Of a DNA stretch of 34,707 nucleotides, positions 1 through 34,707 are shown piece by piece. A program made the position numbers and the translations under genes. This stretch comes from Candidatus Uhrbacteria bacterium (GTDB lineage: Bacteria; Patescibacteriota; Patescibacteriia; UBA9934; GWF2-40-263). Under the pieces are notes generated by a model. That model saw only the letters and a program-made list of their open reading frames with translations. It did not search any database and was not told the origin of the DNA. The first letter of the stretch is position 1. The number at the start of each line of letters is the position of its first letter. The stretch is taken from NCBI GenBank assembly GCA_016235605.1, contig JACRJW010000003.1, forward strand, positions 1 to 34,707. The letters run 5' to 3'.

Positions 1-65
1 AACAAAGACGCACCCGTGAGGCGAGGACGAATGGTCCTTGTCCCGCGAGTGCGAGCGTGGCTCAT

Positions 66-539
66 CTAGATCGAGCTGTTGATGTACTCACGTCCGAGCG
101 TGGGCTCAGCGGGCACGTCGTAGGTGGCCGTGAAGCTTGGGTTGATGTTGACCTTCGGGTCATTGGCGGACCCCGAGCACGTCCAGGTGGCGTGGGTGTG
201 GTAGTTCACGCCCAGCACGATGGCGGTGAGGAGGCTCGGATCGAGCTTCGTGGCCGCGATCTGGCGGTGACTCTTGGCCTGATCGAGCGAGGCCTCGTTG
301 GCGATCCCTTCGCAGGACTCGCCGCCGAGACTCGCTCCCGTCCCGCTCTTGTAGCAGTAACAGGCGCGGTCGAACTCGCTGTAGGCCGCGGTGAGCTCGG
401 TCATCGAGTCGGCCGTCTCCTGCGAGATGACTGGATAGGAGTTGAAGTGGTGCTCCACCGCGACAACGCCCCAGACCGGGATCTTGATGCCGAACAGAGC
501 GATCAGGGGAGCCAGGACGCTCAACAGAATGCGATTCAT
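66..539 (-). CDS. Small secreted or membrane-anchored hypothetical protein (157 aa)
   Basis: I do not recognise a family. Residues 5-29 are hydrophobic after a short N-terminus with one Arg, which fits a signal peptide or a single membrane anchor. The rest is polar and holds four cysteines (a CYC pair near residue 60, one about 15 residues later, and one in a WTCSG segment near residue 120) that could form disulfides outside the cell. The start is supported by a strong ribosome-binding site, GGAGG, five bases before ATG. A good promoter lies just upstream. Transcription runs away from the glycoside hydrolase gene, which is on the same strand but is separated from this gene by a hairpin terminator, so this is probably a single-gene unit. 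The function is unknown; an exported Cys-stabilised domain is the most that can be said. Confidence 0.75.
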   Translation of the reverse strand: MNRILLSVLAPLIALFGIKIPVWGVVAVEHHFNSYPVISQETADSMTELTAAYSEFDRACYCYKSGTGASLGGESCEGIANEASLDQAKSHRQIAATKLDPSLLTAIVLGVNYHTHATWTCSGSANDPKVNINPSFTATYDVPAEPTLGREYINSSI

Positions 540-568
540 TGTGTCCTCCGTGGTTGATGGGACGAATC

Positions 569-597
569 AATCTACCATAAAACAGGCCTTTTGTCAA
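569..597 (-). promoter_or_regulatory. Promoter for the small secreted protein
   Basis: Reading the minus strand, TTGACA (597-592) is followed by a 17-base spacer and TAGATT (574-569). The -35 box lies in the loop of the upstream gene's terminator hairpin. Confidence 0.6.
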
Positions 598-612
598 GCA
601 ATCGGCCTGTTT
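580..612 (-). terminator. Hairpin terminator of the glycoside hydrolase gene
   Basis: The arms AAACAGGCC (580-588) and GGCCTGTTT (604-612) form a 9-bp stem around a 15-base loop. On the minus strand the stem runs into a T-rich end. The loop contains the -35 box of the next gene. Confidence 0.6.
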
Positions 613-633
613 TTGACTGGTTTTCCGCGCTTA

Positions 634-654
634 GTTGGGAGCTTAGTTCCCAAC
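634..654. repeat. 21-nt palindrome, copy A
   Basis: GTTGGGA...TCCCAAC arms lie four bases past the stop codon of the glycoside hydrolase. A near-identical, more perfect copy is found at 31018-31038 after the MFS gene. This looks like a short dispersed palindrome placed at gene ends. Confidence 0.6.
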
Positions 655-657
655 GGT

Positions 658-2196
658 TTACTCGACCCAAGCCAGGATTGGTGCATCCTCAGTCAGATCA
701 AGATCCTCTGCCGAAACCGTCGTTTTTTTTCCGTCGATTCCCACAACCGTGAGCGTCTTATCTGCCAAATTCAATGGCAGGCTTCCTGACCACAAGGCGT
801 AGACGGTTTGTTCCCCAACCGTGAACTTGTACTGGCCTTCACCCATTTCTTCAACTCTATCAAATCCGTCCAGTACCCGAGCCATTGCCTGCAAGGTCGT
901 GAGGAATGCGCGTGGCTCACCGTCTTTTCCTGGTCCTTGATTGAATAGGGATGACGCGCCGATGCCGCTTTGGTCGCTCCCTTTCAAATCCACGAACATC
1001 CGTCCAAGGCCGTTCTCAAATCCGATCACGCCATAGCGGAAAAACCAAGACGCTTGGAACTCGGACGACTGCATTGGAAGTGATCGGGCTTGAGAAGGAA
1101 TCTCGCCAGGAAGTGCGGACTCCTTGGGTGTTCCCGAGTATGTGCCAAACTCCGTCACCCACAGCGGTTTGGTCCCCTGCGAGCCTTCCATGAGCGTGTT
1201 GAAAAAATTCAGGTGTGCGATCCAGTCTTCGGGTGACTCCAGCGCGCCCGCGCGTTCCCTGTTGTAGTGGAAGTTGAAGACGTCGAGATACGCATCGTAG
1301 CCTTTTTCAAAAAACGTTTCCCAGAATTTTTTTGTCTCCTTCGGTCCAGGGCCGTTGCCAACCACTTCAAGCGCTCCTCCATTTAAGACCAACGCGTCTG
1401 GATCAGCGGCATGGATCGTCTCGTAGGAAAGTTTAAGGAGTTCGCCATAGCCTTCAGGATTCCCGCCGTAGCCGCCACACGTTCCCTCAACCTCATTGCC
1501 GATCTCCCAAGCCTCCACACGCGTTGTGAGTCCAGGCATGTCATCGACCCCGTCGCCGTCATAGCGTTCAACGACCGCCGTGAGGAATGTTTTGTACGCG
1601 TCCACATCCGTCACACCGTTTCCAGCCTGGAAATCGTAATAGCCAAAATCGATCGCCTTGCAATTTTCTTTGTACGCCTCTGGATCCACGTCTTGGTCCC
1701 AGGAGGCAAACGGTTGGATCACGGCCGACATAACGATGTTGGCCTCGCCGGCTGCCTGCATGGTCGCATCTGGCAGACTCCAATCGTAGACGCCTTTTTC
1801 GGGTTCGATGACGTTCCACACAAACGCACCGACCACGTCGCGGTTTGAGGAGAAGCCGGTTTCCTCCACAAGTTTGGCATTCACGACAAACGCATTTTTA
1901 AGCGTCGTGAAGTAGGCACGGACCGCGTCCTCATCTGCCCTGAGCGCTGACCAACCATCCAGGAGAAGTTCTTGCCTGTCAGGTCGGCCCTCGAGCCCAT
2001 CGTTGGAGTTGAACGCCAGCATGCTGGCAAAAAGGTCCGTCTTTGTCTTCTCAGGCGTTGTCTGAGGTTCCGCATTCGTTTGTTTTTCTCCCACGACGAC
2101 TTGGTCTGTGTCATCCAACACAAGCGTGCTTACGACCAAGATGCCGATAAGGACGAACGCGACCAGGACGATGAAAAGAAAAATTTTTCGTGCCAT
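658..2196 (-). CDS. Membrane-anchored glycoside hydrolase, clan GH-A-like TIM barrel
   Basis: A 512-residue protein. Residues 4-27 form a strongly hydrophobic N-terminal anchor, followed by a polar Thr/Glu-rich linker to about residue 55, so the catalytic domain should sit on the outer face of the membrane. The domain carries the two acidic signatures of clan GH-A retaining glycosidases: WEIGNEVE (acid/base Glu235 after an Asn) and WVTEFG (candidate nucleophile Glu349), with an FNFHYN segment between them as expected for a (beta/alpha)8 barrel. The family (GH5, GH39 or another) and the substrate cannot be decided from sequence alone. The ATG follows the doxX-like gene by 11 bp on the same strand, so the two probably form an operon. 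No clear ribosome-binding site is present; a direct repeat ACGTGTAA occupies the gap. The gene ends in a palindrome and a terminator. Confidence 0.8.
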   Translation of the reverse strand: MARKIFLFIVLVAFVLIGILVVSTLVLDDTDQVVVGEKQTNAEPQTTPEKTKTDLFASMLAFNSNDGLEGRPDRQELLLDGWSALRADEDAVRAYFTTLKNAFVVNAKLVEETGFSSNRDVVGAFVWNVIEPEKGVYDWSLPDATMQAAGEANIVMSAVIQPFASWDQDVDPEAYKENCKAIDFGYYDFQAGNGVTDVDAYKTFLTAVVERYDGDGVDDMPGLTTRVEAWEIGNEVEGTCGGYGGNPEGYGELLKLSYETIHAADPDALVLNGGALEVVGNGPGPKETKKFWETFFEKGYDAYLDVFNFHYNRERAGALESPEDWIAHLNFFNTLMEGSQGTKPLWVTEFGTYSGTPKESALPGEIPSQARSLPMQSSEFQASWFFRYGVIGFENGLGRMFVDLKGSDQSGIGASSLFNQGPGKDGEPRAFLTTLQAMARVLDGFDRVEEMGEGQYKFTVGEQTVYALWSGSLPLNLADKTLTVVGIDGKKTTVSAEDLDLTEDAPILAWVE

Positions 2197-2207
2197 AGGT
2201 TACACGT

Positions 2208-2642
2208 TTACACGTTTTCGTCCTGTCCGGCCTTGGCGAATGATTGGAGGTCAGGGGGAGATGTTTCCGGCTTTTTCGTTTTGAATAATTTTGTCGGTGC
2301 GCTCACAAGCATCAAGGCGGCCGTGGCTCCAAACAGTCCAATGTCGCGCACGGTGATGGTGTCGATGCCCGAACCGATGAGGATGGTCAAAAGATGGACA
2401 GAGGCGACGAGTGAAACGATCCAAGTCCACTTGTTTGCGATGAGCAAGAGTCCAATCAGAAGGTCGAGTCCAGCCGTAATTTTCATCATGGTTTCAAGAT
2501 CGATAGGAATGAGGTTCGCCGCCCAGGGGTCGATGAACCCTGACCAGAAGACAGGTTCTTGAAAAATCATGACCGAGACCCAAATGAAGGTGATGCCCAG
2601 CGTCACACGCAACACATGGTAAGCCGCTTTTTGTTGAAACAT
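2208..2642 (-). CDS. DoxX-like four-helix membrane protein
   Basis: A 144-residue protein with about four hydrophobic segments (around residues 8-27, 48-67, 70-90 and 98-115) and a polar lysine-rich tail. Length and layout fit the DoxX/SURF4-like superfamily of small integral membrane proteins. Some family members work with oxidoreductases or respiratory partners, but no catalytic residue is visible here. It is the first gene of a two-gene minus-strand unit with the glycoside hydrolase. On the minus strand a TATACT box lies about 25 bases before the ATG but without a good -35 box, so the promoter is uncertain. The family call rests on topology and general resemblance, not on a decisive motif. 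Confidence 0.65.
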   Translation of the reverse strand: MFQQKAAYHVLRVTLGITFIWVSVMIFQEPVFWSGFIDPWAANLIPIDLETMMKITAGLDLLIGLLLIANKWTWIVSLVASVHLLTILIGSGIDTITVRDIGLFGATAALMLVSAPTKLFKTKKPETSPPDLQSFAKAGQDENV

Positions 2643-2706
2643 AGGGAGGTAAGTTTATGGACAAAGTATAGCGCAGATTGTGGAAACAAAAAACTCGTAG
2701 TCTAGC

Positions 2707-2735
2707 TTGACATTTTCGTGTCATCTGGTTTACTG
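2707..2735 (+). promoter_or_regulatory. Promoter for the orphan 264-aa protein
   Basis: TTGACA (2707-2712), then a 16- to 17-base spacer and TTTACT or TTACTG (2729-2735). It drives a leader of about 70 bases that ends in a GGAG ribosome-binding site. Confidence 0.6.
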
Positions 2736-2811
2736 TTCCGACAGCTCACGCAGTTCCAATCCGCACACGCAGGAGTTCTAGTGAGATCCTTCAACCTGGT
2801 GGAGCACACCC

Positions 2812-3606
2812 ATGGACCCATTCCCTTGGAAGAGGGTCCAGAAGGCCCTCACGCAATACGCCCGTCATCACAACCTCCCCAAGAACCGGACTCAGGAGGT
2901 CATCGACCTCTTGCCAAAGCTCGTGGAGTTGTCGGGAAACTACACCTGTAATCGTAGCATGGTCATACGTATTGGAGAGACGCTTCTTGCGCATCGGAAA
3001 CCTCGTTTTCTCGTTCCTTCCTGTCCGGCGTATGCCTATCGATCCGGACGCTACACCTTTCAGGGTGTTGGGATGGGCGTTCCGTTACTGACCATGTTGC
3101 ACGTTAAATTTCTCCGAAAGGTACTGGAGATCCTTCCTTCTCTCAAAGTCACGATTCTCGTGGCCAATCAAGAAGCGGAAGATCTCGCGATCTGTGCAAA
3201 GGCGGGCATCGATCAGGAGGAATTTCGTCGTCGCATCCTGACCTCTTTAGAACGGACTCAACGACTGGTTCGTCCTCTGGGCTGGGACGCTGCGGCCATG
3301 ACGGAGTTCATTCCGAACTTCCTTGGACAAGAGAAACAAACGATGGAATGGATCGCTGGGCATGCCGCATTTCGAGGGCATGTGCTCGCTGATACCCTTG
3401 CGCGAGTGGCTCTGTATCGTCGCATCGGAGAATTCACGGACGAGGAGAAAGTGAGACGAACGATCCGTACTGCGGCTCAATACGTCGTGTTAGGTCGATT
3501 TGCGGAGAGTCAAGATTTCCTCATCTGCAACCACACGACCACCTCCTTGGCGTGGTACCTCAAGACCCGAGTCGGACTCCTCCATAATCCGGTGACGGTC
3601 TACTAA
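2812..3606 (+). CDS. Hypothetical protein (264 aa), unknown family
   Basis: I do not recognise this protein. It is soluble, with no signal peptide or membrane segment. A Pro-rich beta-like segment around residues 64-82 (FLVPSCPAY, then a Gly-rich turn YTFQGVGMGVP) is followed by a helix and a hydrophobic strand, VTILVANQEAED, near residue 115. The pattern is Rossmann-like and suggests a small-molecule enzyme, but the chemistry cannot be named. The C-terminal half is helical and ends in a HTTTSLAWYL segment. The gene is well supported: it has its own promoter, a GGAG ribosome-binding site seven bases before ATG, and a strong terminator overlapping its stop codon. It is monocistronic and convergent with the kinase gene downstream. 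Confidence 0.7.
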   Translation: MDPFPWKRVQKALTQYARHHNLPKNRTQEVIDLLPKLVELSGNYTCNRSMVIRIGETLLAHRKPRFLVPSCPAYAYRSGRYTFQGVGMGVPLLTMLHVKFLRKVLEILPSLKVTILVANQEAEDLAICAKAGIDQEEFRRRILTSLERTQRLVRPLGWDAAAMTEFIPNFLGQEKQTMEWIAGHAAFRGHVLADTLARVALYRRIGEFTDEEKVRRTIRTAAQYVVLGRFAESQDFLICNHTTTSLAWYLKTRVGLLHNPVTVY

Positions 3607-3628
3607 GTCGGGAACGCTCCCGACTTTT
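3606..3628 (+). terminator. Terminator between convergent genes
   Basis: AGTCGGGA (3606-3613) and TCCCGACT (3618-3625) form an 8-bp stem with loop ACGC, followed by TTT. It begins in the stop codon of the upstream gene and ends at the stop of the convergent kinase gene. Confidence 0.75.
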
Positions 3629-4652
3629 ATGATCGTGAACCATAGTACACAGACTCGGCCATTTCTTCTAAGGCTTCCTCCGTGTGCTGAATTCGATTTG
3701 CATGGCGCGTATAAAGTTCAAGCAGTTTTTTTTCTTGATAGATGAGATACTTTGCTTCAATCCAGGTCATGTGGGCCACATCGGTCGCATACATTCTGAT
3801 GCCAAGGGCAAATTCTTCGTAGGTGAGTGGAAAGAATTCTTGATAGGCACGGAGGAATTGGTTACCGAGACGATATTGTTTTTCTTCCCAACCGTCATCA
3901 AAGCAGTTAATCATGAGACTCCTTCCGATTTCATAGGCTCGAGGACCCATGCATGTTTTTTCAAGATCATAGACATGCGTCACCAAGCCGCGCTCATTGA
4001 CGAAGACGTTTTGATAAATAAAATCTCCATGAAGGAGAGTATCAAACGGCAGGGGAATGTCAGAAGGCCGTAGGGTATTTTTTTCTACAAAGGTGCTTTT
4101 TTTTTCGAGAACGGTCAACATCAGTTCATCCAGTTCAGACAAAGGGTTTTTCTTTTTGAGCAGATCAATCAGCTCGACCTTTTCCAGAAAGAATTTTCGT
4201 TTGTCCCAGGCTCGGAGCCATTGGAAATGTTTCTCCGGAAATTGTTTTCCTGCAAGATGGAAACGTGCGAGCAATTCTCCCATAGACTGAATGATTCGAT
4301 CATCAATTTTTCCATAAGCAGGAGACCGGCCATCCACGAACGGAAACAAACTAAGCCAATGTCCTTCAAACCAGAACACGGAGCGTCCATGATGATCTTT
4401 GATAGGGGTAATGATTGGAAGTCCATGTCCAGAAAAAAATTCTTCGGCCGTTGTAATTTCGTAGAGAAGATGGTTAAGGCGATTGCGATATTGTTTAAGG
4501 AAGAAGTCACCCTGTTCTGTTTTCAATCGGAAATTCTGACTCATGAATCCACCGTGCACAAAGGAAAATGAACGAATGTCTTCAATAGTGAAAAGTGCCT
4601 TGAGGCGTTTGCCTAGACGGTTGAAGTCGATGGGTTGATGGAGGGGGATCAT
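3627..4652 (-). CDS. APH-fold phosphotransferase (homoserine kinase II / choline kinase type)
   Basis: A 341-residue soluble kinase of the aminoglycoside phosphotransferase (APH) superfamily. Visible motifs are FFLKQYR (ATP-binding Lys53), the catalytic loop LLHGDFIYQNV (Asp210, Asn215) and the metal-binding VYDLEK (Asp229). The family phosphorylates hydroxyl groups of small molecules such as homoserine, choline, amino sugars or antibiotics; the substrate cannot be read from sequence. The long open frame extends upstream to 4814, but that part overlaps tsaD on the other strand. I chose ATG at 4652 because GAAGG lies five bases before it; another ATG at 4679 has no such site. It is divergent from tsaD and convergent with the orphan gene at 2812. 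Confidence 0.8.
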   Translation of the reverse strand: MIPLHQPIDFNRLGKRLKALFTIEDIRSFSFVHGGFMSQNFRLKTEQGDFFLKQYRNRLNHLLYEITTAEEFFSGHGLPIITPIKDHHGRSVFWFEGHWLSLFPFVDGRSPAYGKIDDRIIQSMGELLARFHLAGKQFPEKHFQWLRAWDKRKFFLEKVELIDLLKKKNPLSELDELMLTVLEKKSTFVEKNTLRPSDIPLPFDTLLHGDFIYQNVFVNERGLVTHVYDLEKTCMGPRAYEIGRSLMINCFDDGWEEKQYRLGNQFLRAYQEFFPLTYEEFALGIRMYATDVAHMTWIEAKYLIYQEKKLLELYTRHANRIQHTEEALEEMAESVYYGSRS

Positions 4653-4704
4653 ATTGACCTTCTTAAGAGGATGTATCATACTTCTAGACTCGTGACAATC
4701 TTTC

Positions 4705-5739
4705 ATGCGCATTTTGGGAATCGAAACCAGTTGTGATGAAACGGCCCTCGCCGTTGTGGGTGAACAAGAGGGCCTCGCCCGTGGACGTGCTACGGCCGAG
4801 GGTCGCTTTGTCATCGAGCAGAATGTTCTTGCCTCGCAGGCTCAGACGCATGCCAAGTACGGCGGTGTCGTTCCTGAAGTCGCTGCGCGTGAGCACGCGG
4901 CGCTGTTGTTTCCGCTGTTGCATCAGATGGAGATCGCTCATGACGGCAGTGGAATCGACGCGATAGCTGTCACAGCCGGACCAGGACTTGTTCCGGCTCT
5001 GCGCATCGGTGTGGAACTCGCGAAGACTTTCGCGTGGGTTTGGCACAAGCCTCTCGTAGCTGTGAATCACCTTGAGGGTCACGTGTATTCCGTGTGGCTT
5101 GATTCTGTTCCTCAGTTTCCAACTCTCTGTCTTCTTGTCTCCGGCGGCCACACCGAGCTCATTCTCATGAAGGATCATGGGAGGTACAAACTCCTCGGCA
5201 TGACGCGCGATGACGCCGCTGGCGAGGCGTTTGATAAAGTGGCAAAGCTCTTGGGGCTCCCGTATCCAGGTGGACCTGAGATTTCCAAAGCGGCCATGAC
5301 AGGGAATCCTCAGGCAGTTGATTTTCCGCGACCGATGCTCACCTCGGGTGACTTGGATTTTAGTTTCGCCGGATTGAAAACAGCGGTACGCGTCTATCTT
5401 GCTCAAAAAGAAGCGGGACAAAAGATCAATGACATCGCCGCTTCGTTTCAACAAGCCGTGGTGGATACGCTCGTTCACAAGACGCTGCAGGCCGTAGAGC
5501 AGGTGCATCCGCGCTCCGTGATTTTGTCTGGCGGTGTGTCTGCTAATCGTCTTTTACGAGAGACACTGAAGGGCAAACTCCACGAGCGGTCGCCTGAGAT
5601 CACTTTCCACGCGCCCGATCTTTCTCTCACTGGCGACAACGCGGTCATGATCGCGCTTGCGGGACTTTTCAAAGCCAAGCGCGAAGAATTCTGCAATCCA
5701 CTTACGCTTGTGGCGGATCCAAATTTGCGACTCGCCTAG
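4705..5739 (+). CDS. tsaD: tRNA N6-adenosine threonylcarbamoyltransferase TsaD
   Basis: TsaD transfers the threonylcarbamoyl group from threonylcarbamoyl-AMP to A37 of ANN-decoding tRNAs, working with TsaB and TsaE in bacteria. The start MRILGIETSCDET is the family's first ATP-site motif. NHLEGHVYS (with the two metal-binding His), LVSGGHTEL and the C-terminal SGGVSANRLLR segment are all present. The length of 344 is typical, but there is an odd 13-residue insertion compared with E. coli TsaD between SCDET and HAKYGGVVPE (about residues 18-40), and the DNA there forms an imperfect palindrome. tsaE follows after six bases, so the two are co-transcribed. No clear promoter is visible in the 52-bp gap shared with the divergent kinase gene. 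Confidence 0.97.
   Translation: MRILGIETSCDETALAVVGEQEGLARGRATAEGRFVIEQNVLASQAQTHAKYGGVVPEVAAREHAALLFPLLHQMEIAHDGSGIDAIAVTAGPGLVPALRIGVELAKTFAWVWHKPLVAVNHLEGHVYSVWLDSVPQFPTLCLLVSGGHTELILMKDHGRYKLLGMTRDDAAGEAFDKVAKLLGLPYPGGPEISKAAMTGNPQAVDFPRPMLTSGDLDFSFAGLKTAVRVYLAQKEAGQKINDIAASFQQAVVDTLVHKTLQAVEQVHPRSVILSGGVSANRLLRETLKGKLHERSPEITFHAPDLSLTGDNAVMIALAGLFKAKREEFCNPLTLVADPNLRLA
4773..4801 (+). repeat. Imperfect palindrome inside tsaD
   Basis: CCTCGCCCG (4773-4781) and CGGCCGAGG (4793-4801) pair with one mismatch around an 11-base loop. This stretch encodes part of the extra residues that interrupt the TsaD N-terminal region, so it may be a palindromic repeat inserted in frame. Confidence 0.45.
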
Positions 5740-5745
5740 ATTTCT

Positions 5746-6177
5746 ATGTCTACGACCACCCACTCCGAACAAGAAACCAAAAACCTCGCAGCCGAGTTTG
5801 CGCGTACGCTTCACGGCGGCGAGGTTATTTTTTTAGAAGGGGATTTAGGGAGCGGCAAGACGACGTTTGTGCGCGGCGTGGCAGAGGCGCTGGGTTTTGT
5901 CGAGCCCGTCCGCAGTCCCACGTTTACGATCGTCAATCGTTACCCGGTAACGCAAGGCGCGATCCGACAGATTTTGCATGTTGACCTGTATCGACTCAAA
6001 GATCCTTCTGAACTCACCGCGCTCGCTCTGGAGGAGGAACTGCGACGTCCCGACACGGTGGTGTTCATCGAGTGGGCTGATCATGCGGATGGATTGCTTG
6101 GCTCTCCAACCTACGCGATCATTTTTTCCGTCCATGATCTTGAGCATCAAATTATTCTCCCTCTCCTGCCACGCTGA
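5746..6177 (+). CDS. tsaE: tRNA threonylcarbamoyladenosine biosynthesis ATPase TsaE
   Basis: TsaE is the small P-loop ATPase that drives turnover of the TsaB-TsaD complex in t6A synthesis. The Walker A motif GDLGSGKT is at residues 32-39, followed by FVRG and, further on, the family-typical SPTFTIVNRY and HVDLYRL segments and an FIEWADH motif. The length of 143 residues is normal. It sits six bases after tsaD in the same direction, which matches the shared pathway. Its last 26 bases overlap the 3' end of pilB on the opposite strand, a tail-to-tail overlap. Confidence 0.95.
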   Translation: MSTTTHSEQETKNLAAEFARTLHGGEVIFLEGDLGSGKTTFVRGVAEALGFVEPVRSPTFTIVNRYPVTQGAIRQILHVDLYRLKDPSELTALALEEELRRPDTVVFIEWADHADGLLGSPTYAIIFSVHDLEHQIILPLLPR

Positions 6178-7891
6178 GGATTTCATCGACCGTGGTGAGA
6201 CCGTCCAGGACTTTTAAGACGCCGTCCTGTTGCATGGTGACCATGCCCTGTTCTTTGGCGAGGTTGCGCACGTCGTATTCAGAAATTTTATCCGAAAGCG
6301 TGCCTTTGATTTGTTCACTCATGGTCAGGATTTCGTAAATGCCCACGCGGCCTTTGTAGCCGGAGTTGTTACAGGTCGGACAGCCCTTGCCTTTATAAAA
6401 TTTCCATTCAGCTTCTGGCTTTACGACTTCACCCGAGGCTGGGGGAATTTCCGAAGCGACTTTTTTGACGAAGGCCATCTCGCGTTCCCCAAGCGACGTT
6501 TCCTCTTTGCACTTCTCACAAATTTTTCGGACGAGCCGTTGGCCGATGATGGCGTTCAAGGCAGGCGACAACAAAAACGGCTTTACGCCCATGGCGATGA
6601 AACGGGGAAGGGCGCCGGCGGCGTCGTTGGTATGGAGCGTGGAGAGCATGAGATGTCCGGTGAGCGCGGCATTGATCGCGACGTCGGCTGTTTCTAAGTC
6701 CCGGATTTCTCCCACCATGACGATGTCAGGATCCTGGCGGAGCACCGAACGAAGGCCATTGGCAAACGTGTAATCGCGGGAGTGATCGATTTGTGATTGG
6801 TTGATGCCCTCGAGTTTGTATTCGATCGGGTCTTCCAGCGTGATGATTTTTTCATCTGGCGTGTTGAGCCTGCGAAGGATCGCGTAGAGGGTCGTGGTTT
6901 TTCCAGAACCCGTGGGACCGGTGGTGATAATCATGCCATGAGGCTTTTCGATTTCTCGCAACAACTTTTTTTCCGCGAGCGGGCGATAGCCAAGCTGACT
7001 AAACTCCACATTGATGGCGCTCGGCTTCAAGATCCGCATGACGACCGATTCTCCCCACGTGGTCGGGATGTTGGAAACGCGCACATCCGTGTCGCCGCTC
7101 TTCAAGAAAATAGTGAAGCGACCATCTTGCGGTCGGTCGGTCACGTTGATTTTGAGGCCGGAGATCAGCTTGATGCGTGAGACGATTTTTTTCCAAAAGT
7201 CGTGGGGGAGCGCGGCGACTTCTTGCAGGACGCCGTCAATGCGGAAGCGTACAATGATTTTTTTCTCCTCGGCCTCCACGTGCACGTCTGAGGTCCCAAA
7301 TTGCAGCGCCGCGGCCATCACGATGGTGATGATATCCGTGACGCTCGCCCGATCCATGACTTTTTGGATATCCGCGTAGGAAGTAAGTTTGGACGTGAAT
7401 CGTTCAAGTTCTTCGTCCGTGACCTTCACGCCTTTCACGATTTCTTTAACCTGCGGGAGGGAGTCGTACGCCTTGAATGCCACGCGGAAACTTTCCTCGG
7501 AAATTTTGTACAGGCCGCCGTTGGCCTTCAGCCGTTCCTGCAATTCGAATAACAGGTCCTTCACGGCCTGGGCCTCCGGGTCGGTGGACGCCAGGCGCAC
7601 CTCAGAGCCCATGAACAAAAAGCAAACCGTCTTGAGCGCCTGCGCACGATCCTGAGGGATCAAACGGAGCGCTTCCGGAGAAATGGGGAACCCTTTGAGG
7701 TTCACGTACGGGACGCTCGAAGATGTTGCGAGAGCTTCTGCTTCCGTCTCTTTTTCCTTCAAGCGCACGGCGTGCATTTTCTCCTCAAATTTTTCTACCA
7801 CGTTGCGTTCACCAGCGGGCGCGGTGGTTGTAGCAGAGTTGGCGCCTGTGTACTTCAAAAGGTCTTCAATGGATTGAATGTCATTGGGCAT
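6152..7891 (-). CDS. pilB: Type IV pilus assembly / type II secretion ATPase PilB (GspE family)
   Basis: A cytoplasmic hexameric ATPase that powers pilus extension or pseudopilus assembly. In order, there is a variable N-terminal domain (residues 1-150), a DVHVEAEE N2-type segment (202-209), Walker A GPTGSGKT (325-332), the Asp box TLEDPIEY (351-358), the Walker B and family signature LRQDPDIVMVGEIRD (384-398), the His box LSTLHTND (416-423) and a zinc-binding tetracysteine CEKC...CPTC (458, 461, 504, 507). Length 579 fits PilB. No other pilus gene is in the window. The 5' side is odd: a 10-bp perfect hairpin ends five bases before the ATG and there is no ribosome-binding site. A weak promoter (TGGCAA, 17 bases, TAAACT at 7920-7915) may read into that hairpin. 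Confidence 0.93.
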   Translation of the reverse strand: MPNDIQSIEDLLKYTGANSATTTAPAGERNVVEKFEEKMHAVRLKEKETEAEALATSSSVPYVNLKGFPISPEALRLIPQDRAQALKTVCFLFMGSEVRLASTDPEAQAVKDLLFELQERLKANGGLYKISEESFRVAFKAYDSLPQVKEIVKGVKVTDEELERFTSKLTSYADIQKVMDRASVTDIITIVMAAALQFGTSDVHVEAEEKKIIVRFRIDGVLQEVAALPHDFWKKIVSRIKLISGLKINVTDRPQDGRFTIFLKSGDTDVRVSNIPTTWGESVVMRILKPSAINVEFSQLGYRPLAEKKLLREIEKPHGMIITTGPTGSGKTTTLYAILRRLNTPDEKIITLEDPIEYKLEGINQSQIDHSRDYTFANGLRSVLRQDPDIVMVGEIRDLETADVAINAALTGHLMLSTLHTNDAAGALPRFIAMGVKPFLLSPALNAIIGQRLVRKICEKCKEETSLGEREMAFVKKVASEIPPASGEVVKPEAEWKFYKGKGCPTCNNSGYKGRVGIYEILTMSEQIKGTLSDKISEYDVRNLAKEQGMVTMQQDGVLKVLDGLTTVDEILSVAGEGE

Positions 7892-7895
7892 ACAA

Positions 7896-7919
7896 AAACT
7901 AGGATACGGATCCTAGTTT
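7896..7919 (-). terminator. Perfect hairpin just before the pilB start
   Basis: AAACTAGGAT (7896-7905) and ATCCTAGTTT (7910-7919) form a 10-bp stem with a 4-base loop. On the minus strand the stem is followed by TTG, so it could end transcription from the upstream membrane-protein gene, or act as a leader structure of pilB. Confidence 0.5.
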
Positions 7920-7947
7920 ACACGGTGTGCCGGTCATTTGCCAGTTT

Positions 7948-8078
7948 GAGACCGTTGAAAAACTCGCGATCTTGCGACTTGCGGGGCCCCGCCACCTCCT
8001 CAACGTCGAGCTCAGCTCGACGTTGAGGAGGCTGGCTTCCCCGCGCATCGCAATCTCATCGAGTTTTTCAACGGTCTC
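7948..8078. repeat. Long palindromic element, copy 1 (MITE/REP-like, 131 bp)
   Basis: The ends GAGACC...GGTCTC close a long imperfect hairpin: GTTGAAAAACTCG pairs with CGAGTTTTTCAAC, then TTGCGA with TCGCAA, GCGGGG with CCCCGC, GCCA with TGGC, and an apical perfect 15-bp stem around position 8017. Related copies lie at 21910-22038 and 29401-29529. It starts two bases after the stop codon of the membrane protein (minus strand). The flanks AGTTT (7943-7947) and AGTTA (8079-8083) match at four of five bases and may be a decayed target duplication. Confidence 0.85.
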
Positions 8079-8080
8079 AG

Positions 8081-9067
8081 TTATCTGTACGCGAGGCGCA
8101 GGATTTTCGAGAAGACTTTTTTGCCATGCGTCCGATGGAGGCCGCGCAGGTAGAATTGATGCCAGGCGCTATATTGGAAGGTGACCGCTGCTCCACCAAA
8201 GGCCAAGATGAACGCGATCAATAAAAGTCCGAACAACGTATTGGCAACCAGAAAAAACATGGAGGAACCAGTCAAGAGCGTGGTCGTGAAGATAAATGCG
8301 TAGGGGATCGTGAGCAGGAACAGAAGCCCGATGAGGACCAGCCCCGCCAAGGCGACGAGCAGGAACAACAGGATCCCGAACTCAAGGGTTGCCAGCCACT
8401 GACGGGCAAACAGCTTCCATCCCGTAGCGATGGCATCCAGCGGATGACGGTTGCCGTCGACGATATCCATGAGCGCGAACATGTACACGATGTTCACGAT
8501 GATGAGCAGAGTGATGAAGATCAAGATCAAGGTAAAGAACAGGGTGGCGCCCTGTGAGGTTGATTGAAGGTACAACAAGAAAAGAGGAAGCGTCATGAGC
8601 AGGATCAGGATTCCCGTCATGAGTTTATTTAGGATCGCTAAGATAAACAGCGACCAGAAGTGTGCGGCAGATTCTTTTTTCAGCGTGTACGGGCCTGCGG
8701 TTTTTTTTTTCTTGAGTCCCAAGATCAGGGCTCCTTGGGAGAGTGTGGCCATAACGACCAAAAGGACGCCAACAAGCGTGGCAAAAGTGATGATGCCCAT
8801 GGCGCGGCTTTGTCCCATAAGCTGGAGCTCTACAAGGTACTGCGAGGCCACATCGTAGCCAATGAACGAGCTATCCATCAGTCGCGTGAGGAAGGCTCCA
8901 CATTGCTGGACTTTTTGGAAACTCGTGACCACGACATCCACCACGCCGCCGGTGGAAATGAGCGCCGCAAAAATACCAAAAACCAACAAGCTTTTTCGCT
9001 CCCAGGTGAGACGCCAGGCCTCAGCCAACATCGGGCGATAGTGCGCCGTGGGTTTCCTCCGTGTCAT
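8081..9067 (-). CDS. Multi-pass membrane protein, unknown function
   Basis: A 328-residue integral membrane protein. The N-terminal 24 residues are basic and cytoplasmic-looking, with an MLAEAWRLTWERKSLLVFG entry helix, followed by about six long hydrophobic segments (near residues 25-45, 92-118, 140-165, 173-200, 228-262 and 268-298). The tail is basic (HRTHGKKVFSK). The layout resembles the loosely defined membrane domain family found in glycerophosphodiester phosphodiesterase-associated proteins and DUF975-type proteins, which lack visible catalytic motifs. It starts 23 bases after ftsH on the same strand, so it is probably the last gene of an rpsA-ftsH transcript. The palindromic element copy 1 sits just past its stop codon. 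Confidence 0.7.
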   Translation of the reverse strand: MTRRKPTAHYRPMLAEAWRLTWERKSLLVFGIFAALISTGGVVDVVVTSFQKVQQCGAFLTRLMDSSFIGYDVASQYLVELQLMGQSRAMGIITFATLVGVLLVVMATLSQGALILGLKKKKTAGPYTLKKESAAHFWSLFILAILNKLMTGILILLMTLPLFLLYLQSTSQGATLFFTLILIFITLLIIVNIVYMFALMDIVDGNRHPLDAIATGWKLFARQWLATLEFGILLFLLVALAGLVLIGLLFLLTIPYAFIFTTTLLTGSSMFFLVANTLFGLLLIAFILAFGGAAVTFQYSAWHQFYLRGLHRTHGKKVFSKILRLAYR

Positions 9068-9090
9068 AGGTCCAATAGATCCAAGAGGAC

Positions 9091-10905
9091 TTATGTTTTT
9101 ACAAATAATGCCTCAAACGCTTCTTTTTCGATCGTCTCTTTTTCCAGTAACTCATGGGAGATCAGATCGAGCGATGATTTTTGTGTTCGTATGATATCAC
9201 GCGCAACCTGCATGGCGCCATCCACCAATTTTTCTACTTCCAGATCGATCGCTTCGGCCGTCTTCTCCGAATAGTTGCGCTGTTCACGGATGTCGCGTCC
9301 CAAGAAGATCATTTCTTGATGCTCACCAAAGACGCGAGGGCCCAGCGTTTCACTCATGCCGTAGCGCGTGACCAGTTCTCGGGCGACTTGTGTGCATTTA
9401 CGCAAATCGTCTGAAGCCCCCGTGGTCACATCTTTGAAGGTTTCTTTCTCGGAGATAAACCCGCCCAGCATCACCGCCATGTCATCCAAAAATTCTGAAC
9501 GCTTGTGGAGACGGCGGTCCTCGCTGGGAAGTTTGAGCGTGTAGCCGCCAGCGGAACCGCGCGAGATGATGGAAACCTTGTGCACAGGATCGGCATTGGG
9601 GAGCATGTGCGCCACAAGCGCATGGCCGGCTTCATGGTAGGCGGTGATATTTTTCTCTTCTTTGTTCATGATGAAACTCTTGCGTTCAGGCCCCAGGAGC
9701 ACCTTTTCAATGGAGATGAGCACGTCTTCTTGGGAGACGGTCTTATCGTTTCGGCGTGCCGTACGGATAGCGGCTTCATTCATGAGGTTCATGAGGTCGG
9801 CTCCAGAAAATCCTGGCGTGCGCTCTGCCACACGGCGCAGTTGAACGTCAGGCGCGAGTGGTTTATTTTTTGCGTGGATTTTCAGGATGGCCTCACGGTC
9901 GTTGATGTCGGGCAGATCGAGGATCACACGACGGTCAAAACGGCCAGGGCGCAGGAGGGCAGGATCGAGCACGTCTGGGCGGTTGGTCGCGGCCATCACG
10001 ATGACACCGATGTTTGGATCAAAGCCGTCCATCTCCACCAAGATTTGGTTCAAGGTCTGCTCGCGTTCATCATGGCTTCCACCCAAACCCGATCCGCGCT
10101 GGCGACCCACCGCATCAATTTCGTCGATGAAGACGATGCATGGCGCAGATTTTTTGGCGCGGGTGAAAAGGTCGCGCACACGGCTGGCACCGACGCCCAC
10201 AAACATTTCGACGAATTCAGAACCGCTCAAGTGATAGAACGGCACAGCGGCTTCCCCAGCCACGGCGCGGGCAAGGAGCGTTTTGCCCGTTCCAGGAGAA
10301 CCCATAAGCAAAACGCCCTTGGGAAGTTTTGCACCAAGGTCAGAAAACTTTTTTGGGTTCTTGAGGAACTCCACCACTTCTAAGAGCTCTTCTTTTGCTT
10401 CCTTGGCGCCGGCGACATCCTCAAACGTAATTTTTTGTTTGGTATCTTTGATCTCACGGGCGTTACTCATCCCAAAGGAGAGCGCCTTGTTGTTGGCGCC
10501 TTGCATCTGGCGGACCATGAAGAAGAAAATGATGATCAGCAGCAAGAGCGGGAGCAGGGACGGCAGGATCACGCCCAAGAAATAGGAACGCGTGGAACGA
10601 TCCAAGACTGTGATATCGGCTGCTTTCAATTGCTCTGCGGTGAGGCCGTAATCGATGAGAGATTCTGAGAGCGAGACACTCGCTTCTTTGCGGCTGGTTT
10701 GTTTTGTCCCGTCCTTGAGCGTGATCGACACGTCAGAGCTTTCGATTTCGATTTTTTCTACCGTCTGGTTTTGGATTTCGTTTACCAGCGCGGCGAGGGT
10801 TACTTCCTCGGGCTTCTCGGTATTCAATGTGTAGCTGGAAAAAATCGCTCCCAAAATCAGGATCGTAACAAGCGCGAAGATGATATTCTTTGAGAGAGGT
10901 TTCAT
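9091..10905 (-). CDS. ftsH: ATP-dependent zinc metalloprotease FtsH
   Basis: A membrane-bound hexameric AAA+ protease that degrades misfolded and regulatory membrane and cytosolic proteins. An N-terminal helix (residues 8-24), an extracytoplasmic domain (about 25-107) and a second helix (108-131) precede the AAA+ domain: Walker A GSPGTGKT (202-209), Walker [10 protein letters not shown] (257-265) and the second region of homology with [19 protein letters not shown] (306-324). The zinc site is HEAGH (424-428), with a third ligand Asp in the TGASDDL segment near residue 499. Length 604 is slightly short because the C-terminal tail is compact. The start lies four bases after the stop of rpsA on the same strand, implying co-transcription from the rpsA promoter. 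Confidence 0.97.
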
Positions 10906-10909
10906 GTGG

Positions 10910-12100
10910 TTATTCGGTTATGATGTCTTTTGGTTTTTCCGTCTCGTCCACCTTTGCCACCTCATCCACCTTTTCTCCATCCTTTTTTAAGGAGAGCCCG
11001 AGACGATGTTCTTTGGGTTCGATCGAGACAATGCGGAAGTCCATGGTGTCGCCTTCTTTGGCAATTTCATCCACGTCCGTCACGGGTTTGTCGGAGAGTT
11101 CAGAGACATGGGCCAGGCCGTGGATTTCAGGATCGAGTTCCACAAAGAATCCAAATGGGTTGACCTTCAAAATTTTGCCAGGCACCCTATCCCCGACATG
11201 GTAGCGCTCCCCGACGTTTTCCCATGGATCGCGCACGAGCTTCTTCATCGAGAGGAAAATTTTGCTTCCTTCCAAGCCGATGATTTCTGCTTTCACGGTT
11301 TGGCCGATCTTGAGGATATCGCGTGGGTGATCAATACGTTGCCAGGCGATTTCAGAGATGTGGACGAGACCTTCGAGCGAATCTCCGCCATAGGCGGATC
11401 CGCCTCCGGAGGAAAATTTGATGAACGCGCCGAAGTCCGCAAGCGCGGTGACTTCACCTTCCACCGTGTCCCCGATCTTGAATTGTGAGAGGACATTTTT
11501 CTGTGCGTCTTCCCACACGGCTTTTTCTGAGACGATCAATTTTTCGTCCGCCTCATTGGCATCGATGACACGCACGTTCATCTTGATGCCTACGTAGCTT
11601 TTCAACTTTTCAAGGATTTTGTTTTTGTCGCCGCCGGTCACGCGTGGATAGTGCTCGGGGGAAAGTTGGGAGACGGGCAAGAAGCCGTTCACATGGTTGA
11701 CACAGACGAGGAGCCCACCCTTGTTGGCTTCGATGATGGTGGTCGTGATCACTTCGCCGGTGGTAAACAAACGTCGGATTTCTTCCCAGGCTTTTTGCTG
11801 GCCGGCAAAACGGAACGAGAGTTCGATCTCGCCATTTTCGTTTTCCAGTTCAATCACCGTGGCTTCGATCGGAGAGCCGGGTTGAAGGTTGGCAAATTGA
11901 GAAGACTCGGCAAAGAGTTCCTTGCCACGCACGACCCCTGTGGCAATGCCGCCCAAGTCCACGCGGATCTCGCGTCGTCCCGTGCCGATGACTTTGCCTT
12001 TCACGACGTCACCCACGGCTGGATAATGAAGGTACCCGCCTTCCTCTAAGAGTTTTTCAAATTCGGTCTGTACGGGAGCGGTCACAGGAGCTTGAGACAT
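10910..12100 (-). CDS. rpsA: 30S ribosomal protein S1 (four S1 domains)
   Basis: S1 binds mRNA at the 30S subunit. This 396-residue form has four S1 RNA-binding repeats, beginning near residue 27 (GDVVKGKVIGTG), 112 (GEVITTTIIEANKGG), 206 (GDTVEGEVTALADFGAF) and 298 (GDRVPGKILKVNPFGFF). It is shorter than the six-domain E. coli protein and similar to low-domain-number S1 proteins. I chose ATG at 12100 (MSQAPVTAPVQ) because the upstream part of the open frame is not protein-like and holds the promoter. There is no clear ribosome-binding site. Domain 3 has an odd Gly/Ser-rich insertion (about residues 230-240) encoded by a palindromic repeat. The gene heads a minus-strand unit with ftsH and a membrane protein. 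Confidence 0.95.
   Translation of the reverse strand: MSQAPVTAPVQTEFEKLLEEGGYLHYPAVGDVVKGKVIGTGRREIRVDLGGIATGVVRGKELFAESSQFANLQPGSPIEATVIELENENGEIELSFRFAGQQKAWEEIRRLFTTGEVITTTIIEANKGGLLVCVNHVNGFLPVSQLSPEHYPRVTGGDKNKILEKLKSYVGIKMNVRVIDANEADEKLIVSEKAVWEDAQKNVLSQFKIGDTVEGEVTALADFGAFIKFSSGGGSAYGGDSLEGLVHISEIAWQRIDHPRDILKIGQTVKAEIIGLEGSKIFLSMKKLVRDPWENVGERYHVGDRVPGKILKVNPFGFFVELDPEIHGLAHVSELSDKPVTDVDEIAKEGDTMDFRIVSIEPKEHRLGLSLKKDGEKVDEVAKVDETEKPKDIITE
11384..11410. repeat. GC-rich palindrome inserted in rpsA domain 3
   Basis: The core GGCGGATCCGCC is a perfect 12-nt palindrome flanked by TCCGCC and TCCGGA. It encodes the extra GGGSAYGG residues in a loop of the third S1 domain, where the family normally has a short turn before GLVH. 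This is consistent with an in-frame palindromic insertion. Confidence 0.6.
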
Positions 12101-12171
12101 AACAGAGATGTCCGTCAGGCAAGTCCCAAGCTGGGAGGGCCCAAACGGCGTTAAGAATAATGAACGGTCAG

Positions 12172-12200
12172 AGTGTAGCGAACGCGCCTGGATTTGGCAA
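12172..12200 (-). promoter_or_regulatory. Promoter of rpsA-ftsH
   Basis: On the minus strand, TTGCCA (12200-12195), a 17-base spacer and TACACT (12177-12172). It predicts a leader of about 65 bases before the rpsA ATG. The leader contains a short hairpin around CCCAGCTTGGG, a possible site for S1 autoregulation. Confidence 0.65.
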
Positions 12201-12286
12201 GTAATTGTACGGTACACCTTCAAGGCTGACACTTTTAGGACGACGTACTTGTAACCATACAGACACATGTTCGTCGATATCAACCA

Positions 12287-12322
12287 ACGACCACAAGTGC
12301 TCATATGAGCAAAAGTGGTCGT
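12287..12322. repeat. Nested inverted repeat upstream of rpsA
   Basis: Outer arms ACGACCAC (12287-12294) and GTGGTCGT (12315-12322) enclose a perfect 14-nt palindrome centred on CATATG (12298-12311). It lies upstream of the rpsA promoter and could be a binding site or a cruciform-forming repeat. Confidence 0.55.
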
Positions 12323-12729
12323 GTACGAAAAAAGCGCCGTGGAGGGAATCCAGGGCGCAGTCCAGCTGAGCTGGGCGCAGTCGCGCTCAGCGCGGCGCAA
12401 GGGAGTGGCAACCCTTGGTTCGTCTTTCGACATTCCCATGCTCGCCACTCAAGGAGTCGTGCATGAATCTGCTCGACCGAAGTCATCCTCTGAATCGCAC
12501 GACAGCCTGCCTGCCGGCAGGCAGGAATCGGGCAGTCACCTCGTCGTCTCTCGACTGTACGTTCTTCGCCCGAAATGGGTATGACATTGGTCACGTCGTC
12601 CGGAGACATCGATACAATCGTCAGACGCGCCCAGCTGAGCTCGGCGCAGCGGATGTCGTGCAGTCGGAGTTTCGATCGAAGTCAGCTCCAACTTCGCACG
12701 ACAGAGGAAATTAGCACGTGGGCGAGGAT
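12323..12729. other. Repeat-rich non-coding gap between rpsA and the toxin-antitoxin pair
   Basis: No convincing gene lies in this stretch; the open frames that cross it are not protein-like. It is made of degenerate repeat units. CCAGCTGAGCTGGGCGCAG at 12362 recurs with one change at 12631. GTCGTGC and GCACGAC arms separated by exactly 34 bases occur twice (12456-12503 and 12655-12702), sharing CGAAGTCA in the spacer and CAG after the right arm. A perfect 20-nt palindrome lies at 12506-12525. The second copy ends 65 bp before the DUF433 start. Confidence 0.6.
12506..12525. repeat. Perfect 20-nt palindrome CCTGCCTGCC/GGCAGGCAGG
   Basis: A fully self-complementary 20-mer. Palindromes of this type are, as far as I recall, widespread in CPR genomes; a genome-wide count would confirm that here. 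Confidence 0.7.
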
Positions 12730-12758
12730 TTGTCTAGGCGCGATCATCCTGGTAGAAT
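12730..12758 (+). promoter_or_regulatory. Promoter of the DUF433-Doc operon, near-leaderless
   Basis: TTGTCT (12730-12735), 17 bases, TAGAAT (12753-12758). The ATG is only eight bases past the -10 box, so the mRNA should begin at or just before the start codon. Confidence 0.6.
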
Positions 12759-12766
12759 TGGGTTAT

Positions 12767-13054
12767 ATGACGATCAAACACATCGTTCGCGATCCAGCCG
12801 TTGCTGACGGAAGGGCGACGATTCAAGGAACAGATATTACCGTAAACACGTTGCTGAAAGAATTATCAGCAGGAGTTACGGTTGGTGAAATTCGACAAAA
12901 ATATCCGGAACTGACCGAAGGCTTCATTCTCGAGGCGATAGCCTATGCAGCTGACGTGGTTGAAAAATCCGAGTCTGACGCTGAACTTCAGCAATGGTCA
13001 AAAGCTTTCATTGAAGAATATCGTCCAGCCCTAGAAGCTCTTGCCAAACAATAG
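12767..13054 (+). CDS. DUF433 family antitoxin
   Basis: A 95-residue protein. The pattern MTIKHIVRDPAVADGRATIQGTDI, then LLKELSAGVTVGEIRQKYPELTEGFILEAIAYA, is the typical DUF433 layout of a small beta element followed by a winged-helix-like region. Family members serve as the DNA-binding antitoxin half of toxin-antitoxin pairs. The C-terminal 30 residues (EKSESDAELQQWSKAF and on) extend beyond the minimal domain and are a good candidate for toxin neutralisation. The open frame runs upstream to 12575, but the ATG at 12767 gives the family-typical start and lies eight bases past a good -10 box. The stop codon is one base from the doc start, so the genes are translationally coupled. Confidence 0.85.
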   Translation: MTIKHIVRDPAVADGRATIQGTDITVNTLLKELSAGVTVGEIRQKYPELTEGFILEAIAYAADVVEKSESDAELQQWSKAFIEEYRPALEALAKQ

Positions 13055-13055
13055 T

Positions 13056-13439
13056 GTGAAGTACCTGACCGCGGAAGCTATTTTGATGCTTCATAAAAAT
13101 GTTGTGGATGAGACCGGCGGTTTGCACGGAATACGCGACGTCGGTCTTTTGCAATCCATCGTCGATCGACCTCAGACGGCTGTTTTTGGCAAGGAGCTGT
13201 TTCCAGATGTATGGACGAAGGCAGCTGCCTATCTTCATTCGATTGCGATGAGCCATGTTTTTATGGACGGGAATAAACGGACATCGATTATCGTGGCCGC
13301 AAGATTTTTGTATCTCAACGGAGTCAGGCTTACAGTGGCAAATGAAGAAGTCGAGAGGTTTGTTCTACAGGTTGTTATCGACAAGCTCGACATTGCAACT
13401 ATTGCTAAATGGGTTAAGATGCACAGCAAAGAAACTTAA
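13056..13439 (+). CDS. doc: Doc (death-on-curing) Fic-family toxin
   Basis: A 127-residue Fic-fold protein. The catalytic motif HVFMDGNKRT (His67, Asp71, Arg75) matches Doc-type Fic proteins; P1 Doc phosphorylates EF-Tu and stops translation. The N-terminus MKYLTAEAILMLH is typical for Doc, which is why I chose GTG at 13056 over TTG at 13041; GTG lies one base after the antitoxin stop. There is no ribosome-binding site, so translation is probably coupled to the antitoxin. The antitoxin is DUF433 instead of the usual Phd. Repeats border the pair on both sides, as expected of a mobile or recently acquired module. No inhibitory (S/T)xxxE(G/N) helix is obvious in the toxin. Confidence 0.92.
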   Translation: MKYLTAEAILMLHKNVVDETGGLHGIRDVGLLQSIVDRPQTAVFGKELFPDVWTKAAAYLHSIAMSHVFMDGNKRTSIIVAARFLYLNGVRLTVANEEVERFVLQVVIDKLDIATIAKWVKMHSKET

Positions 13440-13472
13440 GAATGAGATCCCTCACATTCGTTCGGGATGACA
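13440..13472. repeat. REP-like hairpin repeat after doc
   Basis: GAGATCCCTCACATTCGTTC followed by GGGATGAC; ATCCC (13447-13451) pairs with GGGAT (13464-13468). Sequences of this type recur as dispersed repeats in many bacterial genomes. It starts right after the doc stop codon and ends 12 bases before the next start. Confidence 0.55.
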
Positions 13473-13483
13473 AACGCCTATCT

Positions 13484-14164
13484 ATGCCTCACCCACATCA
13501 ATCTGCGCTCGATGAGTTCCAGTTTGCGATTCGGCATTTTGTGCCGACGGTTCCCAAAGACATCAAGGCAGAAGCCCAGCAGCTTCACGATTCGTTGCTC
13601 GCAGATGAGACGGCCGATGAGGCGATGCTTCGGGATGCATTCTACAAAATCGGCGTCAAAGAATATCCCCATCGTAAGGCGTATGAGGAGCTGACGCACT
13701 CGAGCGCTGAGGCGCAGATGAAAGCCATGGTGCTCGAGCATGTCGATGAGACGGTACGCGCGGTCATCAAGCCGCACTTGGACGCCGGCGTATCGCTTGA
13801 CGAATTGTTTTCAAGTGAGATGTTCCAGTCCGCACTTGATGCCAAACAACGCTATCAAGTGGAAGACGGGATTTTAGTCTCTGCCAACAAGCTTGCCGAA
13901 AGACTCAAAGGAGAAGTCGGTGGACAGGCAGGCACCTACCACAAGCTCGTGGAGAAATGGAAAGCGCATGCGGCGGAAATTGAGAAAGCGATCCAGGATC
14001 TGGAGGCGCTCGCGCAGGGTGGGGATGAAAATCAGCAAGCGGAGATCAAAGGGAAGGCCGCGCGCTTCCGTGAAGGATTCCTCGTCACAGAAAAAGATCC
14101 AGATTTGGAGGAAGTCAGAAAAGAAATTGAGTATTGGAGAGATACGTTTGCCGAAGAAGAATAG
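13484..14164 (+). CDS. Hypothetical helical protein (226 aa)
   Basis: I do not recognise a family. The protein is soluble, highly charged and almost entirely helical, with no cysteines. The C-terminal half (from about residue 130) is a run of Lys/Glu/Ala-rich segments suited to coiled coil, ending in an acidic tail FAEEE. A repeated pattern of short helices with acidic residues in the N-terminal half suggests a helical bundle, possibly a protein-interaction adaptor. I chose ATG at 13484 because the codons upstream derive from the REP-like repeat. The MBL-fold gene follows after four bases in the same direction, so the two probably share a transcript. Confidence 0.7.
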   Translation: MPHPHQSALDEFQFAIRHFVPTVPKDIKAEAQQLHDSLLADETADEAMLRDAFYKIGVKEYPHRKAYEELTHSSAEAQMKAMVLEHVDETVRAVIKPHLDAGVSLDELFSSEMFQSALDAKQRYQVEDGILVSANKLAERLKGEVGGQAGTYHKLVEKWKAHAAEIEKAIQDLEALAQGGDENQQAEIKGKAARFREGFLVTEKDPDLEEVRKEIEYWRDTFAEEE

Positions 14165-14168
14165 AACT

Positions 14169-14819
14169 ATGAATATCATTTGGAACGGCATTTCCTCATT
14201 TGAAATCGAGACAAAAACAGGCACGGACGACGTGCGTATCGTGACAGATCCGTATCAGAACGCGACGGGTCTCCGGTTTCCGCGCACCCTACAGGCCGAG
14301 ATGCTCCTTCAGTCGCACGAAGGGGATGACGCGAATAATCGCGAGGCGGTTTTGGGGAATCCATACGTTATCGATCTGCCGGGTGAATTTGAAGTGAAGG
14401 ACGTTTTTGTGTTTGGCATCCAAGCTCCTTTAAAGCGCGAGGAGAAAGGCAAGCACGTCAAAAATTTGATCTTCCGCATTGAAGCGGAAGGGATGCGCTT
14501 GGCGCACTTGGGCGCGCTTGATCGAGAATTAACAGACGAAGAATTGCAACAGTTGGAAAACGTTGACGTGCTGATGATTCCGGTTGGCGGTGGACGTGTG
14601 ATGAGCGCGAGTGTCGCCGCCGAAGTTATCTCGCAGATTGAACCGCGCGTGGTGATCCCGATGTCACACGCCGTGGAAGGATTGAAAGAACCGTTCGGCA
14701 GCGTGGAGGATTTTTGTAAGTCCTTCGGGGCCTGTCGGCGCGAGGAAATGAACAAGTATAAGTTCACGCGCAAAGACTTGCCTGAGGAAGAAATGTTGAT
14801 TGTGAAATTGACGCGCTAA
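14169..14819 (+). CDS. MBL-fold metal-dependent hydrolase-like protein
   Basis: A 216-residue protein with the fold pattern of UPF0173/YtkL-like metallo-beta-lactamase superfamily members. It begins with a beta-strand MNIIWNGISSFEI, has an IDLPGEFEVKDVFVFGI segment, then RLAHLGALDREL, a strand VDVLMIPVGGG and RVVIPMSH. The canonical HxHxDH zinc loop is not seen: the region between residues 35 and 75 has SHEGDDANN where the motif would be expected, and only isolated His residues remain (the AHLG and SHAV positions). It may therefore be a degenerate, non-catalytic or differently metallated member. It starts four bases after the helical protein gene, and a small membrane protein gene follows after three bases. 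Confidence 0.75.
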   Translation: MNIIWNGISSFEIETKTGTDDVRIVTDPYQNATGLRFPRTLQAEMLLQSHEGDDANNREAVLGNPYVIDLPGEFEVKDVFVFGIQAPLKREEKGKHVKNLIFRIEAEGMRLAHLGALDRELTDEELQQLENVDVLMIPVGGGRVMSASVAAEVISQIEPRVVIPMSHAVEGLKEPFGSVEDFCKSFGACRREEMNKYKFTRKDLPEEEMLIVKLTR

Positions 14820-14822
14820 CGT

Positions 14823-15113
14823 ATGGCGAAGCACTCGGTTCATCTGCGGCCCATGGAGGCAAGGACGCGTCGGCTGTACCTCTTGTGCATTGGATCGAGC
14901 ATCGCGCTCATCCTTGTCGCGTGGATCGTCAGTATCCACTCAGCCATTTCAGGCGACGTCGCGCAGATCCGTGAGAAGCTTGATGTGACACTGGATAAAG
15001 CCGGCGCGGGATTCCGCAAGCTCGAAGATGGCGCAAGCGATTACACACAAGATTTTTCCACCTCCCTTGAAGAAGCAAAAACATCGTATGAAGAAACCCA
15101 ATCCCAACCATGA
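14823..15113 (+). CDS. Small single-pass membrane protein (96 aa)
   Basis: A basic N-terminus (residues 1-17) is followed by one membrane helix (YLLCIGSSIALILVAWIVSI, about 19-38) and a helical acidic tail with spaced Glu/Lys suited to a short coiled coil. No family is recognised. The topology suggests a cytoplasmic N-terminus and an external tail. It is packed into the run: three bases after the MBL-fold gene, with its last 26 bases overlapping the gyrA start in another frame. That tight overlap suggests translational coupling to gyrA. Confidence 0.65.
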   Translation: MAKHSVHLRPMEARTRRLYLLCIGSSIALILVAWIVSIHSAISGDVAQIREKLDVTLDKAGAGFRKLEDGASDYTQDFSTSLEEAKTSYEETQSQP

Positions 15114-17568
15114 GCCACTTGAACCTGCATCCTCCACCGGCATGATCGTGCCCCAGAGCCTGGTGGAAGAAATGCAAACGTCGTATTTGGATTACGCGAT
15201 GAGCGTGATTGTCGGCCGTGCGCTTCCGGACGTCCGTGATGGGCTCAAACCCGTGCATCGACGCATTTTGTTTTCGATGTGGCAGAACGGCCTGCGCTCA
15301 GGGGCGAAGTTTAAAAAGTGTGCGGCCGTAGTAGGAGATGTGCTGGCAAAATATCACCCACACGGCGACTCGGCCGTGTACGATTCACTCGTGCGTCTCG
15401 TCCAAGATTTTTCCATGCGCTATCCGCTCATCCGCGGCCAGGGAAACTTTGGTTCTCTAGACGGGGATTCTGCGGCGGCCTATCGCTACACGGAAGCCAA
15501 ACTTGAACAGGTCAGTGAGGAGCTGCTTTCCGACATTGAAAAAGACACGGTGGACTTCATGCCCAACTTTGACGGCACGCACAAGGAACCAAAAGTGCTC
15601 CCGTCCAAACTCCCAAATCTTTTGGTGAACGGGACCGTCGGTATTGCCGTGGGTATGGCGTCCAATATCCCTCCGCACAACCTCACCGAGGTCTGCAATG
15701 CGACCCTCGCGCTCATCAAAAATCGCACCATCACCATTGAAGAGCTCTCCGACATTGTCCAAGGCCCGGATTTTCCCACCGGAGGCATTGCGTATAACAC
15801 GCGGGATATCAAGACGGCATTTGCCACAGGCCGTGGTGGCGTGGTCGTGCGCGGCAAGACCGAAATTGTCGAGGACAACAAGGGCAACTACCAAATCATC
15901 ATCACGGAAATTCCTTACCAAGTGAACAAGGCAAATTTGATCGTGAAGATCGCCGAGAACGTGCGGGACAAAAAAATCGAAGGCATTCGGGACTTGCGCG
16001 ACGAGTCCAACCGAGAAGGCGTTCGAATTGTCGTGGATCTCAAGAAAGACGCGTACGCAAAAAAAGTGTTGAACCGGTTGTATCAAACCACCCAGTTGCA
16101 GGAGACAATCCACTACAATGTGCTGGCGCTCGTGGATGGCATTCAACCAAGAGTCTTGAATTTGAAAATGATTTTGGAAGAACACGTGAAGCATCGCCGT
16201 GAGGTCGTGCGCCGCCGTACGGAGTTTGATTTGACGCGAGCCCGTGACCGCGCGCATATTTTGGAAGGGTTGCGCATCGCCATTTTGAAAATCGATGAAG
16301 TGATCAAGACGATCAAAAAATCAAAAGACAAAGACGAGGCACGCGGGAATCTCATGGGCAAGTTCAAGCTCTCTGACCGCCAGGCCGTGGCGATTTTGGA
16401 TATGCGCCTGCAGCAGCTGGCGAACCTCGAGACTCTGCGCGTGGAAACCGAATACAAAGAAAAAATAGACTTGATCCGTGAGCTTGAAGCCATTTTGGGG
16501 TCTGAGAAAAAAATGCTGGCGGTCATCGCCAAAGAGATCGAAGAGCTGCGCGACCAATATGGACAAGAGCGCCGCACCCAAATTGTGAAGTCCGGCATCA
16601 AGGAATTTTCTATCGAAGACGTGGTGCCTGACACCGACACGGTGGTCATGATCACCAAGGCTGGATACATCAAGCGTCTCCCGCCAGACACGTTCAAAAC
16701 ACAAAAGCGCGGCGGCAAAGGCGTGGCCGGCCTCACCACAAAAGAAGAAGACGTGGTTGAGCAGATGTTCTCCACGACCAGCCACAAAGATTTGTTGTTC
16801 TTTACCACCCGTGGCCGCGTGTTCAAGTTGAAAGCCTACGATGTGCCAGAGGCGTCGCGAACATCCAAGGGCCAGGCGATCGTGAACTTTTTATCGTTGG
16901 CTCCTGGGGAGCTGGTCTCTGCGTCTTTCTCCATGGATGATATGGCGGATAAAAAGTTTTTGGTGATGGTGACCAGCCGCGGCACCATGAAAAAAGTGGA
17001 GCTCGACCAGTTTGAAAACGTCCGCCGTTCAGGACTCATCGCAATCAAGCTCAAAGAGAATGATGCCCTGCAATGGGTGTGGCCGACGTCGGGGAAAGAT
17101 GACGTGATGCTCGTCAGCGCCCGCGGCCAAGCGATCCGTTTCAGTGAAAAAGCGATCCGCGCGATGGGACGCAACGCCGGTGGCGTGCGTGGCATGCGCC
17201 TCAAAGGCGAAGACCGCATTGTGGGCATGGGCGTGCTTCCATCGGGCATGAAGAAGGGACAGTTACAATTGCTCGTTGTGATGCAGAACGGTTTTGGCAA
17301 GCGAAGCGAGGTGGAAGAATACAAAGTGCAAGGACGTGGAGGCTCAGGAATCAAAACAGCCAACACGACCAAGAAGACCGGACCGGTTGTGGCGGCCCAT
17401 GTGGTTGAAAGTGACGACGAGCGCGATCTGTTTGTGGTGACCGAGGCTGGCCAGGTGCTACGCTCGCCGCTCAAGTCCGTTTCCGTCCTTGGTCGCGCCA
17501 CCCAAGGCGTGCGCGTCATGCGATTTAAGAAAGATGAGGATACGGTTGCAAGTGTGGCCTTGATCTGA
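15088..17568 (+). CDS. gyrA: DNA gyrase subunit A
   Basis: The DNA cleavage and religation subunit of gyrase, 826 residues. The winged-helix region contains KYHPHGDSAVYDS (residues 89-100) with Ser95 and Asp99 at the positions where quinolone resistance mutations occur in E. coli (Ser83, Asp87), so the residues are of the sensitive type. The catalytic tyrosine is Tyr134 in AYRYTEAKL. The C-terminal beta-pinwheel carries the GyrA box as QKRGGKG near residue 540, which separates it from ParC. I chose ATG at 15088; the frame is open to 15028 but that part overlaps the upstream gene. No gyrB is in the window, and the next gene is rpmF. Confidence 0.97.
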   Translation: MKKPNPNHEPLEPASSTGMIVPQSLVEEMQTSYLDYAMSVIVGRALPDVRDGLKPVHRRILFSMWQNGLRSGAKFKKCAAVVGDVLAKYHPHGDSAVYDSLVRLVQDFSMRYPLIRGQGNFGSLDGDSAAAYRYTEAKLEQVSEELLSDIEKDTVDFMPNFDGTHKEPKVLPSKLPNLLVNGTVGIAVGMASNIPPHNLTEVCNATLALIKNRTITIEELSDIVQGPDFPTGGIAYNTRDIKTAFATGRGGVVVRGKTEIVEDNKGNYQIIITEIPYQVNKANLIVKIAENVRDKKIEGIRDLRDESNREGVRIVVDLKKDAYAKKVLNRLYQTTQLQETIHYNVLALVDGIQPRVLNLKMILEEHVKHRREVVRRRTEFDLTRARDRAHILEGLRIAILKIDEVIKTIKKSKDKDEARGNLMGKFKLSDRQAVAILDMRLQQLANLETLRVETEYKEKIDLIRELEAILGSEKKMLAVIAKEIEELRDQYGQERRTQIVKSGIKEFSIEDVVPDTDTVVMITKAGYIKRLPPDTFKTQKRGGKGVAGLTTKEEDVVEQMFSTTSHKDLLFFTTRGRVFKLKAYDVPEASRTSKGQAIVNFLSLAPGELVSASFSMDDMADKKFLVMVTSRGTMKKVELDQFENVRRSGLIAIKLKENDALQWVWPTSGKDDVMLVSARGQAIRFSEKAIRAMGRNAGGVRGMRLKGEDRIVGMGVLPSGMKKGQLQLLVVMQNGFGKRSEVEEYKVQGRGGSGIKTANTTKKTGPVVAAHVVESDDERDLFVVTEAGQVLRSPLKSVSVLGRATQGVRVMRFKKDEDTVASVALI

Positions 17569-17602
17569 TAGAGTCTCGGAGTCGTAAAAATAGCCATCCA
17601 TT

Positions 17603-17848
17603 ATGCCAGTTCCAGCGCGAAAACTCTCACGTTCAAAGGGCCGCCGCCGCCGATCACACGATCACATGAATCCCGTCCAAGTGGGAACGTGCGAAAAGTG
17701 TCGGGCGTCGACTATGGCACACCACGCCTGTCCGACCTGCGGATTTTATAAAGGCCGTCAGGTCGTTGACCACAGCCGTAAGGTTGCGCGTCTTTTGAAG
17801 AAGACCGGGCATGCACATCCTCACGATGAACAGACCAAGAAGGCGTGA
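17603..17848 (+). CDS. rpmF: 50S ribosomal protein L32
   Basis: The start MPVPARKLSRSKGRRRRSHD is the conserved L32 N-terminus, followed by a four-cysteine zinc ribbon CEKC...CPTC and GFYKGRQVV. It is a structural protein of the large subunit. The length of 81 is slightly more than the usual 55-65 residues because of a His/Lys-rich tail after KVARLLKK. The Cys4 form (zinc-dependent) is the one used under zinc-replete growth in bacteria that keep two versions. It lies 34 bp after gyrA and 51 bp before nusB, all in the same direction; the rpmF-nusB-rnc order suggests one ribosome/RNA-processing transcript. Confidence 0.96.
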   Translation: MPVPARKLSRSKGRRRRSHDHMNPVQVGTCEKCRASTMAHHACPTCGFYKGRQVVDHSRKVARLLKKTGHAHPHDEQTKKA

Positions 17849-17899
17849 TAGGTCGCCTTTGGATTATCCGCGTCTCAGTGGTTTTTCGTTCTTTTCCCT

Positions 17900-18364
17900 A
17901 TGAGCAACCGCCACCTCTCACGCACCATTGCCCTGCAAGCACTCTACCAGTGGGATTTTTTAGGGGGGCATGATGAAAAGCTTCCCGAGATGATCGCGTT
18001 TAACCGCACGGAGTTTGCCCCCAAGTTTGATGATGAAGGGTTCGTTGAGGAACTCGTCCATGGCGTGGTGAAGCACCGCAAACAGCTCGATGAAATCATC
18101 CAGCGCTTTGCCCCTGACTATACGATCGAGTCGATCACGCTTGTGGATCGCAATGTGCTGAGGCTTGGCGTGTATGAGCTCAAGATTGCGGATAGAATTC
18201 CCGCCAAGGTCGCGATCAACGAAGCCATTGAGCTCGCCAAAGGATTTGGCGGCCAAGCCTCGGGACGATTTGTGAATGGCGTTTTGGGGGCGATCTACAA
18301 AGACATGGTCGTGAAGGGGGAGGTGAAGCCGGTTGATCAGCAACCTCTACAACCTACAACCTAA
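17900..18364 (+). CDS. nusB: Transcription antitermination protein NusB
   Basis: A small all-helical protein that binds the boxA element of rRNA leaders together with S10. The start MSNRHLSRTIALQALYQWDF is typical, and ITLVDRNVLRLGVYEL and RIPAKVAINEAIELAKGFGG are the conserved C-terminal family segments, ending in SGRFVNGVLGAIYKDM. The length of 154 is normal. The last residues (QQPLQPTT) are encoded by the start of an ACCT-type repeat array that fills the gap to rnc, so the C-terminus appears extended by repeat sequence. The ATG lies close behind rpmF with no strong ribosome-binding site. Confidence 0.95.
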   Translation: MSNRHLSRTIALQALYQWDFLGGHDEKLPEMIAFNRTEFAPKFDDEGFVEELVHGVVKHRKQLDEIIQRFAPDYTIESITLVDRNVLRLGVYELKIADRIPAKVAINEAIELAKGFGGQASGRFVNGVLGAIYKDMVVKGEVKPVDQQPLQPTT

Positions 18365-18376
18365 TACCTACAACCT
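18341..18376 (+). repeat. ACCTA-type repeat array between nusB and rnc
   Basis: Units like CTACAACCTACAACCTAATA recur up to the base before the rnc ATG. The array encodes the NusB tail and replaces any ribosome-binding site. The same motif, in the same direction relative to transcription, is found inside truB (34233-34265), and a related one upstream of hup. Confidence 0.7.
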
Positions 18377-19072
18377 ATGCCCAAAGAAGACCTGACAGAA
18401 CTCGAACAAACCCTTGGCGTGACGTTTCAAAACAAGGACACGCTACGCCAGGCGCTTGTTCATCGCAGTTACCTAAACGAGCATCCTGATTTTCCCCTTG
18501 GCCACAATGAGCGTCTTGAGTTTTTGGGAGACGCCGTGCTCGAGCTGGTGGTCACGGAGCATCTCTATCAAAATTACGAAAATCCCGAAGGGGAACTCAC
18601 CAACTGGCGCGCAGCGCTTGTAAACGCCGACATGCTGTCGGACTTATGCGCAAAGCTTCAGATCGAGCCGTACCTTCATCTTTCAAAAGGCGAATCAAAA
18701 GACAAAGCGTCCAAGGCGCGCAAATATATTTTAGCCAACGCGTTTGAGGCGCTCATTGGCGCCATCTATCTTGATCAAGGGTGGGAAGGAGCGAAGACGT
18801 TTGTGACTGAGCGCGTGTTATGCGAGCTTCCGCGGGTGCTCGAGCATCGGCTCTTTGTCGATCCCAAGAGTCGGTTCCAGGAGGCTTCGCAGGAACACAT
18901 GGGCATCACGCCGTCCTATAAAGTCTTGTCGGAGACTGGCCCTGATCACGAGAAAGAATTTCAAGTTGGAGTATTCCTCGGGAAAGAACAAGTGGCGATT
19001 GGCGTAGGGACCAGCAAGCAAGAAGCGCAAGTGGCCGCGGCTCAGGCGGGGATCGAAACCAAAGGTTGGTAA
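18377..19072 (+). CDS. rnc: Ribonuclease III
   Basis: A double-strand-specific endoribonuclease that processes rRNA precursors and structured mRNAs. The family signature HNERLEFLGDAVLEL (residues 43-57) holds the catalytic acidic residues, and the second acidic pair is in the KYILANAFEALIGAIYLDQG region. The C-terminal dsRNA-binding domain runs from about residue 160 (DPKSRFQEASQE) to the end, with the SKQEAQVAAAQAGIE helix. The length of 231 is normal. The start ATG follows the ACCT repeat array directly, with no ribosome-binding site. The next gene starts two bases after its stop codon. Confidence 0.97.
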   Translation: MPKEDLTELEQTLGVTFQNKDTLRQALVHRSYLNEHPDFPLGHNERLEFLGDAVLELVVTEHLYQNYENPEGELTNWRAALVNADMLSDLCAKLQIEPYLHLSKGESKDKASKARKYILANAFEALIGAIYLDQGWEGAKTFVTERVLCELPRVLEHRLFVDPKSRFQEASQEHMGITPSYKVLSETGPDHEKEFQVGVFLGKEQVAIGVGTSKQEAQVAAAQAGIETKGW

Positions 19073-19074
19073 GT

Positions 19075-19701
19075 ATGTTCGCGCTCACCAAAGAGGAGAT
19101 GAGCATTCTTGGACCACTCAAGACCCCCAAGCGCATCCAGGATTTTTTGGATGCGCTTTCGTTAAACTTTGAAAAGCACGGAGACACCTGTTTGTCGCCG
19201 CGTGTGGTTTTGAGAGAGCGCCATGCCCATTGCATCGAAGGCGCGATGCTCGCGGCGCTGGCCCTGCGGCTTCATGGAGCGCGGCCGCTTCTCATGGATC
19301 TTGCCTCAGCGCACGGCGATCAAGATCATGTGGTTGCGCTGTTTCAGGAGTCTGGACGTTGGGGAGCGATTTCAAAAACGAACCACGCCGTGTTGCGCTA
19401 CCGCGATCCTGTCTATGCGACGGTTCGGGAACTGGCTCTCTCGTATTTTCACGAGTACTTTTTAGACGATGGGAAGAAAACCTTGCGGTCCTTCTCTGCG
19501 CCCGTCGATCTCTCACGTTTTGATTCTCGAGGTTGGATGACGGACGAGAAAGACCTCTGGTACATCGTGCACGCCCTGGACGACGCGCCGCACACACAGA
19601 TTCTTTTGCCCGGCCAGGCGCATCGACTGAGGAAGGCGGACAAGATCGAAATCGAGGCGGGGGAGCTCATGGAGTGGAAAAAATCAATGAGAAAAAGATA
19701 G
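19075..19701 (+). CDS. Transglutaminase-like fold protein, hypothetical
   Basis: A 208-residue soluble protein. The middle holds a pattern like that of transglutaminase-fold proteins: RHAHCIEGAMLAALALRLHG with a Cys at the start of a helix, then LLMDLASAHGDQDHVVALFQ with a His in a strand, then GRWGAISKTNHAVLRYRDPVY. The order Cys, His, then a later Asp or Asn fits a papain-like catalytic triad, though the third residue is not certain. I chose ATG at 19075, two bases past the rnc stop, over TTG at 19066. Close spacing to rnc suggests co-transcription. It may be a peptidase or a non-catalytic relative. Confidence 0.65.
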   Translation: MFALTKEEMSILGPLKTPKRIQDFLDALSLNFEKHGDTCLSPRVVLRERHAHCIEGAMLAALALRLHGARPLLMDLASAHGDQDHVVALFQESGRWGAISKTNHAVLRYRDPVYATVRELALSYFHEYFLDDGKKTLRSFSAPVDLSRFDSRGWMTDEKDLWYIVHALDDAPHTQILLPGQAHRLRKADKIEIEAGELMEWKKSMRKR

Positions 19702-19760
19702 ACCATCACATGATGATCTATTTTCTGGTGCTGTATTCTTAAAATAGTTCGAACGCATTT

Positions 19761-19819
19761 CGCCGCCGCAGGCGGCGAGGAAAGCCCCCCGCGAAATTCT
19801 GAAGACGCGGCGGAGCCGC
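19761..19819. repeat. Two GC-rich hairpins flanking the methyltransferase cassette
   Basis: CGCCGCC-GCA-GGCGGCG at 19761-19777 and GCGGC-GGA-GCCGC at 19807-19819. They stand out against the AT-rich sequence that follows and mark its left border. Confidence 0.6.
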
Positions 19820-19865
19820 ACCGCTGACAATTTCAAGTTTTTCTTTGGCGGCAAATTCTTTAAAA

Positions 19866-20624
19866 TCATAATTTTTCTGCAACAATCACAATTCTATGTC
19901 GTTTCAATTCTATCCCGTTCGGTATGCTAAATTTTTCGGAATAGGAACGAAGATTTTCTTTGTCTTTTCCTTGATCAAAATCTTTAAATATAGGAACGCT
20001 TTGCAGAAAAAGATTTAAGTTTTCCATATCAGGATAAATTTCAGAATAAAAATAATCATGAACAAATACAATTTTAAAACCCTCTGCTTCCAAACTATTA
20101 GTTTTTGTTTTCGCGACAGAAATATCCCATTCACCGAATCCTTGGCCTCTCCCGAAAACTTTTTTAAGTTCTTTTCCGTCTTTCTCGCCGATACAAATTT
20201 CAAGATAATACCCGCTCGACTTTATTACTCTACTAATTTCAATATAAGGAGATGGGCCTCTACGACTGTAAATCAAATCAAAATACTTATCTTGAAACGG
20301 GAGTTTTTCTGCCTCGGCTTTTTGAAAATTAACATTAGAAATTTTCTGTTCTTCTTGGAACTGCTTGGCCTTAGCGAGCATTTCAGAAGATATATCAATC
20401 GCAAAAATTTTATGAAATTTTTCTGCTACCTTAAGCGTAAACCTTCCGTCGGCACAACCAATGTCAAGAACTGTTTTAACTTTATCGCTATATTTAAAAA
20501 GTTGCTCAAGAAAAATTTCTTCAGGATCCCCACTGGGAAAATGGTTTTCATGAATTGCTTCAGACTTATATCCACCGAATTTTTTAGCAACTTTATCATA
20601 AAATTTTTGGTCAGAAATACTCAT
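19866..20624 (-). CDS. SAM-dependent class I methyltransferase, AT-rich and probably acquired
   Basis: A 252-residue protein. Motif I is VLDIGCADGRF (residues 52-62), the acidic end of strand 2 is IFAIDISSEML, and motif IV is YFDLIYSRRG. This is the Methyltransf_11/25 layout of small-molecule methyltransferases; the substrate is unknown. Base composition and codon use are sharply different from all neighbours: Lys is mostly AAA, Ile and Phe are AT-rich, and the DNA is obviously AT-rich. It stands between GC-rich hairpins and a 9-bp inverted repeat, 90 bp from tRNA-Arg. All this points to lateral transfer, perhaps from a low-GC member of a similar community. No ribosome-binding site is seen before the ATG. 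Confidence 0.85.
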   Translation of the reverse strand: MSISDQKFYDKVAKKFGGYKSEAIHENHFPSGDPEEIFLEQLFKYSDKVKTVLDIGCADGRFTLKVAEKFHKIFAIDISSEMLAKAKQFQEEQKISNVNFQKAEAEKLPFQDKYFDLIYSRRGPSPYIEISRVIKSSGYYLEICIGEKDGKELKKVFGRGQGFGEWDISVAKTKTNSLEAEGFKIVFVHDYFYSEIYPDMENLNLFLQSVPIFKDFDQGKDKENLRSYSEKFSIPNGIELKRHRIVIVAEKL

Positions 20625-20667
20625 AGGATTAAAAAATTTTCTTCCCCCAAAATTGAATACGAATTAG

Positions 20668-20688
20668 TCGCCGAGCGAAGCGAGGCGA
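20668..20688. repeat. Hairpin TCGCC/GGCGA at the right border of the cassette
   Basis: TCGCCGAGCG and its complement AGCGAGGCGA form a palindrome-like repeat next to the tRNA-Arg gene. Close by, CTTGAAATT (20699-20707) is the inverted partner of AATTTCAAG (19829-19837) on the other side of the methyltransferase. Confidence 0.5.
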
Positions 20689-20714
20689 ACCAAAACCCCT
20701 TGAAATTTTCTACG

Positions 20715-20791
20715 TGGTGCAGGCGGAGGGACTCGAACCCCCGGCCTCATGGTTCGAAGCCATGCGCTCTATCCAGCTGAGCTACGCCTGC
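20715..20791 (-). tRNA. tRNA-Arg(TCG)
   Basis: On the minus strand the 7-bp acceptor stem GCAGGCG/CGCCTGC, a D-arm with GTAGCTCAGCTGG, the anticodon stem CATGG/CCATG with loop CTTCGAA (anticodon TCG, reading CGA/CGN), and the T-loop TTCGAGT are all present. The discriminator A is followed by an encoded CCA (20717-20715). Confidence 0.95.
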
Positions 20792-20871
20792 AAAGGATGT
20801 CTTTCTTACGTCGAGATCCTATGTGAAATCTTGACGCACGTCAATCGGCTTGGCATACTGTTGCCGTTCAT

Positions 20872-20946
20872 GCGTCGGTAGCTCAGGGGTAGAGCAGGAG
20901 ACTCTTAATCTCTTGGCCGTGGGTTCAAATCCCACCCGACGCACCA
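20872..20946 (+). tRNA. tRNA-Lys(CTT)
   Basis: The acceptor stem GCGTCGG/CCGACGC, D-arm GCTCAGGGGTAGAGC, anticodon loop CTCTTAA (anticodon CTT, reading AAG), T-arm GTGGG-TTCAAAT-CCCAC, discriminator A and an encoded CCA are visible. It is divergent from tRNA-Arg, with 80 bp between them. Confidence 0.95.
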
Positions 20947-20990
20947 CATAAACCGTTCTCTCACGAGGACGTTTTTTGTTTGCGGGACAG

Positions 20991-21022
20991 AATAAAATCA
21001 CCCGTCTCTTTACGAGCGGGTG
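20991..21022 (-). terminator. Terminator overlapping the stop codon of the 181-aa gene
   Basis: CACCCG (20999-21004) and CGGGTG (21017-21022) form the stem. On the minus strand the stem is followed by ATTTTATT. The TAA stop codon (21012-21010) lies in the loop. Confidence 0.65.
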
Positions 21023-21555
21023 GAGTGTCGAGAGCGACCCAGGATCGGCAGGTATGCCTTCAGGGCGGCACGCATGTTTTTGACAAGGCAGTCGTTTGCC
21101 AGTCGCGCGAATGCATGGTTGAACGGGACACCACGCAGTCGGATGACGTCCCGACGCGATGAGGTGCGGATCATCGTTGAAGGACCTCCCAACACAGATG
21201 AGACCGTGAGAGGGAGCAAGGGGGAGGAGTCCAGTTCGATGAGCGGAGTGATGCGACGCGTCCGTCGGGCAGCGAGCGTGCGTTGTTTGTACTCCTCCGC
21301 GATCTGCCTGTAGGGGTAGCCTTCCACCTGACGGCGGATCTCTGCCAAGTCTTCGGCTCCAAGCAGGGCAAGATGTGCAAGAAATTCAGACAGGGGAGCA
21401 GAGGATGGTTTGGGCCAAAACGCGACCGAGTCGCGACCCGTGTGGACGGCGACGCGCAGTTCACCCTCGGGCAGTTTGAGCAACGGCGCCAGGGGCGTGA
21501 AGGCCGTGAGGTACACCTCGATGCGGTTGTGTACCGGATGGGTGCTTGCACTCAT
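21010..21555 (-). CDS. Hypothetical protein (181 aa)
   Basis: No family is recognised. The protein is soluble, with an N-terminal region VHNRIEVYLTAFTPLAPLLKLPEGELRVAVHTG, then a FLAHLALLGAEDLAEIRRQVEGYPYRQIAEEY segment that resembles a helix-turn-helix-like helical pair, then a basic arm TLAARRTRRI, and a very basic C-terminus. This could be a nucleic-acid-binding protein, but the call is weak. I chose ATG at 21555 as the first in-frame ATG after a good promoter; the leader is then about 100 bases with no ribosome-binding site. It has its own terminator, which overlaps the stop codon. Confidence 0.6.
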   Translation of the reverse strand: MSASTHPVHNRIEVYLTAFTPLAPLLKLPEGELRVAVHTGRDSVAFWPKPSSAPLSEFLAHLALLGAEDLAEIRRQVEGYPYRQIAEEYKQRTLAARRTRRITPLIELDSSPLLPLTVSSVLGGPSTMIRTSSRRDVIRLRGVPFNHAFARLANDCLVKNMRAALKAYLPILGRSRHSTRS

Positions 21556-21663
21556 GTCGGCTTGTGCGTCGGGCGTTTCTGCCTTGCACGAAAGGATGAT
21601 CTGAAAGGAGGAAGGAACAGAGCAGAGGGGAGGAAGCACGAATGGCTCCAGGGAGGCGAGGGG

Positions 21664-21692
21664 ACAGTAGAGGATTGGCGCGAGGCTGTCAA
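21664..21692 (-). promoter_or_regulatory. Promoter of the 181-aa gene
   Basis: On the minus strand TTGACA (21692-21687), a 17-base spacer and TACTGT (21669-21664). It starts 9 bases beyond the T-run of the upstream terminator. Confidence 0.6.
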
Positions 21693-21700
21693 TATAATAT

Positions 21701-21723
21701 AAAACCCCGACAAGATGCCGGGG
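21701..21723 (-). terminator. Terminator-like hairpin
   Basis: CCCCG (21705-21709) and CGGGG (21719-21723) with a 9-base loop, followed on the minus strand by TTTT. Its sequence closely resembles the terminator at 22083-22105, as if one were a copy of the other. Confidence 0.65.
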
Positions 21724-21909
21724 GTCGTGACACATCGTACGCGGGTGACGTGTCGTTGCGAGCGCGGGGGCGAGGAGCGGATCGCTCAACTCGCCTTTTT
21801 GGAAATTGCGCTGGTGGCCGTCTAGGACTCACCCAAGTTTTTAGACGTCCACCAGCAAGGCGGGATTGCCTCGCGTTGAGCCTACGATAGTTAGCCAAAT
21901 AGGTCAACC

Positions 21910-22038
21910 GAGACCGTTGAAAAACTCGCGATCTTGCGACTTGCGGGAGCCCCGCCACCTCCTCAACGTAATTTCCACTACGTCTCGGAGGCTGGCTTCC
22001 CCGTGCGCCGCAATCTCATCGAGTTTTTCAACGGTCTC
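21910..22038. repeat. Long palindromic element, copy 2 (129 bp)
   Basis: The same GAGACC...GGTCTC ends and outer arms as copy 1. The apex differs: CCTC/GAGG plus ACGTA/TACGT in place of the perfect 15-bp stem. It lies between two minus-strand terminators, downstream of the lipoprotein gene. The palindrome extends two bases beyond the ends (CC/GG). No target duplication is visible. Confidence 0.85.
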
Positions 22039-22082
22039 GGATCGTCAAAAAAAGTCCGTCTCGTTTTCGATCGTCACAATCT

Positions 22083-22105
22083 AAAACCCCGACTGATGCC
22101 GGGGT
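22083..22105 (-). terminator. Terminator of the lipoprotein gene
   Basis: ACCCCG (22086-22091) and CGGGGT (22100-22105) form the stem, followed on the minus strand by TTTT. It begins about ten bases past the stop codon. Confidence 0.75.
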
Positions 22106-22115
22106 CGTTGCGCTG

Positions 22116-24143
22116 TTAGCGCGGTTGCGGGATAGAGTTGGGCAGAGCCGCAAGGAGTTGCTGCACTTCTGCCAGCCTGCCTTCTTCCGTCCGCCGCGCG
22201 ACTTCCAGGTCGAGGAAGGATCGGTCTCCTTCCAGCGCGGTCCAGATGAGCGCGCGGTCGTGGATGGTCGGGAGCTTCGCGATTTCGTCCATGACTGGCA
22301 CGAGCATCGCGTGGGCATCCGCCATTCCCATCGGTTTAGCAACCGCGGGAGAACGATCGCCGTTCGTTTCCATGACACGGAGGTCGAGGTTCTCAGCCGC
22401 CACCTTGTAGGGCAGCGTGAGCGCGGACTTGAAATCCGCTTCGCTCGTCTCGTTCCAACGCGTGATTTCCTTGCGTCGGTGGCTGATCTCATCGGCGATT
22501 GACCGTTGCGCTTCCTCGACCCTCCCTTGCTGGAGGGACAGGTACACCCTGAGCTGTCCTAGCTGTTGTAGGGTCATCATGTTGTTGAGGTTCGTCTCGG
22601 TAGGAAGCAACGAGTGCATGACCTTCAGCGCCTCGTCTTCGTAGCCTTTCATAGTCAGATCGCGAGCCGTTGTCGTCACCTGCTCGATTTGCTCGATCGT
22701 GAGTGTTGAACCCGCGGGCGGCGTCGGGAGATTCATCTCACCCCAGATGCGGGTGAGTTCTTGCTGACTGATTCTCCCGTACGTGAAGGCATCGACCGCC
22801 TTGATGCTTCCGCCAGGGAGGCCGAGCAGGTAGCGATCCAAGGCGACCGCGTTTTCTTCCCCGATTCGGTTGTAGGGTTCCAGCCGCGCGATGAGCGCGA
22901 GGTTATCGCTCCACGCTTGGATGATGTCCTGGTCACCCAAGGCCTTCACCGCGGCGTAGAACTGGAAGCTCGGGAGCATGGGAAAGTCGTAGTCGTTTTT
23001 CCACCTGTACACTTGTGTGCCAGTCTGTTCATCCCGCATGGAGCCGATCGCACCGGTTGCCCAGGCCCTGGTCTTGCCGAGGTACTTGGCGCGCAAGTCC
23101 GACTCACTGCTGACGAGCGTGTAGAACTCCAGAGTGCCAGGCACCATTGCGGAGGAACAACCCTCACCGCAGGAGTCTGTGGCGGACACGACATTGGCGT
23201 AACGCGACTCCAGGAACTGACGGGCGATCTGGAGAGCCGTGGCACGGTCCGTCTGTGCGAGCTTCACGATGCCTGCGAGATCCGGGGTGCTGACGCGCCA
23301 GTCGTCGTCGATGTCGGGCTCGATGTTGTACGCCATTCCTTCACAGGTGATGGCATTGTTCTCATCACGGCAAGATTTGGATGCCAACTCGATCCAGTGT
23401 GTGATGCGCCGCTTCACGAGCTTGGCCATGACGTTTGGGTCGCCGGCTTTTTCAAGCGAAGCGTCCCAGTCGCCTCCGTAGAGGTTCCCCGAATAGTGCG
23501 TGGCGATTTCTTCGGCGCGTGCCATCTGGTGATCTTCGATCGCACGGCCGACGATCCCCTTCATGCGCTCGTCCCACGAGAGCTCGCGCATTTTGTCCAT
23601 GGCCGCGTAGAGCTTCTCGTTGTCGTTCGTCTGGTAGGCGAGGATCGCGATCGCGTTCCATTCGAGCTTGCGCTCGAGCGCCTTCATGCACCGAGCCACA
23701 CCTTCCTTGTCGCCGAGCGCTGCGTAGTGGAGCCCTGCCTTGTAGTGTTCCTGCAAGGTTTCCAGTTCACTGGCGCGAGCGGCATTGGGGACGAAGGGTT
23801 CCACGGATGGTGGAGTGCCAGCCGTCCGATCATGGGAGTCGAGTCGGAAGCTATCGCTCCCCCAGTCTTGAGCGTGAGGATCCTCGAGGAACGCCTTGAC
23901 CGACTCATCGGTCACGGCGAAGGCGGCTTCCCATCCGTCCAAGATCTTGGAGTCCGGAGGGTTGGCGAGTGCGCTCGCCAGCGCGAGCGTCTTCGCTTTC
24001 CAAGCGTTAACCTCGGCAGTCTCGTCCAGGGTGAGGTTGTACTCAGGTACAGACGCCGGCTTGGGTTCGGGCGGTGGCGCCACGGGGACAGGATCCTGAC
24101 TGCATGCACACAGCAGGGCAAAAAGGGCAAGGATGAGGGTCAT
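22116..24143 (-). CDS. Large lipoprotein with helical-repeat domain (675 aa), unknown
   Basis: The N-terminus MTLILALFALLCACS is a lipoprotein signal with the lipid-bearing Cys at residue 14, followed by a Pro-rich linker (about 15-33). The mature protein is almost all helical, with many short helix pairs such as KAGLHYAALGDKEGVARCMKALERK and QMARAEEIATHYSGN, typical of TPR or solenoid repeats. It should be a surface protein or a periplasm-side scaffold. Four cysteines in CRDENNAITC and CGEGC may pair. A long open frame on the opposite strand is a compositional shadow. A good promoter lies upstream and GGAG lies six bases before ATG; a terminator follows. It is a single-gene unit; the function is unknown. 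Confidence 0.75.
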   Translation of the reverse strand: MTLILALFALLCACSQDPVPVAPPPEPKPASVPEYNLTLDETAEVNAWKAKTLALASALANPPDSKILDGWEAAFAVTDESVKAFLEDPHAQDWGSDSFRLDSHDRTAGTPPSVEPFVPNAARASELETLQEHYKAGLHYAALGDKEGVARCMKALERKLEWNAIAILAYQTNDNEKLYAAMDKMRELSWDERMKGIVGRAIEDHQMARAEEIATHYSGNLYGGDWDASLEKAGDPNVMAKLVKRRITHWIELASKSCRDENNAITCEGMAYNIEPDIDDDWRVSTPDLAGIVKLAQTDRATALQIARQFLESRYANVVSATDSCGEGCSSAMVPGTLEFYTLVSSESDLRAKYLGKTRAWATGAIGSMRDEQTGTQVYRWKNDYDFPMLPSFQFYAAVKALGDQDIIQAWSDNLALIARLEPYNRIGEENAVALDRYLLGLPGGSIKAVDAFTYGRISQQELTRIWGEMNLPTPPAGSTLTIEQIEQVTTTARDLTMKGYEDEALKVMHSLLPTETNLNNMMTLQQLGQLRVYLSLQQGRVEEAQRSIADEISHRRKEITRWNETSEADFKSALTLPYKVAAENLDLRVMETNGDRSPAVAKPMGMADAHAMLVPVMDEIAKLPTIHDRALIWTALEGDRSFLDLEVARRTEEGRLAEVQQLLAALPNSIPQPR

Positions 24144-24209
24144 CCTAAACTCCGGTTGAGAAGTGAATCCCGGCGTACAGCGTCATATTGCCTGTACACA
24201 CGAGAGGAA

Positions 24210-24238
24210 AAGATAGTCGATTTTGGTGGAAAAGTCAA
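24210..24238 (-). promoter_or_regulatory. Promoter of the lipoprotein gene
   Basis: On the minus strand TTGACT (24238-24233), a 17-base spacer and TATCTT (24215-24210). The leader is about 60 bases. Confidence 0.65.
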
Positions 24239-24257
24239 TAGCGCATGAGAGAACCTG

Positions 24258-24288
24258 AAAAATAAAAAAGTCGCTCGATGAGAGCGAC
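24258..24288 (-). terminator. Terminator of the Cys-rich protein gene
   Basis: GTCGCTC (24270-24276) and GAGCGAC (24282-24288) form a 7-bp stem with a 5-base loop, followed on the minus strand by T6, A, T5. Confidence 0.85.
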
Positions 24289-24304
24289 AGCGACGCGTTT
24301 CGCG

Positions 24305-24664
24305 TCAGCGCATCAGGGGCGGGATCGGAAAGCCGGGAGCCGGCGGCAGGTTCATGGGGCAGGCAAGCGCCTGCTGGTTCAGGATCGCCCGCCCTTCTTC
24401 CCAGTTGTAGCCCGACGGGGAACGCTGACGCCCGATGCCGCCACAGCGGAAGTCGGACTCGCGCGTGATCATGCCGCGCACGATCTCCGGCTCATAGGCA
24501 GGCGTGGGGTCGAGGATCTGTGCGATGATGTACGCGGGCTCCGGCTTGAGGCAGATCTTCTTTCCGACCAGTTCCTCGTACGAGCACCTACACAGCTGCT
24601 TCGTCGCCCCACACTTCTTGCACCTAACGAACATCCACAACGAACTATCGTCTTCCCAAGACAT
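24305..24664 (-). CDS. Small Cys-rich, probably zinc-binding protein (119 aa)
   Basis: No family is recognised. Near the N-terminus lies CKKCGATKQLCRC (Cys15, 18, 25, 27), a plausible zinc ribbon or knuckle, and a second loose set (Cys38, one in DFRCGG, and one in LACPM) occurs later. The tail is Pro-rich (PPAPGFPIPPLMR). I chose ATG at 24664 because GGAAG lies four bases before it; an ATG 12 bases upstream has no spacing for a ribosome-binding site. A promoter and an inverted repeat at the transcription start suggest it is regulated. The gene has its own strong terminator. A role in nucleic-acid or protein binding is possible but unproven. Confidence 0.65.
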   Translation of the reverse strand: MSWEDDSSLWMFVRCKKCGATKQLCRCSYEELVGKKICLKPEPAYIIAQILDPTPAYEPEIVRGMITRESDFRCGGIGRQRSPSGYNWEEGRAILNQQALACPMNLPPAPGFPIPPLMR

Positions 24665-24678
24665 GTTTCTTCCCATCC

Positions 24679-24698
24679 TTCGCACGGAATTGTGCGAA
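24679..24698. promoter_or_regulatory. Operator-like inverted repeat at the transcription start
   Basis: TTCGCAC and GTGCGAA arms (7 bp) around GGAATT. The predicted start of transcription (about 24695) falls inside it, so it could be a repressor site or a 5' hairpin that touches the ribosome-binding region downstream. Confidence 0.5.
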
Positions 24699-24701
24699 CA
24701 A

Positions 24702-24730
24702 AGGATATGTCTTTTCTTGGGTCCTGTCAA
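24702..24730 (-). promoter_or_regulatory. Promoter of the Cys-rich protein gene
   Basis: On the minus strand TTGACA (24730-24725), a 17-base spacer and TATCCT (24707-24702). Confidence 0.7.
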
Positions 24731-24766
24731 GCGTGCCCGTTTCTGCTGTGCGTCAGCTCGCTTTGT

Positions 24767-25432
24767 TCATGGGTATGTGATCCGCGCCGGCCGTCCGAGG
24801 CGCTCCCACGTTTCGGTCGTGACGCGCGCTCGGCATTGGGCGTCTTTGAGCGGACAGTGCATGTTGTTGTCCGTGCCAGTTTTCTCGATGGGACAGATGC
24901 ACGTCGCGCGATGGATCGTGATAGGGAGTGATGAGAAGTTCACCATCTGCATCCCGTGGCGCATGCCGGTCTTGATTGCCGAGACGTTGGTGGTCGTGCC
25001 CAAGATGTTCTTGTCCCGGTGCAGATCCAAGAGCGTCTGGTAGAGCGTGTCACCGATCGCGAGATGCGTCTGCTCAAAACGCCAGTAAGGTTCGACGAAG
25101 AACGTCCCCAGTTCGTACCACATCACGCCGCGCGGATCACGTTCCAGGTCCCACAGGACGATGCCACCGGCGACGTTCATCATGTCGGAGCCTCCACACT
25201 TGTCCATCTTGAAATGGACAGCCAGGAGCACGCGGCCGTCCAACGCCGCCGGCTCCAGTTCCTTACGCGTCTTGGTGAGCAGATGCCTCTCATGACGCGT
25301 CGTCTCTTCGACCTGGTCGTACCAGGTTTGATCGAAGCGCAGGAGGTCTTCCCCCCAGACGAAGTCGATCGGAGGGAGGCCGAACTTGTGATGCGCCGTC
25401 GGCATTGACGCTTGGAATACGCGCAGAGACAC
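24767..25432 (-). CDS. GNAT-like acyltransferase fold, hypothetical (221 aa)
   Basis: The segment from about residue 125, GTFFVEPYWRF then THLAIGDTLYQTLLDLHRDKNILGTTTNVSAIKTGMRHGMQ, follows the GNAT pattern of strand 4, the acetyl-CoA-binding loop and helix, and a final Asn-containing turn, although the usual R/QxxGxG/A loop is not exact. A strand VLLAVHFKM and GGIVLWDLERD would be the earlier beta-sheet. The C-terminus has four Cys (CICPIEK, CPLKDAQC) that may bind metal. The start is GTG at 25432 because AAAGGAG lies five bases before it; the open frame goes to a TTG at 25471. It is divergent from the hydrolase gene. The family call is tentative. Confidence 0.6.
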   Translation of the reverse strand: MSLRVFQASMPTAHHKFGLPPIDFVWGEDLLRFDQTWYDQVEETTRHERHLLTKTRKELEPAALDGRVLLAVHFKMDKCGGSDMMNVAGGIVLWDLERDPRGVMWYELGTFFVEPYWRFEQTHLAIGDTLYQTLLDLHRDKNILGTTTNVSAIKTGMRHGMQMVNFSSLPITIHRATCICPIEKTGTDNNMHCPLKDAQCRARVTTETWERLGRPARITYP

Positions 25433-25471
25433 GTTTGCTCCTTTGAGGTTAATCTGATCGTGAACGGACAA

Positions 25472-25503
25472 TCAAAAAGAAGAACACCTCGCAGGAGGTG
25501 TTC
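25472..25503 (-). terminator. Strong hairpin in the leader of the GNAT-like gene
   Basis: GAACACCTC (25482-25490) and GAGGTGTTC (25495-25503) form a perfect 9-bp stem with a 4-base loop, followed on the minus strand by TTCTTTTTG. There is no minus-strand gene just upstream that needs ending, so it may be an attenuator for the gene starting at 25432. On the plus strand it is followed by TCTTTTC. Confidence 0.6.
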
Positions 25504-25614
25504 TCTTTTCAGCACGAATTTCTCGAGCGTTAAGAAAGCACTCCTGCGGGGAGGGTCTTCTTGGCGCGCTTTGTGATAAAGCAGAAATTCATACCAGAGA
25601 CACTCTCCCACACC

Positions 25615-25644
25615 TTGGCAAAGAGCGCAAGGGCAGAGTATCCT
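25615..25644 (+). promoter_or_regulatory. Promoter of the AstE/AspA-like gene, near-leaderless
   Basis: TTGGCA (25615-25620), an 18-base spacer, TATCCT (25639-25644). The ATG follows nine bases later and has no ribosome-binding site. Confidence 0.55.
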
Positions 25645-25653
25645 CGGCAGTGT

Positions 25654-26532
25654 ATGAATGAGTTAGCTGAATCCATCTGGGAGATCAAAGGAAATAAGGC
25701 GGGGAAGACGCTCACCATCGTTGGCGGTACACACGGCAATGAGCGCACGGGCGTGGAAGTCGTCTTGCGGTTGAAGGCGATGGTCGAGTCTGGCGCGCTC
25801 CAGATTAAACGCGGCACGCTTTACTTAATTTTAGGCAACCCACGCGCGATTGAAATCAACACGCGTGGCAGTGAACCCTTCCATGATCTCAATCGGTCTT
25901 ATCCTACAGATCTTTTGCGTCGCGAACCGGACGGGACCTACGAAAATGCGCGTGCTCGACTGATCGCACCCCTGCTCCAAAAGAGTGATGTGGTCATTGA
26001 CCTGCACTCGACCAATAAGCCGTCTGAACCGTTTCTTGCCTGTCTCCATTCGGCTCGCCATGAAGAGGTGTACAAATGGTTTGCCTGTGACAAGATTTTG
26101 GCGGATCCGAATTTTGTCTTGGGTGGAAAGAGTGTCACCACCGACGAATACACGGTAGCATACGGCGGCATCGGCATTTGCTACGAGACAGGACAGGCGA
26201 GCGACACACGTCGAGTTCTTGCGGTTGCACAAGGTGTGTTGGGAGTGATGCAGGATCTCCAGATCATCGCTCACAAGCACAAGCCCGTGCCGTTGTGTGA
26301 ACGAGAGACGTACGAACTCGTCGAGTCCATCCTTCCAACCACGGCCAATTTTCGTTTCGCCGAAGGCTACGGCAATCACTCGTGGGAGCCGTTTTATGTC
26401 GGCGACGTGATCGGCTATGACGGCGATCAACCCAGAAAAGTTTCCTATGACGGCATGCTTGTTTTTCCAAAAGAAGAAGGAAAGGTCATGGGCTATCTGG
26501 CAAAGCGGGTGGAAGCGGATACGCAACCATGA
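25654..26532 (+). CDS. Succinylglutamate desuccinylase / aspartoacylase family zinc hydrolase
   Basis: A 292-residue member of the M14-related AstE/AspA family. The zinc ligands are visible as GGTHGNERTG (His27, Glu30) and VIDLHST (His118), with the substrate-binding HDLNRSYP segment near residue 80 and a later YETGQASDT. The family cleaves N-acyl amino acids such as N-acetylaspartate or N-succinylglutamate to release the free amino acid; the exact substrate cannot be read here. I chose ATG at 25654 because the upstream part of the frame is poor and a promoter ends nine bases before this ATG. The last 47 bases overlap the C39-like peptidase gene on the other strand, tail to tail. Confidence 0.85.
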   Translation: MNELAESIWEIKGNKAGKTLTIVGGTHGNERTGVEVVLRLKAMVESGALQIKRGTLYLILGNPRAIEINTRGSEPFHDLNRSYPTDLLRREPDGTYENARARLIAPLLQKSDVVIDLHSTNKPSEPFLACLHSARHEEVYKWFACDKILADPNFVLGGKSVTTDEYTVAYGGIGICYETGQASDTRRVLAVAQGVLGVMQDLQIIAHKHKPVPLCERETYELVESILPTTANFRFAEGYGNHSWEPFYVGDVIGYDGDQPRKVSYDGMLVFPKEEGKVMGYLAKRVEADTQP

Positions 26533-26962
26533 ACCATCGGGTGTGTTTGGTTCGAAATTTCCCGTACCAGCGTTTGAGGAATTCTTTTCGAGGTATTTTC
26601 AGATTTGGTCCATACGCCGGATCATGCAGATAGATGTATTTTTTATCCATCCCGCTTACGAGTGCATAGTGTCCAACATCCGCCCATTCTCGGTAGTTGA
26701 TGATCGCTGGAAGGCCTTTTTCTAACCACCGCTCAACGTCCTTGAGCGTTGCGTTATTTTTTTTGTGCACGGTGAAGCCGAGCGCCTTCATGGTTTTTTC
26801 CATTTCCTGGCGTCTGGTGCCCTGCGCAGGTGTTGTGTGCGCGAGTCTCATCAGGTGTTTCAACGGGACGCCTTTATCAAAAAAACGCAGGACCATCCAG
26901 AGCGTTTTAGGCCCGCACGTGTAATCGGTTGGCTGGTAGCCGTGATGGATCTTGAGCCGCAT
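26486..26962 (-). CDS. C39-like cysteine peptidase domain protein
   Basis: A 158-residue papain-fold protein of the bacteriocin-processing C39-like superfamily. The start is close to the catalytic segment YTCGPKTLWMVL (Cys16), then GHYALVSGMD (His98) and HDPAYG (Asp114) complete a Cys-His-Asp triad in the usual order. No signal peptide, membrane segment or ABC domain is present, so it acts as a stand-alone cytoplasmic enzyme or uses an unseen route. Proteins of this type process leader peptides or other short peptides. It is divergent from proS with a 90-bp gap, and overlaps the hydrolase gene at the 3' end. Confidence 0.8.
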   Translation of the reverse strand: MRLKIHHGYQPTDYTCGPKTLWMVLRFFDKGVPLKHLMRLAHTTPAQGTRRQEMEKTMKALGFTVHKKNNATLKDVERWLEKGLPAIINYREWADVGHYALVSGMDKKYIYLHDPAYGPNLKIPRKEFLKRWYGKFRTKHTRWFMVAYPLPPALPDSP

Positions 26963-27014
26963 ACAAGTAGTTTGACGGAAAATTGTTTTTTTGTCACACG
27001 TATTCAGTTTTTTG

Positions 27015-27043
27015 TTGGCGAAAAAAGGGGAGTCTGGTAGGAT
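27015..27043 (+). promoter_or_regulatory. Promoter of proS, near-leaderless
   Basis: TTGGCG (27015-27020), 17 bases, TAGGAT (27038-27043). The proS ATG follows nine bases later. Confidence 0.55.
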
Positions 27044-27052
27044 TTGCTCATT

Positions 27053-28345
27053 ATGCGCTACTCAAAACTTTTTGGTCGGACCTCAAAAGAAGCTCCCCAC
27101 GATGCGGACTCGGTGAATGCGCGTCTGCTCGTGCAGGCTGGGTTTATTAATCAGCTGGCCGCCGGCATTTATACCTACCTGCCGCTGGGTCTGCGCGTGC
27201 TCATGAAGATCAAGACGATCGTCCGGCAAGAGATGGACGCGGTGGACGGCCAAGAAGTGCTCATGCCGGCCCTCATTCCAAAAGCGCCTTGGGAGACGAC
27301 GAAGCGTTGGGACGCGATCGACGTCTTGTTCAAGTTGAAAGGCGCGGGCGACAAAGAATTCGCTTTGGGTCCTACGCATGAGGAAGTCGTGACGCCGCTC
27401 GTGCAACAATACGTGAAGTCGTACAAAGATTTGCCCGTGAGCGTCTATCAGATTCAAGACAAATTTCGCAACGAGCCGCGCGCGAAGTCCGGACTCCTCC
27501 GCGGTCGTGAGTTCGCCATGAAAGACATGTACAGTTTCCACACGTCGCTGGCCGATCTTGAACATTATTACGATCGCGTGAAGCAGCAGTATCTTACTGT
27601 CTTTTCCCGTTGTGGTTTGGATGCGATCATCACAGAGGCGTCCGGCGGCGTGTTCTCCAAGTACAGCCATGAATATCAAGTCGCGACGCCTTCTGGGGAA
27701 GATCTCATCTACCAATGTGATGCGTGCCAGTGGGCCGTGAACCGCGAAATTGCGCAAGTAAAAAAAGGTGACGCGTGCCCTGTGTGCGGGAAAGGAATCG
27801 TTTTAGAGATCAAAGCGATTGAAGTCGGGAATATTTTTAAGTTGTCCACGCGTTTTGCGGACGACTTTGGATTCCGTGTGGCACTGGAAGACGGCAGTGC
27901 CGGCAAGGTCTGGATGGGTTGCTACGGTTTCGGGCCATCGCGCGTGATGGGATCGATCGTGGAAGTGCATCACGACGATGCGGGAATGCTGTGGCCAAAA
28001 TCCGTCGCGCCCTATCACGTGCATCTGGTTTCACTCAGCCATAAAGATGAGGACGTGAAACGTCAGATCGACGAGGCGGCGCAGGACATGCACGACGAGC
28101 TTGAAGCTGCGGACGTAGAAGTCCTCTGGGACGACCGTGAGGAAGTCCGCGCCGGAGAAAAATTTGCGGACGCGGATTTGATCGGTATCCCGCTTCGTCT
28201 GGTGGTTTCAGAAAAGACGCTCGCAGAAGGATCGTGCGAGTGGAAAGAACGACATGAAATCGACGCGCGGTTGGTGAAGCTCAAGGACGTTCAAGAGCAA
28301 ACAAAAGAATGGCTGTCAGCGCCAGAGAGACTGACGTCTCATTGA
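27053..28345 (+). CDS. proS: Prolyl-tRNA synthetase, short form without INS editing domain
   Basis: A class II synthetase, 430 residues, that charges tRNA-Pro. The N-terminus MRYSKLFGRTSKEAP is family-typical. Motif 2 lies in FRNEPRAKSGLLRGREFAMKD, and the motif 3 region in MGCYGFGPSRVMGSIVE. The bacterial 570-residue form has an INS editing domain of about 180 residues between these; here only a short segment with CDAC...CPVCG (a zinc-ribbon-like stub) is left, so cis-editing of Ala-tRNA-Pro is absent. The C-terminal anticodon domain is present. I chose ATG at 27053 over TTG at 27044. The TGA stop lies inside the -35 box of the next gene. Confidence 0.96.
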   Translation: MRYSKLFGRTSKEAPHDADSVNARLLVQAGFINQLAAGIYTYLPLGLRVLMKIKTIVRQEMDAVDGQEVLMPALIPKAPWETTKRWDAIDVLFKLKGAGDKEFALGPTHEEVVTPLVQQYVKSYKDLPVSVYQIQDKFRNEPRAKSGLLRGREFAMKDMYSFHTSLADLEHYYDRVKQQYLTVFSRCGLDAIITEASGGVFSKYSHEYQVATPSGEDLIYQCDACQWAVNREIAQVKKGDACPVCGKGIVLEIKAIEVGNIFKLSTRFADDFGFRVALEDGSAGKVWMGCYGFGPSRVMGSIVEVHHDDAGMLWPKSVAPYHVHLVSLSHKDEDVKRQIDEAAQDMHDELEAADVEVLWDDREEVRAGEKFADADLIGIPLRLVVSEKTLAEGSCEWKERHEIDARLVKLKDVQEQTKEWLSAPERLTSH

Positions 28346-28370
28346 CACAGAGAGTCTTTTGGTTTATGGT
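28342..28370 (+). promoter_or_regulatory. Promoter of the PfkB-family kinase gene
   Basis: TTGACA (28342-28347), 17 bases, TATGGT (28365-28370). The -35 box contains the proS stop codon. The leader is about 57 bases and ends in AGGAG. Confidence 0.7.
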
Positions 28371-28433
28371 GGCGCATCATCCTGATGGTCAGGGTGTGTG
28401 CCTTTTACCAGCGAATACATACAGGAGAAAAAA

Positions 28434-29402
28434 ATGATGCCGACCCTGATTGTGCTTGATGGGCACATGGTGGACCACTTTGTGCAGGTCACGGACGAGA
28501 GTGTCTTTTCGACGCTTGGGGTGGATCCAGGGTGTGAGTACCTGGGAATGCATCCATGGGAGTGGGACGCGCTTGTGCAAGCTGTTGCCAAGATCGGCCT
28601 CACGCCAACGGTGCTGGTAGGCGGTTCGGGAGCAAATACCGCGCGTGGATTTACTCGGCTGGGCGGTAAAGCGGTGGTCCACGGCCAGGTGGGAAACGAT
28701 GACGCAGGACGTCGCGTGATCGAACACCTTCTCACCGACGGCTGTGATGTCCAACTGCGCACGGTGGGCGGTGCCACGGGACGGTGTTTGGTCTTCGTAC
28801 GGCCAGACGGAAAACGTGTCATGCGTTCTGACGTCGGGGTCGGTATGGACTTCAACGACGTGGACTTGGTCGAGGCCACCATAGCGCCTGGGACGTGGCT
28901 CCATCTGACGGGCTACCTGCTGGATCACGCCTTCCCCATCCATCGTGTCGCCTGGAACATCATGTATGCAGCGGTGGACCAACACGTGCCGATCTCGATG
29001 GACATCGGTTCAGGCGCCTATCTAGACGCACAAGTGATCCGGGATGTCGTCTGGCACTGTGCGACGGTCCTGTTTCTCAACGATGAAGAAGCGTTCCAGT
29101 TGGGACTCGGGTCCCCGGAGGCAGCAGCATCAGAGCTTCTTCGCTGGGCTCACAACAAGCGCGATGCGGTCGTCGTGGTGACGCAAGGCGCACGCGGCGT
29201 ACTCGTAGCCCGAGGCAACGAGGTCATCCACGTGCCAGCCGTGAGTGTGGCTGTGCGCGATACTACTGGCGCTGGCGACGCCTTTGCTTCTGGGTTCCTC
29301 TGGGCGCTCACGCAAGGTGAACCCTTGGAAGCTTGCGCGCGTCTTGGCTGTCAGCTGGCGGCACAGACCATCCAGGTGATCGGCGGAGTGCCGGAGAAGT
29401 GA
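28434..29402 (+). CDS. PfkB-family carbohydrate/nucleoside kinase
   Basis: A 322-residue ribokinase-like enzyme. The N-terminal signature region GGSGANTARGFTRLGGKAVVHGQVGNDDAG (from about residue 64) and the C-terminal signature DTTGAGDAF (276-284, catalytic Asp282) are both clear. Its relatives phosphorylate ribose, fructose, adenosine or similar; the substrate is open. The start has AGGAG six bases before ATG; a second ATG follows directly. The stop codon TGA shares its last two bases with the left end of palindromic element copy 3. Before the insertion the codon would have read TAA, so the protein was not altered. Confidence 0.9.
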   Translation: MMPTLIVLDGHMVDHFVQVTDESVFSTLGVDPGCEYLGMHPWEWDALVQAVAKIGLTPTVLVGGSGANTARGFTRLGGKAVVHGQVGNDDAGRRVIEHLLTDGCDVQLRTVGGATGRCLVFVRPDGKRVMRSDVGVGMDFNDVDLVEATIAPGTWLHLTGYLLDHAFPIHRVAWNIMYAAVDQHVPISMDIGSGAYLDAQVIRDVVWHCATVLFLNDEEAFQLGLGSPEAAASELLRWAHNKRDAVVVVTQGARGVLVARGNEVIHVPAVSVAVRDTTGAGDAFASGFLWALTQGEPLEACARLGCQLAAQTIQVIGGVPEK

Positions 29403-29529
29403 GACCGTCGCAAAACTCGCGATCTTGCGACTTGCGGGGGCCCCGCCACCTCCTCAACGTAGTTTTCACTACGTCTCAGAGGTTGGCTTCCCCGCGCATC
29501 GCAATCTCATCGAGTTTTGCAACGGTCTC
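29401..29529. repeat. Long palindromic element, copy 3 (129 bp), with target duplication
   Basis: GAGACC...GGTCTC ends. GAAGT is found exactly on both sides (29396-29400 and 29530-29534), a 5-bp direct repeat. Compared with copies 1 and 2, an A to C change in the left arm (GAAAAAC to GCAAAAC) is matched by T to G in the right arm, which keeps the helix. The apical stem is ACGTAG/CTACGT. Confidence 0.88.
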
Positions 29530-29549
29530 GAAGTAACAAGAAGATCACG

Positions 29550-29579
29550 GCGGTGCCAGACGGGCGCCGCTTTTATTTT
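29550..29579 (+). terminator. Terminator after the PfkB kinase gene
   Basis: GCGGTGCC (29550-29557) pairs with GGCGCCGC (29563-29570), including one T-G pair, followed by TTTTATTTT. The palindromic element separates it from the gene it serves. Confidence 0.75.
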
Positions 29580-29599
29580 ACTCACCTTTGCTCACGTCA

Positions 29600-29628
29600 T
29601 TGACAAAATGAACCAAAACAGCTATCCT
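29600..29628 (+). promoter_or_regulatory. Promoter of the MFS leader region
   Basis: TTGACA (29600-29605), 17 bases, TATCCT (29623-29628). It is followed eight bases later by the ATG of a 33-codon ORF. Confidence 0.6.
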
Positions 29629-29636
29629 GAAAACGT

Positions 29637-29738
29637 ATGCAAACCTATTGCTACCAAATGGAAAAAATTTGGACGCTCGGAGATCTCGATTCTCCAGCCG
29701 ATTTTTATTTCCCGGGTAGCAATGTCCTTGTTTCGTGA
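29637..29738 (+). CDS. Putative 33-residue leader peptide upstream of the MFS gene
   Basis: Starts MQTYCYQMEKIWTLGD and ends in SNVLVS before TGA. No family is recognised. The ATG is eight bases past a -10 box, so translation would be leaderless. Its coding sequence covers two small hairpins (29654-29672 and 29679-29695) and the antiterminator-like segment (29708-29717), which fits a regulatory role in which ribosome position decides RNA folding. The Tyr-Cys-Tyr near the start could be a stall or sensor site, but no effector is evident. Another reading frame from 29608 is also open but would begin inside the promoter. Confidence 0.45.
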   Translation: MQTYCYQMEKIWTLGDLDSPADFYFPGSNVLVS

Positions 29739-29793
29739 TTTGCACGCAAAACAAGAATAAAGACCACCCGGGAAACCGGGTGGTTTAATTTTT
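29708..29793 (+). promoter_or_regulatory. Attenuator: antiterminator segment plus terminator before the MFS gene
   Basis: The terminator stem is ACCACCCGG (29763-29771), loop GAAA and CCGGGTGGT (29776-29784), followed by TTAATTTTT. TTTCCCGGGT (29708-29717) is perfectly complementary to ACCCGGGAAA (29766-29775), that is, to the left arm plus loop, so pairing of the two prevents the terminator. The MFS ribosome-binding site AGGAGG follows four bases later. Confidence 0.6.
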
Positions 29794-29808
29794 CACAGGA
29801 GGAATTCT

Positions 29809-30981
29809 ATGTCCGCCGCTCGTACGTACTACCTGTTCTTCGCGCTCATTCATATCGGGATGGGTTCGACCGTCACGGCCTACACGCCGTTTTTGCAGTC
29901 GATCGGGCTCACGCTCGGGCAGATCGCTCTGGTGAACGCCATCTTTTGGACGGTGATCATCGCCGCCGAACTCCCAACTGGCATGTTCGCCGACGGCCGC
30001 TCTCGCGCGTTCTCACTCAAGTTCGGCGGCCTTTTCTACTCCGCCGGCGCTTTGAGCTACGTGTTCGCCTCGGGTTTCTGGTCAGTGGTGTTGAGCGAGT
30101 CACTCATCGGCATCGGCGGCGCATTCATCTCAGGCGCAGGAGGGGCCTGGATCGCGGACGCGCTCACGCGTGAAGGCCGTGAAAGTGAACTGCGGCACAT
30201 CTACGCGACGGAGAATCTCATCAAGTCGGTGTTGATGCTCTTGGGTGGATTCGTCGGCTCCGCGATCGCGCTCATCGACTACCATCTCATCTGGATTCCG
30301 TTTGTGGTATCGGGACTCTTGGCGAGCGCTGTCGCCCATTGCAAGATGAACGGTCGGGGCGAGTCGCTTGAGTACGCGAGTGAAGTCCAGGCATTCAAAC
30401 GCGCCCTCGCACATCTTCGCCGCAGTCGCGCGCTCATCTGGGTGGTCGCCTCACTCATCGTGTTTGGCGCGGTGGTCTCGTTCAATCAGTACTGGGCTCT
30501 CTACTACAAACCGGTCGTCGGCCAGATCGGGCTCGCATTCATTTGGCCGGTGATGTACTTGGGACTCATTGGAGCTTCCCAGCTCGTCCGTCGGCTCACG
30601 ATCCCGTTGGGGAGCGAGGGGAAGATGATCGTGGTTGCGGTTGCCCTCTCAGGCGTTGGCCTTTTGGGTGTCGCTCTGGCTCCGGGCCTGTGGTTTGCCA
30701 TGCCGGCCATTGTTGTCCACGAGCTGGGACGCGGTTTCTTCCAACCGCTGACGGACTCCTTCGTCCAACACCGCATCCATACGAGCTATCGCGCGACGTT
30801 CGGCTCGCTCCAGTCTTTCTTAGGGAAGATGGGCTTTGCTGCGGTGCCCTTGGTCATCTGGTTGTTCATTGCCGATGAACCCAATACGCCCTCAACCATC
30901 ACGTACGTCTGGATCGCCTGCGCGATTGTCCTGATCTTAGGGTCTGTTGCCGTGTGGTTCAGTCGTCCTCGCGCAGACTAA
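29809..30981 (+). CDS. MFS transporter
   Basis: A 390-residue polytopic protein of the major facilitator superfamily with about 12 membrane helices. An MFS motif A-like loop, PTGMFADGRSRAFSLK, lies between helices 2 and 3 (near residue 57), and the second half starts after the polar stretch around residues 185-205. No substrate can be assigned; the compact size and motif fit drug or small-molecule exporters. The start is strong: AGGAGG six bases before ATG. The gene is preceded by a promoter, a short ORF and a terminator/antiterminator pair, which suggests inducible expression, and is followed by a terminator. It is a single-gene unit. Confidence 0.85.
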   Translation: MSAARTYYLFFALIHIGMGSTVTAYTPFLQSIGLTLGQIALVNAIFWTVIIAAELPTGMFADGRSRAFSLKFGGLFYSAGALSYVFASGFWSVVLSESLIGIGGAFISGAGGAWIADALTREGRESELRHIYATENLIKSVLMLLGGFVGSAIALIDYHLIWIPFVVSGLLASAVAHCKMNGRGESLEYASEVQAFKRALAHLRRSRALIWVVASLIVFGAVVSFNQYWALYYKPVVGQIGLAFIWPVMYLGLIGASQLVRRLTIPLGSEGKMIVVAVALSGVGLLGVALAPGLWFAMPAIVVHELGRGFFQPLTDSFVQHRIHTSYRATFGSLQSFLGKMGFAAVPLVIWLFIADEPNTPSTITYVWIACAIVLILGSVAVWFSRPRAD

Positions 30982-30985
30982 ACGA

Positions 30986-31012
30986 AACAACCCCTCACGC
31001 GGGGTTGTTTTC
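30986..31012 (+). terminator. Terminator of the MFS gene
   Basis: AACAACCCC (30986-30994) and GGGGTTGTT (31001-31009) form a 9-bp stem with a 6-base loop, followed by TT. Confidence 0.75.
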
Positions 31013-31017
31013 TCTCG

Positions 31018-31038
31018 GTTGGGAGCTTAGCTCCCAAC
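31018..31038. repeat. 21-nt palindrome, copy B
   Basis: GTTGGGAGCT-T-AGCTCCCAAC, perfect 10-bp arms. Same element as at 634-654, 30 kb away, again just past the end of a gene. Confidence 0.65.
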
Positions 31039-31049
31039 TAGTAGACATG

Positions 31050-31075
31050 AAAATCCCACCGGCGTGATCGGTGGG
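31050..31075 (-). terminator. Terminator of the 156-aa gene
   Basis: CCCACCG (31055-31061) and CGGTGGG (31069-31075) form a 7-bp stem, followed on the minus strand by ATTTT. Confidence 0.65.
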
Positions 31076-31082
31076 GAGTAGG

Positions 31083-31553
31083 CTAGTCCTCGTCGAGGCG
31101 AGGTTGCCAGGTGTGCCCGCGGCGGGCGCAGGCCTTGTCCCTGCACTGACGCGCGTGGTTGCGGTCGTGTTTCCCCTGGAGTTCAGCCGCGAGGGTCTGC
31201 ACCCACTGCGTGGCCGCCGCTTCGGTAGGGAAGACGGCGACGATCCGCGTGGTGATGCGCGAGGTCTCGTGCTCATTCCCGTCGGGCAGGAGCAGGAACA
31301 CGTTGAACGGAACCGGGTACCTCCCGTCGTCGAAGAGCGGTTGGTACGGCGTGCTGAAGGCGCGCGTATAGCCCTGGCTCGAGCCCATCACCATGAGCTC
31401 GATCATGCCGACCCACGCGTGTGCCGTTTCCCGCGCCCGGCGCGGGTCGCTATAGCGTATGTCGTACTCGGTTTTCGCCCTGGAGCGTGCGAAGCGCATG
31501 TGCAGGTCGATGAATTCCTCTTCGGTCGGTTCGGAACGTTCGGGTTGCGACAT
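31083..31553 (-). CDS. Hypothetical protein (156 aa)
   Basis: No family is recognised. The N-terminus is acidic (EEEFIDLHMRFARSRAKTEYD), the middle holds a WVGMIELMVMGSSQGYTRAF segment and a probable beta-sheet (VPFNVFLLLPDGNE, ITTRIVAVFPTEAAA), and the basic tail has two Cys and several His (HARQCRDKACARRGH) that may bind metal. It appears soluble. I chose ATG at 31553 because GGAGG lies five bases before it, although in-frame ATGs occur upstream. It has its own promoter and terminator. It may be related in style to the other single-gene accessory units at 21-25 kb. Confidence 0.6.
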   Translation of the reverse strand: MSQPERSEPTEEEFIDLHMRFARSRAKTEYDIRYSDPRRARETAHAWVGMIELMVMGSSQGYTRAFSTPYQPLFDDGRYPVPFNVFLLLPDGNEHETSRITTRIVAVFPTEAAATQWVQTLAAELQGKHDRNHARQCRDKACARRGHTWQPRLDED

Positions 31554-31569
31554 CTCTACCTCCATATTC

Positions 31570-31598
31570 ACCATACGAGTTTCGCGTTTTTGTGTCCA
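31570..31598 (-). promoter_or_regulatory. Promoter of the 156-aa gene
   Basis: On the minus strand TGGACA (31598-31593), a 17-base spacer, TATGGT (31575-31570). Confidence 0.6.
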
Positions 31599-31630
31599 TG
31601 CCACCCGTTGTCGATTTGGTCGACAAACGC

Positions 31631-31658
31631 AAAGCAGGCCTCGCAGCCTGCTTTTTTT
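31631..31658. terminator. Bidirectional terminator downstream of hup
   Basis: AAAGCAGGC (31631-31639) and GCCTGCTTT (31646-31654) form a 9-bp stem; T7 follows on the plus strand and CTTTGCGTTT on the minus strand. On the minus strand it ends the hup transcript. Confidence 0.7.
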
Positions 31659-31949
31659 CTACACTTGTCGTTTCCCTTTCAACGTATCTTTCAGCGCTTT
31701 TCCAGCCTTGAACTTGGGAACCCGCACAGAGGGGATTTCGATTTTTTCTGATGGCTTTTGCGGGTTTACTCCGATGCGGCCTTTGCGTGTGCGAGAAGAG
31801 AACGTACCGAAGCCGGCGATGACGACTTCTTCGCCGTTCACGAGTGCCTTGGTGACAATTTCTTCAAAGGCGGCGATAAAATCCTCACCGAGTTTTTTCG
31901 AGACGTCGGTTTTTTCGGCAATGCGTTGGGCGAGGTCGGCTTTGTTCAT
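31659..31949 (-). CDS. hup: HU family DNA-binding protein
   Basis: A histone-like protein that bends and wraps DNA as a dimer. The sequence MNKADLAQRIAEKTDVSKK, the strand pair EEVVIAGFGTFSSRTRKGRIGVNPQ and the C-terminal VPKFKAGKALKDTLKGK follow the family well. The length of 96 is normal. The DNA-binding arm reads RKGRIGVNPQKPSEKIEIPSV, with the conserved Pro of the intercalating tip. It is on the same strand as rny and 121 bp downstream of it; the gap holds a large inverted repeat array that ends at the ATG and leaves no room for a normal ribosome-binding site. Confidence 0.96.
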   Translation of the reverse strand: MNKADLAQRIAEKTDVSKKLGEDFIAAFEEIVTKALVNGEEVVIAGFGTFSSRTRKGRIGVNPQKPSEKIEIPSVRVPKFKAGKALKDTLKGKRQV

Positions 31950-31953
31950 AGTG

Positions 31954-32059
31954 GAAGGTGGAAAGGTGGGTCAGGTGGCCGAGGTAGATAAAGGTTAATT
32001 CGGATTTGGAATCTGATTACCTCAGCTACCTTATCCACCTATTCTACCTTTTCCACCTT
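31954..32059. repeat. Inverted arrays of AGGTRG/CYACCT units between rny and hup
   Basis: The left arm (31954-31996) reads AAGGTGGAAAGGTGGGTCAG and on; the right arm (32017-32059) has the complementary units. The ends pair as AAGGTGGAAA-GGT against ACC-TTTTCCACCTT. A long imperfect hairpin of about 40 bp per arm results. The ACCT-rich strand reads into the hup start codon. Confidence 0.65.
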
Positions 32060-32070
32060 GGTCGTCAATA

Positions 32071-33636
32071 TTATTTCGCGTATTCAATCACACGTGTCTC
32101 GCGGATGACCGTCACTTTCACTTCGCCTGGATAGGAGAGTTCGGCTTCAATTTTGTTGGCGACGTCCTTGGCAAGCCGGTAGGCGGTAAGATCGTCAATT
32201 TTTTCTGGCTGGACGAACACGCGCACTTCGCGGCCTGCTTGGATCGCGTAGACTTTTTCCACGCCATCGAAACTTCCAGCTGTGCGTTCCAAGTCTTCCA
32301 TGCGCTGAATGAATTGTTCCAGTGAGGCTTTGCGTGCTCCTGGTCGAGCTCCTGAGATCGCGTCAGCGGCTTTCACCACAGCGCCTTCGATGGTGCGTGG
32401 ACGATCCTCGTGGTGCGCGATCGACTGATAGCACAGCTCCTCGCTGAACCCGAATTTTTTCATGATGTTGTACCCGATTTCTGGATGCGCGCCTTGCATA
32501 TCGTGGTCAACGGCCTTGCCGATGTCGTGGAACAGTCCACCTTTTTTACACACGAACACATCCGCGCCGACTTCCTCGGCGATCATGCCGGCGATGGTTC
32601 CCACTTCAATAGAATGTTGTAGCGCGTTTTGGCCGTAGCTTGTGCGGTACTTCATGCGTCCCAAAATGGACGTGAGTTTTGGATCGATGGAGGAAACAGG
32701 AATGCCCAGCTGATAGAGCGCGTCCTCACCGGCCTTGCGCAAATCAGCCGCGATCGTTTTTTTGGCGTTGCCGATGGCTTCTTCGATGCGGGCGGGCTGG
32801 ATGCGACCGTCCTTGATGAGTTCCTCCAAGGCGCGCTTGGCGACCTGTCGGCGGATGGGGGAGAAGCCCGAGATGGTGATCATGTTGGGCGTGTCGTCCA
32901 CGATAATTTCCGTTCCGGTTTGCAGTTCGATCGCCTTGATGTTGCGGCCTTCTTTGCCGATGATGCGGCCTTTCATTTCGTCGTTGGGAAGTTCGACCTG
33001 AGAGGTCGTGGTGTCGGTGCAGACGGATGAGGCAAAACGCGTCATGGCAAGGGACAAAATTTTTCGTCCCTTCACTTCGAGTTCTTCTTCATTCAACTGT
33101 TCGAGTTTGCGCAGGCGGCTCATGAGCGCTTCCTGCGCATCTGTCTCGATTTCTTTCAACAATTTTTCTTCGGCTTGCTGCCGTGTGAGACCGGCGACTT
33201 CCTGGAGTTTTGTGACCTGAGCATTTTTTAGTTCGGTGATCTGAGCCTTTACGACCTCAATTTCTTTTGCTCGGTCCTCGAGCTTAGATTTTTTCTCCTC
33301 GATCTCTAAGAGCTTCTCATCAAACAGGGTTTCGCGTTTTTCCAGACGACGTTGCTGGTCTTGCAGGTCGCGGTGGCGGGACTGCTCTTCTTGTTTTGCT
33401 TCTTCGATGATCTTGAGGGATTTTTCTTTGGCCTGAATGAGGAGTTCTTGCTCTTGATTTTTTGCCGCTTGCAACAGCTCCTGCTGTTTTTCGCGGGCGT
33501 CGGCGAGCATCTTTTCAACTTTTGATTCTGCGTCGCCTGCCATGCGCTTGGCCATGGCTTTGCGCAGGGCATAGCCGATCGCTAAACCCACGATGAGGGT
33601 CAGCGCGGAGGCGATCAGGGTAAATGGTGTGAACAT
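32071..33636 (-). CDS. rny: Ribonuclease Y
   Basis: A membrane-anchored endoribonuclease that starts mRNA decay in many bacteria. Order of parts: an N-terminal membrane helix (residues 2-23), a long Lys/Glu/Gln-rich coiled coil (about 30-190), a KH RNA-binding domain with GRIIGKEGRN (about 223-232), and an HD domain with HSIEVG and GLFHDIGKAVDHD (His-Asp at 370-371). The length of 521 is typical. I chose ATG at 33636; a GTG four codons upstream lacks a ribosome-binding site, while GAGAAG lies four bases before the ATG. This ribosome-binding site can pair with CTTCTC just upstream, within a larger structured leader. Confidence 0.96.
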   Translation of the reverse strand: MFTPFTLIASALTLIVGLAIGYALRKAMAKRMAGDAESKVEKMLADAREKQQELLQAAKNQEQELLIQAKEKSLKIIEEAKQEEQSRHRDLQDQQRRLEKRETLFDEKLLEIEEKKSKLEDRAKEIEVVKAQITELKNAQVTKLQEVAGLTRQQAEEKLLKEIETDAQEALMSRLRKLEQLNEEELEVKGRKILSLAMTRFASSVCTDTTTSQVELPNDEMKGRIIGKEGRNIKAIELQTGTEIIVDDTPNMITISGFSPIRRQVAKRALEELIKDGRIQPARIEEAIGNAKKTIAADLRKAGEDALYQLGIPVSSIDPKLTSILGRMKYRTSYGQNALQHSIEVGTIAGMIAEEVGADVFVCKKGGLFHDIGKAVDHDMQGAHPEIGYNIMKKFGFSEELCYQSIAHHEDRPRTIEGAVVKAADAISGARPGARKASLEQFIQRMEDLERTAGSFDGVEKVYAIQAGREVRVFVQPEKIDDLTAYRLAKDVANKIEAELSYPGEVKVTVIRETRVIEYAK

Positions 33637-33640
33637 AAAA

Positions 33641-33797
33641 CTTCTCACTTATGGAGAAGCTCACGACACGACCAAGATGTGGAAAAACGGATTACAACAA
33701 CAAACCTGCCGGTTGGCGGGTGATTGGTTGATATGCAAGCGATAGGAAAGCAAATGGTTGCATAAGGATCCTTCCACGTGATACTCGGGTGAGCTTC
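33641..33797 (-). ncRNA. Candidate structured leader RNA / riboswitch upstream of rny
   Basis: Reading the minus strand, nested helices can form: P1 GAAGCTCAC (33797-33789) with GTGAGCTTC (33664-33656); CCGAG with CTTGG directly inside (33788-33784, 33676-33672); GTGGAA with TTCCAC (33777-33772, 33684-33679); GGAT with ATCC (33771-33768, 33692-33689). They enclose two hairpins, TATGCAA/TTGCATA (33764-33758, 33738-33732) and ACCCGCC-AACC-GGCAGGT (33721-33704, one mismatch). After P1, CTTCTC (33659-33654) can pair with the rny ribosome-binding site GAGAAG (33646-33641). CTTC is shared by P1 and by that hairpin, so the two folds exclude each other. I know of no described RNA that it matches. Confidence 0.5.
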
Positions 33798-33818
33798 GTC
33801 CAGATTTCAGTTGATGAA

Positions 33819-34625
33819 TTACACGCTCAGGAGGTTAGCATCGGGAAGTGTATTTGTCAAAAGACGTGAAAGAAGCTCAGAAACAGGGATGAGATCTGTC
33901 GTTTGGAGTGTTGTGAGAGGGTGAGCCTCTTGAATCGAAAACGGTCCGATCGAGGTACGACGGAGTTCTAGGGCGTAGCCGCCACCGCCCAGTGCCTTGC
34001 CTAGGTCACGAGCAATGGAACGAATGTAGGTGCCGCTTGAGCACGAAATTTTTGCTTCCAACTTCATCATTGGTCCTATTGGTCCCATAGGGCTTATTTC
34101 AAAACTGTGGATTGTGACCAATCGCGGCTTCGCCTCCATTGGTTTTCCCTTGCGTGCTTGCTCGTACATTTTTTTGCCGCCGATTTTGATCGCCGAGTAC
34201 GTCGGAGGGATTTGTTGTATGTCGCCGAGGAAAGGTTGGAGGTAATAGGTGATAGGTTGTAGGTCGGATCGAATAGGAGCCGGAGAGATCACACCGGTTC
34301 GATCATCCGTGTCCGACGACGCTCCCAGCACAAACACGGCCTCGTAGGTTTTATCGAGCCCAACCAGTTTTTCCATTTCCCGCGTGGCAACGCGTCCAAC
34401 GCCAACAATAAGCAACCCCGTTGCAAACGGATCCAGCGTCCCGGCATGGCCAACGCGCCGCTCACCCGTCAGCCGCCGCACTCGGTCGACCACATCGTGG
34501 CTGGTTATGCCTGCAGGTTTGTCGATAAGCAGAAAGCCGTGTTTTGTAGCAGTTTCCTGGTGGAGTTCCGCAGTAGATACTAATAAACGGTTACCGTAGA
34601 GCTTCCCGTGAAGCTGGTGACTCAT
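33819..34625 (-). CDS. truB: tRNA pseudouridine-55 synthase TruB
   Basis: TruB makes pseudouridine 55 in the T-loop of tRNAs. GFLLIDKPAGITSHDVV, GHAGTLDPFATGLLIVGVG (catalytic Asp in GTLDP), YEAVFVLGASSDTDDRTG, and SGTYIRSIARDLG are the family motifs. At 268 residues it lacks a full PUA domain. I chose ATG at 34625; this leaves about 29 extra N-terminal residues and a 35-base overlap with the upstream gene, and no other ATG, GTG or TTG fits better. Two odd inserts occur: RSDLQPITYYLQPF (about residues 120-131) and SPMGPIGPMM (about 177-186). Both are encoded by low-complexity repeats. It is followed by the rny leader on the same strand. Confidence 0.95.
   Translation of the reverse strand: MSHQLHGKLYGNRLLVSTAELHQETATKHGFLLIDKPAGITSHDVVDRVRRLTGERRVGHAGTLDPFATGLLIVGVGRVATREMEKLVGLDKTYEAVFVLGASSDTDDRTGVISPAPIRSDLQPITYYLQPFLGDIQQIPPTYSAIKIGGKKMYEQARKGKPMEAKPRLVTIHSFEISPMGPIGPMMKLEAKISCSSGTYIRSIARDLGKALGGGGYALELRRTSIGPFSIQEAHPLTTLQTTDLIPVSELLSRLLTNTLPDANLLSV
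34069..34092. repeat. Tandem GGTCCTATT-type repeat inside truB
   Basis: ATTGGTCCTATTGGTCCCAT, two units of about 9 bases, encoding the Pro-Ile-Gly-Pro-Met run in TruB, a loop insertion compared with E. coli TruB. Confidence 0.55.
34233..34265 (-). repeat. ACCTA-type repeat array inside truB
   Basis: On the coding strand, ACCTACAACCTATCACCTAT and on. The same motif family as at 18341-18376 (nusB-rnc). It encodes the LQPITYYLQP segment of TruB. Confidence 0.65.
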
Positions 34626-34707
34626 ATCGCTTTTGGATAGCAAACACCACTTTCAGCCGTCGGTCAATTTCCCGCTTGAGAAGGAGTGGATTGAGTTTAT
34701 GGTGTAT
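34591..34707 (-). CDS. C-terminal 38 codons of an unidentified gene (partial)
   Basis: A minus-strand frame is open from the window edge to TAA at 34593-34591: IHHKLNPLLLKREIDRRLKV, then VFAIQKRYESPASREALR. It is charged and helical and reads like a real protein end. It overlaps the truB start by 35 bases, which suggests translational coupling. It does not look like the end of RbfA, the usual truB neighbour. The identity is unknown because most of the gene is outside the window. Confidence 0.5.
   Translation of the reverse strand: MHHKLNPLLLKREIDRRLKVVFAIQKRYESPASREALR

Follow-up and report, generated by a model that had tools for sequence, protein, structure and literature searches.

A candidate uORF-governed translational switch in the leader of ribonuclease Y mRNA in Patescibacteria

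In many bacteria mRNA decay is initiated by ribonuclease Y (RNase Y). Does the RNA leading into its gene, rny, control it in Patescibacteria? We considered this question for a 34,707-nt stretch of DNA from a Candidatus Uhrbacteria bacterium (hereafter the window) and for rny leaders elsewhere in the phylum and beyond. A preliminary description of the window had placed nested helices in the truB-rny gap, at 33641-33797 on the minus strand, and had read them as a riboswitch-like leader. The helices are present in the sequence where they were placed, among the following features.

33819-34643, minus strand: truB, the upstream neighbour (TIGR00431), start codon uncertain
33818-33637, minus strand: the truB-rny gap, site of the structured leader
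33789-33797, minus strand: P1 5' arm, GAAGCUCAC, from the fold; partner 33656-33664; partner-swap z -7.9 in the family
33768-33777, minus strand: P3 5' arm, GUGGAAGGAU, from the fold; contains AAGGA, a putative Shine-Dalgarno sequence for the upstream open reading frame (uORF), anti-SD duplex -6.1 kcal/mol
33732-33764, minus strand: hairpin UAUGCAA..UUGCAUA at the uORF start, from the MFE fold
33692-33763, minus strand: uORF of 23 codons, MQPFAFLSLAYQPITRQPAGLLL and stop; 14 of the 17 family genera keep its frame and length
33704-33721, minus strand: hairpin P4 (ACC.GCC/GGC.GGU), shortly 5' of the uORF stop, from the fold and leader comparison
33679-33692, minus strand: P3 3' arm, AUCCGUUUUUCCAC, from the fold; immediately 3' of the uORF stop
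33656-33664, minus strand: P1 3' arm, GUGAGCUUC, from the fold; overlaps the CUUCUC arm by four bases
33654-33659, minus strand: CUUCUC, 5' arm of the start-region hairpin, common to P1; covariation in alignment A3
33641-33646, minus strand: GAGAAG, four bases from the ATG; 3' arm of the start-region hairpin, with UUUU and AUG next
33636-33634, minus strand: rny ATG, read in the sequence
32071-33636, minus strand: rny, ribonuclease Y, the controlled gene (TIGR03319 equivalog, 579.9 bits against a cut-off of 454)
18377-19072: RNase III gene

P1 is formed by GAAGCTCAC (33797-33789) with GTGAGCTTC (33664-33656) and encloses the inner helices and two hairpins. GGAC immediately 5' of its 5' arm can lengthen P1 onto the UCC of the start-region hairpin arm. 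As had been described, the CTTC of P1 is common to CTTCTC (33659-33654), which can pair with GAGAAG (33646-33641). Missing from that description was the 23-codon uORF, which sits in the loop between the P1 arms with its own AAGGA upstream. The minus-strand segment 33641-33797 folds at -42.9 kcal/mol (z -2.6), and none of 200 dinucleotide shuffles was equally stable; for the whole leader the z was -2.8, with 2/200 shuffles equally stable. The plus strand scores better still (z -3.85), so that fold alone leaves the strand unsettled. The hairpin at the uORF start is also found by sequence in L003 and L004, a comparison within the genus. At the position of P4, where 64% of cells are paired in alignment A1, other genera have CCUUC/GAAGG, CUGUC/GACAG or CCCCG/CGGGG.

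The P4 hairpin within the uORF (CCCGCCAACCGGCAGG) looks like a degenerate copy of a GC-rich palindromic CPR repeat. Around 12300-12600 of the window, short ORFs with IPACRQAG and LPAGRQESGSH lie on opposite strands, peptides that we take to be the usual translation of such a GC-rich palindromic repeat in CPR genomes. A 130-nt repeat occurs in three dispersed copies (7950-8079, 21910-22039 and 29401-29530; 62-92% identity to the middle copy). Two tRNA genes lie on opposite strands about 80 nt apart (20718-20791, minus; 20872-20943, plus), and the ORFs called across them (RRRDSNPRPHGSK, RRVGFEPTAKRLRVSCSTPELPT) appear spurious. Matches to the 16S rRNA gene are partial and separated, with other sequence lying between them (G000 C109:235-1837 and C1:1087-1171; L174-L176), as is seen where rRNA genes carry intervening sequences.

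Is P1 kept where the sequence has changed? Because alignment A1 is too invariant for column covariation at P1, we utilized a partner-swap test, in which the duplex energy between the 50 nt before the uORF and the last 60 nt before rny is compared for native and swapped partners. One leader per genus was taken for 58 genera, the uORF was picked without regard to P1, and 5000 permutations were run. Native partners pair better in the family (17 genera; z -7.9, 0/5000), in other families of the order (13 genera; z -4.25, 0/5000), in other families of the class (11 genera; z -3.3, 13/5000) and in the rest of the phylum (17 genera; z -4.55, 0/5000). Over all 58 genera the z is -13.3 (0/5000), with independence among genera limited by common descent. 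Controls with uORF segments gave z from -1.0 to +1.5 in family, order and class, and from -2.2 to +2.6 in the phylum set. For the other families of the class, whose P1 5' arm is shifted upstream, pairing is seen as well in the 50 nt ahead of the test segment (z -5.1). Both points on which the preliminary description had staked its leader, stability beyond shuffled sequence and helices kept in homologous rny leaders, therefore hold. Examples of P1 arms are AGAAGUUCAAGCUG/UGGUUUGAACUUCU (L017), GAAGCCG/CGGCUUC (L012), UCUCUUGUCUUU/GAAGACAAGAGG (L071) and GGAGAUCAAGGUG/UACUUUGAUCUCC (L168). RNAalifold on A1 returned the start hairpin only and did not recover P1. The counts exclude an initial MAFFT alignment of all family leaders, in which the P1 5' arms were misplaced.

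Several leaders carry insertions or repeats alongside a persisting P1 pairing: about 120 nt between the uORF stop and the P1 3' arm in L015, about 30 nt at the uORF end in L021, a palindromic repeat upstream of the leader in L006 and the 33-nt in-frame uORF insertion of L022.

The strand evidence had been called mixed. The partner-swap test and the uORF favour the rny sense strand. The sense strand beats the antisense in every group (z -13.3 versus -10.7 for all genera), as expected from the G-U pairs available in rny-strand RNA. A functionless chance fold or palindromic repeat in the intergenic gap would agree with the modest single-sequence z of -2.6 to -2.8. It does not account for partner-specific pairing over 58 genera with 0/5000 permutations, nor for one copy per genome. 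We find it scarcely credible and, from these sequence comparisons, regard it as already refuted.

The uORF is placed alike in nearly every related leader, with its ATG at about -127 and its stop at about -55, counted from the rny ATG. Counting frames of 15-32 codons that end 30-95 nt 5' of rny, with the expectation taken from shuffled leaders, we found a uORF in 32/36 family leaders (6.7 expected), in 19 of 28 from other families of the order (6.9), in 10 of 20 from other families of the class (4.1) and in 17 of 40 from the rest of the phylum (9.0); in these counts rny start codons and the choice among overlapping uORFs were settled by rule or by eye, and the order-level leaders are partly short. 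Of the 17 family genera, 14 have a uORF of 22-25 codons, which a shuffled leader is expected to show in 4% of cases; since genera share ancestry, the binomial p of 1.6e-17 serves only as a guide. In L022, 33 extra nucleotides inside the uORF leave the frame intact. Peptide conservation was sought and none was seen, codon positions 1, 2 and 3 changing 51, 48 and 56 times (p 0.73). Because codon positions change equally, the peptide is unconstrained and the coding case is one of frame and length. From this pattern we take it that translation of the uORF would matter and its product would not. The exception is the distant clade f71, where the uORF peptide starts F[V/L]SN-like.

Two other readings of this segment were set aside. 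The frame brings a start codon of its own, and a tmRNA-like reading was dropped for that reason. TTGTTGTAAT, located at the uORF stop, could be read as an extended -10 promoter; a sigma-70 scan found no site in the leader, and the reading is disfavoured because arms pairing across it need one spanning transcript.

The start-region hairpin is the second conserved element in the family. The P1 3' arm has bases in common with the 5' arm of this hairpin, which reaches to within four to five bases of the start codon. In alignment A3 (26 leaders), 90.5% of its cells are paired, versus 59.5% or less when the pairing is slid. Eight cells carry double changes, C-G to U-A and G-C to A-U, and none of 500 shuffles reached either the paired percentage or the double-change count. 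In L033, GCGUUUCUC/GAGAAACGC replaces CUUCUC/GAGAAG. The mean z in the family is -2.1, with 12/17 at p 0.05 or below. The hairpin was not significant in the order, class and phylum groups as wholes, where P1 alone is conserved. As in the preliminary description, P1 and the start-region hairpin are mutually exclusive by their overlap; computationally, both are conserved in the family. Mutually exclusive helices with one over the downstream start occur in the family and in f71 and are not general in the other groups. That description had also taken GAGAAG for the ribosome-binding site. It does lie four bases before the ATG, but it is not canonical and makes a poor Shine-Dalgarno sequence against the 16S rRNA 3' end, GGATCACCTCCTTTTTAG, which has the canonical anti-SD. 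The hairpin would therefore mask the start region and not a Shine-Dalgarno sequence, and for the family 'start region' is the safer term.

In f71, rny adjoins a divergently oriented gene that reads by eye like superoxide dismutase, not truB. Its P1 is GGUUGAUUGCAUCUU/AAGAUGCAGCCAAC (partner-swap z -3.8, 1/5000), its uORF has 22-26 codons in most genera, and the layout is that of the window's family. The hairpin, CCAAC/GUUGG, shares its 5' arm with P1 and covers a canonical Shine-Dalgarno sequence (GGAAAGG or GGAG), which makes this clade the clearest case for a translational switch. L197 has UCGUCU/AGACGA instead of GCAUCU/AGAUGC, with P1 kept. L200 has a perfect 14-bp stem, AGACGCCAAACGCC/GGCGUUUGGCGUCU, inside which no uORF reaches 12 codons.

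How far does the element extend? The exact CUUCUC/GAGAAG-type hairpin pattern occurs once each in 17 of 43 family genomes and not at all in a reversed control; its sites are always at rny, save in one broken assembly, where the contig end fits rny. With a covariance model built on ten leaders, each genome has a single strong match, which lies at rny; two of the leaders matched had not gone into the model. A mobile or multicopy element was considered and rejected, as there is a single strong copy per genome, always at rny. Nothing convincing was found by this model in other families; since the model from A1 does not reach them, the case for the element outside the family is one of layout and pairing, not of sequence similarity. 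Synteny with truB is kept within the family, and elsewhere the element does not depend on it. Several Patescibacteria lack it, for example those with a ClpP-like gene upstream of rny. Among rny leaders sampled outside the CPR (Bacillota, a spirochaete and others; 12 loci, 11 readable) no conserved layout was seen by eye; most have canonical Shine-Dalgarno sequences, and those from Bacillota showed neither uORF nor P1. That no described class with this layout is known agrees with Rfam, where nothing matched at gathering score and, up to E = 10, only a chance 13-nt hit inside truB appeared. It is thus very probable that rny is preceded by a conserved structured leader enclosing a uORF. The original observation is real, and larger than first described.

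We put at roughly 55% the reading that this leader acts in cis as a translational switch in the mRNA of RNase Y, ruled by whether the uORF is occupied; the uORF would probably be the sensor. What we infer here is that the uORF is translated, which way control runs and what physiological signal drives it. With no ribosome on the uORF, its flanks would pair as P1 and the inner helices, and P1 would capture the 5' half of the start-region hairpin, leaving rny open for translation. A ribosome at the uORF start would unpair the upstream arms, so that the local hairpin could form and hide the rny start. The uORF would then sense ease of ribosome loading and not a particular peptide, so that a fall in translation initiation would bring RNase Y up.

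This direction, uORF occupied and rny closed, is the one we lean towards on modelling, by partition-function folding with a ribosome footprint blocked at the uORF start. In f71 the footprint raises the hairpin probability from 0.04 to 0.61 and lowers P1 from 0.97 to 0.19. In the window's family the hairpin goes from 0.34 to 0.55 and P1 from 0.78 to 0.46. A modelled ribosome at the uORF stop has a smaller effect than one at the start. For the window sequence itself the switch is weak in silico, because P1 stays at 0.99 with the ribosome modelled at the uORF start; either other steps help there (co-transcriptional folding, a larger footprint, helicases) or this leader is biased to the open state.

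Could the same architecture serve another purpose? P1/P3 might be an RNase III processing stem, or the leader might present an RNase Y site, and the uORF would do no more than shield the leader during its own translation. The stem is a long one, the window encodes RNase III, and a study of B. subtilis reports that RNase Y cleaves its own 5' UTR with decay linked to ribosome occupancy (PMC10303841). By analogy with that study, the leader may undergo self-cleavage (PMC10303841). Autoregulation by cleavage as the explanation of the element, however, leaves the overlap of the P1 3' arm with the start hairpin in two distant clades unexplained, and the kept uORF length as well, and we consider it unlikely. 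Transcription attenuation, with the hairpin and UUUU as terminator, P1 as antiterminator and the uORF as a classical leader peptide, draws on the family hairpin being followed by U3-U5; the last 34 nt there have a mean MFE of -10.2 kcal/mol. But the U run is short and ends at the start codon, a consensus terminator scan does not include the hairpin, the f71 hairpin holds the Shine-Dalgarno sequence and has no U tract, and order-level leaders lack such a hairpin. It strikes us as quite doubtful.

The original proposal, a ligand-binding translational riboswitch in which the ORF would be incidental, has in its favour that P1 and the expression platform resemble riboswitch logic. No aptamer or junction sequence is conserved between families, however, loop sizes differ, Rfam offers no matching class, and an open frame occupies the loop at a frequency far above chance. 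With no sign of a ligand found, the term 'riboswitch' is unsupported, and we hold this explanation to be very improbable.

We compared the translational switch with known systems. ermC-type translation attenuators combine a uORF with mutually exclusive helices over a downstream start and depend on stalling at defined codons. The rny leader is alike in its uORF and exclusive helices and differs in that its peptide sequence is not conserved; codon-position counts gave no conserved stalling peptide or codons, a feature that defines the ermC subtype only. Escherichia coli RNase E is autoregulated through the rne 5' UTR, where the enzyme itself binds a stem-loop, and to our knowledge that leader has no uORF. 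There too leader RNA structure controls a decay-initiating endonuclease, albeit a different enzyme. In the toiL uORF of topAI-yjhQ in E. coli, a stem represses and a stalled ribosome activates (PMC12121999). Like toiL, and as in the toiL/ermC kind of switch generally, the rny leader has a short upstream ORF, here with a conserved frame; as in toiL, it lies in a long-range stem, and the position of the uORF ribosome would decide the pairing of the downstream ribosome-binding site (PMC12121999). In contrast to toiL, P1 is predicted to activate and the uORF ribosome to repress, the gene is another, there is no homology and the taxonomic spread is far wider. The B. subtilis RNase Y system concerns the same gene, with 5' UTR control tied to ribosome occupancy at the start site and a stem noted near the Shine-Dalgarno sequence; it differs in acting by mRNA cleavage, and the available part of that account mentions neither a uORF nor P1 (PMC10303841).

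Our literature search on leader RNAs, uORFs and structured RNAs of RNase Y returned only the B. subtilis autoregulation and unrelated uORF switches, and none of the papers covered joined Patescibacteria with RNase Y. Taken together, the leader would work like a uORF-controlled translational switch, and no earlier description for RNase Y in Patescibacteria was found (subscription journals and preprints lay outside the search). The layout is unlike known uORF switches, with a predicted sign opposite to toiL-topAI and a peptide that varies while frame and length are kept. More tentatively, it may represent an ancient Patescibacteria-wide system coupling the rate of mRNA decay to translation, with RNase Y on when the sensor uORF is unloaded. 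Gene control is almost unexplored in the Patescibacteria (CPR), whose genomes are small and most of whose cells are uncultured. The element is concrete enough for a test in a heterologous host, and a cis-acting RNA switch kept in distant families at their main enzyme of mRNA decay would show them to regulate decay through translation.
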